A stretch of 64,000 nt of DNA from Terriglobia bacterium (GTDB lineage Bacteria; Acidobacteriota; Terriglobia; JAIQFV01), in the NCBI GenBank assembly GCA_020073085.1, contig JAIQFV010000007.1, positions 1 through 64,000 on the forward strand, read 5' to 3'. Shown in pieces: positions 1 to 64,000 of the stretch (positions are counted from its first letter, which is position 1; each line of letters begins with the position of its first letter). The translations under genes and the position numbers were made by a program. Below the pieces are notes generated by a model that saw only the letters and a list, made by a program, of their open reading frames with translations, did not search any database and was not told where the DNA came from.

Positions 1-1
1 T

Positions 2-82
2 TCAGGCCTCGAAGTCTGGCAGGTGTGCAAAATTGATGGGCAGTGGAAGATCTTGTCCGTTGCCTGGACGATCTATCCATAG
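2..82 (+). CDS. C-terminal end of SnoaL/NTF2-like protein (partial)
   Basis: Only the last 26 codons are present, ending at the TAG at 80-82. The residues read VCKIDGQWKILSVAWTIYP, a pattern (a hydrophobic strand, then 'dGqWkI.sv.WT') typical of the last beta strands of SnoaL-like or DUF4440 proteins of the NTF2 fold. The rest lies outside the window, so catalytic or binding residues cannot be judged. A gap of about 200 bases separates it from the permease gene downstream. Confidence 0.55.
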   Translation, partial: SGLEVWQVCKIDGQWKILSVAWTIYP

Positions 83-288
83 TCACAGCTGACAGCCAAC
101 AGCGCTCCAGAGAACAAGGCGAGCTTATGCCTGGTGATTGCGCCGGACCGCTGAAGAAAAGTGAAATCGGACTGAAATCAGTGAAATCTGGGACAGACGG
201 AAATGACCCCAACTGATTCGTCCCAAGTCCACGTCGGGAAATTCGCCTTTCTGTGATTCTGTGATTTCGAACCGAGAGGAGCGTCTTC

Positions 289-2793
289 ATGGAGACTTTA
301 TTTCAAGATATTCGCTATGGTTTGCGCATGCTGGTCGAGAAGCCCACATTCACGATCGTGGCTGTCCTGACGCTGGCTCTGGGCGTGGGAGCCAACACGG
401 CCATTTTCAGCATCGTGAACGCCGTGCTGCTCCGTTCTCTTCCGTTCCCCGACCCCGACCGTCTCGTAAGGATCTACTTTAACAACCCAGGGGTAGGATT
501 GCGGGGCGTTCGGTTTTCCGTTCCGGAATTCGACGATCTTAGAACGCAGACGGATGTGTTCGAAGATGTGAGTGTCATCGTTTCGGGCCCCACAAACCTG
601 ACCGGTGCCGAACAGCCCGAACATTTGGAAATGGTCGAGGTTTCTCCCAACTATTTTTCCATGCTCGGCGCCACTCCCGAACTAGGACGCTTATTTGGTC
701 ACCAGGACTTCGCGCTCGGTTTCGCGCCCGTGGTCGTGATCAGCGATGCCTTGTGGCGCCGATCTTATGGGGCTGATCCTGGCGTCCTCGGCCGCAGCCT
801 CCGCCTCGATAACGATCTATACACCATTGTAGGTGTACTTTCTCCCGGATTTCGCCACCCCGGACCGACCATTCCAGCCGTGGAGGTGTGGATTACCTGC
901 GGATTCAGTGGCGATCCGTACCCAGCGCCGGCGCGTGGCCTGCGCATACTACCAGGGGCAATCGGTCGTCTCAAACCGGGCCTCACCCTAGCGCAAGCTC
1001 AGGCGCGGCTTGATGCCCTGACTGCTAATTTGCGTCGCGAATTTGCGAATGATTACCCTCCGCAAGCCAAATGGACGATTGAGATTGTGCCGTTGCAGCA
1101 ATCGTTGGTGGGTAAGGTTCGGCCGATGCTGGTCGTGTTGATGGCTGCCGTAATCTTAATCGTTTTCGTCGTGTCTCTAAACATTGGCAGCCTGCTTCTG
1201 GCGCGCGCCTCTGGACGACAGCAAGAGATGGCAGTGCGCTCGGCGATGGGAGCGAGCGGGGGCAGAATGATTCGGCAGATGCTCACCGAATCGCTGTTGC
1301 TGGCTTTCATCGGGGGAATCGCAGGGCTCACGACGGCGGCGATTACGCTGAAAATCGTCTTGCGATTTGTGCCTGCGAATCTTCCGCGGCTGGGCGAAGT
1401 AAACATTGATTGGCGGGTGCTGGGATTTGCGTTACTGATTTCGGTCGCGACCGGGCTACTGTTTGGCCTGGCTCCCGCGATTCATTCCTCGAAGGCGGGA
1501 CTTGCGAGCACGATGCGCGAGGGCTCGCGCGGCTCGGGCTACAGTGCGAAGGCCGGGCGCATGCGCGATGCGCTGATGGTGTCGCAGCTGGCTTTTGCGG
1601 TAGTGCTGATGGTCGGCGCGGGGCTCTTATTGGAAACACTGCGCGATTTGTTGCGGCAGAATCCGGGCTTCAATCCATCGCAAGTGGTCACGGCGAATAT
1701 CTATCTGCCGCACCCAAATAATCCGCAGCTCGATCCATATCTCACCTTCGCGCAGCAGATTCCGTTTAATCGCGAACTGCTGCGGCGCGCGAACGCGATT
1801 CCCGGCGTGGAGTTGGCGGCGATTACGTCCAATTTGCCGGCCGCCGACACAATTAACAGCGATTCGGCGGCCTACGGCGCCACGAATCACAATTCGCTGG
1901 CCATCGAAGACCGGCCCACGGAATCCTCGGGAGATTTGAGCGCCGAAATTATCCGCATCAGCCCGGATTATTTTCGGGTGATACAAACACCGCTGGTGGA
2001 AGGCCGCTTTTTCAGCGAAGCCGACGAGAACGGCAAATTGCCCGTGGTAATCATCGATGAGGCGACGGCAAGACGCTACTGGTGGCCGGATCATGATCCG
2101 GTGGGCCGGCGCCTGCGTATCCGGTTGCGTTTCGGGCAGAATCCTGTGAATCCGTGGAGCACCGTGGTGGGCGTGGTGAAAGATGTCAAGCACGACGGGC
2201 TTGATGTCGATGGCGTGCCGCACCTCTATGTTCCGCTGAATCAATTTGTCGGGCGGACGTTGAGCTTGGCGCTGCGAACTTCGTTGCCAACGAGCACGCT
2301 GGAGGCGCAAATTCGCGGCGCGATTCAGAGCGTAGATCCGGGGCTGCCGGTGTTCAACGTCACCTCGATGGATGAAGTACTGGATGCATCGCTGGCATCG
2401 CGCAGATTTTCGGCGAATTTGGTGGCGGGATTTGCGGGGGGGGCGCTCTTGCTGGCCTCGATCGGAATTTACGGCTTGCTGGCCTATATGGTTGGCCAAA
2501 GATCACGCGAGATTGGTCTCCGATTGGCGTTGGGTGCCCAGCGAGCGGATATCTTGCGACTTGTCATGGGAAAAGGTGTAGTCCTGGCTGGCCTCGGAAT
2601 TGTGGCCGGCATGATATTTTCCGCTTCTACCGCCTCGATGATGGCAAGTTTGCTCTACGGCGTTCGCCCGCATGATCCGGCTGTGTTTCTGATCGTGCCT
2701 CTGCTTTTACTTGCAGTGGCCGTGCTGGCTAGCTACCTCCCAGCCCGGCGCGCGACGAAAGTGGACCCGATGAATGCCTTACATGAAAGCTAA
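289..2793 (+). CDS. ADOP-type ABC transporter permease (MacB/FtsX-like)
   Basis: An 834-residue inner-membrane protein built like the acidobacterial duplicated orphan permeases. An N-terminal amphipathic stretch (DIRYGLRMLVEKPTFT) and first membrane helix (about 20-42, LTLALGVGANTAIFSIVNAVLL) lead into a MacB-type periplasmic domain. A three-helix FtsX block lies at about 280-410, then a second periplasmic domain, then the C-terminal FtsX helices ending in ARRATKVDPMNAL, the usual signature. The start ATG has GAGAGGAG-like bases just upstream. No ATPase or membrane-fusion gene is adjacent, which is usual for these orphan permeases, so the substrate is unknown. A second copy (830 residues) lies on the opposite strand at 4801-7293. 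Family assignment is firm; role in export or signalling is inferred. Confidence 0.92.
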   Translation: METLFQDIRYGLRMLVEKPTFTIVAVLTLALGVGANTAIFSIVNAVLLRSLPFPDPDRLVRIYFNNPGVGLRGVRFSVPEFDDLRTQTDVFEDVSVIVSGPTNLTGAEQPEHLEMVEVSPNYFSMLGATPELGRLFGHQDFALGFAPVVVISDALWRRSYGADPGVLGRSLRLDNDLYTIVGVLSPGFRHPGPTIPAVEVWITCGFSGDPYPAPARGLRILPGAIGRLKPGLTLAQAQARLDALTANLRREFANDYPPQAKWTIEIVPLQQSLVGKVRPMLVVLMAAVILIVFVVSLNIGSLLLARASGRQQEMAVRSAMGASGGRMIRQMLTESLLLAFIGGIAGLTTAAITLKIVLRFVPANLPRLGEVNIDWRVLGFALLISVATGLLFGLAPAIHSSKAGLASTMREGSRGSGYSAKAGRMRDALMVSQLAFAVVLMVGAGLLLETLRDLLRQNPGFNPSQVVTANIYLPHPNNPQLDPYLTFAQQIPFNRELLRRANAIPGVELAAITSNLPAADTINSDSAAYGATNHNSLAIEDRPTESSGDLSAEIIRISPDYFRVIQTPLVEGRFFSEADENGKLPVVIIDEATARRYWWPDHDPVGRRLRIRLRFGQNPVNPWSTVVGVVKDVKHDGLDVDGVPHLYVPLNQFVGRTLSLALRTSLPTSTLEAQIRGAIQSVDPGLPVFNVTSMDEVLDASLASRRFSANLVAGFAGGALLLASIGIYGLLAYMVGQRSREIGLRLALGAQRADILRLVMGKGVVLAGLGIVAGMIFSASTASMMASLLYGVRPHDPAVFLIVPLLLLAVAVLASYLPARRATKVDPMNALHES

Positions 2794-3128
2794 AACTGCG
2801 AGGCTGGAAACGTAACCGACTGCCAAGGAGAAGAAAGTGTCCGTTTACGAAAGGCTAGAGGCTCTCAACATCGGAAGATGCGGCGTCGATGCTAGTCAAC
2901 CGCGAAACTTTAGCATAGGCGTTTGCTACTTGAAAAGCGTATGTGGCCGCAGAATTGGTCGTCTACTCGATACTCTACGAATGCTGGAGTTGCCGCAAAG
3001 CGGTCTGGATATAACGCTCACCATTAGGATGGGTGATACGCGCCGGGCGCCAAATTCCAATCGGAGCGGATGACGGGCAATCCAGAAGCAACCCGAGTCA
3101 TGGGCCCAAATCTTTTGTGCCAGCTTAG
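2794..3128. other. intergenic stretch, no gene recognised
   Basis: Between the ADOP permease and the element scar there is no frame with a convincing start, ribosome site and protein-like composition. No hairpin followed by a T-run is obvious directly after the permease stop. Confidence 0.4.
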
Positions 3129-3203
3129 GGGGTCACCCCAACCAACTGGGAACAAATCGAGAACAAATTGGGAACAAACTATCGAGGAACACCCGTGAAA
3201 TAA
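3129..3203 (+). pseudogene. possible remnant of integrase C-terminus
   Basis: The frame from 3129 to the TAA at 3201-3203 reads NWEQIENKLGTN followed by YRGTPVK, resembling the tails of tyrosine recombinases that end beside tRNA attachment sites. A stop codon (TAG, 3126-3128) sits immediately upstream in the same frame, so only a tail survives. The DNA contains three direct 11-bp repeats starting GAACAAA at 3150, 3161 and 3172. The match to integrase tails is from memory and could be chance; the position next to a tRNA fragment supports it. Confidence 0.3.
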
Positions 3204-3259
3204 GTCGATCAACATATACGTAAGTCGTTGAGAAGCAAAGACGGGCTAGTATTTCATCC

Positions 3260-3306
3260 GGCTCATAACCCGAAGGTCGCCAGTTTAAATCTGGCCCCCG
3301 CAACCA
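3260..3306 (+). pseudogene. 3' fragment of initiator tRNA (tRNA-fMet)
   Basis: The bases match the 3' part of bacterial tRNA-fMet: anticodon loop CTCATAA (CAT anticodon), variable segment GAAGGTCG, T arm with loop TTTAAAT closed by GCCAG/CTGGC, and acceptor strand CCCCCGC followed by AACCA. No GCGGGG acceptor strand occurs at the proper distance upstream, and the D arm is not recognisable, so a functional tRNA cannot form. A tRNA 3' end without its 5' half is the usual product of integration of a mobile element into a tRNA gene. The T loop differs from the normal TTCAAAT by one base, consistent with decay. Confidence 0.75.
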
Positions 3307-3314
3307 AATTCAAG

Positions 3315-3349
3315 AGCTCAGTCTCCCCCATCCGGAGCTGGGCTTTTTT
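3315..3349 (+). terminator. Rho-independent terminator
   Basis: AGCTCAG (3315-3321) pairs with CTGGGCT (3338-3344) with one G-U pair, and six T bases follow immediately. It lies nine bases after the CCA of the tRNA fragment, where a tRNA gene terminator would be expected, so it was probably carried along with the tRNA end. Confidence 0.7.
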
Positions 3350-3374
3350 GTTGGAGTAACGTAAATCGGGGTGC

Positions 3375-3405
3375 CGCAGGCATCTCGGGCTTTGCGATGC
3401 CTGCG
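3375..3405. repeat. palindromic repeat, GCAGGCAT family
   Basis: CGCAGGCATC (3375-3384) and GATGCCTGCG (3396-3405) are perfect inverted arms round an 11-base loop, preceded by GGGGTGC. Related copies lie at 22920-22955 (decayed), 23179-23214, 59984-60014 and 60109-60137. Confidence 0.75.
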
Positions 3406-3798
3406 AACTATAACCCACCCTGGTAAGGCCGGCTCATGATCCCGCGAGGTCCCGCCTCAGACACCGTGCCTTCCATCTGCCACAACGAATCCGAAGCGAT
3501 CGCTTTGGACGCTCTTAACGTCGTCTCGGCGTGCATACATGCGCCACTCCGCCCAAAAATGGATTATGGAGATGCGACCCCAGTTTATAGCTCCAGGAAA
3601 TTTGGGGTCACGTCATTCCAATCTCCAAATGAGACCTGGCGTTCTGGAAGATCTCGGCCAATTGCTGGTCTGCCTCATTTTATCTTCGAACCGACGGATG
3701 GTGCCAGAGAAGGTGACCTACTCCAAATATATCGCATCGCTGAAATGGAGATTGGAAAGACCCGAATGGCGCTTGTATCGCTGTTCATCATGTGTTCT
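3406..3798. other. intergenic stretch with dispersed repeat pieces
   Basis: Open frames here lack ribosome sites and look like chance. Two pieces of a dispersed repeat are visible: around 3612-3650 (CCAATCTCCAAATGAGAC then GGCGTTCTGG, compare 7452-7482) and 3742-3763 (repeat listed separately). The segment lies inside the presumed element scar. Confidence 0.45.
3742..3763 (+). repeat. dispersed repeat, ATGGAGATTGGAAAGACC type
   Basis: The 22 bases from GAAATGGAG to the CCC are found again, exactly and in reverse orientation, at 60196-60217, where TATATC-like bases also lie alongside. Weaker relatives are at 4635-4675 and 7450-7475. Confidence 0.6.
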
Positions 3799-4224
3799 CT
3801 ATGTTTTCCCCCGCCTCAGGTTGAGCACGATGCCCTCAATCAACTGCCGGGCAGTCACCACCCTAGTCGCCTTCCATTCCTTGGGAAAATGTCGGGTGTT
3901 GCCTGTAACCAGGAAGTTGGCTGAACCAGCCTCAGCACACTCAAGGAACCGATTGTCTGGATCATCTTTCGAGGCGGAAACTATTCTTGTCGGCGTAACC
4001 AATCGGGCAATATGGCGGATTTGGGTGAGGGCATGATCTATGTGTTTGGGATCAAAACCCAGCTTGCGACGGTGCAGAACCTGGGCGTACTCGTCCAAAA
4101 TCGGCTCAGAAAGGATCAGCGACAGCCGCCTATTTAGCGCCAAATCCAACACCGCCGCCTCCAGACCGCCCTCGTTGAGGAAGGCCGAGACCACAATGTT
4201 GGTGTCCAGCACGACCGCGATCAT
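3799..4224 (-). CDS. PIN-domain toxin (VapC-like ribonuclease)
   Basis: A 141-residue PIN-domain protein, the expected length for a toxin-antitoxin ribonuclease. It begins VVLDTNIVVSAF, with the first metal-binding Asp in LDTN; EPILDEY supplies the conserved acidic Glu; SKDDPDNRFLECAEAGSANFLVTGNTRHF carries the DPDN.FLE..........TGN..HF pattern of the PIN_3-type subfamily. These acidic residues coordinate Mg in an RNA-cleaving active site. The start ATG overlaps the stop of the antitoxin gene upstream by four bases (ATGA), so the pair is translationally coupled. The RNA target cannot be told from sequence. Confidence 0.9.
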   Translation of the reverse strand: MIAVVLDTNIVVSAFLNEGGLEAAVLDLALNRRLSLILSEPILDEYAQVLHRRKLGFDPKHIDHALTQIRHIARLVTPTRIVSASKDDPDNRFLECAEAGSANFLVTGNTRHFPKEWKATRVVTARQLIEGIVLNLRRGKT

Positions 4225-4526
4225 TTGGCGGCGGCTTTACTGGTCTGCTTTGCCTGCGCACGCCCTTGCTTCCGGACGGCTTTGATCTCCCGGCTGATCT
4301 CCCGAGCAGTCAGCTGATTGAGACCTTGGCGCTTGGCCTCAGCCCGGATGGCCTTCAGCCACTGAGGGGCTGGGGCCAGAGCCTTAATGTAATCCCGGAT
4401 GCCCATGATGATCACCTTGGGTTCCCCCCGACGGCCAACGACAAAGCGTTCGTCTTTTTGGCTGGCCCGCTTGATGATCTGCCCGAGTTGGGTCCGGGCG
4501 GTGAGTGCTGAAATGATATTTGTCAT
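4221..4526 (-). CDS. Phd/YefM-like antitoxin
   Basis: A 101-residue protein starting MTNIISALTARTQLGQIIKRA, the N-terminal DNA-binding pattern of Phd/YefM antitoxins, followed by FVVGRRGEPKVIIMGIRDYIKAL. The Lys/Arg/Ala-rich tail (KQGRAQAKQTSKAAAK) is probably the flexible toxin-neutralising end. The ATG at 4526 has no good ribosome site at normal distance. GGAGG at 4552-4556 lies seven bases from an in-frame ATT codon at 4544, so the protein may begin six residues earlier from this rare start. A strong promoter and a 20-bp palindrome lie directly upstream, as expected for autoregulation by the complex. Confidence 0.85.
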   Translation of the reverse strand: MTNIISALTARTQLGQIIKRASQKDERFVVGRRGEPKVIIMGIRDYIKALAPAPQWLKAIRAEAKRQGLNQLTAREISREIKAVRKQGRAQAKQTSKAAAK

Positions 4527-4558
4527 CGCTGCAGTGCTTTTAATGGTAAATCCTCCAT

Positions 4559-4578
4559 TGAACTAATTAATTAGTTCA
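4559..4578. promoter_or_regulatory. perfect 20-bp palindromic operator of the TA pair
   Basis: TGAACTAATTAATTAGTTCA is a perfect palindrome. It lies just downstream of the -10 box of the antitoxin promoter, over the expected transcription start, and upstream of the ribosome site. Its position and symmetry fit binding by the antitoxin/toxin complex; binding itself is inferred. Confidence 0.75.
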
Positions 4579-4583
4579 TTTAT

Positions 4584-4612
4584 ATTCTATAGTTACGCGC
4601 AAGAAATGTCAA
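4584..4612 (-). promoter_or_regulatory. sigma-70-type promoter of the TA operon
   Basis: On the minus strand TTGACA (4607-4612) is followed after 17 bases by TAGAAT (4584-4589). This is a near-consensus promoter, reading into the antitoxin gene. Confidence 0.8.
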
Positions 4613-4800
4613 AAAATTCGTGGGGTCCGACCTTTCCAATTTCCATTTGCGAATGGAGACTGGAGAGGTCTGACCCAAAATTCTGTCTTCAAAAAACAGG
4701 GGGTGTTGCAGCAGAATCAATTGATTGCACCTGACCCGAGTCTTTGCTTTTTCATGTCGCCAAGTGCGACGGGACGTCGCACCGTCCGAGACTTGCGACC

Positions 4801-7293
4801 TTACTCGTATCTCAGCGCCTGCATCGGATCGATCTTCGTTGCGCGACGTGCGGGAAGATAAAGTGCGAGCAGCGCTACACCGGCGAGAGATGTCCCAACG
4901 ACCAGGAGGGTCACGGGGTCACTCGGCTGCACTCCGTAAAGGAGTTTCGAGACGAAGCGACTCAGAAGGCTCGCGACCAACCATCCGAGCGTCGCGCCTA
5001 TGCGCGTGAGCGCCGCGCCCTGTCGCACAACCAGTCCCACGACATTGGCACGTCGGGCTCCGAGAGCCATCCGGATCCCAATCTCGTGTGTTCTCCGTTC
5101 CACCGCGAAGGCAAGCACACTGTACAAACCGATTGCCACGAGCACCACGGCGATGATCCCCGCCCCAACCAGCAGGAGGGCGGAAAGCCGTTCCTGACCG
5201 AGCCCCTCATCTCGGAAGGATTTCAGCGTCCATGCGTCGGTGACGGGCAGGTCCATGTCAAGCGCTTGGATTTCTCGGCGGATTGGGGCCGCCAGCGTCA
5301 AGGGATTTCCGACCGTACGTGCCTCCAGGCTTACGTCGCTGCGGTACATTTGTGATAAGGGGACGTAGAAGCAAGGATTCAGGGGAGCCCGGTAATTCCG
5401 AAATTTACCATCCCGGACCACTCCGATGATTTCCGCCATCTGGTTGTCGCGCGTTAGCCGGAACTTCTGTCCCACAGGATCCATTCCGGGCCAGAATTGC
5501 CGTGCCATCTCTTCATTTATGACTGACACGGCGGGCGCACCTGCTCGGTCGTCGTGGCTGAAAACCCTCCCGCGCAGCAGGGGAATTCCAATGGTCTTGA
5601 AGTATTCTTCGGAGACTATGTTGAAGTCCGTCTGTCGGGGTTCATCGCCAGGGTGAATGGCCACATCGGTACCTCCCCGCCGGCCGCCCATCGGAACCAT
5701 CCACACAAAAGCCGTGCTGTTTACTCCCGGGAGTGTGCGGACGGAATTCAGGAGGTTCGAATAGAACCGCATTCCGCGCGCCTGGTCATACTTCTGGGTG
5801 GGGAGGTTCAATTTCAGTAGAAAAACCTTCCCCGGGTCCAGCGTGACGTCCGCCGATTGAGCGTTGAGCAATGTGCGTACAAACAGACCCGCTCCAATCA
5901 AGAGGACGACGGATAAAGCCACCTGGGCCACTATAAAAATCTGTTGCATTCCGAGCCGAAATCCTCCCGACAGAGAACTCGATTCGCCCTTGAGAGTGGA
6001 GACGAGATTCGTCCGAAAGCTTTGTCGAACCGGGATGACACCAAACAAGACGCCTGTCAAACAGGCGAGCACCAGGGAGATGGAAAGAACACGAACATTC
6101 AAGCTCGTTTGAAGCAACAGGGGCATGTTGAACGGTCGATGAAAGCTCGAGAGAAAGTGTGTGGCGAGGAGGGCCATCACCAACCCTGCAGCAGCGGCCG
6201 GTAATGTTATCATCAAGCTCTCGGTGAGAAGTTGCTGAAACAGACGCCCTTTACTCGCACCCAGCGCCAGGCGGACCCCGAATTCGCTTTGCCTTTTGAC
6301 CCCTCGGGCCAGCATAAGGCTCGCTACATTTGAACAGGCAATGAGGAGCACCAAGACAGCGATCGCCATGAGCATCATGAGGAACGCAAGAGCCTCCTCT
6401 CGGGAATCGGTTCTGAGACGCCCCTCGTTCGCGGACACGAGCATTGCCGCCCGGTCGTTTGGACCATTCGGCCAATTCTTCCAGACATTCACCCACTCTG
6501 TTTGTTTAAGCTGTGAGGTGAGATTCACAAACTCAGACTCGGCTTCGGCGAAATTCACCCCGGGCTTCAATCGCCCGGTCACCGAGATCCACGTGTTGCC
6601 TTGGTAGTGCTGGAGATCCTTGCCTGCGGCATACGTCGCAAGGACGGGGTACATCATCACAGGAACCCAGAAGTCAGGCTTGGCATCGCGATCCAGCCGT
6701 AACCCCGTGAATTCCGGCCCTGCAATCCCGATAATAGTAAAGCTCACGCCATTGATGACCACCTGTTGACCCAGAGCGCCGCGATTCGTAGCGAAGTATT
6801 GCTGCCATGCTTGGTGAGCAAGCACCACGACGGGGTTCCGCCCGGGAACGGCATCCTCCTCGGCAAGGAACGTTCGTCCTGCGACGAGCCTGGCTCCCAA
6901 CACGGAAAAATAATTGGCGCTGACCATTTCCCCGGAAACTCTAACCATCTGGTTGCCGAAACGGAAATTGGCATCCACCCCGCTGTATGCGGCCAGGCCT
7001 GAAAAGGTTCGGTTACGTTCCTTATAAAAGAGGTAGTCCGGAAAGGACATTGCGTCGAACACGGAGGAATTACGTGGGGATCGGTAAAACAACGAGACGA
7101 GGCGATCGGACTGGGGAAGCGGCAAAGGCTGCAAAATGAGCACGTCCAGAAAACTGAATATTGCCGTGTTTGCACCAATTCCGAGCGCCAGTGTGATAAT
7201 GGCGATAGCAGCCAACCCGCGATCCTTCGCCAGTCCGCGGAGGGCGTAGCGCATGTCTTGGGTCACTTGTTCGAGCCAGTTCAAACCTGACAT
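4801..7293 (-). CDS. ADOP-type ABC transporter permease (MacB/FtsX-like)
   Basis: An 830-residue inner-membrane permease with the same plan as the gene at 289-2793: DMRYALRGLAKDRGLAAIAIITLALGIGANTAIFSFLDVLIL at the N-terminus, a MacB-type periplasmic domain, an FtsX helix block around 300-430 (LLIACSNVASLMLARGVKRQSEFGVRLALGAS), a second periplasmic domain, and a terminal helix pair ending ARRATKIDPMQALRYE. The sequence differs well beyond a recent duplicate, so the two are paralogues rather than a repeat. No ATPase gene is adjacent. The ribosome site before the ATG is weak (GAGGC). Confidence 0.92.
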   Translation of the reverse strand: MSGLNWLEQVTQDMRYALRGLAKDRGLAAIAIITLALGIGANTAIFSFLDVLILQPLPLPQSDRLVSLFYRSPRNSSVFDAMSFPDYLFYKERNRTFSGLAAYSGVDANFRFGNQMVRVSGEMVSANYFSVLGARLVAGRTFLAEEDAVPGRNPVVVLAHQAWQQYFATNRGALGQQVVINGVSFTIIGIAGPEFTGLRLDRDAKPDFWVPVMMYPVLATYAAGKDLQHYQGNTWISVTGRLKPGVNFAEAESEFVNLTSQLKQTEWVNVWKNWPNGPNDRAAMLVSANEGRLRTDSREEALAFLMMLMAIAVLVLLIACSNVASLMLARGVKRQSEFGVRLALGASKGRLFQQLLTESLMITLPAAAAGLVMALLATHFLSSFHRPFNMPLLLQTSLNVRVLSISLVLACLTGVLFGVIPVRQSFRTNLVSTLKGESSSLSGGFRLGMQQIFIVAQVALSVVLLIGAGLFVRTLLNAQSADVTLDPGKVFLLKLNLPTQKYDQARGMRFYSNLLNSVRTLPGVNSTAFVWMVPMGGRRGGTDVAIHPGDEPRQTDFNIVSEEYFKTIGIPLLRGRVFSHDDRAGAPAVSVINEEMARQFWPGMDPVGQKFRLTRDNQMAEIIGVVRDGKFRNYRAPLNPCFYVPLSQMYRSDVSLEARTVGNPLTLAAPIRREIQALDMDLPVTDAWTLKSFRDEGLGQERLSALLLVGAGIIAVVLVAIGLYSVLAFAVERRTHEIGIRMALGARRANVVGLVVRQGAALTRIGATLGWLVASLLSRFVSKLLYGVQPSDPVTLLVVGTSLAGVALLALYLPARRATKIDPMQALRYE

Positions 7294-7596
7294 GATCGGT
7301 TCACTCTTGCCTCGTTGTCATAGGCTTACAATGGTTGCCGGCCAACCGAGCGACGCCGTGCCCCAAGGTCAAGGCTCCATCGTATATTGTATACCCAACC
7401 CAAAGCACCACTGGGGAAAAGGCAAATCCACCGATGAGGGTCTGGTCTTTCCGATCTCCAATTGAGATTTTGCGCTCTGGCCGGGTGGCGCATACATGCG
7501 TTCTTTGTCCGCCCAGGCGGATGAGATGCAACCCCCCAGCCCCTGCTATGTTTTTACTCCCTTTTTCTGAAACCCTTCCCCCGCGTAATGATCATC

Positions 7597-7701
7597 ATGT
7601 CCAAACTCCGCCGCTTTTATGAAGAGAGTAATCTTCACTACATCACCTGCAGCATCTATCGGCGCACCCGCGCGTTTGATTCCGATGGGTGGCACACCCT
7701 A
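7597..7701 (+). pseudogene. N-terminal remnant of REP-associated tyrosine transposase
   Basis: The frame from the second ATG reads MSKLRRFYEESNLHYITCSIYRRTRAFDSD, matching the start of IS200-like Y1 transposases of the RAYT group ('l.RfY..g..HfvT..vyrR...F'). Similarity ends at about residue 30-35; the histidine pair and catalytic tyrosine region are absent. Palindromes of the type RAYTs are linked with follow at 7712-7731 and 7885-7904. It cannot be active. Confidence 0.65.
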
Positions 7702-7711
7702 TTCGTCACAG

Positions 7712-7731
7712 CACCCCGATTCATCGGGGTG
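7712..7731. repeat. REP-like palindrome CACCCCGAT/ATCGGGGTG
   Basis: CACCCCGATTCATCGGGGTG has perfect 9-base arms round a 2-base centre. The same 20 bases occur at 43361-43380, and in inverted orientation at 7885-7904. Confidence 0.8.
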
Positions 7732-7884
7732 ACAACGAGTCCGGCAGAACAAAAGGGAACCGTTTCCAACGGTTTCCTGAGAGCGGCCCAGTGCAATGGA
7801 AAGGCAGCCATCCTATGGGCGACTCGATCCAACCATAGGAAACCAATAAATCGGTTCAAAGAACGGCAGAGGAGGAGCCGCGAA

Positions 7885-7904
7885 CACCCCGATGAATCGG
7901 GGTG
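7885..7904. repeat. REP-like palindrome, inverted copy
   Basis: CACCCCGATGAATCGGGGTG is the exact reverse complement of the copy at 7712-7731. The pair therefore forms a head-to-head doublet with about 150 bases between, an arrangement typical of REP doublets (REPINs). Confidence 0.8.
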
Positions 7905-8225
7905 CTCTGAAGATTTGAGCGAGTAAGATTTCAGAATGAAGATAATCGAAGTGCGCGCCACCCCGCTCAATAAAAATGTTGCTTGGGGCCCTTTGGCGGT
8001 GCTAGGATTCGCCCTTCCCATGAACAACAGGGTAGCTTCCACAGCGTTCGCCAAGAACGGCTTTCCAGGCGTCAGCCCTCCGCCTTGGATTGCGAAAACT
8101 CGCAGGAAAAACCGTGAAACGGTGCCGGTCAACGAAGCCGGGCCGGCACGGGCGCTCTGTCAGACAAGATAAAGCCGGACTGGCCGTCTCAACTTCTTTC
8201 GCAACGCGCGGAACCGGGAGACACC
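7905..8225. other. intergenic stretch before the kinase gene
   Basis: A 78-codon open frame at 7936 begins MKIIEVRATPLN, recalling the enolase-superfamily N-terminus, but the rest is not protein-like and no ribosome site precedes it. Nothing else is supported. Confidence 0.35.
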
Positions 8226-10853
8226 ATGGATGCCCCTCGCTGGCAACGAATCCAAACGTTATTTCACAAAGCCGCCGAGCTTCCGGAGTCGGAGCAGGAA
8301 GCCTTTCTGAAGTCATCCTGTGCCGGCGATGACGCGTTGATCTCAGAAGTCCTGGCGATGCTGGAAGCCGACCACCGGAGCGGCTCGCTCCTCGACCTCG
8401 ACATGGCTCACGTGGCGCACCAGATGCTCACGGGCGCAGATCCGCTGCCAAGCACCAGAGAATTCGGACCCTACCTTATTAAAGAAGTACTCGGGGAAGG
8501 CGGGATGGGCGTGGTGTACCTTGCTGAACGCAAGGACCTCGGGAACCAGGTCGCGATCAAGATTCTGCGGGATGCCTGGCTTTCACCGGCGCGCCGCGAG
8601 CGTTTCGCCAGCGAGCAGCGAATGCTGGCGCAACTCAATCATCCGTCGATCGCGCGCCTCTACGACGCCGATACGCTGGCCGATGGCACGCCCTGGTTTG
8701 TTATGGAGTACGTTGACGGGCTGCCGCTCACCGATTATTGCCAGAAGCAGAACTGCTCCATCGAGCGCCGGTTGCAGTTGTTCCGCCAGGTCTGCGAGGC
8801 GGTGCAGTATGCCCACGGGCACGCCGTCATTCACCGCGATCTGAAGCCCTCGAACATCTTCGTAAAGGAGGATGGCAGCGTCCGTCTGCTCGATTTTGGA
8901 ATCGCGAAGCAGCTCGAAAGCCTGGACACCCCGGTGGACCACACGCGCACCGTGGTGCAGCTCATGACGCCGGCCTATGCGGCGCCCGAACAGATGCGCG
9001 GCGAGAGCGTCGGGGCGCACACCGATGTCTACTCCCTGGGGGTGATTCTTTATCAGTTGCTGACCGACCGGCTGCCTTTTGAGTTCTCCCGTCTCACGCC
9101 ACTTGAGGCCGTCGAGGTCGTGACGGAGCAGGAAGCGGGGAAACCGTCCACCGTCGAGAGCCAGTTCAGATCGGCACTCAGCCGAACCGCCTGGGCTGAT
9201 CTTGATGTGCTGTGCCTGACGGCAATGCACAAGGATCCGGCGCGTCGCTATCGTTCGGTCGAAGCGCTCATGCGCGACATTGACCATTACCTGAAGGGCG
9301 AGCCCTTGGAAGCGCAGCCCGATAGCCTGCCCTACCGGGTGGGTAAGTTCGTCCGGCGCAACCGGCGCGCTGTCTCCGCGGCCGCCCTGGTTTTCTTGAT
9401 CGTTACGGGGCTGGTAGTTTTCTTTACCCTCCGCCTCGCAAGAGCCCGCAATATCGCGTTGGCCGAGGCCGCCCGCGTCGAGCGCATCCAGCACTTCATG
9501 ATGAACCTGTTCGAGGGCGGTGATGAAGCGGCCGGGCCTGCCGATTCCTTGCGGGTGACCACCCTGGTCGACCGGGGCGTGCAAGAGGCAGAGACCCTGA
9601 ACACCGATCCCAAGGTGCAGGCCGAGCTTTTCGAGAACCTTGGCAGCATCTACCAGAAGTTGGGCAAACTCGACCGGGCGGACTCCCTGCTGCGGCGCGC
9701 CCTGGAGCAGCGAAAATCCCTGTTCGGCGCCGACAGCCTGGAAGCCGCCGAGAGCCTGATTGAGCTCGGCCTGCTTCGCGATTCGCAGGGAAAGTTCGAC
9801 GAGGCGGAGCGCCTTGTCCGTCAAGGACTCGATATCGACCGGCGTAAACTCCCTCCGAATCATGCCGCCGTAGGAAGGGCCACGGCCACTCTAGGGAGAG
9901 TCCTGGAAGACCGGGGCCGCTACCCACAGGCCATTGAGGTGCTGGAACAAGCCGTTCGGATGCAGTCCCAGGAGGGCAATGCCCCTTCTGATCTGGCGGA
10001 AACGCTTACGGAGCTGGCCAACTCCCATTTCTACGCGGGTCATTACCAGACCTCCGAATCCCTGAACCGCCGCGTGATGGCCATGGACCGTCAGCTTTAC
10101 GGCGAACGGCATCCCCACGTGGCCGACGACCTGATCAATCTCGGAGCCATCCAATTTGACCTGGGCCACTACAAGGAGGCTGAGCAATACGACCGCCAGG
10201 CGCTCGATATTGTCCGTTCGTTTTACGGAGAAGATCATCCCGAGACCGCCTCGACGCTGACTCTGCTGGGCCGGGCCCTCGTGGCGCAAGGTCGCGACGG
10301 GGACGCCGCCGCCATCCTCGAGCAGGCGCTTGCGGTCCAGGAGCATGTTTATGGGAAGATCCATCCGCGGGTCGCCTCCGCGCTCAACGAGCTCGGCAAT
10401 GCCGCGAAGCAACTGGGAAACCTCGATGAGGCGGAAGCCGACTTCAAACGCGCGGCCGAGATTTATCGTTCCGTGTACGGAGGCAAGCACTACTACATCG
10501 GCATCGCTGTGGCGAACCTGGCCGGAGTGTACGTGGAGCGGAAACAATACCCGAAGGCGGAAGCGCTTTTCCGTGAGGCCCTCGGCATTTACAGCCAATC
10601 GCTTTCGCCGGACCACTTGAACGTCGGCATTGGCCGGGTCAGGTTGGGGCATGTGCTCGTGCTGGAACATCGCTATTCGGAGGCGGAAGGAGAGAGTCGG
10701 GCCGGTTACGAGATTTTGATGAAGCAGTCGAGCTCCCCCGCCAAATGGCTGCGCATGGCTCGGGAGGATTTGGCCGAAGAATACGGCGCGCTCAAACAAC
10801 CCGAGAAGGCCAGGGAATTCAGCACCGAACTCACGGCGGCTGCGAAGAATTAG
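8226..10853 (+). CDS. membrane Ser/Thr protein kinase with TPR sensor domain
   Basis: An 875-residue Hanks-type kinase. The catalytic domain (about 80-350) has the glycine loop GEGGMG (90-95), Lys112 in AIKIL, Glu130 in helix C, HRDLKPSN (His203, Asp205, Asn210) and DFG (223-225), so all key residues are present. A single membrane helix follows (about 382-402, AVSAAALVFLIVTGLVVFF), and the outer part (430-870) is built of tetratricopeptide repeats with the 'Y..A..L..rAL.i....G..HP.va..L..La' pattern of TPR_10/TPR_12. The ATG is preceded by GGGAG. This N-kinase/TM/TPR plan is common in Acidobacteriota. It probably phosphorylates cytoplasmic partners in response to a signal sensed by the TPRs; neither is known. 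Three tandem hairpin repeats follow the stop. Confidence 0.95.
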   Translation: MDAPRWQRIQTLFHKAAELPESEQEAFLKSSCAGDDALISEVLAMLEADHRSGSLLDLDMAHVAHQMLTGADPLPSTREFGPYLIKEVLGEGGMGVVYLAERKDLGNQVAIKILRDAWLSPARRERFASEQRMLAQLNHPSIARLYDADTLADGTPWFVMEYVDGLPLTDYCQKQNCSIERRLQLFRQVCEAVQYAHGHAVIHRDLKPSNIFVKEDGSVRLLDFGIAKQLESLDTPVDHTRTVVQLMTPAYAAPEQMRGESVGAHTDVYSLGVILYQLLTDRLPFEFSRLTPLEAVEVVTEQEAGKPSTVESQFRSALSRTAWADLDVLCLTAMHKDPARRYRSVEALMRDIDHYLKGEPLEAQPDSLPYRVGKFVRRNRRAVSAAALVFLIVTGLVVFFTLRLARARNIALAEAARVERIQHFMMNLFEGGDEAAGPADSLRVTTLVDRGVQEAETLNTDPKVQAELFENLGSIYQKLGKLDRADSLLRRALEQRKSLFGADSLEAAESLIELGLLRDSQGKFDEAERLVRQGLDIDRRKLPPNHAAVGRATATLGRVLEDRGRYPQAIEVLEQAVRMQSQEGNAPSDLAETLTELANSHFYAGHYQTSESLNRRVMAMDRQLYGERHPHVADDLINLGAIQFDLGHYKEAEQYDRQALDIVRSFYGEDHPETASTLTLLGRALVAQGRDGDAAAILEQALAVQEHVYGKIHPRVASALNELGNAAKQLGNLDEAEADFKRAAEIYRSVYGGKHYYIGIAVANLAGVYVERKQYPKAEALFREALGIYSQSLSPDHLNVGIGRVRLGHVLVLEHRYSEAEGESRAGYEILMKQSSSPAKWLRMAREDLAEEYGALKQPEKAREFSTELTAAAKN

Positions 10854-10860
10854 CCACTGG

Positions 10861-11097
10861 ATCAAGCGGGGACAGACACCTGCTTTTACGACTCCCCCCA
10901 ATTGATTTCAAAAAAGGTGTCAGTCCCCTTCGTCCGATCAAGCGGGGACAGACACCTGCGTTTATGACGGCCTCCAATTGATTTCAAAAAAGGTGTCAGT
11001 CCCCTTCGTCCGCCCTTCGTCCGATCAAGCGGGGACAGACACCTGCATTTATGACTCCTTCCAATTGATTTCAAAAAAAGGTGTCAGTCCCCTTCGC
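10861..11097. repeat. three tandem hairpin repeats (GGGGACAGACACC)
   Basis: Three copies start near 10861, 10937 and 11023. Each reads ATCAAGCGGGGACAGACACC, about 20 variable bases, CCAATTGATTTCAAAAAA, then AGGTGTCAGTCCCC. Within each copy the two ends are inverted repeats (GGGGACxGACACCT) with one mismatch, so each unit can fold into a 14-bp stem. The second spacing is 11 bases longer because of a duplicated CCCTTCGTCCG. The array fills the gap between two convergent genes, the kinase and the TonB-dependent receptor. Confidence 0.85.
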
Positions 11098-11131
11098 CCC
11101 CTTCGCCCAAGATGGGTGGCTGTCCATGGTC

Positions 11132-14053
11132 TCAAAACTCAAAATCCAGGGAAAACTGGACCCGCCGGGCGCCGGCACCTTCAATCGGCTGGCCCAAGCC
11201 TGCCAGAGGAGCCTGGTTCGATCCGAAGACCGGGTCGATCTTCAAAACATTGGGGTGATTGAACAGATTGAACGCCTCCGCAACCAGATCGAGGCGGGCG
11301 GACTTGCCAAATGGAAAGTACTTCAGCACACGAAAATCCGTCGTGGCGAGTCCCGGTGTCCGGAGCGAGTTTCTTCCCTGCCCGAGCGGTCTCGTGGAGA
11401 GCGGGAATGCGTGACTGCGATTGGAGTCGAGCCCGGTGAGCGGGTCGACCGGCCGGCCGGTCCCTAAAGTGACAATCGCGGCCACTTCAATGTGACTGAA
11501 AATTCGTGAGGCCCAGTCGTGATGGGCCCCCTGCATGCTCCCCTCTTCCTTGTCCTCGCCGATAGGCAGGTCCCAGAGGGCGTTGAAGACAAAGCGCTGG
11601 TGCTGGTCCAGATTAGAAAGCGCCCGTTCCGCCCGGAGATTGAAAGGATTTTCAGGTTGCTCTTCGAAATCTGACGCATCGTCAATCGTCTTCGACAACG
11701 TGTACGCCGCTGAGAACTCCAACTCGTCAGACATTCTCCGATTGAACGAAAACGAGACGCCCTGGTAGGTCGAACTGGCCGAATCTTCGATCTGGTAGAT
11801 CCCGTCAAAACGCGGGTCGACGCGGCCCGGACCGAAAACTTCCCTCCCCACCTGTTGTGGCGTAGGATCAAGGATACCGAGGCGGGCGGCGTTGGCAGGC
11901 GTCAGGGCGACTGGTGACAGAAGATTGATGTTTCGTGTGCGAGACAGATGGACCCCGCGCACCATAAGGTAGTCGGCGCGGAGTGTTAGGTGGCGGGCCA
12001 ATTGATACTCCGCTCCGGCACTGGCTTGTAGGCTGTAGGGAGTGGCGAGATTCGGATCGGGGCGGAAGATTGAAGGTGCAATACCCGATGCAGGAGCCAA
12101 GAGCGGCCCTCCCCCTGCCGCCGCGAACAGACTTGCTGCCTGGGGACCATCGGCAACCTGCTCAAACGCGTGCGTGCCGTCCTTTTCAACACCCCGAACC
12201 AGATTCGCCAGAACGTACCGATCGAAGAAGATCCCCCACCCTGCCCGAATAACCCACTTCGGAGAAGGGCTCCAAGCCAGGCCAATCCGAGGACTCACGT
12301 TACCTGTGTCCTGATTGAACCCCGAGGGGAGATGCTCGAAATCAAAGCGCACGCCCAGATCCAGCGTGACCTGTGATGTCAGCGACCAGTGATCCTGCAC
12401 GAAGGCGCCGAAGGTCGCCACCGGGAAATTAACATTGGTACTTCCAAAAGCCTGACGAAACTGGTCCGGTTGGCCGTTCAGAAAATCGCTGAGATCCCCA
12501 AAAAGATAAACGCCCCCAAAGCCGTCTCCTACCGACGCATCCAGGTCGACCCGACTCGCCGTCCCGCCTGCTTTGAAGAGGTGCTTACCGCAGGTGCGCG
12601 CATAGGTGTATCCCGCCTGGTAGTGATTTTCGTGGCGCGCGCTTGTGCCGCCATACGGACGGCCAAAGTCGCCCAGCCCAGCGATGACAATCTCCGGGCC
12701 TAAGGAATCATTCGTACGCAGCGCGGCACGCCGTGTTGAAACCTGGAACCGCAGGTCACCCACCGCTTCCGAACCGTACACCGAGGTAAGCGAGCCGGAA
12801 AGCGACTGATCGCTGGTAAAGCTGCTGCCACGCCCGCTCGCATCCACAAGGCCCGCGGTGTTGAATGCATCGCTTGACTCTTTATTATTCGTGAAGGCAT
12901 AACGCAGCATGAGCGATGTGTTTTCCTTGAGCTGGTGATCGAGTCTGCCGGCGGCTTCAGTCTCGGCGCGGGCAATTGGAAAGAAGTTTGTCGCGATCGG
13001 CCGGGTACTGAGCCGGGAAAATGCCCCGGTGGCAAGGAGTGCGTTGATTGCCAACGCGAGGTCCGGGCTGATGTCCGTGCTGCTTTGGCCGCGGTTATGT
13101 TCCTGCTCGATGGCGGCGTAGTAGAAGGTGCGGTTTTTGACGACCGGTCCGCCGAGTGCAAACCCGGTGCGGTAACGTCGGAACGCCGGCCTGCCCGGGG
13201 TCGTCTCGAAGGGATCCCGTGCGTTCAACGCGCTATCCTGCGCAAAAATAAATGCGTCCCCGTGAATCGTGTTCGTCCCGGACCGCGTGATCACGTTGAT
13301 CGAACCCCCCGAGGCTCCGCCCGATTCCGCGGAAAGACCATTGTTGACGACCTGAAACTCCTGCACGATTTCCGGCGAAAGCTCAATGCGGCTCGAACCC
13401 GTGTACTCATCGTTGTTGTCCAGGCCATCGATCGAGACATTGTTGCTCCGGGTCCGCAGGCCGCCAAACGTGAAGCCGCTCCCCGCGAGGGGTGTGCCTC
13501 CACTGGCGCCCGATGCCGGAGGCGAGCCCGAGACACCGGGCGCCAGCAAGACGAAATCCAGGTAGTTGCGAGTTCGCACCGGCAACTCTTCGATTCTTTC
13601 TTTGTCCACCGACGAAACAACCGAGGTCTGGGAAGGATCAATGGAGGACGGTTGCGCGTTTACTGTGACCTCGGAAGACGCGGACGCGAGAACTAGGACA
13701 ATATTCAGGTGAACGGTCGCGCCGAGAGGCAATCCCACGCCCGCCAGCCGATAAGGTGCAAAGGCCGGATACTCGATGCGCACTTCATAAGTCCCCGCGG
13801 GGAGTTCTCCCGCATGGAAGGCCCCCCGATCATCGGTCGCAACCGTGCGCATCTGATTTGTTTCCGTGTTTCGCAGCGCCACCTTGGCATTGGATATCGC
13901 GCCTCCGCTACTGTCGCGGACGGTACCCTCAACCGTCGCCCCTACTTTTGACACTTGAGCACTTGTATCCATACCCCTCACAAAAATTAGAAACAATGCC
14001 GTCAAGACAATAAAACCCGTTCGTGCATGAAGCGAATTCCCTTGCAGAAACAT
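11132..14053 (-). CDS. TonB-dependent receptor, Oar-like, with carboxypeptidase-regulatory domain
   Basis: The chosen ATG (14053) has GGAGAGG nine bases upstream and gives a signal peptide (GFIVLTALFLIFVRGMDTSAQ); a longer frame is open upstream but lacks this. The mature protein starts with a carboxypeptidase regulatory-like beta-sandwich (about 38-125, VEGTVRDSSGGAISNAKVALRN), then a plug domain (ELPVRTRNYLDFVLLAPGV; SIDGLDNNDEYTGSS; GGSINVITRSGTN), then a long outer-membrane barrel ending VQFSLDFEF with the terminal Phe typical of barrels. At about 970 residues it has the size of Oar/cna-B-type receptors, which are numerous in Acidobacteriota and take up glycans or peptides by TonB energy. 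The ligand is unknown. Confidence 0.92.
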   Translation of the reverse strand: MFLQGNSLHARTGFIVLTALFLIFVRGMDTSAQVSKVGATVEGTVRDSSGGAISNAKVALRNTETNQMRTVATDDRGAFHAGELPAGTYEVRIEYPAFAPYRLAGVGLPLGATVHLNIVLVLASASSEVTVNAQPSSIDPSQTSVVSSVDKERIEELPVRTRNYLDFVLLAPGVSGSPPASGASGGTPLAGSGFTFGGLRTRSNNVSIDGLDNNDEYTGSSRIELSPEIVQEFQVVNNGLSAESGGASGGSINVITRSGTNTIHGDAFIFAQDSALNARDPFETTPGRPAFRRYRTGFALGGPVVKNRTFYYAAIEQEHNRGQSSTDISPDLALAINALLATGAFSRLSTRPIATNFFPIARAETEAAGRLDHQLKENTSLMLRYAFTNNKESSDAFNTAGLVDASGRGSSFTSDQSLSGSLTSVYGSEAVGDLRFQVSTRRAALRTNDSLGPEIVIAGLGDFGRPYGGTSARHENHYQAGYTYARTCGKHLFKAGGTASRVDLDASVGDGFGGVYLFGDLSDFLNGQPDQFRQAFGSTNVNFPVATFGAFVQDHWSLTSQVTLDLGVRFDFEHLPSGFNQDTGNVSPRIGLAWSPSPKWVIRAGWGIFFDRYVLANLVRGVEKDGTHAFEQVADGPQAASLFAAAGGGPLLAPASGIAPSIFRPDPNLATPYSLQASAGAEYQLARHLTLRADYLMVRGVHLSRTRNINLLSPVALTPANAARLGILDPTPQQVGREVFGPGRVDPRFDGIYQIEDSASSTYQGVSFSFNRRMSDELEFSAAYTLSKTIDDASDFEEQPENPFNLRAERALSNLDQHQRFVFNALWDLPIGEDKEEGSMQGAHHDWASRIFSHIEVAAIVTLGTGRPVDPLTGLDSNRSHAFPLSTRPLGQGRNSLRTPGLATTDFRVLKYFPFGKSARLDLVAEAFNLFNHPNVLKIDPVFGSNQAPLAGLGQPIEGAGARRVQFSLDFEF

Positions 14054-14195
14054 ATCAGTCCACCTCTCCGGAAATAAGAGCACAGTCCCGGCGAACTTCA
14101 TCGAGCGTGAGGTTTGCGACAAATCTTTACGCCGATCGGGAGACACCGGGTCAATGGAGCATGAAAAGGAAGCTGAAGGACCGCCGAAGGGAGGA

Positions 14196-14528
14196 TCAAA
14201 TACGCAGCACTACAACCTGGGGACCCGGAGACACAGCAGGCGTTGAGAAAGGGGTGACTTGAAGCCGTTCGGAAAAACTGCTCACGACTGGAAGTAGCCG
14301 AGACGCGACTGCGGACCAGTAGCGGGCCGCTCGGACGTAGACACCGGGCATTGAGAAGGCAAAACCCACACACAAGGCAAGCACCACGAACGTGTACTCA
14401 GTGTCGTTACCCGTCTGAAGCGTGTGATCCCAATAATCGAACAATTCGATCACGGGACAGACGATACAGACCATCAGAGCGATGGTAGCCGTTATTCGTG
14501 AAATTCTTGACCGCATCGACCGAATCAT
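14196..14528 (-). CDS. small membrane protein of unknown function
   Basis: From the ATG at 14528 the frame gives about 110 residues with two membrane helices: ITATIALMVCIVCPVIELFDYWDH and TEYTFVVLALCVGFAFSMPGVYV. The segment ELFDYWDHTLQTGNDTEY between them looks conserved rather than random. GGGGGA lies 12 bases upstream; a start at 14516 or 14588 is also possible. It lies between the TonB-dependent receptor and the methyltransferase gene on the same strand. No function is recognised. Confidence 0.55.
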   Translation of the reverse strand: MIRSMRSRISRITATIALMVCIVCPVIELFDYWDHTLQTGNDTEYTFVVLALCVGFAFSMPGVYVRAARYWSAVASRLLPVVSSFSERLQVTPFSTPAVSPGPQVVVLRI

Positions 14529-14638
14529 AGTTCTGAGCGTTCCCCCAGTCAAGCCACAGGTCACTGCCAGGGAACGCCTGTAGGACAACGCCGCCCCTCT
14601 TCATAGAGGCGCCCGCCAGCCGTGCAGGCGCGATGCCT

Positions 14639-15301
14639 CTAAAACAGCAAGGGCACCAGCGCCCAGGTGTCCCGCCGGTAAGCATCATAATCAGCCCCAA
14701 ATGCTTCGCCCAAGGCCTGCTCCTCAAGGCGGATTTTGCGCCAGTACGCCAACGTTACCAACACCAGCGCCAATGGGGCGTGAATCTGCGCGGAGACGAG
14801 CGCGGTTCCGCAATACATGCCAAGCACCGCCGTGTAAATAGGATGACGGAGGATTCGGTAGGGACCCGACCGCACCAACTGGTGCCCTGTCGCGATCCTG
14901 ACCTCACCGCTCCAGTTGCTCCCCAGGTGCCGGCGCGCCCAGACAATAAGGAGCAAGAAAGCGATTTGGATGAGCAGGCCGGCGGCGACCAGGAAGTGAC
15001 TGGCAGGCAGAATGCGCCGCGTCAGTCCCGGAACAGGGAGCACGAGCAACAACACCGCTCCGTTGACCACAATCAGATGAAGCCGGCGCGACCACACCGA
15101 TTCCGACGTCTTTGCGGGCGCGCTGTCCCTGGCGGCAATGCTCCAGTAGATCGTGAAGAGAAGCCAAAGGGCCAAGGAGAGACGCATCCCCACTGAAAAT
15201 TCCAGAGGGAGGCGAAACGTCGCCGGGAAGCGCCGAACAAGGAGCGCCGCGGCAATTCCAACCGCTACCATCCTCACCAGCCCCTTCGTCGATTTTGTCA
15301 T
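14639..15301 (-). CDS. isoprenylcysteine carboxyl methyltransferase-family protein
   Basis: A 220-residue integral membrane protein with about five hydrophobic helices and the C-terminal signature of the ICMT/phospholipid methyltransferase group: LGSNWSGEVRIATGHQLVRSGPYRILRHPIY (SAM-binding GPYR.lRHPiY), followed by KIRLEEQALGEAFGADYDAYRRDT. Members methylate lipids or small hydrophobic molecules with S-adenosylmethionine at the inner membrane. In bacteria the substrate is generally unknown and protein prenylcysteine is unlikely. The N-terminal region (1-90) is more variable. Confidence 0.85.
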   Translation of the reverse strand: MTKSTKGLVRMVAVGIAAALLVRRFPATFRLPLEFSVGMRLSLALWLLFTIYWSIAARDSAPAKTSESVWSRRLHLIVVNGAVLLLVLPVPGLTRRILPASHFLVAAGLLIQIAFLLLIVWARRHLGSNWSGEVRIATGHQLVRSGPYRILRHPIYTAVLGMYCGTALVSAQIHAPLALVLVTLAYWRKIRLEEQALGEAFGADYDAYRRDTWALVPLLF

Positions 15302-15551
15302 AATCCTCCTCGGTACGTTGCGACGGGTCGATTCCCCTGCTCGTGGGTCAAGTCTGTGCGAACAGGCTTAAGGGGGTCATTCGCGCAAGAAGGAATTGGA
15401 TGAAGCATTGATCAGCGCCGCTCCTTGAAGGCGGAGCTTGGGTCACCTGGACCGTGTCATTTGGAGTAAACGCGCATGGGGATCGGCACAACATTTCCAT
15501 TGCCGGCCCATGACGCGAGCATCACGGGCGAAGCGCTAAAACCCTCCGGAC

Positions 15552-17483
15552 TTATCTCACCTCTCCTCCTCTCGACTGCTTCGCCTTCTGCTGAGACTGG
15601 CTGGCTTGCGCCTGCGTGAAGAACGGCGGCAGATGGATCTGGTCAGCACACGAGGCGTCGAGGCCTGCGGCCGAGCCTTGCGCCACAAATTCCGAAATGA
15701 GTCCGTCGATGCACAAGGAACCGGTTCCATGGGTCCCGTCTTTCACAACAATCACGCGGCTGTGGCTCAGATCATGCGCTGCCTGCGCCGAGGCTTCAGG
15801 GGGCGTGGCCGGATCGAGCGCCCCGGAGATCAGAATCGCGGGCACGGCGGAACGGATGGGCGCGTAGAAGTCCCGGGGGATGCCGCCTCGAACCCATTCG
15901 CCGCAGGCTTTCTGATACAAACGCACCTGGAAGTCGCCCAGGTAGGTGCCGGCCGTTTCCCGCCGAATCGTCGCCTCCGTCAGCCCGGGGATATCTTCCG
16001 CGCAGATCACGGAAAGACTCATGCCCCGATCGACCTGCTTGTCAATGGCGTTTCTCACTGCCATCGTGCCCGCCGCATAAATACTCCAATCGCCCTGGGA
16101 GGCACGGTGGATGAGGTTGGGAAACTGGCTGATCAGCCCCGGTATATAGAGCAGGGGCCGCAGGGAGGCGACAAACATGCCGCGGGAAAGCGTGACCGGC
16201 TGCGTTCCTCCGCCCGGGTTGTTCACCTTAAAGTGCGCCGGCGATTTCTCCAGTTGGTCCACCAGGGTCTGAAACTCTTTCTTCAAATCGGGAAAGGCCT
16301 TGTGGCAGCCCTCGTCTGCCCCACAACGGGCGATCAAATGATCCACCGAGTCTTGGGTGGTCCGCGAGAAGGCCAAAGGAATCCGATACTGCGGGGGGGC
16401 GACTGCCTCCAGCGTCAGGGTGCGAACATGCTCTCCGTGCCGCCGCAGGTACACCAGAGCGGCCCGCGTGCCGTACGAGCCGCCGAACAGATTAATCTTG
16501 TCGTAACCCATGGCTTGCCGCACGTCATCGAGATCATCGGCGGCAATGGAGGTGGTGTACTGTGTGAGGTCTGCCTTTTTTTCAAGCGCCGCGCGGCAGG
16601 CGCGCACCTTCTCAACAGAGAGGGCTTCGCCGATCAATTCCTGCGCGTTGTTGGGATCGCGTACCTCGCACGGCAATGGATTGGATGCGCCCGTCCCTCT
16701 CTGGTCCACCAGCACCACGTCCCGTTGTTGCCGCACTTTCACCGTGAAGCCTGCCTGCGGAAAGGCTTCTACGGCACTCTGTCCCGGACCTCCGGCCAGA
16801 CCGAACCAGGGGTCGGCCGCCGGTTTGCCGGAGAGCGCCGGCAAGACCATGATGTTCAGTGCGATCTTGCGACCGTTTGCCGACGTCCGGTTCTCATACA
16901 CCTCGTACTTTCCGCACAGCCCCTCCGTGTTGCCGTCTTTTGTACGGCACGGCTCGAGCGGGATACTTCCCACCGTCCTCGGTTGGAGCGTAGGCTTGGG
17001 TGCGCCCGCACCGGCACGGTGCAGCGAGAGAGCGATGGAATTGCCACCCTGCTCCCACGTTCCCGCGAACTCGCTTCCGTCGTCGTTCAGCTTTCCTTCG
17101 AAAACCGCGCCAATGCTCTTCAGGTCCAGTCGCAAGCCGCTGCTTGGCGAAAAAGATACGGCGTCAATCGGGAGAGTGACATTCCCCTGATCCAAACTGG
17201 TAAGTTTTCCCGTGAAAGTGCCGTCGGCGGCCTGCTCAATCTTCACAATCAAGTGCAGGCCAGCCACCACTCCCTGCCACTCACCTGAAATGTTGTGCCC
17301 ATTGGCGGTCTGCAGCCGCCCCGCCGGCGCGGGGGCTGCCTGAGATTGCGCCCAGGAACCGGCATTGGAGGGCGACGGGCCAAGCGGACTTGTGTGTGCC
17401 GGCTGCGCTGCGGCGATCGAGAGCCAAGCTGCGGTCAGCAGTGATTGCAGAATATAGGCACACTTCCCCCGTCTTGTTTTCAT
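15552..17483 (-). CDS. secreted alpha/beta hydrolase, S33/TAP-like
   Basis: From the ATG at 17483 (AGGAG seven bases upstream) the protein has 643 residues with a signal peptide (ILQSLLTAAWLSIAAAQPA). Residues about 60-170 form a small beta-rich domain (ISGEWQGVVAGLHLIVKIEQAADGTFTG) seen in front of several acidobacterial exported hydrolases. The hydrolase part has the oxyanion motif GGPGQSA, the VDQRGTGAS segment, the nucleophile elbow GGSYG (Ser336), a lid region, the acid loop ISGALDPATPPEAS and the histidine in KDGTHGTG. This is the arrangement of proline iminopeptidase/tripeptidyl aminopeptidases with a TAP-like C-terminus, so an exopeptidase in the periplasm is likely. It follows the gntR and membrane-protein genes with only about 40 bases between, suggesting one operon. 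Confidence 0.88.
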   Translation of the reverse strand: MKTRRGKCAYILQSLLTAAWLSIAAAQPAHTSPLGPSPSNAGSWAQSQAAPAPAGRLQTANGHNISGEWQGVVAGLHLIVKIEQAADGTFTGKLTSLDQGNVTLPIDAVSFSPSSGLRLDLKSIGAVFEGKLNDDGSEFAGTWEQGGNSIALSLHRAGAGAPKPTLQPRTVGSIPLEPCRTKDGNTEGLCGKYEVYENRTSANGRKIALNIMVLPALSGKPAADPWFGLAGGPGQSAVEAFPQAGFTVKVRQQRDVVLVDQRGTGASNPLPCEVRDPNNAQELIGEALSVEKVRACRAALEKKADLTQYTTSIAADDLDDVRQAMGYDKINLFGGSYGTRAALVYLRRHGEHVRTLTLEAVAPPQYRIPLAFSRTTQDSVDHLIARCGADEGCHKAFPDLKKEFQTLVDQLEKSPAHFKVNNPGGGTQPVTLSRGMFVASLRPLLYIPGLISQFPNLIHRASQGDWSIYAAGTMAVRNAIDKQVDRGMSLSVICAEDIPGLTEATIRRETAGTYLGDFQVRLYQKACGEWVRGGIPRDFYAPIRSAVPAILISGALDPATPPEASAQAAHDLSHSRVIVVKDGTHGTGSLCIDGLISEFVAQGSAAGLDASCADQIHLPPFFTQAQASQSQQKAKQSRGGEVR

Positions 17484-17523
17484 CGAGTTTCTCCTCTTCG
17501 ATCTGTTTTCCAGAGTTGTTTCG

Positions 17524-18591
17524 TTAGTAGCCTGTCCGCAAGAGGACAAGCAGGACCATCAGGCCGGCCATGTAAGCCGCCCCAAGATGGGCGAGCGTAT
17601 TCGCGAGATTCAACGAATAACCACGCGCGCCTTTCAGCACCAGCAGGGGTGAGGATGGCTGATAGCACAACGGCCATCTCGTGACTTCCGCCTGGTGCAG
17701 AAGGTCCGGCAGCTTCACAGGACGCACGCTCAGCGCCATCGTCACCAGTTGCTTCCTCTTGATCTCTACCCAAACGGCGGCTACAACACCGATCACCAGC
17801 CAGCTCGCGGTCCAGACATTGGAGAGACGGGTCAAGCGGGCCGGAGATGCACTCAGCAGGATCGGCCAGAACAGGATCCCCGCAGTTGCCGCGGCACGGT
17901 TCCAATCACACATCCTGAGGTAATACTTACGCGTTTCCTCGCGCGCCTCCATATGCTCGGCGGCCTGGGTCCGGGGCACCGGATTACGCCAGGCCACCAC
18001 CACACGCTTGACGAACAGCAGGCCGAGTTGGATGTAAAGGCAAAGGACAGGAACCCCGAAGACATGGCGCAGGCTGTGATGATCAGCCGTCGCGAAGTAG
18101 TAGCGAATGAGCCATAGCAGGGCCACCGCCGAGGATAGCGCCAACGCCCCTTCTACCTTGGAATGGGTGTAGTCGCGCAGGCGCCGCGCGTGCAGGGAAC
18201 AAGCCACGGCGGCTGCCGGTTGCTCGGATTCCGGGAGCACGAAGCGCCGCGCCTGACGCTCTGCCCGGTCCACCGAAAACACATGGTTGATGTGGATCAG
18301 GGCCGCCTGCACCACCATCAGCCAGGGCATGTACTGGATATGGCCGGGAACGAATGCGGCCATCGCGATGGGGATGTCGAGCACGCAGGGAATGAACATC
18401 CGCATCCAGTAGCGATGGAGGACCCTCCGCCCTGCCCCCGTGTAAAAATCGGGCTGCACCGACACACTGAAGAACCATGCCCGGCCGCGAAGCAGCGGCT
18501 GTCGCCATCGGCGGAAGTATCCACGGATACGGGTCCCAAAGAACAAAAGGTACAACAGCACGATGTATTGGAGAGAGTCGTTGCCGTGCAT
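17524..18591 (-). CDS. polytopic membrane protein in gntR operon, unknown function
   Basis: A 355-residue protein with about seven hydrophobic stretches (for example QYIVLLYLLFFGTRI, MFIPCVLDIPIAMAAFV, VPVLCLYIQLGLLFVKRVVVAW, WLVIGVVAAVWVEI and MAGLMVLLVLLRTGY at the end). No ATPase, transporter or enzyme motif is seen. Its ATG abuts the stop of the GntR gene (TAG then ATG), so the two are translated together. YtrA-type GntR regulators usually precede transport or cell-envelope genes, and this may be a membrane factor under such control. No family is recognised. Confidence 0.8.
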   Translation of the reverse strand: MHGNDSLQYIVLLYLLFFGTRIRGYFRRWRQPLLRGRAWFFSVSVQPDFYTGAGRRVLHRYWMRMFIPCVLDIPIAMAAFVPGHIQYMPWLMVVQAALIHINHVFSVDRAERQARRFVLPESEQPAAAVACSLHARRLRDYTHSKVEGALALSSAVALLWLIRYYFATADHHSLRHVFGVPVLCLYIQLGLLFVKRVVVAWRNPVPRTQAAEHMEAREETRKYYLRMCDWNRAAATAGILFWPILLSASPARLTRLSNVWTASWLVIGVVAAVWVEIKRKQLVTMALSVRPVKLPDLLHQAEVTRWPLCYQPSSPLLVLKGARGYSLNLANTLAHLGAAYMAGLMVLLVLLRTGY

Positions 18592-18972
18592 CTACTTGCT
18601 TCCTTTCTCCACCAGGCGCAGCTCTTGTGCCGCCATCTTCAGAATCTTGCTCGCCGGCAAGCCGGCCAGGACCATTTCCGTGAGCGCGGTGCGCAACGGG
18701 CGAACGAGTTTCTTCCGACTGCGCTCCGTCATGGTGCGCGAGGCCACCACCGAACCCGACCCGCGCTTGATGACGATTAACCCGTCCTTCTGCAACTCGC
18801 GATAGGCGGTGGCAATGGTGTTGAGGTTGATCCCCAGGTCTGCCGCCAGCTGCCGGACGGGCGGCAACGGCGCGCCTTCCGCCAGTTTCCCACACGCGAT
18901 CAGTTCCTTGATTCCATCAGCTACCTGCTGATAAATCGGGCGAGGATCGCTCGTATCAATGGTCACCAACAT
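18592..18972 (-). CDS. GntR-family regulator, YtrA type
   Basis: A 126-residue regulator: winged helix-turn-helix (PIYQQVADGIKELIACGKLAEGAPLPPVRQLAADLGINLNTIATAYRELQKDGLIVIKRGSGSVV, about 12-78) followed by only about 45 residues, the short helical dimerisation tail that defines the YtrA subfamily, with no ligand domain. The ATG at 18972 lies within about ten bases of the predicted transcription start, so the mRNA is almost leaderless. The operator overlaps this promoter (18977-19004). It probably represses its own operon, including the membrane protein and perhaps the hydrolase. Confidence 0.9.
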   Translation of the reverse strand: MLVTIDTSDPRPIYQQVADGIKELIACGKLAEGAPLPPVRQLAADLGINLNTIATAYRELQKDGLIVIKRGSGSVVASRTMTERSRKKLVRPLRTALTEMVLAGLPASKILKMAAQELRLVEKGSK

Positions 18973-18976
18973 ATGA

Positions 18977-19023
18977 GTGTACTGCGTATGTATACTCCAT
19001 ACACTTCTACGTCGTCAAGGAGA
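18977..19023 (-). promoter_or_regulatory. promoter and operator of the gntR operon
   Basis: On the minus strand TTGACG is followed 18 bases later by TATACA. The -10 region lies inside an imperfect palindrome at 18977-19004 whose outer arms are GTGTA and TACAC and whose inner arms share GnGTAT and ATACnC. A YtrA-like dimer would cover the -10 box and start site. The match to known YtrA operators has not been tested. Confidence 0.6.
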
Positions 19024-19101
19024 AAATCGGGCGAAATTTCTGTCCATGCGAACAGGGATTGTGGCCCGACCCTGCCGCAGCCGGGAATTGGAGAGGATTC
19101 T

Positions 19102-21054
19102 TTAGAAGAATGTCGCTTTGAAGGCGTCGTGGCGTCGGCGCGCCACACTCATGAGCTCGGAAAATTCATTTTCGTTGCGAAGGGGGTCCAGAAGCGGATC
19201 CGCCGCAAAATAGGGGTAAGGAAAGAATCCATTCTCGATGCTCTGCTTCAAGACGCGCAGGGCCGACGGTTTGTCGCCCAGCATCGCGTAGGCTTGCGCT
19301 ACCTTGTAGATCGCTTCGGGATCCCCCACGCGGCGTTCATTGATTTTACTTTCCACGGAACGCAGCATTTCCGCGGCCTCCGAGTCCTGGTGGTGAATTC
19401 CGAAGCTGATCGCCTTTCCAATTTGGGCGTGCAGGAGAGAACGGTCCAGCTCAAAGGTGTGATCAAAGTCTTTCGCGGCCTGGGCGAAGTTCTTCTTGTA
19501 GTACTCGCCGAACCCGCGATAGAAAACGATCAGGGCGGAATCATCGGTTGCCGGGAGACTCCCGAGGAACTTGTCGTATTGTCCAAGGTAGAGATAGCTG
19601 TTCAGCGTCGAGCTATTGAGCTTTACGCCCGGGTCGAGTTGCCGCGCCCGTTCGGATTCCGAAACGGATTGTTGCAGCATGCCCGCGAAGCGGTAGGCAT
19701 AGCCCAATTCCCAATGAATTTCCGCGTGATTGGGATTTGTTCGGAGGGCTTCCCGCAGCAACGGCACGGACTTTTCCACTCTGCCCGTGTCCGTAAACAT
19801 GTTGGCCATGTAGATACGGGCGTCGATCAAATCCGGTTGGAGCGAGAGGGCATGTTCGAATGCGGCCTGGGCCTTGCGGTATTGCTCTCCCCCGCCAAAT
19901 TGAAACGAGGCGTTCGCCGTGTAGGCCCTGCCCAGGTTGGCCCAGGTCAGTGCGTAGTCCGGAGAGAGTTCCGCCGACTTCTCCAACATATTGATCGCCA
20001 CGGGAAAATCATTCTTCGAATAGAGGTCAATCCCGCGCAGGTAATATTCGTAAGCAAGAGGGTTGACGGCCGGATCGGGCTTCAGTCGTTCCACTTCCGA
20101 CGGCGAGAGGGTCAACTCCAATCCCTTAATGATCTGCTGCGCGACGCTGTCCTGAACGCTCAGAAGTTTTTCGTATTTCAGATCGAACGTGCCCTTCCAT
20201 ATAAGGTTTTGCGTTTTGACATCGATGAGCTGGCTGGTGATTCTCAGGGCGTCGCCTTCGCGGAGGAAGGTACCGGTGAGAAGTGTATCGACGTTGAGGT
20301 CCGCGGCGACTTTGGGAATATCGATGGTTTGCGAATTGTATTTCTGGACGGCGTAGGAAGGCCGGACGGCAAGTTCACTGACATAGTCGAGCTTGGTGAT
20401 GACCGCGTTGGCAAGTGAGAATCCGAGAAAATCATCATCGGGACTCTCCCGCAGGTTCTGAAAAGGAAGGACCGCCAGGCTTCGCGGATGTGCCGCGGGC
20501 TGCAATCGGGTGGATCGGCCGCGATAGATCATGTAACTCAATCCAAAAAGGACGACGAGAACCAAGGCGAGAGTCAACACACTCGAACGAGACCAAAACC
20601 CTTCTCTGTCGATCCTTCCCGAAGGTGTTCGATTGCTAGGAGGAAGATTTTCGCTTTGCGCTGCAATGGGCGGGGCAGCAATGTCGCTTCTCAAGGCCAC
20701 CGGCGGCCTTGGAATTTGTAAACTCTTGTCTCGCACTTCGGTAATGGGGACAACAAAACGGTAGCCCTTCTTAGGCACCGTCTCGATGTAGTGCTGGCCG
20801 TCGGGTGTCTCCCCCAGGACCTTGCGCAGGGCTGAGATATTTATGGTCAGGTTGGCTTCCTCCACAAAGCTGTCCGGCCAGACTTTGCTCATCAACTCTT
20901 CTTTAGTTGTGAGCCGGTTCCCGTTCTGAACGAGCACAACAAGGATGTCGAACGCCTTGGGGGTGAGTGAAATCGGGGTGGCGCCACTCAAAAGCAAGTG
21001 GTCGGCGGGGTCAAAGTGGAATCGGCCAAATTCGTACAACGCTTTAGTCTCCAA
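19102..21054 (-). CDS. winged-helix (CadC-like) membrane protein with TPR repeats
   Basis: Residues 5-100 form an OmpR/PhoB-type winged helix (LTPKAFDILVVLVQNGNRLTTKEELMSKVWPD; ISALRKVLGETPDGQHYIETVPKKGYRFV). One membrane helix follows (SVLTLALVLVVLFGLSYMIY), then a domain starting LAVLPFQNLRESPDDDFLGFSLANAVITKL, as in TolB-N/adenylate-cyclase-like sensor regions, then TPRs to the end. This plan is a hallmark of Acidobacteriota and suggests a membrane-bound transcription factor. A TTG start at 21054 is chosen because GGAG lies six bases upstream; a TTG at 21096 is also open but has no ribosome site. About 650 residues. Confidence 0.88.
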   Translation of the reverse strand: METKALYEFGRFHFDPADHLLLSGATPISLTPKAFDILVVLVQNGNRLTTKEELMSKVWPDSFVEEANLTINISALRKVLGETPDGQHYIETVPKKGYRFVVPITEVRDKSLQIPRPPVALRSDIAAPPIAAQSENLPPSNRTPSGRIDREGFWSRSSVLTLALVLVVLFGLSYMIYRGRSTRLQPAAHPRSLAVLPFQNLRESPDDDFLGFSLANAVITKLDYVSELAVRPSYAVQKYNSQTIDIPKVAADLNVDTLLTGTFLREGDALRITSQLIDVKTQNLIWKGTFDLKYEKLLSVQDSVAQQIIKGLELTLSPSEVERLKPDPAVNPLAYEYYLRGIDLYSKNDFPVAINMLEKSAELSPDYALTWANLGRAYTANASFQFGGGEQYRKAQAAFEHALSLQPDLIDARIYMANMFTDTGRVEKSVPLLREALRTNPNHAEIHWELGYAYRFAGMLQQSVSESERARQLDPGVKLNSSTLNSYLYLGQYDKFLGSLPATDDSALIVFYRGFGEYYKKNFAQAAKDFDHTFELDRSLLHAQIGKAISFGIHHQDSEAAEMLRSVESKINERRVGDPEAIYKVAQAYAMLGDKPSALRVLKQSIENGFFPYPYFAADPLLDPLRNENEFSELMSVARRRHDAFKATFF

Positions 21055-21349
21055 TGTGATCTCCGCTCGCGCGGGGCACTTGGAAAATCCTTGCAATTTT
21101 CTTGAGACTTCTTAAGGACTCTTGAGAGCACCTCGACTAGAGTGGGCACGTTGCCGACAGGAATGAATGGCAGGGCGGCTGAAAAAAGCGATGCAATCGA
21201 AATCAGAGCACTTCGCGATTGCCGGTCATTTCGACCTTCCCTCATCCTGAGCCGGGCAACACTCCTCTCTTGCGGGAGAGGAACCACGGGTGGAGGATCT
21301 CATCAGGGTCCTTCACTTAATTTAACTTAATTGACAGAAAAGGAGAACA

Positions 21350-22039
21350 GTGAAAAATAACAAACTTTTACATTTCTGGAATCGGGTCGTGCTCGACGCG
21401 ATCCTGTTCTTGGTGGTGGTGATTACGGGGGCTACGATCCTTCCATCTGTAGCTTCGGCTCAGAATAAGAAGGACGAAATCAGCTTCCGCCTCGTTGCAA
21501 ATCCACAATTTGTGGATTGCCTGCGCCGGTCGTCACTTGAAGAACCGAAGGCTCGCGCCACGGTCATTCGCGGCAAATTGAATGACACGCTCATCCTGGA
21601 TCTCGACGGGATCAAACCCGGCCTGGCCTTCGACCTGTTCACCGTGCAGAACAGTCCGTTCCTCTCAGATGGGACCTCCGATCCGAACTTCAAGAATTTC
21701 GGTCTCGCCTGGTATCAATCGGACATTCAGATCGGGAATCGTACGGATGACGGCCATGTCAGCATCAGGACGGTTCTGCTGGACGACATTTTTGGCTTCG
21801 ATCCCTCCGTGGGACTGCCGCCGACGAATACATTCCATGTGGGCTTCTGGTTTGACAATCCCCAGGACGCCGCCGCGTGCGGTTTCCCGGCCAACGATCC
21901 GACCAAGCTCACACCGTTCAACGGCGAGCACAAGGCCGGCCCGATGGCGATGATTAGCTTGCCTGACCCGGTCTCGAAGCTGGGACCGCTCTGCACTAAT
22001 CCGGACACTTCGCACACCCCCGCCACCTGCAACCCCTGA
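21350..22039 (+). CDS. secreted protein of unknown function
   Basis: Begins with GTG behind AAGGAG. It has a signal peptide (VVLDAILFLVVVITGATILPSVASAQ) and a mature part of about 190 residues: ISFRLVANPQFVDCLRRSS, then RATVIRGKLNDTLILDLDGIKPGLAFDLFTVQNSPFLSDGT, FGLAWYQSDIQIG and HVGFWFDNPQDAAACGFP. The alternating hydrophobic pattern suggests a beta-sandwich with one or two disulfides (four cysteines). No catalytic motif is visible. The upstream neighbour is the divergently read winged-helix regulator, which may control it. Confidence 0.75.
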   Translation: MKNNKLLHFWNRVVLDAILFLVVVITGATILPSVASAQNKKDEISFRLVANPQFVDCLRRSSLEEPKARATVIRGKLNDTLILDLDGIKPGLAFDLFTVQNSPFLSDGTSDPNFKNFGLAWYQSDIQIGNRTDDGHVSIRTVLLDDIFGFDPSVGLPPTNTFHVGFWFDNPQDAAACGFPANDPTKLTPFNGEHKAGPMAMISLPDPVSKLGPLCTNPDTSHTPATCNP

Positions 22040-22434
22040 GGTGTCGCGGTCGAGTTAGAATCGGGGCGGCCATCAGCTGCCCCGGTCCCCCATCGGCTCG
22101 TCAGGTTCCTAATTTGACAATCCCCCCAATCCGTCACGACGGATTGGGGGATCCTTCAAGTTCAGCCTACTGGCGCCTCCTATTTTCTTCCTTTCAATCC
22201 CGCCGATCCGCCGCGGCGGAGGGGATAATTCAGATACCACCTTCCCGACCCAAGGCGCACGCCCGTTGAATCGGCTCAACCGAGTTGCCGCGGGGATTCA
22301 AGAATTGTTTTTCTGATTAAGCCGCGCGGATTCGGTGGGGTGTGCCGACTCAGAGCTGAGCGAAGGGCCCGATCTGAAATATCCCCTACCTGCCGGTGGG
22401 AGGGATTATGGAAAAAGAGATCTAGCGAGGACCT
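22040..22434. other. intergenic stretch with inverted repeats
   Basis: Contains a perfect 13-bp hairpin (listed separately) and a short GC palindrome near 22205-22220. Otherwise nothing that looks coding. Confidence 0.45.
22123..22150. terminator. strong hairpin between convergent genes
   Basis: CCCCCAATCCGTC (22123-22135) and GACGGATTGGGGG (22138-22150) pair perfectly over 13 bp with a two-base loop. No long T-run follows on either strand, so it may be a terminator of weak type or a palindromic repeat. It lies between convergently read genes, where a bidirectional terminator is expected. Confidence 0.5.
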
Positions 22435-22812
22435 TCACGCCCCCAACACCTCATGACCTGCTGCGCGAAGAGACTCGATCGCTCGGCCCATGGCCTCGCC
22501 CGGGACGAGGACGTAGTCGGTGTCGTACGTGGAAATAGCAAAGATGCTCACCTTGGCGGCCGCCAAGGGCCCAACGATGGAGGCGAGGATTCCCGTTAGC
22601 GAGAATTCGAGGCGCCCCATGACCCGAAGACACCTCCAGCCTCGCTCGGCTTTCACACCCGGGGGAATCGCCCCGGCGTCGCAAACCACGGAGAGCTCTT
22701 CGTCCGTACGAGTGACCGAGGAGATGAGGCCCTGTGTTGCCCAAGCCGGCGTGGCCTCGTTGGCGTCGAGGCGGGCAGCGCCGAATTCACCTTGGATTAC
22801 TGCCAGTCGCAT
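22435..22812 (-). CDS. ACT-domain protein
   Basis: A 125-residue protein in two halves. The C-terminal half (MGRLEFSLTGILASIVGPLAAAKVSIFAISTYDTDYVLVPGEAMGRAIESLRAAGHEV) is a clear ACT fold: the 'GIla.i..pLa.a.I.if.iSTydTDyvLV' pattern of the CASTOR-like group. The N-terminal half (MRLAVIQGEFGAARLDANEATPAWA) is its usual partner. Such proteins bind amino acids as small regulators; the ligand and target are unknown. A GAGG lies before the ATG. It stands alone. Confidence 0.85.
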   Translation of the reverse strand: MRLAVIQGEFGAARLDANEATPAWATQGLISSVTRTDEELSVVCDAGAIPPGVKAERGWRCLRVMGRLEFSLTGILASIVGPLAAAKVSIFAISTYDTDYVLVPGEAMGRAIESLRAAGHEVLGA

Positions 22813-23234
22813 CCGTAACCTCGAGCTTCACTATGTGCGGTCACACCTGGACATAGGACAAAACTCATTGAGGGGGTGTTGCTTCGACCGAGAGAGGTTC
22901 TTTCGCGCATTACACCGGGTGCCGCTGGTATCGGCCGCCCCAGCAGACGATGCTTGCGAAGTCGAACTGCCCTCTGGCCCGTCGAACTCCCAATCGGAGT
23001 CCCTCCCGCCGCAGACCGCTTTCGAGAGGGGCGAGGACGAAGGGTGAGGCGGGAGCGAAAACCTTTTTGGGATAGCATCCACCATCGACAATTCATTCCC
23101 CAATGCGACGAAATGCCCCCACCACAAAAACCGTGCCGGGGCTGCCAAACCATCGAGTGTGGCGACGACGAAGGGTGCCGCAGGCATCATCCGCCCCAGC
23201 GGACGATGCCTGCGCAGTCGAGCTCCCATTGCGA
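22813..23234. other. intergenic stretch carrying two copies of a palindromic repeat
   Basis: A decayed copy (22920-22955: GCCGCTGGTATC ... GACGATGCTTGCG) and a good copy (23179-23214) of the GCAGGCAT palindrome lie here, each followed by a similar CAGTCGA/AAGTCGA stretch. Apparent frames in this region are products of the repeats. Confidence 0.5.
23179..23214. repeat. palindromic repeat, GCAGGCAT family
   Basis: CGCAGGCATC (23179-23188) and GATGCCTGCG (23205-23214) are perfect arms; the loop itself contains TCCGc/cAGCGGA, a second internal pairing. Preceded by GGGTGC as in the copy at 3375. Confidence 0.75.
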
Positions 23235-24752
23235 TCAGAGGGAGTTCAGGAATGCGACCAGCTGCGACTTCTCTTTGTCACTGAGATTCATCTGGAAACG
23301 CAGGTTGTAAAAGTTCACTACTTCGTTCAACGTTCGCGCCGCGCCGTTATGGAAATAAGGCGCCCGGGCAGCCAGCCCGCGGAGGATCGGGCCCTTGGTC
23401 CGATTCACATCGCTGCACTGCCCCGAAAGCAACGCCTTGCCGGGATCGGTTGTGAAAATCACGAAAGGCGCATGGGGCTGTTTGGGATCGGGGAATGGAT
23501 TCGGGCACCCGGTAATTTCAAAGACCGGCAGATCCGGAAAGCTGAGTTGAGAGAGTCCGCCTGCAATTTGGATGTCGGGCTCGTTGGCTGCATCGTGACC
23601 CGTGCCGATGTCGAGGGGCAAAGGAAACGAGTGGTTACCGACATTGGGGGTGTTGTGGCACGTGGTGCACGTTCCCTGGAAGGGAGCGATGGGCAAAGAC
23701 GCACCCAGCGCGGAGTTATCATTCAGGCCCCTCACATTCGAAATGGTCAGGGGACGGGTATTAAAGAGGGCCTCGCCCGCTGCGATCCTCTGCCGGGCCT
23801 CTGCATGGTCCTCGCCGTCCGAATCATGCCCGGCGCGGTTCGCCCACGCCCCAAAGATTGTGAACACTGTCGGATTAAACGCCTCCCCTTGCGGATCGTG
23901 TCCGAGCGAATCATTGATGCCCGGATAGTACGTCTGCTGGGACAGCTTCAAGGGGCCGCCCTGGGCGCCATGAGCGAACAACAGGCCCGCCCGATTATCG
24001 AAGACCTGGGCGCTGAAGAGCCCCAGTTCGAAATTAACAATCGCCGTTTGTTGTTCCGTGGTCGGCGCGTTCGCTGCCTGCGCGTGTCCCAGGGTCGCGT
24101 CCACGGCCTGGTGCATCAGATCGGTCACAAGATTTGCCGGGAACGTTTGTGCGTTATTGAGCGGCTGAATCGTTTCGCGGCCGTCGAACATGACGGTGCT
24201 CAGGAATCTCAAGTTGGTGGTCGGCAGCGGGCGACGGTAGATAGAGATGGTCTGCTGGCCGGAAACCGGGTCGGTCACGCTGGCGCACCCGTAGGGATCG
24301 TGCACGGCGCGGATAGTGAACTGAGCATTTGCGGGCATCGGAAGGGCGACGCGGATCAGGCCGTTATTCAGCAAGAGGCTGTGACCTGACGGATCGCCCG
24401 GGCTGGCGGTGGGGCAATTAGCCCCGTCCACTGCGGCGAATAGCGGATCGCGGCCCCGGGTCGCCCGGAAACGCGCCTGCGCATGCTGGGCGCTCAGCCC
24501 GAAAGCGTTACCCGCAATATGGCAGGTAGCACAGCTGCGGCCGTTGGTGCCCAGGCTTTGGAAAAAGGCGTTGCTCTCGTCGATGGGGCCGTTGATGTTG
24601 TAGGTGGTGACGAGACCGGCGGAGTCGAGAAACGGGAACAGGTTCGGGATCATGGCCGCAGAAACGGCACAAGCCAGAACCAACACCCCGATGATGATGC
24701 TCCACTTACGCGCTCCGATCCCGGGTATTGCCAATCGTACCTTCAGTTGCAT
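23235..24752 (-). CDS. exported di-haem cytochrome c peroxidase-like protein
   Basis: Start at 24752, with AGGAGG upstream, gives 505 residues with a signal anchor (WSIIIGVLVLACAVSAAMIPNLF). Two c-type haem sites are seen: CATCH (in GRSCATCHIAG) and CTTCH (in GTCTTCHNTPNVG). The C-terminus has TKGPILRGLAARAPYFHNGAARTLNEVVNFYNLRF, the 'R.apYfHnG...tL.evv.fY' signature of the CcpA/MauG superfamily. Length is longer than classical CcpA (about 330), with extra loops between the haems. It should reside in the periplasm, reducing peroxide or oxidising an unknown substrate. It stands alone, with no cytochrome maturation or substrate gene nearby. Confidence 0.88.
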   Translation of the reverse strand: MQLKVRLAIPGIGARKWSIIIGVLVLACAVSAAMIPNLFPFLDSAGLVTTYNINGPIDESNAFFQSLGTNGRSCATCHIAGNAFGLSAQHAQARFRATRGRDPLFAAVDGANCPTASPGDPSGHSLLLNNGLIRVALPMPANAQFTIRAVHDPYGCASVTDPVSGQQTISIYRRPLPTTNLRFLSTVMFDGRETIQPLNNAQTFPANLVTDLMHQAVDATLGHAQAANAPTTEQQTAIVNFELGLFSAQVFDNRAGLLFAHGAQGGPLKLSQQTYYPGINDSLGHDPQGEAFNPTVFTIFGAWANRAGHDSDGEDHAEARQRIAAGEALFNTRPLTISNVRGLNDNSALGASLPIAPFQGTCTTCHNTPNVGNHSFPLPLDIGTGHDAANEPDIQIAGGLSQLSFPDLPVFEITGCPNPFPDPKQPHAPFVIFTTDPGKALLSGQCSDVNRTKGPILRGLAARAPYFHNGAARTLNEVVNFYNLRFQMNLSDKEKSQLVAFLNSL

Positions 24753-25160
24753 GGGATTCCTCCTTGATTGGGGCTGGTAAACTGCGCGGGCCCAACCTGA
24801 GCGTACTCCTCCCTTGCCCGCCTCCGGGCTCCAACGTACGCAACGGGCTTGGCAGCCCGAATCACAAGTTGATCCGCGATTCACTTAGATAAGACTGCGA
24901 AGAGCAAAACATTTCATCGTTGTTCGAGTTTTGATGCAAGAGAAGTCGGAAGTCAGAGGAAGGAGGACTGAAGCCGGAGGCCAGAAACCGGACGCAAGAA
25001 GTCAGAGGCCAGAAGTCGGAAGTCGGAATCTAGAAGTTAGAAAAACCACAGCTTCTCTGTCGTAAAACCCTCGAATCAAAGAGTCAAAAACTTGACCTAT
25101 CATATCCGCCCTCTGACTTCCGGCTTCTGAAGTCCGACTTCCGACTTCACCTTCCGGCGC
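24753..25160. other. intergenic stretch with purine-rich degenerate repeat
   Basis: 24950-25040 is a run of variants of AGAAGTCGGAAGTC/AGAGGCCAG on the plus strand. 25105-25150 carries the complementary version (CTGACTTCCGGCTTCTGAAG and onward). The two blocks can pair imperfectly. No gene is seen. Confidence 0.6.
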
Positions 25161-28100
25161 TTATCTCTTGCCGTCGAGACTGGCCCATTCGCCTGATTGG
25201 ATGAAGCTGGCCCAATAGAACGGATGCTGGTGACCTTTGCGCTTATGCATGGCCAATTGCGCCTGCCGCAGCGCCTCACCCCGCCCCAGGCCCTTTTTCA
25301 ATCCTCCATAATAATCACTCATCAATTCCCGCGTGACGTAGTCACTGACCGGCCACAGGCTCATGACCAGGGTTTCCGTGCCGGCCAAGAAAAACGCCCG
25401 CCGGAGTCCGTACACGCCTTCCCCGTTCTTCACCTCCCCCACTCCCGTATCGCAGGCGGAAAGCGTCACCAGCTTTGTCCCCCAAAGGTTGAGGTTCGCG
25501 GCCTCCAGGGCGGTGAGAATGCCGTCATCGCCACCGCCTTTGTTCAGATTCGCCCCCGCCAGAGCCAACCCCGAACGCAACAGCGAGTTCTCGATGTTGA
25601 CCCTCGCCTGAATGGCGCGGGTGCCGCCCTCTGCAGGGCCGGGCGTCGTCGGCCCGGTGTCACTCCCCTGGTCTTGCAGAAAGAATCCGTGCGTCGCGAT
25701 GTGCAGGATCCTGGGCGCATCAACCCCCTTGAGGGCAGCTTCGGTCGCTCGCTCTCCAGTGAGGACTCTGGCCTCGGGGAAGAGGGAGTGAATAGTGTGA
25801 GCTTCCTGGGCCGTGCCGATGAGCGGGGCAAAGTAGACGGTGGACAAATCCTGCCCGGTGGTGATGCTCCGGCGCGCTGAGGCGGTCTTAGTATGATTCA
25901 CCTTTAGCGAGCGCGCCTCTGCAATCTGCCTGCTCCCTGGCTCACCGAAGAACGGGTCAGCCACCACAATGGGTTTACTCCGACTTTCCCTGGGCACCTG
26001 CATTCGGAGCAAGTCGCGTCCGGCAGTCAGGTAGGTGATCGAGTAGCGCTCCAGCAAATAGCGGCCATTTTCGTCCACCAGGGCTTCAAAAGGGATGAGG
26101 TCGAGCTCCCCATCCGGTGAAACGAGCAGGTGGGTGGCATCCCCGATCAGGCTGCGCACGGGCCGCATGACCCTCTCGTCCACGGCACGTGCGAGTTGGG
26201 TGACATCATTTCTTTTGGAATCGCGCAGCGCCTGGCGGAAGGCATCGATCGCTCGGTCGAGAACCTTGCTCTCGCCCAGCTCTCTCCACTGCACGTCGCC
26301 GGTGGGGCGGATAACGTAGACGACATAGCGCGACTCGCCCACGCGATCCTGGTCCGTTACTCCTCCGGGAAGGTATCTCCTGTATGCCATGAATTCCAGC
26401 AAGGCGGTGTTCCCGGGCAACGCGCTGCGCACGGCTTCTAACGTGACCGGTTGTGACACGGCGAGGAACTCGGCGCTGCGCTTGCTGATCTCGGCCTCAA
26501 GATGTTCCCGCTCTTCCTTCAACGCATTGACGCGCTTCTGATGTTCCTCGCTAGTTGTGTTTGCGGGGCCGCCCAGAACCAGCCGGGCCAGCCGAGATGT
26601 GACGTCATCCACCGCATCGAGTAATTTTGCGTCCTCGTTATTCAGGTGCTGTCGCAGCACTTGAAGATTGTCGGAAAGGAGATCCTGTACGCGGCCTTTA
26701 CGTTGCAACACGGTCGTGGCCGCCAGGTCGCGGGCGGCGGCCTGTTCAGGCGCAAGACTCGCATTCAGCGTGATCGCTTGATTCAGCTGGGGTGACAACA
26801 GTTTCAGATAGGCCAGCTTCTGCCGTTCCGAGCCGGCAAGGAGATTCAGATCGGCGTTGTGCTCGCTGATAGCGATGGCCTGCGACAGGGACCCTTCCGC
26901 TTCCCCGAAGTTGCCCATCGCCATTTGAAGGGTAGATAAGTTGGTGAGAGTGTTGACCACATCGGGATGCTCAGGCCCGAGGGCCTTTTCGCGAATCGCC
27001 AGCGCCCTCCGGTAGAAATCTTCTGCGCGGCCGTAATCCCCTCGATCTCGGAAAAGCGTTCCGAGGTGCTCGAATGAAAGCGCCACGTCGGGATGGTCGG
27101 CCCCCAGCTTTTTTTCTCTGATAGCGAGTGCTCTCTGGTAAAGCGCCTCCGCGGTTGCGAAATCGCGGCGGTCGTGATCGATGTCGGCCAGATTCGTCAG
27201 AGTATCCGCGACGAGCGGATGCTCGGGTCCCTGCGTTTTCTCGAAAATCTTGAGCGCGCGCTTGTAGAGCGGTTCCGCTTTATCAATAGCCCCTTCCAAA
27301 CGGTACGCGTCGGCAAGATTCTCCAAGGGGACTCCAAGCCGGCGATCTTCGGGCCCGGAAGTCCTCTCCAGGATCGACACTGCACGCTGACCAAGACTCT
27401 CGGCCTTCAGATAGTCGCCTTTTTCAGAGTACACCCCGGCAAGGTTCGCGACTATAGTGGCGAGGCCGGGATAATCCGGACCAAACGTCTTTTCTGCGAT
27501 CGCCCTTGCCCGTTCATAATAGATGATCGCCTTGCTGTAGTCCGCTTTCATATCATACACATCCGCGAGATTTACAAGTGAGTTCGCGAGGGCTGGAGCT
27601 TCCACGCCGAACATCTTTTCTCCGACATCCAATGCGCGTTGCAAAGACAGCTCGGCTTTGTCAAATTCTTCCGTTTGTGCGTAGAGAACCCCCAGGTTGT
27701 TGAGGGTTTTGAAAATGCTGTCACTTGCCGGGCCGGTTGTTTTTTCCTGGATCTTCAGCGCACGCTGGTAGACCGCTTCGGCCTTTGGAAGCTCGGCCGT
27801 GGCTAGATAGATGTTTCCGAGTAAATAGAGCGGAAAGGCAACCGAAGCATCCTCCGGCCCCAGCTCCCTTTCCCGCAGCTCCAGAGCCTTCTGCGCGGAT
27901 TCCAGCCCTTCAGCGTACTTTCCGGCGTCACTAAGAACGCTGGCATTAAAGGCCAGGACCCGGGCCTGCTGGAGCTGATGCGACTTCTCGGAGGCGGGGC
28001 GCGGTTCTGAAAGTTGAGCTGTGCAGGCCTCTGTCGAAGGTGGCAGCGACTTATTCTCGACTTCCAGGCCGTAGCGACCTGGTGTTTCCGCCACGACCTC

Positions 28101-28484
28101 AACTGTCTCTTTGACGGATTGCGCATTCACAAAAGACCCGTCGATCGCAGTGCCTGCAGTGTCAAGGAGTCTGATCGTTGCAGACGCGCCTCGGCAATCA
28201 ATGGCAATGGTGGCGTACTGCCCTTGGCTCAGTTCGAACCTATAACTGTACTTCTGTCCACGAGCTATTTCGCGTTCCAGTGGCTTGCCGGGTTCGAGGA
28301 GCGTGATTTCCTGCTGATTTTGTGCAGGTGCGGCTTGTGTGACAGGCAAAGATCCGTTGGGAAGGGGAGGAGAGCTTACAGCCAGGGAAAGCGGCGATAG
28401 GGCGCACGTTGCGACAAACACAGCGCTCGCCCTCCGGGCGATAAGACCGATAACGAGGGAGTAAGAACGGATGCTTCGCGTCAT
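25161..28484 (-). CDS. TPR-CHAT protein (caspase-like peptidase)
   Basis: An 1107-residue protein. After a signal-like N-terminus (AVFVATCALSPLSLAVS) comes a small beta domain (about 55-150, ITLLEPGKPLEREIARGQKYSYRFELSQGQYATIAID), then about eleven TPR_10/12 repeats (180-560, 'A..l..RAL.I.Ek.lG.dHP.va..L.NLA'), a helical linker, and a CHAT domain (about 720-1100). The predicted caspase-type dyad is complete: His932 in IATHGFF and Cys1011 in LSACDTG, followed by EGVYGLRRAFFLAGTETLVMSLWPV. CHAT proteases are activated by partners bound to the TPRs. It lies downstream of a sigma factor and an anti-sigma-like gene on the same strand, which suggests stress- or envelope-linked control. If exported, it would act outside the cytoplasm. 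Confidence 0.93.
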   Translation of the reverse strand: MTRSIRSYSLVIGLIARRASAVFVATCALSPLSLAVSSPPLPNGSLPVTQAAPAQNQQEITLLEPGKPLEREIARGQKYSYRFELSQGQYATIAIDCRGASATIRLLDTAGTAIDGSFVNAQSVKETVEVVAETPGRYGLEVENKSLPPSTEACTAQLSEPRPASEKSHQLQQARVLAFNASVLSDAGKYAEGLESAQKALELRERELGPEDASVAFPLYLLGNIYLATAELPKAEAVYQRALKIQEKTTGPASDSIFKTLNNLGVLYAQTEEFDKAELSLQRALDVGEKMFGVEAPALANSLVNLADVYDMKADYSKAIIYYERARAIAEKTFGPDYPGLATIVANLAGVYSEKGDYLKAESLGQRAVSILERTSGPEDRRLGVPLENLADAYRLEGAIDKAEPLYKRALKIFEKTQGPEHPLVADTLTNLADIDHDRRDFATAEALYQRALAIREKKLGADHPDVALSFEHLGTLFRDRGDYGRAEDFYRRALAIREKALGPEHPDVVNTLTNLSTLQMAMGNFGEAEGSLSQAIAISEHNADLNLLAGSERQKLAYLKLLSPQLNQAITLNASLAPEQAAARDLAATTVLQRKGRVQDLLSDNLQVLRQHLNNEDAKLLDAVDDVTSRLARLVLGGPANTTSEEHQKRVNALKEEREHLEAEISKRSAEFLAVSQPVTLEAVRSALPGNTALLEFMAYRRYLPGGVTDQDRVGESRYVVYVIRPTGDVQWRELGESKVLDRAIDAFRQALRDSKRNDVTQLARAVDERVMRPVRSLIGDATHLLVSPDGELDLIPFEALVDENGRYLLERYSITYLTAGRDLLRMQVPRESRSKPIVVADPFFGEPGSRQIAEARSLKVNHTKTASARRSITTGQDLSTVYFAPLIGTAQEAHTIHSLFPEARVLTGERATEAALKGVDAPRILHIATHGFFLQDQGSDTGPTTPGPAEGGTRAIQARVNIENSLLRSGLALAGANLNKGGGDDGILTALEAANLNLWGTKLVTLSACDTGVGEVKNGEGVYGLRRAFFLAGTETLVMSLWPVSDYVTRELMSDYYGGLKKGLGRGEALRQAQLAMHKRKGHQHPFYWASFIQSGEWASLDGKR

Positions 28485-28529
28485 AGTGAATACACCTGCG
28501 TGAATGATTTGGAATTCGTTCGGGTGACG

Positions 28530-29501
28530 CTATTTTAGCATAGCGCGGAAGGGATAAGTGCTGATGAATTCCGGGGCGCCTCGAGAGGGTACTCCCGTGA
28601 GCTCCACGAGGTAATTCTGGGGCTTCAACACGTCGGCGCGGAAGCTGATTGAAACAGCTTTGTATTCGCCACCGGACGTGCTCTTCAGGTTTCCGCTACG
28701 CCATATCAGGTGATGGTTTGCAGGGTCCTTTAACTCAGCCCGATAGGCCGGGAAGTCGTCCGACTCGAGCGCCAACAGCAATACCGCCAGGTCCGTTCCC
28801 GTGGGCACGGAAATCGTCGGAATCTGGCCTGCGCCTCGGGTCGCCGGCAGCAGGAAAAGAGAAATGGTCCTGAGCTGGTCAAGGTTCACCTGAGGTTCAC
28901 GGGCCTGTTCTAGCTCTTTTAGAGTTCTGGCGCTGGCTGAGCGTTGTTCGGTGAGCTGCGTCTTCATCTGCTGCTCTCGTTCGCCAAGCGCGGCACGACC
29001 TGCCTCTGCCTCGGTCACCTGCTTACGCAGTCGCAGGTTATCCATGAGTAGAAGCCCGCCAGCAAGAAGCATCACCAGCGCCAGGCCTGCAAGTGTCCAC
29101 TGGGGAACTAAGGGCGGGAGGGGGAAGAACCTCCGCCGGGATGACTGTTGTGAAGGGCCTTCCGACGGCGCGGACCTGAAAGGGCTCAATGCTGGGGCGA
29201 TTTGAGCGTCCGCTGTTCTGTTTTCATACCCGAGAAGGGTCTCGGCGAAACGCACCTTCTCGCGTCGATTCATCGAGGATAGATAGAATGACTTAAACCG
29301 ATCCTGCGTCTCCCCGGAAAGATCGCCTCTCGCGTAAGCGTCCACGAGGTCGTTTTCGACCGCATTCAACCGCAACGCGAACTCGTCATCCGCGATGCTC
29401 AACTCATCCAGGTGCTCGGCCTCTTCATTGGGCAGAGAACCAAGAAGATACCGTACCAGGAGCTGATCATCATATCCTTGCTTGTCTGATAGAGACATCA
29501 T
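28530..29501 (-). CDS. membrane anti-sigma-factor-like protein
   Basis: From ATGATG at 29501 the protein has about 323 residues. The N-terminal part (YDDQLLVRYLLGSLPNEEAEHLDELSIADDEFALRLNAVENDLVDAYARGDLSGE) resembles the zinc-finger-like anti-sigma region of acidobacterial sigma/anti-sigma pairs but lacks the His/Cys metal ligands. A membrane helix (TLAGLALVMLLAGGLLL, near 145-165) is followed by a coiled coil (RLRKQVTEAEAGRAALGEREQQMKTQLTEQRSASARTLKEL) and a beta domain outside. An upstream GTG (29564) inside the sigma gene, with GGAAG before it, is an alternative start that would give overlap and translational coupling. It should sequester or tune the sigma factor encoded upstream. Confidence 0.75.
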   Translation of the reverse strand: MMSLSDKQGYDDQLLVRYLLGSLPNEEAEHLDELSIADDEFALRLNAVENDLVDAYARGDLSGETQDRFKSFYLSSMNRREKVRFAETLLGYENRTADAQIAPALSPFRSAPSEGPSQQSSRRRFFPLPPLVPQWTLAGLALVMLLAGGLLLMDNLRLRKQVTEAEAGRAALGEREQQMKTQLTEQRSASARTLKELEQAREPQVNLDQLRTISLFLLPATRGAGQIPTISVPTGTDLAVLLLALESDDFPAYRAELKDPANHHLIWRSGNLKSTSGGEYKAVSISFRADVLKPQNYLVELTGVPSRGAPEFISTYPFRAMLK

Positions 29502-29535
29502 CCCACTTATATAAGACAGAATCCGGTAAAATCCT

Positions 29536-30147
29536 TCATTTTCGCCTGGCACACGTACTAACACAAACTTCCAGCTTGTTGCGGATCCGGCAGGCCCGGA
29601 TGCTCAGGGCATTCATCGAAAGGCCGAAGCGGGCAGCCAGTTGGGCGCGGCGCTCGATCTTTACCCGCTGTTCACCCTGATAATACTCCAGGATGAGCTC
29701 TTGCTCGCTCGAGGGCAACTTCCGCAGGCATTTTTCCAGGCAGTCGAGCAGCTTCTCCCGGGTCTCAATCACCATCTCTGGCCCCGACGTCACCGTCAGG
29801 TCCGAGACTGCATGACGAGGTTCTGATAATTCGTCGAAGGTTGTCGGGCCTTGTTTGGCCGCGCGCACGTATTCCAGGAAAACGAACTTGGCGACGATGT
29901 AGCAATAGTGGGCGGGCGAGACGTCGGTAATCGCGCCCTTTTCCCCGAGCTTGCGTGCCACCCGGTTCAGTGTTTCATCCGCCAATTCATCCGGGGAGAG
30001 GCAGTTCCTCCGGTCGAAGTAAAGCAGCAGCCGGTGGCGCATTTCGAGATACCTCTCACCGCTGGTATCGACCCCCTCGTCCAGCCAATTGAGAAACTGG
30101 TGGAAGGCTTCAGCGTTCAGTGTCCAGTCCTTCTTCAGGTCTGTCAT
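29536..30147 (-). CDS. ECF-like RNA polymerase sigma factor
   Basis: About 203 residues from the ATG at 30147 (MTDLKKDWTLNAEAFHQFLNWLD); an ATG at 30204 is also open. Region 2 includes LLLYFDRRNCLSPDELADETLNRVARKL and AHYCYIVAKFVFLEYVRA; region 4 includes CLRKLPSSEQELILEYYQGEQRVKIERRAQLAARFGLSMNALSIRACRIRNKLE with a helix-turn-helix. This is an acidobacterial sigma-70 subgroup often next to membrane proteins of the type encoded downstream. It probably drives its own operon (anti-sigma-like protein, TPR-CHAT protein). Confidence 0.85.
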   Translation of the reverse strand: MTDLKKDWTLNAEAFHQFLNWLDEGVDTSGERYLEMRHRLLLYFDRRNCLSPDELADETLNRVARKLGEKGAITDVSPAHYCYIVAKFVFLEYVRAAKQGPTTFDELSEPRHAVSDLTVTSGPEMVIETREKLLDCLEKCLRKLPSSEQELILEYYQGEQRVKIERRAQLAARFGLSMNALSIRACRIRNKLEVCVSTCARRK

Positions 30148-30283
30148 GGCCGCGGGCCCTTCTACGCTTTCGTCAACCGCGATTCTACTCCCGCACCCAG
30201 ACATACCTCAAGGACACAACCAAGACCATGGCGTAACCCGCGGATGGCGCCAGATCACAAATCTACATGTCGACAACGAGTTC

Positions 30284-30312
30284 TTGACATGGGTCACACG
30301 GGTTAATATAAA
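30284..30312 (+). promoter_or_regulatory. sigma-70 promoter of the ogt gene
   Basis: TTGACA (30284-30289), 17-base spacer, TATAAA (30307-30312). A near-perfect housekeeping promoter about 45 bases before the first possible start codon. Confidence 0.8.
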
Positions 30313-30357
30313 AGCTCAATATCTCGGAGTGGAAGACGTAAAACGGAGTGAGTTCCT

Positions 30358-30954
30358 GTGGATCGACAACACAGTAACCGAAAACCCCGCGTGGAATCTC
30401 GCGGTGAACCTATGACGCTTTTTGCTTACGCTTTCACCACGCCTGTGGGTGAAGTGTTTGCGGCCGTGAATGAAAAGGGCGCCCTGGTGCAGCTGTACTT
30501 TCTCGGTAAGCACCGATCGGAGGAGATCATGGAGAAGCTCGAAGGGGCAGGTCATTCAGTCACCTGGGAGGCCCGGGCGTTGAGCGAGGTCCAGCACCAG
30601 GTCGACGAATACTTTACCCGGCGGCGAAGGAAATTCGAGATTCCTCTGCATCTCGTGGGCACGGATTTCCAAATGCGGGTGTGGGAGGAGCTTCTGCAAA
30701 TCCCCTACGGAAAGACCCGGAGCTATGGCGAGCTGGCAGTGCGCATTGGCCATCCACACGGCTCGAGAGCCGTAGGCCGGGCGAATGCGACCAACCCGGT
30801 GTCTCTCATCGTTCCTTGCCATCGGGTCATCGGGGCCGATCGGAATCTCACCGGCTACGGGGGAGGCATTGATATTAAAAAGAAACTGTTGATCCTGGAG
30901 GGGGCATTTTCAGGGTCCGAGCAGTTTTCCTTCGGATCCTGGGCGGATCGTTGA
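30358..30954 (+). CDS. ogt: methylated-DNA-[protein]-cysteine S-methyltransferase
   Basis: Repairs O6-alkylguanine by transferring the alkyl group to its own cysteine. The C-terminal domain contains FQMRVWEELLQIPYGKTRSYGELA (helix-turn-helix, with Arg123 as arginine finger region), GRANATNPVSLIVPCHRVIGADRNLTGYGGG with the acceptor Cys154 in PCHRV, and KKLLILEGA. The N-terminal ribonuclease-H-like domain is the usual short one. GTG at 30358 has GGAG eight bases upstream; ATG at 30412 (18 residues later) fits the family's N-terminus better but has only a weak site. No ada fusion. Expressed from the strong promoter at 30284-30312. Confidence 0.93.
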   Translation: MDRQHSNRKPRVESRGEPMTLFAYAFTTPVGEVFAAVNEKGALVQLYFLGKHRSEEIMEKLEGAGHSVTWEARALSEVQHQVDEYFTRRRRKFEIPLHLVGTDFQMRVWEELLQIPYGKTRSYGELAVRIGHPHGSRAVGRANATNPVSLIVPCHRVIGADRNLTGYGGGIDIKKKLLILEGAFSGSEQFSFGSWADR

Positions 30955-31085
30955 TTGCATCACTCACATGGTGTGTGTGGGCCTGCCGATTTCACTGGTC
31001 GTTCGCCGCTACTCCAGATAATTCCCTGAACCATGAACCGGGGATCGCCGCCTCACTCCGTTTTGTCCTGGTGAATCGGGGGCGA

Positions 31086-31667
31086 TTATCTTGCCCTGCC
31101 CGCGGCTGTGGCCTCGGGAACCTCTCTTAGTTTTCCTGTTGCGACATCATAGACATACCCGTAGATCGGGATATCGCCCGGAACCAGAGGATGGCTTCGA
31201 ATGCGCTGGACATCGGCGATGACGCTCTTCGATTGGTCTTTGATCGTGAGCCAATCGATGAATTGACCCTCAGTCGACCCGGGTCCTGCACCCGTATCGC
31301 GCCAGGTCTTTCCATCGAACGTCGCGGTCTTCAGGCTGTTTCCGAGCAAATCCCGCATGATTTCATCCGTGAACACTTCCATCCCGCAGTTGGTGTGATG
31401 AACAACGAACCACTCGCGCGTGCCGAGCAACTTGCAGGAGATCACCAGGGACCGTATGGCGTCATCGCTGGCCCGGCCGCCGGCGTTCCGAATGACGTGG
31501 GCGTCCCCTTCTGCAAGTCCCGCAAACTTGGACGGGTGCAGCCGTGCATCCATACAGGTGAGAATTGCGAACTTGCGGGCCGGCGGCATCGCCAGCTTGC
31601 CCTTGTCACCAAAGCCTTCGGCATAACGGGCATTCGCTGCTAGAACCTCTTCCAGTACTTTGCTCAT
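31086..31667 (-). CDS. beta-class carbonic anhydrase
   Basis: A 193-residue enzyme from the ATG at 31667, which AGGAG precedes by five bases. The zinc ligands of the beta class are present: Cys38 (in TCMDAR, with the Asp40-Arg42 dyad), His91 and Cys94 (in VVHHTNCG). It also has [17 protein letters not shown] and ends [18 protein letters not shown], the typical last strand. It interconverts CO2 and bicarbonate in the cytoplasm. It is of the short type D-like group. It may be co-transcribed with the cupin gene upstream, about 200 bases away. Confidence 0.93.
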
Positions 31668-31874
31668 TGTTTCTCCTCTTTCGAGATGAGTTTTTGACTT
31701 ACAACGCGTTCTTTGCGCCGAACCGTGTTCTAGTGACCCGCGCCCAGTTTCAATGCCCAACGAAGGGGAGCACAGGGGCGAACACGCCGATTCTGCGTCA
31801 GCGAGGGGTCGATCATTCCCCGGGAGCAGGAAAGTATAAGTCGGTCTATCAGCCGTCTGGAGCGAACTGCGCCT

Positions 31875-32288
31875 CTACTTGACCTGCGTCGTGAGAGGCT
31901 TGCCCTTTTCGGCCACGAACACTGCCGACAATCTCGCTGTGACGCTGCCGGTATTCGTCGCCTGGTGAATCTTGCCCGGGGCGATATGAAAGACATCGCC
32001 GGCCTTCAGCGTTACCGTGGGACTGCCTTCATTCTCGAGCGAGATCGTGCCTTCCTGGACGAATGCATACACCTCGGCGGGGTGGGTATGCCTTCCCTCC
32101 GCCGCACCGGGGGGCAATTCAACCAACGCCATCACGGCCTCCCGGCCTGGAATACTCATGTCCTGCTTCATCAGGATGGTCCGTTTGACGGCGGGGGCTT
32201 GCTGGGCGTAGAGCGCCAGCGCCCCGGCGATTCCAAGGACTGCAAACACAACGAGGGCTCTGGCAACCTTTGAGTTTAGACAGTTCAT
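31875..32288 (-). CDS. exported cupin-domain protein
   Basis: 137 residues with a signal peptide (ALVVFAVLGIAGALALYAQQ) and one cupin barrel: motif 1 GAAEGRHTHPAEVYAFVQEGTISLE (HxH then Glu as metal ligands) and motif 2 LKAGDVFHIAPGKIHQATNTG (final His). AAGGAG lies before the ATG. Small exported cupins bind a divalent metal; whether it is an enzyme or a binding protein is unknown. Confidence 0.88.
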   Translation of the reverse strand: MNCLNSKVARALVVFAVLGIAGALALYAQQAPAVKRTILMKQDMSIPGREAVMALVELPPGAAEGRHTHPAEVYAFVQEGTISLENEGSPTVTLKAGDVFHIAPGKIHQATNTGSVTARLSAVFVAEKGKPLTTQVK

Positions 32289-32622
32289 AGCTTCTCCTTT
32301 TCCATTGAAAGAGATTTCGACTGACAGCTGATCGTTGAGAGGTCGCCCATATTACTGGAAGGCAGGTGGTGAGTAAAGGGGGAAACGAAGGACACATCCA
32401 ATTTGGCTAGCCTTACGCATTGCGCCTCAGGGGAAGGCAACCTGCCGCGGGCAGAATCATGTCACTGAATTGAAGTTTGGAGAGCTCCGCCTACAACGGT
32501 GCGACTCTCTTTGATCATGATGGGAAAAGCGTCGTGCCCTAAGCGTGTAGATCCGAGGAGAGTTCTTATTTGACTTGGACAGGCGTATATTATGGCCAAT
32601 TTCAATGACCTCAGGAGGCCCG
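32289..32622. other. intergenic stretch between divergent genes
   Basis: Should hold the promoters of the cupin gene (left) and the secreted zincin-like gene (right). AT-rich bases near 32570-32600 are the likely right-hand promoter, but no consensus pair with good spacing is seen. Confidence 0.35.
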
Positions 32623-34026
32623 GTGAAACATCTATTTGGTTCGGCTTGCTCGAAGCTGCTGATATTCATACTTTTTTCAAGCCTCACTTTTTCCCAGACC
32701 CTCACGGGCACCTTCACTCATGTGACGGATTCCGACGGCACTCATCCCGGCAAAGGCAAGACAGTCACATTGATTTTCCACCCGGATGGCAAGTGCCACA
32801 TACAAGCGACTGATACGAGCGGACAGAACACAACGCTCAATGGCGACGGCACCTACGGCACCCGTGCCGGTCGCATCACCCTTTCACTGCCTGTGCTGGA
32901 GCTTTCCGTTTCGAGCCGGCCGTACTCCTTCGAAGGGGACCATCTGACGCTCCCCTTTATGGTGTTTAACGAAGGTGCGGGCACCTCCACGTGGAAGAAA
33001 GTTGCGGACGCCTGGTCGGGGGCGGCCACCGGCTCCGGCAAGAACACTCCCCCGCCAGAAAATGCTCCTCCGCCTCCTCCCCCTCCACGAAGGATCGGAG
33101 GGGGAATGCATGGCGAGCTGTTGTGCACCTGTACTGATAAGGCCTACGACAAGCCGGTCGACGTTCTTCCCAAGTGCACACGCCCCGCATTGGGACGACC
33201 CATGTGTGGCGCCGTCCTTAGAAAAACAGGCCAGCCGTGCCCCGCTTTCCGCACTTCCAATGGCTTCACGACGCTTTATGACCAGGTTGTCCTGGGACGC
33301 CCGGGGCCGCTGGGCGGTATGGGCGCCGCCCTGCCTGCGGGCATCGTCACCATACCTTCGGGAAGCGCTGCCAATCCCAGGGACCCGCATACCATCCTCG
33401 TCGGCACTTTGATCGGTACCTATTTCAAGCCGTGGGGGCCTGCAGACTTCTATATGACCGTACAACCGGGCGGAGTGGGTGGGGTCGAATATGCTCATGT
33501 GGAGGCGCACCGTGGTCAACAATACTACCTGGTGGTTCGAGGTGCGGCTTTCACTGAGCTCTCGCCTGCCGGGATGGTCTCCTCTCTTGGACATGAGATG
33601 ATTCACGCCGAGCAACTGCGTCGACCCGGAAACCTCCCCAAGGCGACCGGTCTCAGCGCCATTACTGCCGCTGTGAATGAGCTTGAAGCCTCCAGTTGGG
33701 AGACCATGGTCAGCAGCTTCCGATGGCAGATCGGCCCGAACTCGACCTGGAGTTGTGAAACCCCGCTGGAACGAGACCGTTCCGAAGCCCTGCGCTCCTG
33801 CCGCGAATGGCAGATCCGAGAGTTGCTGGTGGGCGTCAACCTGAAGTCCACGACTCAAGCCGCCTTTGAAGAATGGATCCGCCAGAACCCATGGGCCAGT
33901 ACCAACTGGTTGCCGAAGAACCCGCGCTGGAAACAGGTCCGGACCAACGATCTGCCTTCTCAAGTGCCTTTTCCGACCGACCCGGATCACGGGATGGACT
34001 GCCACGACGTCTTGGCGGGCCGGTAG
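32623..34026 (+). CDS. secreted zincin-like protein with proline-rich linker
   Basis: Start is a GTG at 32623 with GGAGG four bases upstream; it gives a signal peptide (KLLIFILFSSLTFSQ). The first domain (about 20-125) is an all-beta module (TVTLIFHPDGKCHIQATDTSGQ ... LTLPFMVFNEGAGTSTWKKV). A linker with runs of proline (ENAPPPPPPPRRIGGG) leads to a cysteine-rich catalytic-like domain. HEMIH at 324-328, in SSLGHEMIHAEQ, is a HExxH zinc motif; NELEASSWE downstream could supply a third ligand. A secreted metallopeptidase is the best guess, but overall similarity to a peptidase family was not recognised. About 467 residues. Confidence 0.78.
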   Translation: MKHLFGSACSKLLIFILFSSLTFSQTLTGTFTHVTDSDGTHPGKGKTVTLIFHPDGKCHIQATDTSGQNTTLNGDGTYGTRAGRITLSLPVLELSVSSRPYSFEGDHLTLPFMVFNEGAGTSTWKKVADAWSGAATGSGKNTPPPENAPPPPPPPRRIGGGMHGELLCTCTDKAYDKPVDVLPKCTRPALGRPMCGAVLRKTGQPCPAFRTSNGFTTLYDQVVLGRPGPLGGMGAALPAGIVTIPSGSAANPRDPHTILVGTLIGTYFKPWGPADFYMTVQPGGVGGVEYAHVEAHRGQQYYLVVRGAAFTELSPAGMVSSLGHEMIHAEQLRRPGNLPKATGLSAITAAVNELEASSWETMVSSFRWQIGPNSTWSCETPLERDRSEALRSCREWQIRELLVGVNLKSTTQAAFEEWIRQNPWASTNWLPKNPRWKQVRTNDLPSQVPFPTDPDHGMDCHDVLAGR

Positions 34027-34394
34027 CTATCCCCGCTGAATCTTGAAACAGGGCGTCATCATTGGTTGTTGGCAGAGGTCAACTGTTCCCCTCCCGACCG
34101 CTCCCGGGGCCGGCGCCTGCTGGTTGACTTTCTTTCTCGCTGTGCTAGAGTGGGCTTAGTTCCAGTGAATCTGAACGAATGCAAAATACCTATCCGGGCT
34201 TTCTTAATAGGTAACTCTTGAAGTTGCGGTGCGCGGATGTTACCGCGTGCGAGCACCGAGACCATGCTGCCGGATCCTCATCGCACTGAATTCGGGCGGT
34301 GTTGCCTGCGCCGGATTTGACTTGAGGGGATGCGCGTTCTTGTCCTGGGAATGCGCGCTTTCGGCGGCATGGCGACTGGCGGAGAATTCCGACT
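34027..34394. other. intergenic stretch, no gene recognised
   Basis: No convincing frame. CTTGAAG/CTTTCTT-type bases near 34120-34160 include TTGACT with TAGAGT about 17 bases later, a possible promoter for the following gene, but this is weak. Confidence 0.35.
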
Positions 34395-35795
34395 ATGAAG
34401 CGGCCCAAAAAGGAACATTTCACGAAGGGTTTCACCAAGGAGCATGGCGCTATCGCTTTGCTCACCGTAGGCCTCGGAAACATCGCCGAGGTACTAGGTT
34501 CCCTTCAGAAGGTGAATGAATCGGTCCTCTCGCTGATTGGATACCAATGGGCACGTCACGCCTTTTGGGCAGTGGTGATTGTCATCTGCGCCGGTTATTT
34601 CTTCGGCTACCTGTGGTTATACAAGAGGCTCGTGGCCCATCATGTCGGCACGAAGAAGATCCTCCTGGCTTCTTCGATCCTCCTGTGCGCGGGGATTGCT
34701 TTTGCCGGAAATCTCGTGCTCCTGCCGAAACCGCCGTTGCCCATCTGGAAGGGAGTTGTCGGACAGTGGCGGGACCTGATCATGCGCACGCAGGATAACG
34801 GCAGCAAGGGGTTTCGGGTCGAGGTGAAGGACCCGGGTGCCCATTCCCAGGTTTTTGCCACCGCACAGGGTTTGACCGCTGTTTTGGCGGTCCCCGGTCT
34901 ACCCCCTCAGGATGTTGAGCCGCTGAAATCGGCGTTCGTCTACCTGGAGAGCCTGCGAAATCAAAGCGGAGAAGAGGGGTGGGGCTACTTTGACAACTCC
35001 AAGCCGACTATCACAGAAATTTCCGCGTGGGCGGGTATGGCCAAGATTGAATCCGTTCAGAACGGCAGCTTGTGGACTGACCAGGAGCTGCCCGCCGTCG
35101 TCGAATCCATTCTTCGCGATCTTCAACTCCTCATTCGCCGGCAGGACCCGGGAGGTGGATGGAGCCCGATCCCGGAAGTGTCCCCGCCAGCCACGAGGAC
35201 CTACTCCAGCGCGTTGGCACTTTGGAGCCTGGTCGAGGCCTATCGGACCCCGTCCCTTCGAAACAAGATGCAATCGCCCTATGAGGACAGCATCCGCCGA
35301 GGGACCCAGTGGATCTTGAACACTTACCGCAGTCCCCAGGGCTGGGTACCCAATCCCAATCGTCCCAACCAGACGGAATCATATCCGGGATTGACCGCCC
35401 AAGTATTGTTCGTCCTGTCCCGCGCTGAAAAGGACTTCGCTTACTTGCGGGACGACTCCACGTTCAAGACCGCCAAGCAAGACTTCCTGAAGGACACAGG
35501 ACTTGTCGAGCGATCGGTCAGCGACGACAGTCATCTCTCGGACCGGGACCAGTACATATCCCCCTCGGATGTGCAAATCGAAGGCATGACGTATCTTTGG
35601 GTGCCGTGGTCGTTGCTCGCCTATCGGAGCCTCTCCACGGACGACTCCTTGTCCAAGGAAGAACGGAAATTGGCCGCGAAGAACCTTGCCACGCTGTACT
35701 CGAGGTACGTGGAGGTCTTCCAACGCATCGAAACGGGGGCGACTTATAATCTCGCGGAAAATCTCTTTTGCATTTCCAACGCGTTGAGAGAATAG
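34395..35795 (+). CDS. membrane protein with squalene-cyclase/prenyltransferase-like toroid
   Basis: 466 residues. Two or three membrane helices occupy 40-125 (HAFWAVVIVICAGYFFGYLWLY; ILLASSILLCAGIAFAGNLVLL). The rest is an alpha/alpha-toroid: repeated motifs such as GWGYFDNSKPTITEISAWAGMAKI, GGGWSPIPE..PATRTYSSALALWSLVEAY, GTQWILNTYRSPQGWVPNP and ESYPGLTAQVLFVLSRA follow the QW-type spacing of squalene cyclase/prenyltransferase-fold proteins. The DxDD or Zn ligands of true cyclases or prenyltransferases are not visible, so it is probably a binding or structural toroid held at the membrane. GGAG lies before the ATG. Confidence 0.72.
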   Translation: MKRPKKEHFTKGFTKEHGAIALLTVGLGNIAEVLGSLQKVNESVLSLIGYQWARHAFWAVVIVICAGYFFGYLWLYKRLVAHHVGTKKILLASSILLCAGIAFAGNLVLLPKPPLPIWKGVVGQWRDLIMRTQDNGSKGFRVEVKDPGAHSQVFATAQGLTAVLAVPGLPPQDVEPLKSAFVYLESLRNQSGEEGWGYFDNSKPTITEISAWAGMAKIESVQNGSLWTDQELPAVVESILRDLQLLIRRQDPGGGWSPIPEVSPPATRTYSSALALWSLVEAYRTPSLRNKMQSPYEDSIRRGTQWILNTYRSPQGWVPNPNRPNQTESYPGLTAQVLFVLSRAEKDFAYLRDDSTFKTAKQDFLKDTGLVERSVSDDSHLSDRDQYISPSDVQIEGMTYLWVPWSLLAYRSLSTDDSLSKEERKLAAKNLATLYSRYVEVFQRIETGATYNLAENLFCISNALRE

Positions 35796-35853
35796 AATTC
35801 CTGCCGCCGCAGTATTCTTTCCCTTGCGGTCTGGTCCGGGCGGGAGGTAACCC

Positions 35854-35884
35854 CCGGGATGAATCAAAGAGCGATTCATCCCGG
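35854..35884. repeat. perfect 12-bp hairpin related to the REP-like palindromes
   Basis: CCGGGATGAATC (35854-35865) and GATTCATCCCGG (35873-35884) pair perfectly round a seven-base loop. The core GATTCATC is shared with the CACCCCGATTCATCGGGGTG family. It lies between the toroid gene and the sigma-LRR gene and may also end transcription. Confidence 0.7.
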
Positions 35885-36057
35885 CTACCAGGCCAATTTG
35901 ACGCACTCCTCTTGTCCTTTCCATGTCTTTGAGCTCTCCGACCCGCCGAGGGCCAAGCAAATATCCCTGGTTATTCACAGGAATGAAAACTGGTATATTT
36001 CCCTCCGAGCCATCACACCCTGGTCACACAATTCGGGTCTTTATACATGGAGGGAAT

Positions 36058-38181
36058 TTGCCGGACAAGGAACGGATAACGTCGTTAGTGATCGCGGCGC
36101 AAGCGGGGGACGACCTCGCTTTTGCAGAGTTGGTCCGTTCGTATCAGGACATGGCGGTGGCTTATGCTGCTTCTATTCTGGGGGATTATCAGCTTGCGGA
36201 AGATGCGGCGCAGGAAGCTTTTGTCGAGGCATATCGAGAATTGCGTTCACTGCGCGAACCGGGCGCTTTCGCGGGGTGGTTTCGCACCCTCCTCTTCAAA
36301 CACTGCGACCGTTTGACGCGCCGGAAGCGGTACCCCATCACTGGCTTAAGTGCGGCGATGGAAGTGGCCTCCCCGCAGCCCTCCCCGCACGAGACCCTCG
36401 AGGCGAAGAATGCGCAAACCGCTATCCGGAACGCCATCGCGACCCTTTCCGATGCCGAGCGCGCCGCCGTAATGCTGTACTACCTGGGTGAACACTCGCA
36501 TGCGACGATCGCCGAATTCCTGGGAGTGACTGCTAATGCCGTCAAGACCCGGTTGTACTCGGCCCGCCAACGATTAAAGAAACACATGAGACACCTTGAG
36601 GAAGGGTTACGGGCCGCCCGGCCGTCGAGCGGCCCACACTTTGCCGGGCGGGTCATGAGCGCCTCCTTGACCTTGCAACTCTACTTCGTCGACGTTGACG
36701 GCAGCAAACTAGCAGCCGGCAGCACTGTCGCATCCCGGACCGCGGAAGTGCCCCCTGCGCAAACCTGGTTGATCGAGCCACGCCAGACCCTGACAGAAAA
36801 AGACTGGGACACGGTCGTTGGCCTGGTGAGGGAACTGCAAATTCCGGGTCTGGGCGCCTCTGGGCAGATGACCGACGCCTTGCTTGAACGGATCTGCCAG
36901 CTCGATCACCTGACCTATCTCGACCTGCATGATTCGCCGGAAGTGACCGATGACGGCCTCCGCCACCTGGCGCACCTCCCGCGGTTACAGCATCTTAATT
37001 TGAGTTGTCACCGGATCACCGATCAAGGGCTTGAGGTCTTACGCCAACTTCCGCAGCTCAAGACATTTGAGCTTCATCACCAGGGACAAGTGTCAGACGC
37101 AGGCTTGGCCCATCTGGCGCAATGCGATCGTCTGGAGCGGGTAAATCTGATGGGGACGCGGACCGGGGACGGCGTCATTAAGGCCCTGACGGGCAAGGCG
37201 AGACTCCGGCAATTTTTTGCCGGTACCAATGTCACCGATGCCGGCCTCGAACTGCTCCACCAGTTTCCGGTGTTCAAGACATGGAGGGGCGGCCGGGCAC
37301 AGATGTCACTTCTGTCCTTCATCGCCCATCCGAACTATCTCTGGCTGAATCTCAAAGCGCCGCTGACGAACAGGGGACTTCGAAACCTGGCGGGCCTCGA
37401 CGGGCTTTACGCAGTGAACCTTTTCGGAACGATGGGACATGCGCCCTTCGACCCCATCAACTCCGCGATCACACCGGAGGGTTTGAGTCATTTGGCGAGT
37501 CTTCCCCATTTGGGCTGGCTGGGTTGTTGCGCCCAGCTTTGCACCGATGAAGCGATGCATCACATCAGCAGTATCCCTCGTCTCCGTTTCCTGATGTGCC
37601 AGGATGCGGTCGCGGGCGACAAGGGTTTTATGGAGTTGGGCCGTTCGCCTTCTATTGAATACATTTGGGGACGGCGCTGCTACAACCTCACCGGGCACGG
37701 GTTTGCCGCCCTCCAGGCGATGCCGGCGTTGCGCGGACTTTCGGTGAGCTGCAGAAACGTCGATGACGAGGGCTTATCGACGTTGCCTCGCTTCCCCGCG
37801 CTTCGGGAATTCATGCCGATGGACGTCCCCGACGACGGATTTCGTCATGTGGGCCGCTGTGGACAGCTTGAAGCCCTGCACTGCATGTATTGTCCGGAAA
37901 TGACCGACGCTGCAACCGCGCATATCGCCGGCTTGTCCAAGCTGAAATCCTATCAAGCTTGGAGCACCCGGATGACGGATCGCAGCCTGGAGATTCTGGG
38001 AAGGATGTCGTCTCTCGAACATCTGCGCTTCTATAAGTGCGATGGCATCACCCAGGCAGGCCTGGCCTCCCTGGCTGGCCTTCCCCGGCTACTTGAGGTC
38101 GATCTCGAGAGCTTGCGACATACTACGCCCGAAGACGCGGCTGTTTTCCCCGCCCATGTCCGTGTGAACTATTCGGCGTAG
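36058..38181 (+). CDS. ECF sigma factor fused to leucine-rich repeats
   Basis: From a TTG at 36058 with GGAGG four bases upstream (an ATG at 35923 is open but has no ribosome site), the protein has about 707 residues. The first 170 are an ECF sigma factor: region 2 DDLAFAELVRSYQDMAVAYAASILGDYQLAEDAAQEAFVEAYREL, and region 4 AIATLSDAERAAVMLYYLGEHSHATIAEFLGVTANAVKTRLYSARQRLKKHM with a complete helix-turn-helix. From about 260 the chain is a leucine-rich-repeat solenoid of the 'L..LdL..sp.vTD.GL..La.LprLq.L.L' (AMN1/RI-like) type to the end, with some 15 repeats. Both parts are in one unbroken frame. The LRR may sense a partner and control the sigma part; no anti-sigma gene is adjacent. Confidence 0.88.
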   Translation: MPDKERITSLVIAAQAGDDLAFAELVRSYQDMAVAYAASILGDYQLAEDAAQEAFVEAYRELRSLREPGAFAGWFRTLLFKHCDRLTRRKRYPITGLSAAMEVASPQPSPHETLEAKNAQTAIRNAIATLSDAERAAVMLYYLGEHSHATIAEFLGVTANAVKTRLYSARQRLKKHMRHLEEGLRAARPSSGPHFAGRVMSASLTLQLYFVDVDGSKLAAGSTVASRTAEVPPAQTWLIEPRQTLTEKDWDTVVGLVRELQIPGLGASGQMTDALLERICQLDHLTYLDLHDSPEVTDDGLRHLAHLPRLQHLNLSCHRITDQGLEVLRQLPQLKTFELHHQGQVSDAGLAHLAQCDRLERVNLMGTRTGDGVIKALTGKARLRQFFAGTNVTDAGLELLHQFPVFKTWRGGRAQMSLLSFIAHPNYLWLNLKAPLTNRGLRNLAGLDGLYAVNLFGTMGHAPFDPINSAITPEGLSHLASLPHLGWLGCCAQLCTDEAMHHISSIPRLRFLMCQDAVAGDKGFMELGRSPSIEYIWGRRCYNLTGHGFAALQAMPALRGLSVSCRNVDDEGLSTLPRFPALREFMPMDVPDDGFRHVGRCGQLEALHCMYCPEMTDAATAHIAGLSKLKSYQAWSTRMTDRSLEILGRMSSLEHLRFYKCDGITQAGLASLAGLPRLLEVDLESLRHTTPEDAAVFPAHVRVNYSA

Positions 38182-38420
38182 ATTCCTTGTCACGTGTTAT
38201 GGCCACTCCGCGGGCCGACAAATGCACCTCGACCTCGTCGCTCGAAACGCTCCGCGAACACGGCATGTCACCCGAAATGCGCAAGGGAAATGTGATCGCC
38301 AAGTCGCACGCAGACTCACACCCCAGTTTCTGGTTCAGCCCGGTTGAGTCCCTGCTGAATTTGAAATTGGTGGAACACGGGTCGGCGCGCATCCCGAAAA
38401 TGGGAGTTGACCCCGGGGAG

Positions 38421-38585
38421 TCAGCTCTTCTTGGAGGTGACAGCGTAAAAAGCCTCGACCACCTGCTCCACCTGCTTGCTTCCACACTTGGGGCACTCGG
38501 GCTTTTTCTTTTCGTATTCGGTCAGGGACATAACAAGCGAGAATATCTTCTTGCACTTCAAACATTCGAATTCATAGATGGGCAT
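38421..38585 (-). CDS. FmdB-family zinc-ribbon protein
   Basis: A 54-residue gene. It begins MPIYEFECLKCKKIFSLVMS and continues ECPKCGSKQVEQVVEAFYAVTSKKS: two CxxC knuckles (Cys8/Cys11 and Cys31/Cys34) and the MPIYEFxC start are diagnostic of FmdB-type regulatory zinc ribbons. GGAGG lies six bases before the ATG. FmdB was linked to regulation of formamidase/amidase genes, but the family's role is not settled. It stands alone between the sigma-LRR gene and a receiver-like gene. Confidence 0.9.
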   Translation of the reverse strand: MPIYEFECLKCKKIFSLVMSLTEYEKKKPECPKCGSKQVEQVVEAFYAVTSKKS

Positions 38586-38855
38586 GGGAGACCTCCACGG
38601 AATTCTCAGCTTTGTTGAGGTCTATTATACGGCATTTGTTTGTAAGATGGAATCCAGCGAAGGTTTGGGAGGGGGAACCGGGATGCCAGGGTTTCAAAGA
38701 GGACGGCCTCCACGCCAAAATCCCGGGGCCAAGTTGTGGATCTAGCTTCGCGGGCAGGGTCCTCGGCGCTCCCTGTTTGGGCCACCGTCCGTCAGGATTC
38801 GGAGCCTTCCGTGCACATCGAACTGCATTCCCTTGGAGCCTCAGTCAAGGTCAAA

Positions 38856-39320
38856 TCATTGCTGCGGCCCTGGAAAATTCAAAGAGGCTTGCCTTGCCTT
38901 TCGGATTGATTTGATCGATCCTCCGTTCTCCAGCTCGTGTATCGCCGCTCTCAGAGTGTCATCAATCTCGTTTCTCGGCACGGCAATAACCGAATCTTCG
39001 CCTGCCCGACCCGACTCTCCATCGTTGGTTTGGAAGCGAACTCTTGGTATCAGAATGCAGTAAGGTAAGAGTTCGGGAAGGTACGGAAGCACTTCGGGTA
39101 TGAAACTCAGATACCTTGCCAGATCCTCCGGGTCATTCAGGCTCAGAATCATTAGATCGAAATCGGCTCCGAACAGATTGGCATAGAGGCCGTCGTCTCT
39201 CAGGCTGATATGCCGGACCGTGCAGCGATACTTGAAGAACAAGTCAACCCAAAAAAGTGACGGGTGGGGGTCAGAGTTGACCAGGAGCACTTTGATTCGG
39301 TTGTCTACGAGGTGAGTCAT
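38856..39320 (-). CDS. receiver-like protein of unknown function
   Basis: 154 residues. The start (IKVLLVNSDPHPSLFWVDLFFKYRCTVRHISLRDDGLYANLFGADFDLMILSLND) follows the beta-alpha pattern of response-regulator receivers, with Asp in NSDP and in FDLMILSL near where the phosphoacceptor would be. The conserved Thr/Ser-Ala and Lys of true receivers are not apparent, and there is no output domain. It may be a degenerate receiver. No kinase gene is near. Confidence 0.5.
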   Translation of the reverse strand: MTHLVDNRIKVLLVNSDPHPSLFWVDLFFKYRCTVRHISLRDDGLYANLFGADFDLMILSLNDPEDLARYLSFIPEVLPYLPELLPYCILIPRVRFQTNDGESGRAGEDSVIAVPRNEIDDTLRAAIHELENGGSIKSIRKARQASLNFPGPQQ

Positions 39321-40400
39321 GGTCCACCGCCTTATCCCAGCGTCAGGGGTTCTCTCGTTGAATTTAACTTCCCCGGTCAGAGTTCAAGGTTTTCTGTCCA
39401 CCCGTTCGATGTTGAATGGCGGGAGCATAAATGCCGCCAAAATCCCACCGATCCACCCGCATTGGAATGTCGTCACCGGCACCTGGAGGAAGGGGTCAGT
39501 TCCGGAATTCATTGGATTTCAGCGGAAGCACTCCTGTCGACAAGAAAGTATGAATGGACGGTGAGGGGGAGGGGCCAACTACAATCCAACGTTGACAGCG
39601 GATTGGATTCCAATCAGCTCTCAGGCGTCGGGAGAGTTCAACAGGTTTAACGTCGCGTCGGCGGGGCGCGACTGATCAGGCCTCCTCAAAACCCCGGCCA
39701 CCGTTCGTAAGATCAAATGGAACCATTCCTACGAACCGATTGCCCCACCGGTCAACACCTGGGTTTGCTTTGTCGAGAACCCTCTACTCTGGCTCTAACG
39801 GGGGAGAGTCCGGATTCTGGCAAAAACAAATGCCCCGGAGAAACACTTTGATTTTCCAAGTTAAACCAAAGATTCAAAATCCTTACCAGTGGGGGTCGCT
39901 ACCCGACAACCAGTATACGAATCCTCCCATATAAATTCAAGGAGATTGATGCAAGCGAAACAATTCACAAAGAAGTAGTCCAGGAGGCAACCGTTGGGAT
40001 AAAATTTACTAACACAAGGAGGAAGATCAAGCGGGGATTTGGACCGGGAAATCCACCCCTGGAGGAAAGGAGGGCTGCAAATGACGACATTCGCCGCATG
40101 CGCGAGCACCTGGGATCCGCCACGGGGCGCACGCCGCCGGGAAGGACTGCGACGGTGGTTCTGACAATGAATGAGTACACACGGTACTGGGCTTCGGGTG
40201 TGGCAACGGCTGCGCGCGAAGGATCAGCCACCGAGCTTGTCATATTTAAAGACCCTTCCGTGCCGCCTTACTTCTGTGACCATCCAGCCCTTCAGAAACG
40301 CTTCAAAAAACCCCCGGCCTAAACCGGAAGCGGTGGTAGGATGAGGACGTTTTTATCGGCCCCCCCGTGGTAAGGGACATCTTCTGATTCGGAGACTGGA
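39321..40400. other. gene-poor stretch with a start-less open frame
   Basis: No convincing gene. On the plus strand one frame stays open from 39852 to the stop at 40320-40322 (157 codons), but its only ATG is at 40098 and no standard start with a ribosome site lies earlier. It reads KFKEIDASETIHKEVVQEATVG early and EYTRYWASGVATAAREGSA late. It may be a gene fragment whose 5' end was lost, or chance. Confidence 0.4.
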
Positions 40401-41735
40401 ATGATGAGGCGTGCCTTCCTGTTGGTTCTTTTTCTTGTATCCGTACTTTGCGTCAGCGCGGCGCAACGTGCCGTTGATGCGCTCAGCGTCATTCAGGAGT
40501 TCAATCGAATCGCCGCTCAAGACCTCTGGCCGGGATTCGAGCCTGCGAAAACGCCAATCGAATTCTACGATGGCACCCATACCTATCTTTGCAACCATCC
40601 TTCCCCACCGGAGGGATTCCGCCCCGTCCCGGGTCGAAAGAACATCTTTCTCTATCCAGGCCAACATGACACCGTGCGCGCCAATACCGGGACGGAAGTC
40701 AGCGGCTTCCCCACCGCCACGGCCGATCTCTCGAATCCGAGGAATTCTTCCGCGACGGAACTCGCCGCTTTGCTCCTTCACGAGGCGTTCCATGTTTTTG
40801 AGCACAAGCGCTATCCGAAGTGGGGGGCCAATGAAGTGGACCTGTTTACTTATCCCATCGACAACGCCGAACTCCTGGCCGAGAGGCGTCTTGAGAGTGG
40901 TTCGCTGGTTCGAGCCTTGGGTTCAAGTGCAGAGACGGAAGCGGTATGCTGGTCCCAGAAGGCCCTCGAAATTCGCGCGAAACGATTCGGCGCGATCCCG
41001 GCGAATGCCGCGACCTATGAACGCCAGTCGGAATTATTCGAAGGACTGGCGCAGTATGTTCAATTCAAGTCAATCGGGAAAGCTGCTGCCCTCACGGCGG
41101 AGGATTTTCCACCCGACCAGGGACAGGTTCGCCAGCGCGGCTATGCGACGGGACAGGCGCTGGCGTTGTTGCTGGAGCGCCTCGAGCCCGCGTGGAAGTT
41201 GAAGCTTGGCGCTGAGACCGGAGGATCGTTGGATGAGCTTCTCAGCGACCGCTTGCGCACGATGACGGTGCCGGCGCAATGCGACTTTACCGCGCGGGAA
41301 TCCGAAGCCGCGGTCACGCGCGCCCGACAGGATATTGCCGAATCGGCCGCCAACCGGAAGCGACAGAAGCAGGAATTTCTCGATGCCCGGGGCACCCGCC
41401 TTGAAATCATCGCTGGCAAAGAGCCCCTCTGGCCGCAAGCTTTTGACCCTTGGAATGTCGTAAATCTCGGCAACCGCGAAATCCTGCACACGCGCTGGAT
41501 CAAGCTGGGCAACGGCAGCGGCACCATCGAAGTCCTCGGGCATCGGGCCCTGACGGAGGCGGCGGGCGCTCACCCTCTCTTCAACGGAGTCCGTCGTCTG
41601 ATCGTGACCGGGCTGGCCGAGCCCAAGGTCTCCGCCAGCGAAGGAAAGGTGACCCTCGAAGCGAGTGGCATTAAAGCCAACTTTACGGGAACGGTGCAGC
41701 GAGAATCAGAAGTCGTCCGCATTGTCCTGCCATGA
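40401..41735 (+). CDS. secreted zincin-like metallopeptidase
   Basis: 444 residues with a signal peptide (AFLLVLFLVSVLCVSAAQ). HEAFH at 127-131 (in ALLLHEAFHVFEHKRYP) is a HExxH zinc site; NAELLAE about 25 residues later (Glu157) fits the third ligand of gluzincins. A helical region follows (FEGLAQYVQFKSIG; GYATGQALALLLERL, the latter typical near the end of such catalytic domains), and the last 100 residues form a beta-rich domain (GTIEVLGHRALTEAAGAHPLFNG). Likely a periplasmic or secreted peptidase. No family name is assigned. Confidence 0.78.
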   Translation: MMRRAFLLVLFLVSVLCVSAAQRAVDALSVIQEFNRIAAQDLWPGFEPAKTPIEFYDGTHTYLCNHPSPPEGFRPVPGRKNIFLYPGQHDTVRANTGTEVSGFPTATADLSNPRNSSATELAALLLHEAFHVFEHKRYPKWGANEVDLFTYPIDNAELLAERRLESGSLVRALGSSAETEAVCWSQKALEIRAKRFGAIPANAATYERQSELFEGLAQYVQFKSIGKAAALTAEDFPPDQGQVRQRGYATGQALALLLERLEPAWKLKLGAETGGSLDELLSDRLRTMTVPAQCDFTARESEAAVTRARQDIAESAANRKRQKQEFLDARGTRLEIIAGKEPLWPQAFDPWNVVNLGNREILHTRWIKLGNGSGTIEVLGHRALTEAAGAHPLFNGVRRLIVTGLAEPKVSASEGKVTLEASGIKANFTGTVQRESEVVRIVLP

Positions 41736-42138
41736 GGCCGGATTACGTACAACGCGACGAAGCACTGCGGCAATTTAGACAAAGGGGCTTCTCCCCTTGC
41801 TTCCTTTCGATAAAGGCTGAAGTGACAAAGAATGAGCACGCATGCCCCCCCATTCTGTGACAAAATTGTGACAATCGTCTTCTACACTGTCCCCGTCGAA
41901 TGTTTGTGATTTGATTGGCCAGCTGAATTTGAGTCCTCCGGGTGCGGGCATCTACGGAGACTGTCTTGCAATCTCGCAGCTCACCGTATGGTTTGGCTTC
42001 CCTCCCGCCAAAATTTTCCCCGATTCAGACCCTTTCAATTGCGGATGATACTGGACTTGCGCACCTTGAGTTCACGTTCTTGTTACCTACTGTGATGTCC
42101 GGCCGATCCTTGCGCCGGCCACAGAACATGGAGGCAAT
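41736..42138. other. intergenic stretch, no gene recognised
   Basis: A weak hairpin (AAGGGG/CCCCTT, near 41775-41792) follows the zincin gene. The remainder should hold the promoter of the following secreted protein, but no clear -35/-10 pair is seen. Confidence 0.35.
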
Positions 42139-43290
42139 ATGCGGAATAAGATCGTCCTAGTGTCGACTCTTCTGGGACTGCTTGTCATAAGCTCTTCCCT
42201 TTTTGGCCAGACCTTTTGGACCCACAAGGACCTGGTGTTCGGCCAGGTGGCTGCCGGCGGCGGATACGAGACCGTGCTCAACGTCACCAATCGCGGCTCT
42301 GTCACGTATCCCGGGGTAATGTGGCTTCTCACGGGCAACGGGGTCGCCTGGACCCCATTCGTCAATGGCGTCCTCTCAAGTGGCACCACAGCCATATCCA
42401 TCCCGCCAGGCGTCACGCAGAGCTTTCACATCACGGTGAATGGTGGCGTTCAAACCGGAACGGTGTTCGTTTACAGAGGCAGCTCAGTGAACGACAATTT
42501 CCTGGAGGGAAATCTTACCTACTTCATTCGTTCAGGTTCCACGATCACTGACAGCGTCGGGGTTCCTCCCTCCAACGAATTTTATGTGTCCACAGTTGCA
42601 TTCGAGGATTTTTCAACCATCGCGCTCGCCCTCAACAATGGAGATTCCGCTTCGGGCCATATCGCGCACCTCACCCTGAGGCTTTTCAATGAGAACAATG
42701 GAAATGTGGCAACCAGAACCATGGACCTTTGTGGGCACGCGTGCCATACCGCGCAATTCCTGAGCGAAATATTCTCGGGAACCAGTTTAGGCCGGGGCCG
42801 GCTTGAGATTTCGACTGCGGACTACCCCGTCTATGGAACCGCCCTGACCTTCGTGAACAATCAATTCTCTTCCTTGCCGTTGGAAGGTGCCCCACGCGCT
42901 TACAGATTTACCACCAACACCCCTGCCTTCGGCATAACAACGGCGGGCGATGCCAGTCTGTGGGTGGATGGGTTCTATGTCGGGGGATACGTCCGATTCA
43001 CTACCCTTAATGGATCCCCCCTCAGTGTCCCGGAGGTGTATTTCCTGGGTGGGCGCCTCGTCGGGACCGCCTTGAGGCTATCGTTCTATGCGGATGGTGG
43101 AAATGTGGCCTTCGGCGGGGTGTCAGCGAATGCCTATATGAGAATTACGAACTTCAATTTTTCATCAAATACCCTGAATGACTTGAATAACGTTTTTGTG
43201 GTGACCTGGGTAGACCCCTTTTACTCGGGTGGCTCTTACGCTTACGGGACCTCCCGGACGGGGACGATGACGCTGACCCGGACCAATTGA
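42139..43290 (+). CDS. secreted beta-rich protein of unknown function
   Basis: 383 residues behind GGAGG at four bases' distance. A signal peptide (VLVSTLLGLLVISSSLFGQ) is followed by an Ig-like or ASPM/SPD-2-type stretch (FTHKDLVFGQVAAGGGYETVLNVTNRG..., about 28-130) and further beta segments (FYVSTVAFEDFSTIALALNNGDSASGHIAHLTLRLFNENNG; GRLEISTADYPVYGTALTFVNN). Composition is rich in Gly, Ser, Thr and Asn, as in cell-surface proteins. No enzymatic motif is visible. Confidence 0.75.
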   Translation: MRNKIVLVSTLLGLLVISSSLFGQTFWTHKDLVFGQVAAGGGYETVLNVTNRGSVTYPGVMWLLTGNGVAWTPFVNGVLSSGTTAISIPPGVTQSFHITVNGGVQTGTVFVYRGSSVNDNFLEGNLTYFIRSGSTITDSVGVPPSNEFYVSTVAFEDFSTIALALNNGDSASGHIAHLTLRLFNENNGNVATRTMDLCGHACHTAQFLSEIFSGTSLGRGRLEISTADYPVYGTALTFVNNQFSSLPLEGAPRAYRFTTNTPAFGITTAGDASLWVDGFYVGGYVRFTTLNGSPLSVPEVYFLGGRLVGTALRLSFYADGGNVAFGGVSANAYMRITNFNFSSNTLNDLNNVFVVTWVDPFYSGGSYAYGTSRTGTMTLTRTN

Positions 43291-43304
43291 TTCTGTTTTC
43301 AACA

Positions 43305-43323
43305 CAATGAGAGCTGCTCATTG
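43305..43323. terminator. short hairpin after the secreted-protein gene
   Basis: CAATGAG and CTCATTG pair perfectly over seven bases round AGCTG, 15 bases after the stop codon. No T-run follows, so it is only a possible terminator. Confidence 0.35.
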
Positions 43324-43356
43324 CTGGATGGATATTGAGGCTCTACGCATTAAAAC

Positions 43357-43384
43357 CGCACACCCCGATTCATCGGGGTGTGCG
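43357..43384. repeat. REP-like palindrome, longest copy
   Basis: Perfect arms of 13 bases (CGCACACCCCGAT and its complement) round TC. Its central 20 bases equal the copy at 7712-7731, some 36 kb away. Confidence 0.8.
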
Positions 43385-43651
43385 CCAACCCGCCAATAAT
43401 CATCGGCCTGCAAAATCTGAAATTTCTAATTTGAGATCGGAGGGTCCCCTTCAAGGGGCCTGAACACGGGTGTTAAGAAGGGCTTCCACGCCAATCCAGA
43501 ACCTTGAACTCGACTTCGTGTCAAGCCTTCCAAGAAGAGGGGGCAGCGGTCTGGAGCTCTTTCTCGGCTTCCATCATCCTCACCTCACAAGTTTCCAGAC
43601 GGAAGGTCGAGCCTTGACGCCAGAAACGCGCCTTCAATTTCGGAATCCGGG

Positions 43652-44287
43652 CTAATAATTCAGGAACCGGGCAACGCGATCTCGAAACCAATTGTGTTTT
43701 TTTCCCAGTTCATCAAAAGTGAAAACCATGAGCACCCTTTCCCCGCCTTCCTTCGGCGTGATTCCTCGATGGAGCATGCGTCCTCCGGACATGAACAGCA
43801 GGTCACCCGGCTGGAGAATGATTTGCCGATGAGGAAAAACGGAAAACACCTGGGGAATGAAATAAAGCGGATAGAGAAGGAATTTCAGAAATCGAGTGAG
43901 TTGTGGGGAGATCACATGGAGCTGGCCGTCATTGCTGTTCTTTAAGGCAAGGAGGATGACCCAGGAGTGTCCATCCAGATGCCAGCGAAAACCATCGCCC
44001 CGCCGCGTATAGCGCTGAACGCGCATGCTTCGCCGGGGACTGTCCAGCCACTGGAGGCGCTGGCCTGCCATTTCCTCCGCAGTGGCGAGAAGGCGCCGCT
44101 CGCCGAATGAGAGGACTTCCGGCAGTCGAGCCCGGATGCTTTCGCCGTCAATCACCTGATATTGCGGTCCTAATCCCCCTCGGCCGCGCGTCTCGACGAA
44201 GAGTCCCTGGTTCTCCAGAAGCAGTTCCAGGAAATGTTGAATCTCTTCCGGGGACAGGAAGTTCTTGACCACAATACAGGGCTCCAC
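43652..44287 (-). CDS. 2OG-Fe(II) oxygenase (prolyl 4-hydroxylase-like)
   Basis: 211 residues. The double-stranded helix carries the iron ligands His103 and Asp105 (in WHLDGHSW) and His173 (in GGRMLHRGI), and Arg184 (in GERVLMVFTF) to bind 2-oxoglutarate. The N-terminal start VVKNFLSPEEIQHFLELL is the usual lead helix. A hydrophobic insert (FLKFLLYPLYFIPQVFSVFP, 133-152) is unusual and might touch the membrane. Such enzymes hydroxylate proteins or small molecules; the substrate is unknown. Confidence 0.85.
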   Translation of the reverse strand: MEPCIVVKNFLSPEEIQHFLELLLENQGLFVETRGRGGLGPQYQVIDGESIRARLPEVLSFGERRLLATAEEMAGQRLQWLDSPRRSMRVQRYTRRGDGFRWHLDGHSWVILLALKNSNDGQLHVISPQLTRFLKFLLYPLYFIPQVFSVFPHRQIILQPGDLLFMSGGRMLHRGITPKEGGERVLMVFTFDELGKKHNWFRDRVARFLNY

Positions 44288-44500
44288 CCGAGATCCTCCC
44301 AGACTGGCTTTTTGATGCGCAATTTCCTGTGAAAAACCTGATTCGTGCCCCCAAGGGTCGAGGATAGAAATATTATTCGGATCAGATTGGGGAACAAGAC
44401 AAACCGGGAACAGGCTAAGGATTGTCTTTCTCCCGAATGTAAGCTCAATTTAACCCTAATTTATGTAAAATAACAAACTCCGGAAGGGAATGGTCCTTCG

Positions 44501-45508
44501 ATGAAATATTTTATCACGGGAGCGACTGGCTTTATCGGTTCGCGCGTCGCTGCTCAACTGATTGAATCCGGCCACCAGGTTATCGCCTTGGTTAGAGACC
44601 GGGAGCGCGCAAAAGGCCTCGTCGCCCTGGGCGTGAAACTCTTCGAGGGGGACATCGTCAACCGGGATAGCCTGCGCACCCCCATGACCGATGTGGACGG
44701 GATTTTTCATCTGGCGGCATGGTACAAGATCGGGGCTCGTGACAAAGGCACCGCTTATTGGACCAACGTTGTGGGGACTCGCCACGTCTTGGAGATGATG
44801 AAGGAATTGTCCATTCCCAAGGGAGTGTATACGAGCACCGTGGCCGTCTTTTCGGACACGCACGGAAGCCTTCCGGATGAATCGTATTGCTACGAGGGTC
44901 CCCACCTCAGCGAATACGATCGGACCAAATGGTTGGCGCATTACACCGTCGCGTTACCGAGGATGCGGGCGGGCCTTCCCCTGGTCATCGTGCAACCCGG
45001 CGCAGTGTACGGTCCGGGGGACCCGAGCATCCTGGGCAACACCTTGCGTCAGTATCTGCGTCGGCGGCTCCCCATGATCCCCCGCGCCAGCGCCTTTTGC
45101 TGGGCCCACGTGGACGATGTTGCGAGGGGTCATCTTCTCGCCATGGACAAGGGGAAGCCCGGGGAGAGTTATATCATTGCCGGGCCGAAACACAGCCTGG
45201 TCGAAACTTTCGACATGGCAAGCGCCATCACCGGAATCAAGCCTCCACCGGTTCGCGTTCCGTCGACCTTGATGAAGGGGATGTCCCTCCTTGTGCGACC
45301 CGTTGAGCCGTTTCTCCCGTTGCCCGAGGCGTACACCTCGGAAGGCCTGCGGGTGGCGGCCGGCGTGACCTATCTGGGCAACAATGAAAAAGCACGCCGG
45401 GAACTGGGATATAACCCTCGGTCTTTAAAGGACGGGCTGCGCGAGACGCTGCTTGGGATGATGAATGAATTGGGAATCCAGCTTGGAGCTGAACTCCACC
45501 GGCGATAG
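44501..45508 (+). CDS. NAD(P)-dependent epimerase/dehydratase (extended SDR)
   Basis: 335 residues with the Rossmann start YFITGATGFIGSRVAAQLIESGHQV (TGxxGxxG), the DVDGIFHLAAWY segment, the TSTVAVF catalytic-serine strand and the EYDRTKWLAHY motif (Tyr-x3-Lys). It then has VIVQPGAVYGPGD and a C-terminal substrate domain. It resembles the dihydroflavonol-4-reductase-like branch. The substrate is not predictable. It leads a likely group with the OmpA-like and HExxE genes downstream (gaps of 47 and 24 bases). Confidence 0.9.
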   Translation: MKYFITGATGFIGSRVAAQLIESGHQVIALVRDRERAKGLVALGVKLFEGDIVNRDSLRTPMTDVDGIFHLAAWYKIGARDKGTAYWTNVVGTRHVLEMMKELSIPKGVYTSTVAVFSDTHGSLPDESYCYEGPHLSEYDRTKWLAHYTVALPRMRAGLPLVIVQPGAVYGPGDPSILGNTLRQYLRRRLPMIPRASAFCWAHVDDVARGHLLAMDKGKPGESYIIAGPKHSLVETFDMASAITGIKPPPVRVPSTLMKGMSLLVRPVEPFLPLPEAYTSEGLRVAAGVTYLGNNEKARRELGYNPRSLKDGLRETLLGMMNELGIQLGAELHRR

Positions 45509-45555
45509 AATTCAAAAGATACGATTTACTCACATTGATTTTGGAGGGAGTTCTC

Positions 45556-46389
45556 ATGAAATGGTATTTCAAGGCACTCGTACTGGTTCTGGCCGCATTC
45601 ATATCGGTTACCTGGGCTCAGGAGGAGAAAGACGTCGAGGGAGGAAAAGATCATCCGTTGTTCACGCGAATGCCCGGTTACTATCTCTCCAGCTTCGAGG
45701 AGAAAGACTTCGACAGTTATGAGCCCTCCTATCTCTCAGGCAATGAGGCCCGCTGGGAAGGCAAGACGACAAAATTGGAATACACCCTCAAGGCCGGCGC
45801 GAAGCCCGTCAGCATGATTCAGATTGTAAGGAATTACCAGAATGCCGCCGGCAGCATCGGAGGCAAGATCCTGTCCAGTGAAACGCGCGTCACAAATTTA
45901 AAAATCCAAAAAGGGGGAGCGGTGACCTACGCGCACGTGGAGGCGTTCAATGACGGGCGGAACTACGAACTCGTCATCGTGGAAACCAAACCCATGGCCC
46001 AGGAAGTGACGGCCGATGCGAATTCACTTAACCGGAGTCTCGCGGCCACAGGAAAAGTGGCTGTCTACGGAATCTACTTTGACACTGGAAAATCGATACT
46101 CAAGCCGGAGTCCGACCCAACGCTCGAAGAAATCGTAAAGCTCCTCCACAACGACGCGCGTCTCCAATTATATGTGGTGGGGCACACGGATAGTGTCGGC
46201 ACCCTCGAGTCCAATTTAAAACTTTCTGCGGAGAGGGCCGCCGCCGTGGTGAAAGCGATGGTCGGACGCGGGATCGAGCCCACGCGCCTGAAATCGGCGG
46301 GAGTCGGACCCTACTGCCCGGAGACATCGAACAAGACGGAGGAGGGTAAGGCGAAGAACAGGAGAGTGGAGTTAGTCGAACAGAACTAA
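45556..46389 (+). CDS. OmpA-family outer-membrane/periplasmic protein
   Basis: 277 residues from ATG at 45556 (GGAGG upstream). A signal peptide (FKALVLVLAAFISVTWAQ) is followed by a middle domain (LEYTLKAGAKPVSMIQIVRNYQNAAGSIGGKIL ... YELVIVETKPMAQEVT) and a C-terminal OmpA peptidoglycan-binding domain: YFDTGKSILKPESDPTLEEIVKLLH, VVGHTDSVGTLESNLKLSAERAAAV, LKSAGVGPYCPETSNKTEEGKAKNRRVEL. The Asp and Arg that hold diaminopimelate (HTDS, KNRRVEL) are present. No membrane barrel is seen, so it is likely periplasmic and cell-wall bound. Confidence 0.88.
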   Translation: MKWYFKALVLVLAAFISVTWAQEEKDVEGGKDHPLFTRMPGYYLSSFEEKDFDSYEPSYLSGNEARWEGKTTKLEYTLKAGAKPVSMIQIVRNYQNAAGSIGGKILSSETRVTNLKIQKGGAVTYAHVEAFNDGRNYELVIVETKPMAQEVTADANSLNRSLAATGKVAVYGIYFDTGKSILKPESDPTLEEIVKLLHNDARLQLYVVGHTDSVGTLESNLKLSAERAAAVVKAMVGRGIEPTRLKSAGVGPYCPETSNKTEEGKAKNRRVELVEQN

Positions 46390-46413
46390 GCCGAAAACCA
46401 AGGAGCAATGATC

Positions 46414-47202
46414 ATGATCATCTCAGTCATCAACCACACGAATGGCCAGATCCCCGATGAAGAAATCCAGCGGGTGGTCCAAGCCATCAATCGGCAGATC
46501 GCCGGGGATTTCGAACCCTACTGGAGCCTGGGGGCGAGGCTGCGGCTGGAGGGCCGGAGCGGCAAGAGACCGAGCAAAGTGGACCTGGCCGACATGCGCG
46601 GCGATGCGGTCCTCTACCTCTGGAATGGGGCCGATGTGTCGGACGCCCTGGGTTATCACGATACCAACAATCGCGGAATCCCTTATGGCTTTGTCTTCAC
46701 TCAGCTCTCCAAAGAGCTGGAGGAGAACTGGACCGTCACCCTTTCACATGAAGCGCTGGAATTGATCGCCGATCCTGAGGCCAACCTGCTGGTGCAAGGC
46801 CCTCATCCCGCTCACCCCCATCGGGCCGTGTTCCACTGGTATGAAATGTCCGACGCCGTGCAGGGAGACACTTACAAGATTGATGGGGTGGAAGTTTCCA
46901 ATTTTGTGTTGCCCCTGTACTTCACCGGCGGGGACGAACTCGGCAGCCGCAACGACTTTCTGGGCCGGAGCCACAAGGGAAAGACCTTGCAGTCGTTCGG
47001 TGTGAACCCGGGGGGCTATATCGGTTTTTTTGACCCGCACACCGGCAAACACAGCACCTTCTCGATGAAGGACGACGCCCGGGCGGCGAAACGCCTCGCC
47101 CTGAAGCTCAAGACCAAGAGCGCGCGCAGTTATCGCCACCAGTACTTGACTTCGAGCAGGAACAAGACGGCGGACCTGATTGCGGTTCCGCGGAACCGTT
47201 GA
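46414..47202 (+). CDS. conserved hypothetical protein with HExxE motif
   Basis: About 262 residues. AGGAG lies eight bases before the ATG at 46414 but only two before the one at 46408, so the later start is chosen. IPDEEIQRVVQAINRQIAGDFEPYWSLGARL opens the chain; the core is NWTVTLSHEALELIADPEANLL with His, Glu and a second Glu (HEALE) and a following DP, as in a zincin-like family found beside secreted enzymes. FHWYEMSDAVQGDTYKIDGVEVSNFVLPLYF follows. No signal peptide. Function is unknown; a metal-binding fold is inferred. Confidence 0.7.
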   Translation: MIISVINHTNGQIPDEEIQRVVQAINRQIAGDFEPYWSLGARLRLEGRSGKRPSKVDLADMRGDAVLYLWNGADVSDALGYHDTNNRGIPYGFVFTQLSKELEENWTVTLSHEALELIADPEANLLVQGPHPAHPHRAVFHWYEMSDAVQGDTYKIDGVEVSNFVLPLYFTGGDELGSRNDFLGRSHKGKTLQSFGVNPGGYIGFFDPHTGKHSTFSMKDDARAAKRLALKLKTKSARSYRHQYLTSSRNKTADLIAVPRNR

Positions 47203-47229
47203 GAAGCCCGGGGGTGCTCCACGCTGGCT

Positions 47230-47652
47230 TTACTCTTTCTTGAAAAGGTTGTCGAAGGCCTTGCGGGGATCGACAGACCGGGAGGAAGCTTGGGAGGTCT
47301 CGCGCTCGACGGTTACGCGGGGCGAGTAAAAAGTGCAGCTGTTCCGTGCGTCTTTCTTTGCCACCCGCTCTTCAATGGGGCGACTGCACTCGAAATGCGC
47401 AGAGGGTTCAAAGTAATTGCACTGTTTGCAGCTGTGGAGTTCGAAGCCGCAACGTATACACTGCCCGGAGAAGTCCGGTTCGCCGGGAAGGATGGCGCCG
47501 CATCCGGCGCAACGGACCACAGAATGCGTCGCGGGCATATTCGGCGTTCGCGGCCCAAAAATGTCGGGCCTGGCAGCAGGCGATTGTCCGGACCGCTTTT
47601 CGCTCCGGTTGGAATCCTGATAACCTCGCTGTCGGTACTTACGGTCTCCCAT
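47230..47652 (-). CDS. zinc-ribbon protein of unknown function
   Basis: 140 residues with CAGCGAIL...GQCIRCGFELHSCKQCNYFEPSAHFEC: two CxxC pairs form a ribbon, and CKQC with the downstream ECSRP and NSCTFYSP cysteines may bind a second metal. The C-terminus is DPRKAFDNLFKKE. GGAGA lies before the ATG. It reads opposite to its neighbours and seems monocistronic. No function is recognised. Confidence 0.7.
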   Translation of the reverse strand: MGDRKYRQRGYQDSNRSEKRSGQSPAARPDIFGPRTPNMPATHSVVRCAGCGAILPGEPDFSGQCIRCGFELHSCKQCNYFEPSAHFECSRPIEERVAKKDARNSCTFYSPRVTVERETSQASSRSVDPRKAFDNLFKKE

Positions 47653-47978
47653 CGGTTCTCCTGTTTTGCCCGGCCACGGAACCGGGGAATTGAATGATCA
47701 ACTGACCAACTTCGCGCCAAGCTTCTACTATTAGAACAACCCACCAGTCCAAGAGGTTCCAACGCGGCGATTGCTTGAAGAAAGTGTAGAGCCGGGAAGG
47801 AGCGAATTCAAGGAGAATGTATCATGGATTCCGGATGCAAGATAGTTTGGAGGGGAGAAGGTCTAACGCTCGCGCACTCTCGAGGAGATTGGCGAATGAT
47901 GAGTTCTGCACTCTGCCCCGATCAGAGTTCTTAGACGAAAGGTCATGGCCCGACATCCTGCTAGGCGGAGATCAACAT

Positions 47979-48248
47979 ATGGCATCTGGTCTTGACACGC
48001 TCAGTTTCAAAGGGCAGCAGAACATCCTGGTGGTGAACGGGCCTCCCCGCTTTGAGCGTGAGTTGTCGCGCCTCAAAGCCGTGGTTATTCACCGAAGTTC
48101 TAACGCGATGAAGGAGGTCTCCTATTCGTCGGAGTTCGTCCCAAAGAAGCGAGCGGTTGACGCGCTTGCCGAAGCGGTGGCAGCCAAATCAAGTGATGAT
48201 GCGATGGAGGCACATTCGAGGCGTCGAAAGGATCAACGGAGGACAACA
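47979..48248 (+). pseudogene. truncated conserved-hypothetical gene running into the next gene
   Basis: GGAG precedes ATG at 47979. The frame reads LSFKGQQNILVVNGPPRFERELSRLKAVVIHRSSNAMKEVSYSSEFVPKKRAVDALAEAVAAKSS, matching the first half of a small family ('L..K....ilvLNaP.sFe.eL..L....v......keV.fa..Fv.....vdala.ai..k') whose second half (with LVWFAYPKG) is absent. The frame carries on without a stop into the secreted-protein gene whose own start lies at 48249. It is best read as a decayed gene that lost its 3' part. Confidence 0.5.
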
Positions 48249-48695
48249 GTGAGGAGACCTGGTTTAGTCGCGCGTCAGCGACCGTTTGTGTTGTGCCTGG
48301 TGGTTCCGATTCTGTGGCTTACTGCGGTCGCTCGGGCAGATACCGCACAAGACCAAATTGTCGGGAAGTGGCGGGGTTCTTCGACCTGCATGAATCGGGA
48401 GGCGGCTCCGGCTTGCACAGATGAACAGGTCGTCTATCGAATCAAAGGGACGCCGGGAAAGACGGATAAGGTGACGGTCGAAGCTGATAAGATCGTGGAC
48501 GGCAAAGCCGTGCCCATGGGGGTCCTCGAGTTCACATACGACCCGGGAGACGGGAGTTGGACGTCAGAGGTCCAGACCCCACGATTCCATCAGCTGTGGA
48601 GACTCGCAGTTCGTGGCGCCCTGATAACGGGCACGCTGAGCCTCCTGCCCTCCAAAACCGTCGTACGAAACCTAGAACTCCACAAGGAAAAGTGA
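48249..48695 (+). CDS. small secreted protein of unknown function
   Basis: A GTG at 48249 with GGAGG six bases upstream gives 148 residues: signal peptide (FVLCLVVPILWLTAVARA) then IVGKWRGSSTCMNREAAPACTDEQVVYRIKGTPGKTDKVTVEADKIVDGKAVPMGVLEFTYDPGDGSWTSE. The GxW..st pattern and strand periodicity suggest a lipocalin- or META-like beta barrel with one disulfide. The same frame is open upstream, but that part belongs to a different, truncated gene. Function is unknown. Confidence 0.7.
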   Translation: MRRPGLVARQRPFVLCLVVPILWLTAVARADTAQDQIVGKWRGSSTCMNREAAPACTDEQVVYRIKGTPGKTDKVTVEADKIVDGKAVPMGVLEFTYDPGDGSWTSEVQTPRFHQLWRLAVRGALITGTLSLLPSKTVVRNLELHKEK

Positions 48696-48733
48696 GCGTC
48701 AGCCGGCATGATCCAAGCCACGCCACAAGGCTC

Positions 48734-50101
48734 TCACGACCTGCCGAGCGTTCCTGACCACGCCTCAAATCCGCGCCCCTTTCGTTCACCCTCCTTGAAG
48801 AAAGCCAGATAGGTCATGACGCGGTAGCCCACGAATTCCTGCTGGTCGGGTTGAAGCTGGGCCAGTTCATGAACGGCCCGCCAGGTGCCCGCATTGATAT
48901 AGATTTGTTCCAACAAGCCCGAATCCATTTGCACGGTATCCAGGGGAATGACCTCATGATGGTGGGTGTGTCCGTAAACAATGTAGCGCGCCCGGCGGTT
49001 CTTGAATTCCGCCTCCGTGAAGGCGTTTTGATAGAAGGCCCCTTCCTGCATCCCGAGTCTTTCCTTGCACCAGGCCACGATGGCGCTCAGATTGTTCAGA
49101 GATACGCCCTTCGAGAACTTCAACGCCCATTCCAGCTTTGTCACATTGTCGAAAAGCTGCTTGACGGAGTGGTGCCCTTGGACAAACTCGAGGCCCAGGA
49201 ACCTGTCTACCAGTTCATCCCAGATCGCCTTGACTTGCTTTGCCATGGGATCCGGACAGGTCCGCCGGAGAAGACCCGTTATCCAGACCGGGGTAATCAG
49301 GAGGGGGAGCACATTGTCGATTTCCTTGAGTCCCCGTGTGCAATCCTCCGGCAATTCGCCGCCCAGACGCTTCTGAACCTCATCAGGAAATCCATTCAGA
49401 AGCTCAACGACGATAGCGTCACCCAGGGAAGAGGCATTCCGGTCCTGGTCATAGTTGAATGAATCGAAGATATCCCCATGCCTGGCATATACGCGATGTG
49501 CCCGGAAAACCTCTCTGAGCGCATCGGACTCAAAGGGGTCATGCGGGAACGGCGCGTCGGCGGGTTGATCCAGCCCGATTGCGTCCACGATGGACTGTCG
49601 GATGGAATTGTGAGCCGGTCCGGGCACATGGAAGAACCAGTCATGGTTGCCGACAACATAATAAAGATGAACCTTGATCGGTATCCGCTCCGGGGCGAGA
49701 GGGTCCCGGGATACGACAGCTGGGACGCCGGCCTTCGTTGCGGGCGGAAGTGTCATCACTCGCCCGTCACCCAGACTCTTCAGAATGGCAATGGACTTCT
49801 GATTCTTATCGAGGATGGCCCGGGTAATTTCTGACACCCGCAGCATGAAATTGGGATCCTCGGGGCTTGACCATGGGCGCACCGTACCGGTCAGCCATTT
49901 ACTCGATCGAATCACATCGAGGACATCCCCCAGGAGCACAACATGAAGCTCCTGAATCGGCACGTATGTGCCATCCCTTCGCCAGGACGCATCGTAGGCC
50001 ATGTCCCTCAGGCGTTCGCGGAAGGCGGCAAAGGCCCCGGCATGAATGGTCTCTCCCGAAGAACCATCGGTTAGATGCAGGTCACTTACAAAGACGATCA
50101 T
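48734..50101 (-). CDS. calcineurin-like metallophosphoesterase
   Basis: 455 residues with all five motifs of the fold: DLH (Asp7, His9 in FVSDLHLTDG), GDVLD (in LHVVLLGDVLDVI), GNHDW, a central His, and YGHTHHHE near the C-terminus. The protein is longer than the basic phosphodiesterase because of a helical insert (about 190-350). AGGAGG precedes the ATG. It should hydrolyse phosphoester bonds using two metal ions in the cytoplasm. The duplicated 600-residue protein is encoded just upstream on the same strand, about 240 bases away. Confidence 0.9.
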   Translation of the reverse strand: MIVFVSDLHLTDGSSGETIHAGAFAAFRERLRDMAYDASWRRDGTYVPIQELHVVLLGDVLDVIRSSKWLTGTVRPWSSPEDPNFMLRVSEITRAILDKNQKSIAILKSLGDGRVMTLPPATKAGVPAVVSRDPLAPERIPIKVHLYYVVGNHDWFFHVPGPAHNSIRQSIVDAIGLDQPADAPFPHDPFESDALREVFRAHRVYARHGDIFDSFNYDQDRNASSLGDAIVVELLNGFPDEVQKRLGGELPEDCTRGLKEIDNVLPLLITPVWITGLLRRTCPDPMAKQVKAIWDELVDRFLGLEFVQGHHSVKQLFDNVTKLEWALKFSKGVSLNNLSAIVAWCKERLGMQEGAFYQNAFTEAEFKNRRARYIVYGHTHHHEVIPLDTVQMDSGLLEQIYINAGTWRAVHELAQLQPDQQEFVGYRVMTYLAFFKEGERKGRGFEAWSGTLGRS

Positions 50102-50337
50102 AATCAGCCTCCTTGGAAACCCTCAAATTGCTACTTCCAACTTGTCCGCTTCCCCTTCCCAGATCGGCCATCAGCGAAGCGGACCAAACAAGGTCCAATC
50201 CCGGGCTGGATGTAACTCTCACTCGGCAACTTCGTGGAGGGAAGCCCCCGGTTTTCGCTCGCACGATGTTTTCTCCCAGTAACTGGGTGCGGGAACGAAA
50301 ACCCTTGCCCCACGCTCCTTCTGCGATAAGGGAATCT

Positions 50338-52140
50338 CTAAATGTCATAGGGATCGAAACCGATTTCCATTCTCCTTCGTTGCCATTCCTCATCCATCAG
50401 AAGAAAATATCCAAACAGCCGATACTGGTAGGCCGCAGGGTCTTCCCGGGGGTCATAGGTCTTCAGGAGCTCGGTCGCGTAGATCAGTTGACCCAGGTAC
50501 AAGCCCTCAGCGATTTTCACCAACTCGTCGATACAGTAATTGTCCGGTGGAAGGGTCTTGAGCTTTGGCCAACGGTAATTGAACAGGAAAACCTCCTTGC
50601 CCTGGTTGTCTTCGTTAATGGAGGCGCCCTTTCGAGCGATAAAGAAAAAGCACTTGGCGTCATACCCCCAGTGTTTGGATTCCTCGACAGGGACCTCTTC
50701 GGTCCAAACCCCGGCGAGTTTCATCATCTCCCCGATAAACTTCTGCTTGGTGGTCTTGAAGGATTGAGTGTTGGTCCCCCAGAAGGTGGGCACCAATCCC
50801 TGTTCAAAACCGTCAGTAATTTCCTTTAACCGATCCAGGCTGATCGGGTCAAAGGTCTTGCCCGTCCAGGGGGTGAATCGTCGACCTAACAACCAGCCCA
50901 CATTCAGTGTGTTGACATTGAAGAATTTGTAAAAGCCTTCGGCGTGGAAGGTGACGACCGCTCCACGGAAAAAACCTCTCACTTCATCCGGGCCGACCCC
51001 ACGGTTGAAGAGCTCATGCAGTTTCAGAAAACAGGGGGAGTGGTTGTCGAAGTTCTTCATGAGCTGATCGGAGTAATCCTTGAGAAGGTCGAGTATGGTT
51101 TCGAAGCGTTTCATGTCCTCGTGGATCTCGGCGAGCACATTGTCGTTGCAGTTTCCATCGACAGGGTCGGCAAAGGTGAACGTGGTGAATTTCGGCAGTG
51201 TAACGCTGACGAGCGGCCCTCCCGGGGCCCTCCCCTCCGCCTGTTTTGGAGCTTCGAGATGGGCCGTAGTACGGCCGGGCTTAATATTGGGGAAGACTCT
51301 CCGGGTCTCGCTCGCCCAACTGTCATCCATGAGCAGGAAGTAACCGAAGTGCTGGTAGTCGTACTTCTCAACCGGAAGGTCAGGGTCGAATTGCCCAAGC
51401 ATGTTCCGGGTCGCAAACAAAAGCTGCCCTAAGTAGACGCCATCCGTCACCTGCACCAACTCGTCGATGAGGTAGCTGATCGGGGGGAGGCTCCCCAGGT
51501 TGTGCCAGCGATAGTTCAGCTGAAAGACCTCACGCTTTGATCCAGCATAAACAGATTGAGCGCGCCGAGCGATGAAGAGGCCCCCGTTTTTGTCATAACC
51601 ATAGAGGTTTCTCTCCTCGAGCGGAGCGTCCTTTAAATGCATCAGGAAGGTAACCATCGAGAGGCTGATCTTGTTGAGGATGGAGTCTTCCACTTTCTCG
51701 AAATGATTTATACCCAGATAGGTGGGAGTTTCTCCCTGCTCGAATCCGGCGGTGTAATCTCGAAGTTGGTCTCTGGTCACGGGATGAAAGGATTTCCCCA
51801 CCCATGGCGCGACCGGCCCCACGGTGGTACCCCACACGAACCCGATAAAATTTCCATAGGAGGCCAGAAGGTCATGCTCATCGCCCGTTCGAAGGCCTAC
51901 AGCCACGCCATCATGATGGCCCACCACCTGGGTCGGCGTGAGCCCTGCCTCGAAGAGGCGCGAGATCTTCTGGTACGGGCGGGCGTTGTTATCGAGTTTG
52001 CCGCGGAGTTCATCGATGTAGGATTTCATCGCTTCGAGAACCGAGTTCGCCTGGACGTCCCTTTGAATTTCATCTAGAAGTGGATCCAGGCCTGTCTTTC
52101 CTTCCAGGCATCTAAGAGTCTTGAATTTGTTATCAACCAT
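50338..52140 (-). CDS. internally duplicated protein of unknown function
   Basis: A 600-residue protein without signal peptide or membrane helix, made of two homologous halves (about 10-290 and 320-600). Paired segments include WVGKSFHPVTRDQLRDYTAGFEQGETPTYLG / WTGKTFDPISLDRLKEITDGFEQGLVPTFWG, YLIDELVQVTDGVYLGQLLFAT / YCIDELVKIAEGLYLGQLIYAT and HFGYFLLMDDSW / LFGYFLLMDEEW. Each half has a FNYRW/LNYRW motif. The family is not recognised. The halves differ enough to be an old duplication; conservation of aromatic and acidic residues in both suggests each half keeps a binding role. Confidence 0.78.
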   Translation of the reverse strand: MVDNKFKTLRCLEGKTGLDPLLDEIQRDVQANSVLEAMKSYIDELRGKLDNNARPYQKISRLFEAGLTPTQVVGHHDGVAVGLRTGDEHDLLASYGNFIGFVWGTTVGPVAPWVGKSFHPVTRDQLRDYTAGFEQGETPTYLGINHFEKVEDSILNKISLSMVTFLMHLKDAPLEERNLYGYDKNGGLFIARRAQSVYAGSKREVFQLNYRWHNLGSLPPISYLIDELVQVTDGVYLGQLLFATRNMLGQFDPDLPVEKYDYQHFGYFLLMDDSWASETRRVFPNIKPGRTTAHLEAPKQAEGRAPGGPLVSVTLPKFTTFTFADPVDGNCNDNVLAEIHEDMKRFETILDLLKDYSDQLMKNFDNHSPCFLKLHELFNRGVGPDEVRGFFRGAVVTFHAEGFYKFFNVNTLNVGWLLGRRFTPWTGKTFDPISLDRLKEITDGFEQGLVPTFWGTNTQSFKTTKQKFIGEMMKLAGVWTEEVPVEESKHWGYDAKCFFFIARKGASINEDNQGKEVFLFNYRWPKLKTLPPDNYCIDELVKIAEGLYLGQLIYATELLKTYDPREDPAAYQYRLFGYFLLMDEEWQRRRMEIGFDPYDI

Positions 52141-53170
52141 GGTCAGACCTCCCGGGGATCAACCCACGAGTGCAACACAGGAGCATTTCACCGGGATCAG
52201 TACCCATACGCATCCAGCGAAATAGCTCCGGGAGTGTGAAATCAGTCGGTGGAAAACCTGGGGCTTGATTTCGAGCATTAGAGCCGAGGACACTTCATAC
52301 GGGGATCTGCAAATGTGAAGGGTCGGGGTGCAGTTAACACAGGCATTCGAACGTTGGGAACACACCCCGCTCCTCGTCCAAAGGGATTGCACGAACCTAT
52401 GGAACTCCGGGCAGTCGTGTGAATGGAAAGTCTCAGCAAAGATGCCAAGGTTAAATAACCGACCAGGAAGAGAATCGTCAGGGACCATTTTGAGATCCCT
52501 TCTCCGAAATCCCGCTACAGAACTCCCGGGAGGAAATCGTTAAGCCTCATGTGCTCTTGCTACGCCGATGAATGGCACTTGTCAAGTGTAATCTCCAAGC
52601 CTGGGCGGCCTCAAATCACCCCGGACGAGGACCATGGGCTATTTCAAATGATGGTGTCAGGGTAATAAAGATCGCTGTCTACCAATGCCCCGCCTGGCAA
52701 CCTCCCATCGCGGCGGATCACCCGGTCAACCCAGGCCAAATCACCTCTTCCCGTCTTCTCTTGACAATGCTGAACAGCAGGGGTAAACATGAATCAACTT
52801 ATCAGTGCGGTCTGGCCTGGATTGAAAGAAGGGGGCACAGACGCACCCAGGCTGGAGATGAGGAGGCGCAAGGGATTCTGACTCGATCTCTCGTGCAGCA
52901 AGTAAGACTTTTTACACTACTGTTCTTTTGCGAAGGCCCTCCTTTTTTGCTCTCCCGTTTCATCAAGTAATCGACGGGTTTCTGGTAGCAAGAGTGATGT
53001 TCCTCTTCCTGTTTTTTCAGGGGATGGATTTGCGACCGGCCTCCCGGAACCACGATCCGAGCGCGATAACATCCTGGCCCGTTCACACCGCAAGGGCTCA
53101 ACCCTTGCCTTTCAATATTTAGGTAGATTGCGTTTGAACCGATGCAACAGGTCTTATGGGAGGACTGGCG
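52141..53170. other. gene-poor stretch upstream of the glycyl radical operon
   Basis: About 1 kb in which no frame has a plausible start and composition. It should hold the promoter and any control region of the operon that follows, but no clear -35/-10, terminator or riboswitch is recognised. Confidence 0.4.
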
Positions 53171-55705
53171 ATGACCACCCTAATCAACCGAGATCTTTCC
53201 TTACGGGATGTCAAGCTCGCGCCTCAACTGGAGGCCTTGCGCGAGGCCTATTTCCGCGCTGTGCCCGAGGTCTGCTCCGAGCGGCCGATGTTGATCACAA
53301 AATTCAGCCGGGCCGCAGGCCTTTTTGGCTGTGAGAAGATCACAGTCCTGGAGAAGGGCCGCCTCTACCGAAAGGTATTGGAGAACCGATCCCCCATTGC
53401 GTGTCACACCTGTGCCCATGAGCAGACCGCTGAAGGGATGAAGGAGTTTCGCTTCGAAGACAGCTCTCCTTTCGCAGGTTCCACCACCAGCAAGTTCAAA
53501 GGGGTGCCGATGTACCCGGAGTTCATGGCACTGTCCCTGTGGCCGGAACTTTGGACGTTGTCCCGACGCAAGAGCAATCCTTACTACATCAGCGATGGTG
53601 ACGTACGAACGCTTAACTTCGATGTCTTTCCCTATTGGATGAAAGAGAACATCGTGGAACTGGCGCGCGCCCGCGGAGGCGATGCCGACCGCAACCGGAT
53701 CCAGCTTCTGCAGAAGTTTGTTCTCTTCCTCGCCAGCAAGCCCAATTGCATTTCGCACACGATCCCCGACTTCTCCCGGGCCTTGAATGAAGGCCTGCGG
53801 GCGGTGATCGATGACGCCCAGGGGCGACTGGGCCCCACCGAAGAGGGTTCCCGGAAGGAGTTCTACCAGGCGATCATCGAGGTGATGGAGGGGGTGATCG
53901 CGTATGCCCACCGGTTGGCTGATGCCGCCGCTCAGATGGCGGACCAGGAAACCGATCCCGGCAGGAAGATGAACCTGGCGGAGATCGCGCGGATTTATCG
54001 ACGCGTCCCGGAGTATCCCGCCGAATCGTTTCGCGAAGGATTGACCACGGTCTGGATTTGCTGGACAGCCCTTCACCTGGAAAATCCAAATGTCGGATTG
54101 AGTCTGGGCCGCCTGGATCAGATCCTCTATCCCCTCTATGACCGGGACCTCCAATCCAACCGCCTGACCGTGGAACGGGCGGTCGAACTGCTGGGTTATC
54201 TGTGGTTGAAGATTGGGGACCATGTCCCGATGATCCCGAGCGCCGGGGAGCAATTGTTTGGGGGGACCGGCTCCAACCAGGCGATTACCATCGGCGGCGT
54301 GAATGCGGATGGTCGCGATGCCGTTAACGATCTCACCTACGTGATGCTCCGCGCCATCGAACTGATGATGCTGCGGGATCCCAATCTCAATGCCCGCTAC
54401 CACCCCGAGGTCAATGAGGACGCCTACCTCCGGAGGCTATGCGAAGCAAACCTGAACACCCGGGCCACACCTGCGTTGCACAATGATCGAGCGGTCATTC
54501 TGGCGCTGACTCAAAGTGGACACACCCTGGCGCAGGCCCGTGATTACGGCGTTATCGGGTGTGTCGAACCGGGAAGTAACGGTCGCTTTTATGGTCATTC
54601 CGGCGCCCTGTTGTTGAATCTTCCGTCCGCCCTGGAGCTGGCGCTGTTCAACGGACGGCACCGGCACTTCGGCATGGAAACCGTCGTCAGCCTGGAGACA
54701 GGCGCCCCGGCGACTTTTACATCGTTCGAGCAATTTAAGCAGGCCGTCAGGAAGCAGATTCTCTGGGTTGTTGATCAGGCCGTGGCCCTCAACGAGCTGC
54801 TCGGAAAGATTCATCAACAGTTCTACCCGACACCGATCCTCTCGGCGCTCTTTGAAGGTCCGATGGAAAAAGGCAAGGACTTGATCGAAGGTGGCGCCAC
54901 CCTGAATGCGTCTGGAATCGCAGTGATCGGGCTGGCGGATGTGGCCGACTCTCTGAATGCCATCGAGAGGCTGATTTACCAGGAGGGACGGATCCAGTTC
55001 TCCGAGTTTCTCAATGCCCTTTGCCGCAACTACGAAGGATACGATTGGCTCCTGACACGGTTGAGGGATCCGGACAGGACACCCCGTTTCGGCAACGACG
55101 ATCCCCGGGCAGACCGCAACGCCCTCTGGTTGACCGAAACGCTCCATGAGACTGTAAAGGGCAGGCAGAACTACCGGGGGGGAAGATACCGGGTTGGATA
55201 CTGGACCATGACCAATCATGCCGGCTTTGGCCGTCTCATCGGGGCCACGCCGAACGGACGAAAGGCCGGGGAAAACTTTTCGAGCGGCCTGACTCCCAAT
55301 TCCGGAGTGACCCCCTCTTTAACCGCAGCGCTGCATTCGGTGGCCAAGTTCCCCCCGCATGTCATCACCAACGGAATGGCGGTGAACCTCAAGTTCACAC
55401 CCGACGATGGCGATCCGGAGAAAATGTTGGACACTTTCGTCGCTTACGTTAAAGGATATTTCGATGCGACGGAGGACGAGCCCGCCGGTGGCATGGAGAT
55501 CCAGTTCAATGTTACGTCTCACCAGGACTTCCTGGAGGCAGTGAAAAATCCCGGCCGGTTTGACAAGCTCCTGGTGCGCGTCTCCGGCTACACAGCCTAC
55601 TTCAAGGACCTGAACCCGCAGATGCAGAAAGAGATCATTGATCGGACGGAATATTTGCTCTCGACCGGTCGGGCAGTACCGTACGAACCATTCCAACTGC
55701 CCTGA
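53171..55705 (+). CDS. glycyl radical enzyme, PFL2/CutC-like, substrate unknown
   Basis: From ATG at 53171 (GGGAGG eight bases upstream) 844 residues. Cys464 in YGVIGCVEPGSNG is the thiyl cysteine, with Glu466 as the base typical of dehydratases and C-N or C-S lyases rather than pyruvate formate-lyase (which has Cys-Cys). Gly806 in LLVRVSGYTAYF is the radical glycine near the C-terminus. The N-terminal PFL domain has ACHTCAHEQTAEGMKEF and FAGSTTSKFKGVPMYPEFMALSLWPEL; ATPNGRKAGENFSSGLTPNSGVTPS lies before the glycyl domain. After GCVEP the sequence GSNGRFYGHSGALLLNLPSALEL differs from what I recall of choline, glycerol, isethionate and hydroxyproline enzymes, so the substrate is left open. An oxygen-free lifestyle, at least at times, is implied. 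Confidence 0.93.
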   Translation: MTTLINRDLSLRDVKLAPQLEALREAYFRAVPEVCSERPMLITKFSRAAGLFGCEKITVLEKGRLYRKVLENRSPIACHTCAHEQTAEGMKEFRFEDSSPFAGSTTSKFKGVPMYPEFMALSLWPELWTLSRRKSNPYYISDGDVRTLNFDVFPYWMKENIVELARARGGDADRNRIQLLQKFVLFLASKPNCISHTIPDFSRALNEGLRAVIDDAQGRLGPTEEGSRKEFYQAIIEVMEGVIAYAHRLADAAAQMADQETDPGRKMNLAEIARIYRRVPEYPAESFREGLTTVWICWTALHLENPNVGLSLGRLDQILYPLYDRDLQSNRLTVERAVELLGYLWLKIGDHVPMIPSAGEQLFGGTGSNQAITIGGVNADGRDAVNDLTYVMLRAIELMMLRDPNLNARYHPEVNEDAYLRRLCEANLNTRATPALHNDRAVILALTQSGHTLAQARDYGVIGCVEPGSNGRFYGHSGALLLNLPSALELALFNGRHRHFGMETVVSLETGAPATFTSFEQFKQAVRKQILWVVDQAVALNELLGKIHQQFYPTPILSALFEGPMEKGKDLIEGGATLNASGIAVIGLADVADSLNAIERLIYQEGRIQFSEFLNALCRNYEGYDWLLTRLRDPDRTPRFGNDDPRADRNALWLTETLHETVKGRQNYRGGRYRVGYWTMTNHAGFGRLIGATPNGRKAGENFSSGLTPNSGVTPSLTAALHSVAKFPPHVITNGMAVNLKFTPDDGDPEKMLDTFVAYVKGYFDATEDEPAGGMEIQFNVTSHQDFLEAVKNPGRFDKLLVRVSGYTAYFKDLNPQMQKEIIDRTEYLLSTGRAVPYEPFQLP

Positions 55706-55715
55706 GGAGGCGATC

Positions 55716-56204
55716 ATGGCTTCGACGATCAGGAAACTTGCTCTCCGTTTGGTTTCCGCCATGTCTTCTGAAGGGACCCAGAGTTCGCTGGTGCGGCGAT
55801 TCTCGAGGCCCCTCGCGGACCAGCTGTGCGGGAAGGTCACTGATGACTTCATGGAGCTGCTCCTTCGAGGCATGGAATTGTCATTCTGCCTCTCGAAGGG
55901 CTACCGGGAGAACATCCGGGGCTTCGAGGGGACCTATGTTTTCAGGACTGACGACGGAAAGGTGGGTTGTACAGCGGTGTTTCACGACGGTGAGATGGCG
56001 GTCGACTCCGGCGTCCGTACTCCCTATGAGGTTCGGGTCTCCTTCAAGGACCCCAAGGCACTCTGGAGATTCCTCCTGGCGGAAAACCAGGATATCCTTG
56101 ATTCCATTTTGGCAAATGAGGTCGAGGTGGATGGGAACCTGAATTACATTTACCGGTTTGGGTTCCTGGCGAGGGACCTTCAGCATCGCCTGGGAGTGGC
56201 ATGA
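55716..56204 (+). CDS. SCP2-like protein between glycyl radical enzyme and activase
   Basis: 162 residues from ATG at 55716 (GGAGG upstream, 10 bases after the enzyme's stop). FMELLLRGMELSFCLSKGYRENIRGFEGTYVFRTDDGKVGCTAVFHDGEMAVDSG is followed by YEVRVSFKDPKALWRFLLAENQDILDSILANEVEVDGNLNYIYRFGFLARDLQHRLGV, which has the SCP-2 sterol-carrier pattern ('V.f.d..al...l.......d.il...v.v.Gn..yi.rf..l...l'). Such domains bind lipids or hydrophobic molecules. Its stop abuts the activase start (TGA then ATG), so it is made together with the enzyme and its activase. Its role could be to hold a hydrophobic substrate or to shield the enzyme; both are inference. Confidence 0.75.
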   Translation: MASTIRKLALRLVSAMSSEGTQSSLVRRFSRPLADQLCGKVTDDFMELLLRGMELSFCLSKGYRENIRGFEGTYVFRTDDGKVGCTAVFHDGEMAVDSGVRTPYEVRVSFKDPKALWRFLLAENQDILDSILANEVEVDGNLNYIYRFGFLARDLQHRLGVA

Positions 56205-57188
56205 ATGGAAACCCGCCGTCCACTTATCATCGACATTAAACGCGACAGCCGGGAAGACGGCCCGGGCATTCGCAGCGTGGTGTTTTTTAAAGGGTGTCCC
56301 CTGCGTTGCGTCTTCTGCCACAACCCCGAGGCGCAACAGTCGGGACTCGAGATCGCATTTGCTGAGGAGCATTGCGTCAGGTGTGGGGCGTGCCAGGAAG
56401 CTTGCCCGCGCCTGGCCATCGATCTTGACCGCGCCTCGCGCATCGACCGGGAGAGTTGTGACCATTGCGGACGATGCGTCGAGGCCTGCCCCGAGGGCGC
56501 CTTGCGGATGATCGGCACGTACTGGCCGGTGGAAAACCTGGTGCCTCTGCTGCTGCGAGACGTCTCCTTTTATCGGCATTCCGGCGGCGGTGTCACGCTT
56601 TCGGGAGGCGAATGCACGATGTTTCCCGATTACGTGCGTTCCCTCTTGCAGAGACTCAAGGCTTGCGGCATTCACACCGCCCTGGAGACGTCAGGCTATT
56701 TTGACTACGAGGTGTTTGCCCGCAAGATCCTTCCCTACCTGGACCTGGTCCTCTTTGATATCAAGATCATTGACCGCGAAGAGAGCCTCAGGTATTTGGG
56801 ACGATCGAACGAAAGCATTCTCAACAACCTTCGCCGGCTCTTGGCGCAGGACACCGTAGAGGTCCGACCCCGGGTCCCGGTGATTCCGGAAATCACCGAT
56901 TCGCGCGACAATTTCAGCGCGGTGGTCAATTACCTTTGCGAAGCCGCGGCCAGGGAGATTTCTCTGGTTCCCTATAATCCTCTCGGCGCAGCCATGTACA
57001 CTCGTCTCGGCAGGGCGATTCCCGATGTGCCATCCGGCTTCATGAAACCTGAGCGCGAGGAACAGACCTTCAAAATGTTCCGCGAGATCATTGAGAGAAA
57101 AAGGGGGCAACGCCGGCAAACCGAAAACGCCGAATTACCAGGCATCCCGGTGCCTCCTGCGGTTAAAACAGAGGAAAAGCATCCATGA
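56205..57188 (+). CDS. glycyl radical enzyme activating protein (radical SAM)
   Basis: 327 residues. Radical-SAM cluster motif Cys31-x3-Cys35-x2-Cys38 (FFKGCPLRCVFCHN) and, inserted after it, two ferredoxin-type clusters (Cys57, 60, 63, 67 and Cys85, 88, 91, 95), the plan of activases for the GRE group outside PFL1. GGGVTLSGGE and LETSGYFDYEVFARKILPYLDLVLFDIKIID are the usual SAM-binding segments. It generates the glycyl radical on the enzyme two genes upstream. Gene order enzyme - SCP2-like - activase with near-zero spacing shows one transcript. Confidence 0.95.
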   Translation: METRRPLIIDIKRDSREDGPGIRSVVFFKGCPLRCVFCHNPEAQQSGLEIAFAEEHCVRCGACQEACPRLAIDLDRASRIDRESCDHCGRCVEACPEGALRMIGTYWPVENLVPLLLRDVSFYRHSGGGVTLSGGECTMFPDYVRSLLQRLKACGIHTALETSGYFDYEVFARKILPYLDLVLFDIKIIDREESLRYLGRSNESILNNLRRLLAQDTVEVRPRVPVIPEITDSRDNFSAVVNYLCEAAAREISLVPYNPLGAAMYTRLGRAIPDVPSGFMKPEREEQTFKMFREIIERKRGQRRQTENAELPGIPVPPAVKTEEKHP

Positions 57189-57273
57189 GTAGTTCGGGTG
57201 GCAGGGATCCTACACTCATATTCCTCTAATACGAAAATCATTGAAATTGTTACAAAATCGCACATCATTCATT

Positions 57274-57301
57274 GTAGGGGCGCATCGCTATGCGCCCCTA
57301 C
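57274..57301. repeat. perfect 12-bp hairpin GTAGGGGCGCAT
   Basis: GTAGGGGCGCAT (57274-57285) and ATGCGCCCCTAC (57290-57301) pair perfectly round four bases. It lies after the activase gene, between convergent genes, and could be a repeat-type palindrome or a terminator; there is no T-run. Confidence 0.7.
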
Positions 57302-57472
57302 CGCGAAGATTCCACAATTACCCCATGTGACTCCAAATCCAACGCTTGTATTAGTCCCAATAGTGCCGTCCCGCACCGACCACGTTCCCGAGCACTCTTC
57401 ACGCAATTAGCTGCCAGTCATCCGAGCAGTCGGACCTGAATGCTACGGGTGTGACAACTGGCTGTGCCCCCA

Positions 57473-59434
57473 TCAGGGCAACCTGAAGTTCACATCCACC
57501 GTGGTCACGACCTCAACTGGCGCGCCGTTGAGCAGGGTGGGTCTGTATTCCCATTGCTTGACCGCGTCCGTCGCCGACTGCACGAGCAGCGGGTGACCAC
57601 TCACCACCTGGATATTGACAACTTTCCCATTGCGATCAATGAGGACACCAAGGACCACCGTACCTTGAATGCGTGCTTGCTTGGCGAGCGGCGGGTACTC
57701 GGGTGGAACCTCGCGAACAAGGTTGCGTGACTGTACTGTGCCACCGACGCGGATGCGCTGGACTCCAGGCGCCGCTGGCGGAAAACCTTCCTCAGGTCGA
57801 ACCGTTGTCATGGGCGGGATCTCGCCGGGTGAGAGGTCCCCCCTCCCCGGTCCGGGCAGGTAAATTCGAACCACCATGACGTTCTCCCCACCGGGGGGGG
57901 ACAGGGCGATGCGTAAATGCTCGTCGAATTCCCGCACGACCTGCAGCAGGCGGTCCATCTCTCCAGATGTTGCCAAGCTGCCTGCATGAATGGGCAGTTT
58001 GCTGAGCAGCGCGTCGCGTGCTGAATCAGTCAATCCTTCAACAACGATGTGACTGACGGTGCGAGGGGTCCCGATAGCACTGTCTGGAGCAGCGGAAGGG
58101 TGTGGCGGTAGCTCACCCTTCGATGGTGCAGGAGGGGGAGGGGGTGGCGCCGGGACGGCTTCAGACTTGCCAGGTCCGGGAACACTCGGAGGTGGAGGCT
58201 GACTTAACTGAAACTGGATCGAGACTTCGACCTTCTTTCCCTCCATACCCCGGGCATAGTGCCATTGCAGGACGGACTGCAGCGCGGTGCGGCGCAGTTC
58301 CGCAGGTCCACCGACGACGGTGGCGTCATTCACAGTGCCGTCGTTGCCGACGAGGACGTTAAGAACCACCGTGCCCTCGATTCCCTTCTCTCGCGCTGCC
58401 TGGGAGTATTTAATACGAGCGCGATGGATGAGGTTGGCCTCGCCACTCATCACCTTGACTCCTTCCGCGTCCGTCACCAGCTGGGGGGTGGCTTTCAGCG
58501 GCAGCGACCCGACGGCGAACCATCCGGCGATTGCGAGCGCGGCTACGCCCGCGCCGAGCGATAACCACCACCTTCGTTTGGACATTTTAACCTCCTTGAC
58601 GATACTGGCCACTCGCGCGGCGAGGTGATGCTTTTCAAGAAACAACGGCGCGGGCGCCATGTTGAGCCGTTCTCGGATACCGGAAACTGCCAACAGAGCA
58701 TCAACGTACCCATCGCGCGCCTGAGTGCACTGAATGACATGACGATCCACCGTCTGCTCGCGGGCAAGCTGGATTTGGGCGAGCAGCCACCACAGGGCGG
58801 GATGGAACCAAAACACGGTGCCGACACATTCCTCAAACACGGTAAACGGCCAATCCCGACGCCCGACGTGGACCAATTCGTGCCAAACGACCAGGGCCTG
58901 TATCTTCGGTTCCAGTTCCAGAAACGTGGGAGGAAGAAGCACCACCGCTCTGTTGACCCCAAAGGTGACTGGTCCGGCCAGATCTTCGCAAACCCTCAGA
59001 TGGGTCCAGTTGCGCAAACGGAATTGAACGGCCCGAACGGAATCGGAAACCGGATCAAGCGCAACCGAGACACCTCTTAGCCGGCGTAGACGATAGAGAC
59101 CCAGAATCAACCACCCCGCGCGGATCCCCATGCCGGCGATTAAGGACGCCAAGATAAACTCGCGCGTCGGGAACGACCGACGGGCCGGACTCACCGGAAC
59201 GGACACACTCTTTGTTACTCCCGATACGATTTCACCCGAAACGGCTACCACGGCACGCCGCCACGGTTGGATCAGCGGGAGGAGCAGGCACGCCGCCAGT
59301 GCGATTTGCCAGTAGACGAGGCGGGCCCGGGGGTCGTGCATTCTCAACACAAAGGGCGCCAGAGCAACGACCGCCACCAGCAAGGCAATTTGCCCGTTGT
59401 AAGACCAAAAATTGCTCCAGGCCAGTTCGGTCAT
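57473..59434 (-). CDS. BlaR1-like M56 peptidase with two TonB C-terminal-type domains
   Basis: 653 residues. Membrane helices (ALLVAVVALAPFVL, WQIALAACLLLPLIQ, FILASLIAGMGIRAGWLILGLY) surround an M56 metallopeptidase domain with HELVH (His185, Glu186, His189, in LVVWHELVHVGRRDW). A further helix near 300 precedes two TonB-C-like domains: RARIKYSQAAREKGIEGTVVLNVLVGNDGTVNDATVVGG and PPEYPPLAKQARIQGTVVLGVLIDRNGKVVNIQVVSGHPLLVQSA. A proline-rich spacer with PPPPPPAPSKGELPPH lies between them. No penicillin-binding sensor is present. Its ATG overlaps the blaI-like stop by three bases. The sensor likely cleaves the repressor or another protein when triggered, with the TonB-type domains reading an envelope state. 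Confidence 0.9.
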   Translation of the reverse strand: MTELAWSNFWSYNGQIALLVAVVALAPFVLRMHDPRARLVYWQIALAACLLLPLIQPWRRAVVAVSGEIVSGVTKSVSVPVSPARRSFPTREFILASLIAGMGIRAGWLILGLYRLRRLRGVSVALDPVSDSVRAVQFRLRNWTHLRVCEDLAGPVTFGVNRAVVLLPPTFLELEPKIQALVVWHELVHVGRRDWPFTVFEECVGTVFWFHPALWWLLAQIQLAREQTVDRHVIQCTQARDGYVDALLAVSGIRERLNMAPAPLFLEKHHLAARVASIVKEVKMSKRRWWLSLGAGVAALAIAGWFAVGSLPLKATPQLVTDAEGVKVMSGEANLIHRARIKYSQAAREKGIEGTVVLNVLVGNDGTVNDATVVGGPAELRRTALQSVLQWHYARGMEGKKVEVSIQFQLSQPPPPSVPGPGKSEAVPAPPPPPPAPSKGELPPHPSAAPDSAIGTPRTVSHIVVEGLTDSARDALLSKLPIHAGSLATSGEMDRLLQVVREFDEHLRIALSPPGGENVMVVRIYLPGPGRGDLSPGEIPPMTTVRPEEGFPPAAPGVQRIRVGGTVQSRNLVREVPPEYPPLAKQARIQGTVVLGVLIDRNGKVVNIQVVSGHPLLVQSATDAVKQWEYRPTLLNGAPVEVVTTVDVNFRLP

Positions 59435-59805
59435 GACTTCTTCCCGATCAGCCGCGAGATCTCCTCAAGATCCCGGGAGGTTAGTTTCCGGTCTCTCACT
59501 AAATGCAGGAGCAAGGGTGCTGCAGACCCATTAAAGACCCGCTGGAGGAACTCCCGGACCATCGCCTGCACCACCTGTCGCTGCGGCTGGGTCGGACGGT
59601 AGAGGTACGCCCGATCGACCAGGGTTCTCTTCAGGCGCTTCTTCTGTTCCAGGATCTTCATCATCGTCATCACCGTGGTATAGGCCACCTTGCGGCGTTC
59701 CCGGAGGGTTTCATACACGTCACGGACGGTCGCCTGTCTGCGTCCCCACACGATCTGCATGATCTCCAGCTCCAGGTCGGTCAACGTCGATGTCTTGGGT
59801 TTCAT
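59431..59805 (-). CDS. BlaI/MecI/CopY-family repressor
   Basis: 124 residues with the winged helix LTDLELEIMQIVWGRRQATVRDVYETLRERRKVAYTTVMTMMKILEQKKRLKRTLVDRAYLYRPTQPQRQ (helix 3 contains YTTVMTMMKIL) and a dimerisation tail. The operator overlaps its own start codon (see 59805-59824). It is coupled to the M56 sensor by a four-base overlap (ATGA). It should repress this operon until the sensor acts. Confidence 0.93.
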   Translation of the reverse strand: MKPKTSTLTDLELEIMQIVWGRRQATVRDVYETLRERRKVAYTTVMTMMKILEQKKRLKRTLVDRAYLYRPTQPQRQVVQAMVREFLQRVFNGSAAPLLLHLVRDRKLTSRDLEEISRLIGKKS

Positions 59806-59841
59806 ACTAATACTTTAGTACTAAGTAATTGGTAATGTCAA
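59805..59841 (-). promoter_or_regulatory. promoter and operators of the BlaI-type operon
   Basis: On the minus strand TTGACA (59836-59841) is followed 18 bases later by TAAAGT. Two overlapping palindromes lie between it and the ATG: TTAGTACTAA (59815-59824, perfect) and TACTAA-TACT-TTAGTA (59805-59820, perfect arms). The second covers the first base of the start codon. The transcript would be nearly leaderless. Confidence 0.65.
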
Positions 59842-59983
59842 GAACACAATGATTTCCCCGTTGGGTCTGTTCAATTGTATAAAAGTTCAGACCTGACCCG
59901 AGGAATCGTTGCGGATGAGGGATGTCTTTCTGTTGGAAAGGTCTGACCCGAAAAGCCTTCCGAGGGCTTCCTGCCCCGGGGTG

Positions 59984-60014
59984 CCGCAGGCATGTGTTCT
60001 GTACATGCCTGCGG
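59984..60014. repeat. palindromic repeat, GCAGGCAT family
   Basis: CCGCAGGCATGT (59984-59995) and ACATGCCTGCGG (60003-60014): perfect 12-base arms, seven-base loop, preceded by GGGGTG as in the copy at 3375. Confidence 0.8.
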
Positions 60015-60108
60015 CTGCCAGAGTCCTGGAGGCCGCGGTTGGTCGTGGCCCTTGGGGGATTTGCCGGTGGCCTCACCGGGGGGAGTAGAGGCGTCATGGA
60101 TCACTCTT

Positions 60109-60137
60109 CGCAGACATGCACAAAACGCATGTCTGCG
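60109..60137. repeat. palindromic repeat, GCAGGCAT family, inverted copy
   Basis: CGCAGACATGC (60109-60119) and GCATGTCTGCG (60127-60137) are perfect arms, followed by GCACCC, the inverse of the GGGTGC that precedes other copies. With 59984-60014 it forms a head-to-head pair about 95 bases apart. Confidence 0.75.
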
Positions 60138-60195
60138 GCACCCGCTATTTTCCTTGAGTGCAAACTGGAATAGTAGCGAAAGAACACCATAATTG

Positions 60196-60217
60196 GGGTC
60201 TTTCCAATCTCCATTTC
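60196..60217 (-). repeat. dispersed repeat, inverted copy of 3742-3763
   Basis: Read on the minus strand these 22 bases are identical to 3742-3763. The flanks share a TATATC-like word and GTCGCTG-like bases, so the repeated unit is longer but diverged. Confidence 0.6.
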
Positions 60218-60402
60218 AGCCAGCGACATGATATACTGGGTGCCGATTCCCCCCCTGTAATCCCCTTCAACGTTCCCCCGTCCAGGAGAGTCCATGGCCA
60301 GACCGCTGCGAATCGCATGGGAAGGAGCATGAAGACGTGACCCCAATCATTGGATTTTGATTATAATGGGCCGATTCAAACCTGACCTCAAATCCGGAGA
60401 GA

Positions 60403-61470
60403 ATGATGAAATCATTCCCAACTGTCCTTTTCCTTGGAAGCGTTCTGCTCGCGACTCTTGTGGCCTCTCGACCGACGGCGATCCCCTCTGATCAGGACCC
60501 CCTCCGATTGCCGGAGGAAAAACACCTGCACAACCTTCGCCAGTTGACATTCGGGGGGCAAAACGCCGAGGCCTACTTTTCGGCGGATGACAAAAAACTG
60601 ATCTTCCAGTCCACGCGTGACGAATATCCGTGCGACCAGATTTTCACCATGAATATCGATGGGTCAGAGGCGAAGAGGGTCTCCACCGGCCACGGGCGCA
60701 CCACCTGCGCCTACTTCGCTCCGGATGGAAAGCGAATCACCTTCTCATCGACTCATCTTGCCAGCCCGGAATGCCCGCCTCGGCCCGACTACTCGCGCGG
60801 ATACGTGTGGCCGGTTTATCCGGCTTATGACATTTTCAGCGCTCGGCCCGATGGGTCTGACCTGAAGCAGATGACCCATACCGCCGGCTATGATGCCGAG
60901 GGTGTCATCTCCCCGAACGGAAAGCGAATGGTCTTCACTTCCATTCGGAATGGAGACCTGGACATCTATACCATGGACCTCGACGGAAGGAACGTGAAAC
61001 AACTCACCCATGAATTGGGATATGACGGCGGGCCGTTTTTCTCTTACGATGGCCGGTGGATCGTCTATCGCGCCTACCACCCGGAGTCCGGGAAGGATAT
61101 TGCCGAGTATCGCGAGCTGTTGAAACAAAGCCTGATCCGCCCCACCACCCTCGAGATTTGGATGATGAAGGCGGACGGGACAGCAAAACGGCAAATCACT
61201 CACAACGGCAAGGCCAATTTCGCCCCGTGTTTCTTCCCCGACGGAAAGCGGATCATTTTTTCATCAAATATGCAGGACCCTAAAGGAAGGATCTTTAACC
61301 TGTACTCCATCAAAGTGGACGGTTCCGGGCTCGAACGCGTCACATACAGTGACGCCTTTGACAGTTTTCCAATGTTCAGTCATGACGGGAAGAAACTGGT
61401 CTTTGCCTCGAATCGGAATGGCAAGGTCCCACATGAGACGAATGTGTTCATTGCGGACTGGGTTGAGTGA
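60403..61470 (+). CDS. exported PD40/TolB-like beta-propeller protein
   Basis: 355 residues with a signal peptide (TVLFLGSVLLATLVASR) and a six-bladed PD40 propeller: repeats such as NAEAYFSADDKKLIFQSTRDEYPCDQIFTMNIDGSEAKRVS, CAYFAPDGKRITFSS, GVISPNGKRMVFTSIRNGDLDIYTMDLDGRNVKQLT and MFSHDGKKLVFASNRNG ('sPDG..i.F.S.r.g..diy.m..dG...~lT'). Such propellers bind peptides or proteins in the periplasm; no peptidase domain is attached. GGAGA precedes the ATG. Confidence 0.9.
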   Translation: MMKSFPTVLFLGSVLLATLVASRPTAIPSDQDPLRLPEEKHLHNLRQLTFGGQNAEAYFSADDKKLIFQSTRDEYPCDQIFTMNIDGSEAKRVSTGHGRTTCAYFAPDGKRITFSSTHLASPECPPRPDYSRGYVWPVYPAYDIFSARPDGSDLKQMTHTAGYDAEGVISPNGKRMVFTSIRNGDLDIYTMDLDGRNVKQLTHELGYDGGPFFSYDGRWIVYRAYHPESGKDIAEYRELLKQSLIRPTTLEIWMMKADGTAKRQITHNGKANFAPCFFPDGKRIIFSSNMQDPKGRIFNLYSIKVDGSGLERVTYSDAFDSFPMFSHDGKKLVFASNRNGKVPHETNVFIADWVE

Positions 61471-61594
61471 GGGGAAGTTGTCGGTTCTCGGTTGTCGGTT
61501 CTCAGTTGTCAGTTCTCAGCGGTCAGTTGCAAGTTCCTCGCTTTCACTCCGCAATCCGAAATCCACATTCCGCAATTCAGAAGACCCGCAGGGC
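61471..61594. repeat. short degenerate direct repeat (GTTGTCGGTTCTC)
   Basis: From 61480 to 61545 variants of GGTTGTCGGTTCTCAGTTGTC follow in tandem with a 6-8-base rhythm, then an A/T-C-rich stretch with CCGCAATCCGAAATCC and CCGCAATTC. It lies between convergent genes and resembles the run at 24950-25040. Confidence 0.55.
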
Positions 61595-64000
61595 TCAAGC
61601 TTGGGCGATCAATTGCCGCAGCATGTAGGGAAGAATTCCGCCGTGCTGGTAGTATTCGACTTCGATGGGGGTATCGATGCGGGCGGTGACCGGGACCTCT
61701 TCGCTCTGGCCATTGGCGCGATGAATGGTCAGGGCCATCTCCTGGCGCGGCTTGATGCCTCCTAAAAAACCCGTGAGGTCGAACGTTTCCGAACCGTCGA
61801 GGCGCAGAGACTGAGGGCCCACGCCTTCCTTGAACTGACACGGCAGGACTCCCATCTGGACCAGGTTGCTGCGGTGGATGCGCTCAAAGCTCTGCGCGAC
61901 GACCGCCCGGATGCCCAGCAAGCGCGTGCCCTTGGCCGCCCAATCGCGGGAGCTGCCGGTCCCGTACTCCTGGCCGGCGATCACGACCAGCGGTTTGTCT
62001 TCGGCCTGATACTTCACCGCGGCGTCGTAGATACTCATCTCTTCCCCGTCCGGCTGATGCACCGTGACGCAACCTTCTGTGCCCGGTACCATCAGGTTTT
62101 TGAGCCGCACGTTTGCGAACGTCCCGCGCGTCATCACCCGGTCATTGCCGCGGCGCGAACCATAGCTGTTGAAGTCTTCCACAGACACGCCCTGCTCATT
62201 CAGATACAAACCGGCCGGAGAATTCGGTTTGATCGCGCCGGCGGGGCTGATGTGATCGGTGGTGACCGAATCTCCAAAAATGGCCAGGGCCCAGGCCCCG
62301 CGGATCTCCGCGAGGGGGCCAGGCTTCATCCCAAGGCCGGAGAAATAGGGGGGCTCCTGGATATACGTGGACTCCGGATCCCACTCGTACACCTCGCCTC
62401 GAGGACTGGGAATCTCGTTCCAGAGGGGGTTCTGCGCGGCAAAGTTGTGGTAGAGTCTTCGATAGGTTTCAGGATCGACCGCTGAGCGCATGGTATCGCG
62501 GACCTCTTCGAGGCTGGGCCAAACATCCCGGAGGTAAACACTGGTGCCGTCCTTGCCCTTTCCTAAGGGCTCTTTCGTCATGTCGATCGCCACCGTGCCG
62601 GCCACCGCAAAAGCGACCACCAGCGGCGGGCTCATCAGGAAGTTTGCCTTGATGTTCTGATGGACTCGCGCCTCAAAATTGCGGTTGCCGCTCAAAACGC
62701 TGGCGGCGATCAGGTCATTCCGGGTGATCACCTCTTCGAGGTGCGGCTCGAGGGGGCCGGAATTTCCAATGCAGGTCGTACATCCATAGCCGACGAGGTG
62801 GAACCCCAGGCGGTCGAGATAGGGCTGGAGCCCGGTCTTCTGAAGATATTCTGTCACTACACGGGACCCGGGGGCGAGCGAGGTCTTCACCGCCGGACGG
62901 ACTGAAAGTCCTCTTTCAACAGCCTTCTTCGCCAAAAGCCCCGCGGCCAGCATTACACTCGGGTTGGAGGTGTTGGTGCATGAGGTAATCGCCGCGATGA
63001 GCACGTCGCCGTGGCAGAGATCCACCGGTGCACTGGAAAACTCCTCTTCGGGCACCTCTTCGATCCGATCGGGCGTGGGATGCTCGTTAATCATCTCCAT
63101 TTCGTCCAGCGTAGCGGCGGCGCTCAGGTTGGGGCCCCCGCGGGGGGCCAATTCCTGCACTCCGGCCGCTGCCACAGGGTGAGGGATTCGCTGTGCTTCG
63201 CTGCCCATCGCTGTGCTGAACCGGCGATTGATCTCCTCACTGGATTTGTTATAACCGCCTTCCTGGACCGGTTTCCGCATAAGTTCGAGGAACCTCTCCT
63301 TGATCTTTGGCAGATCGATTCGATCCTGCGGCCGTTTGGGACCCGCCACCGCCGGAACCACATCCTGGAGATCCAGTTCGAGCACCTTGCTGTATTGGCA
63401 ATCGCCCTTTCCCGGTATGCCAAACAGTCCCTGAGCCTTGAAGTAGTTCCGAACCAACTCCACCTGCTCGCTGCTCCGTCCCGTCGCGCGATAGTAGGCG
63501 CACGTTTCCTCATCCACAGGAAAGAATCCCATGGTCGCCCCGTACTCGGGCGACATGTTCGCAATCGTGGCGCGATCCGGCACCGACAGTTTTGCGGCTC
63601 CCTCGCCGTGATATTCCACAAATTTCCCCACCACCTTGGCCTTTCGCAACATCTCGGTGACATGCAGGACGACGTCGGTCGCGGTCACTCCTTCATTCAG
63701 CTGTCCGCTCATGTGGACGCCGACCACATCGGGCGTCAGGAAGTAGACGGGCTGGCCAAGCATGCCGGCCTCGGCTTCGATTCCGCCGACGCCCCATCCG
63801 ACGACGCCTAAGCCGTTAATCATCGTGGTATGAGAATCGGTCCCCACCAGGGTGTCGGGATAATAAACGCCGTCTCTTTCGAGCACCCCCTGGGCCAGGT
63901 ATTCCAAATTGACCTGATGGCAAATCCCGATGCCCGGGGGAACGACCTTGAACTTGTTGAACGTCCCCATGCCCCATTTCAAGAATTGGTAGCGCGCCCG
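61595..64000 (-). CDS. acnA: aconitate hydratase, 5' end beyond the window
   Basis: About 801 C-terminal residues of an AcnA/IRP-type aconitase, open to the right edge ([39 protein letters not shown]). The cluster cysteines are in TSCTNTSNP and [13 protein letters not shown]; the swivel domain includes [68 protein letters not shown] and DIPxE-type closing strands. It converts citrate to isocitrate in the TCA cycle, using a 4Fe-4S cluster. The missing N-terminus should be about 100 residues. Length and order fit AcnA rather than AcnB. Confidence 0.95.

Follow-up and report, generated by a model that had tools for sequence, protein, structure and literature searches.

Can a single bacterial polypeptide join a sigma factor to a leucine-rich-repeat (LRR) receptor, and what would the receptor do there? 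The question is raised by a contig of a Terriglobia bacterium (JAIQFV010000007.1, assembly GCA_020073085.1), of which the first 64,000 nucleotides, the window, were analysed here. On its plus strand, one open reading frame without stops (36058-38181; 759 codons from stop to stop) spans a sigma part and an LRR part and encodes 707 residues from a TTG codon. ECF sigma factors are one of the main routes of bacterial signal transduction, and the members that carry a C-terminal extension do without a membrane anti-sigma factor; LRR receptors are most familiar from F-box and innate-immunity proteins of eukaryotes. The features of the locus are collected in Table 1.

Table 1. Features of the sigma-LRR locus (window coordinates)
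Feature	Position	Strand	Basis
Extended -10-like element TGGTATATT, putative housekeeping promoter	35991..35999	+	consensus match only; identical in both species
Shine-Dalgarno GGAGG before TTG	36049..36053	+	sequence; kept in ortholog
ECF sigma-LRR fusion gene, 707 aa, TTG start	36058..38181	+	open frame, Pfam/NCBIfam matches, 81% ortholog, dN/dS about 0.17
Sigma region 2, residues 25-91	36130..36330	+	PF04542 above cut-off
Sigma region 4, residues 122-173, HTH intact	36421..36576	+	PF08281, PF04545 above cut-off
Sigma-LRR tether, residues 187-236, predicted flexible	36616..36765	+	pLDDT under 50; dN/dS 0.17
LRR solenoid, about 17 cysteine-containing/FBXL-type repeats, residues 241-707	36778..38178	+	model, fold matches, family identity

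In the front part, the Pfam models Sigma70_r2 (1.7e-10, 41 bits against a cut-off of 24) and Sigma70_r4_2 (3.8e-13, 49.3 bits against 25.7) matched with a gap of about 30 residues between them and without regions 1 and 3, and the NCBIfam sigma70-ECF model (TIGR02937, 1.6e-24) also scored above its own cut-off. The solved relatives of this part by sequence were SigW/SigE-type ECFs, and its domain content, i.e. regions 2 and 4, would class the protein as an ECF (group IV) sigma-70 factor. The sigma helices were modelled by AlphaFold2 at a pLDDT of about 60, a moderate confidence attributable to the shallow sigma alignment.

Behind region 4 a folded, ortholog-conserved domain was predicted, in which residues 241-707 form 17-18 strand-helix units mostly at pLDDT over 90 (AlphaFold2, 32-row alignment). 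Within Pfam, the C-terminal part was matched by LRR models only (LRR_14, 3.1e-11; LRR_6, 1.5e-8; both over cut-off), with no TPR or WD40 match, and its repeats of ~24-26 residues follow the consensus ..L..L.L.....itD.gL..L of the cysteine-containing/FBXL type. Its solved relatives by sequence were the LRRs of FBXL2, FBXL17, SKP2 and GALA, and the closest folds (Foldseek, VIA-align) were FBXL2 (Z 28.1), RipG4 (Z 27.6) and FBXL17 (Z 26.0), with ribonuclease inhibitor and TIR1/COI1 also among the best matches; these bind protein or a small ligand, and the predicted LRR fold would by itself indicate no function. Nor did conservation pick out a binding face, the polar residues of the concave (strand) face having a mean entropy of 1.49 versus 1.54 for the rest. 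The preliminary description had read a complete ECF sigma (regions 2 and 4) followed by a large AMN1-type LRR array; both assignments are upheld by these matches, while its count of about 15 repeats gives way to about 17 in the AlphaFold2 model.

One alternative is an artefact, with a sequencing or assembly error having fused two separate genes, and the window does come from a draft assembly of 68 contigs. A same-genus ortholog (locus L037 of genome G001, a Terriglobia metagenome-assembled genome, Acidobacteriota) carries the identical joint, full length, without stops and at 81% identity, in the assembly of another species. Its downstream genes are syntenic with those of the window (38.8-45.5 kb, 80-91% identity), and the upstream genes are not. 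Between the two species the substitutions were mostly synonymous in each part (NG86 dN/dS: sigma 0.14, tether 0.17, LRR 0.18), pointing to purifying selection of similar strength that has kept all three; even the ~50-residue tether, modelled with low confidence by AlphaFold2, is 78% identical in the ortholog over residues 186-240. The frameshift or assembly error at about 36.6 kb, which the preliminary description had named as what would overturn a true one-frame fusion, is thereby ruled out, and the probability left to an artefact is negligible.

The start proposed earlier, a TTG preceded by GGAGG, has likewise held up, both elements being kept in the ortholog, and TTG 36058 is the best-supported start on sequence grounds. 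The ORF finder had listed a longer frame from ATG 35923, and a further ATG lies at 35983. Both are disfavoured because the DNA farther upstream has frame-breaking indels relative to the ortholog and because substitutions in the 75 bp directly 5′ of the TTG are spread evenly across codon positions (6/4/6), with the Shine-Dalgarno and TTG conserved. The extended -10-like element lies within a stretch conserved between both species. Farther upstream, a perfect inverted repeat with 12-bp arms (35854-35884; CCGGGATGAATC-AAAGAGC-GATTCATCCCGG), extended by CTACCA to 35890, is identical upstream of the ortholog. As a sigma-specific operator it was rejected, a few near copies lying beside unrelated genes in both genomes; it had no Rfam match and is a sparse dispersed palindromic element.

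The nearest downstream genes code for a zinc ribbon of the FmdB type and for a protein of 154 aa that has no Pfam match. Elsewhere in the window, a minus-strand gene row (25161-30204) reads as a divergent sigma-like gene without Pfam match (29536-30204), a gene with a weak zf-HC2 match (28530-29564) and a gene for a large TPR protein, by eye resembling a CHAT protease (25161-28484).

Where the LRR part occurs elsewhere was addressed by scanning 84,980 species genomes, with the LRR-family alignment as query and two peptide patterns of this family. The scan returned 45 loci, nearly all in Acidobacteriota with a few in Gemmatimonadota and others, and only at the same-genus locus L037 did a sigma part stand in front. 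In the class sample, LRR proteins of 13 other genomes matched, and identities between the window LRR and 29 LRR proteins of other genomes ranged from 43 to 63%. At most of the 44 other loci the LRR lies behind other N-terminal modules, and at some there is little in front. One such module, LRREAKRWLKALR...RDVQHALAREYGFxxWxxLK, occurs in one or two copies per protein and has no Pfam match; at four loci (L040, L042, L055 and L064; Pfam-confirmed for L040 and L064) ankyrin-type stretches lie between such modules. The N-termini of the acidobacterial proteins L013-L078 represent an orphan domain family (RREAKRWLKALR...AREYGF..W..LK), likewise without Pfam match, which precedes LRR or ankyrin repeats.

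A tree built from 31 LRR domains groups the two fusion proteins as one clade within an otherwise sigma-less family, fitting a single fusion event. The sigma-less relatives have 95 near-invariant columns, and the window protein matches 89 of these, including W537, R539, Y611 and C612, suggesting that the ancestral LRR fold has been retained and probably its recognition too; among the near-invariant positions of the family, R613 is replaced by P and T615 by M in both fusion proteins. At two loci a sigma gene follows the LRR-family gene at a distance of ~100 bp and on the same strand (L038, 5522-6412; L052, 3873-4424), that of L052 being followed in turn by an anti-sigma-like zinc-binding motif; being 2 of the 45 loci, they are suggestive and too few for a claim of general linkage.

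As for the sigma part, its closest relatives found were ECFs fused to ankyrin repeats rather than free ECFs, namely L011 (49% identity), in the same genome as the ortholog, and L029 (44%; genome G599), in another family of the phylum. The three share a junction motif, RPS...FA.R, behind region 4. The ankyrin repeats of L029 are Pfam-supported, and its ankyrin part weakly matches MzaA models. Because the LRR stands behind other N-terminal modules elsewhere and the sigma relatives carry ankyrin repeats, both modules appear portable, and they seem to have been joined by one fusion event within a single genus of Acidobacteriota.

The survey for further fusions covered this LRR family and, for unrelated LRR families, the Acidobacteriota. 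Region 2 matched 39 times in the genome of the window, and the other long matches fetched there carried no LRRs; neither the order (3 genomes) nor 299 genomes of the class nor plasmids yielded a further sigma-LRR fusion, and no LRR extension was found among the long-frame ECFs fetched from 396 genomes of the phylum, which were extended by membrane-like segments or by DUF1835-like or PheS-like parts. Viral contigs yielded no relative of the sigma part, and PADLOC (anti-phage defence) no match for the window protein. The fusion, which the preliminary description had called unusual, is indeed rare, with two species found in one genus, and a literature keyword search of partial coverage found no described ECF-LRR fusion. 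Among the extensions just listed, an ECF sigma and a PheS-like class II tRNA synthetase core share one frame in two acidobacterial genomes of different families (L148:1336-2661 and L157:1056-2333, both minus strand; tRNA-synt_2d 1.4e-24 and 2.6e-16, respectively); this fusion looks unusual and is possibly a candidate amino-acid-sensing sigma factor.

What, then, might the LRR do for the sigma factor? With slightly better than even confidence, we favour a one-protein transcriptional switch, born of one gene fusion, in which the tethered LRR binds a partner and gates the sigma. As judged from the families, the N-terminal ECF part would bind the RNA polymerase core and recognise its own promoters; the C-terminal LRR, on its flexible tether, would bind the partner, for which a protein or peptide is the likeliest candidate, and this binding would alter how the sigma engages polymerase or promoter. 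A separate anti-sigma factor would not be needed. By origin, a sigma module with ankyrin-bearing relatives would have received an LRR module of the acidobacterial family. One protein thus probably both senses a partner and turns genes on in two related soil Acidobacteria.

Three other roles were weighed against this switch. The sigma part may no longer initiate transcription and instead act as a decoy or adaptor, as does the sigma-like domain of PhyR, which captures an anti-sigma factor in the general stress response. Beyond that precedent, the sigma scores here are modest; however, regions 2 and 4 exceed their Pfam cut-offs, the region 2 and HTH residues are common to the window protein and its sigma-ankyrin relatives, and the receiver domain of PhyR is missing from the fusion, leaving this role very improbable. 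LRRs also act as scaffolds, and the same LRR is joined elsewhere to other N-terminal modules and ankyrin repeats, so the LRR might anchor rather than gate, docking the sigma to another complex, a place in the cell or an activator, with transcription aimed instead of switched. No transmembrane or targeting element was noticed in the sequence, though, and the ECF extensions studied are regulatory (PMC8999054), so that an anchor is improbable.

An LRR that works as an anti-sigma in cis, a role the preliminary description had suggested, would fold back on regions 2 and 4 and prevent core binding until drawn off by a partner. It would find a tether long enough, and among the adjacent genes examined Pfam recognised no anti-sigma domain (several neighbours have no Pfam match at all), which agrees with control in cis of either sign. 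Extensions of ECF41 do inhibit, but the TPR extension of ECF42 is essential for activity (PMC8999054), the opposite sign, and since both occur, inhibition versus activation is not readable from sequence. Moreover, the LRR family is mostly without sigma and so evolved in some role other than inhibiting one, and no sigma-LRR contact is defined in the AlphaFold2 model, whose output carries no contact measure. We consider such an inhibitor unlikely, and keep to a partner-gated switch of either sign.

The LRR extension would add a receptor class to ECF sigma factors; we know of no direct LRR-receptor-to-promoter switch described before. More tentatively, and with an expectation well below even, the acidobacterial LRR family as a whole might be a cytoplasmic ligand-sensing module with a swapped output, here an ECF sigma making a direct receptor-to-promoter switch; if so, the fusion's regulon would show what the whole orphan family senses. 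Since the same LRR family sits on non-sigma proteins throughout the Acidobacteriota, the fusion gives a way in: the genes it controls and the partner it binds could reveal what the family recognises.

Compared with known systems, an ECF with a C-terminal repeat extension is an established design, and the LRR as that extension appears new. ECF42 likewise has a solenoid of protein-binding repeats at the C-terminus of its sigma, presumably gated by a partner protein (PMC8999054), but of TPRs and about 200 aa, whereas the extension here is of LRRs and about 470 aa plus tether, on a sigma not assigned to ECF42. The long C-terminal repeats of ECF57, for which partner binding has been proposed, are WD40-like (PMC8999054), a beta-propeller in place of the LRR solenoid. 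The ECF-ankyrin fusions L011 and L029 share the closest sigmas, the junction motif and C-terminal repeats, but they are shorter and have ankyrin repeats without LRR. Conversely, the acidobacterial LRR proteins L013-L078 share a homologous LRR of about equal length but lack the sigma, having the Pfam-less N-terminal module or ankyrin in its place. FBXL, GALA (RipG) and AMN1-type proteins agree in LRR type and fold, whereas the fusion, at 17-20% identity to them, has neither F-box nor ubiquitin ligase context and carries its LRR on an ECF sigma factor.
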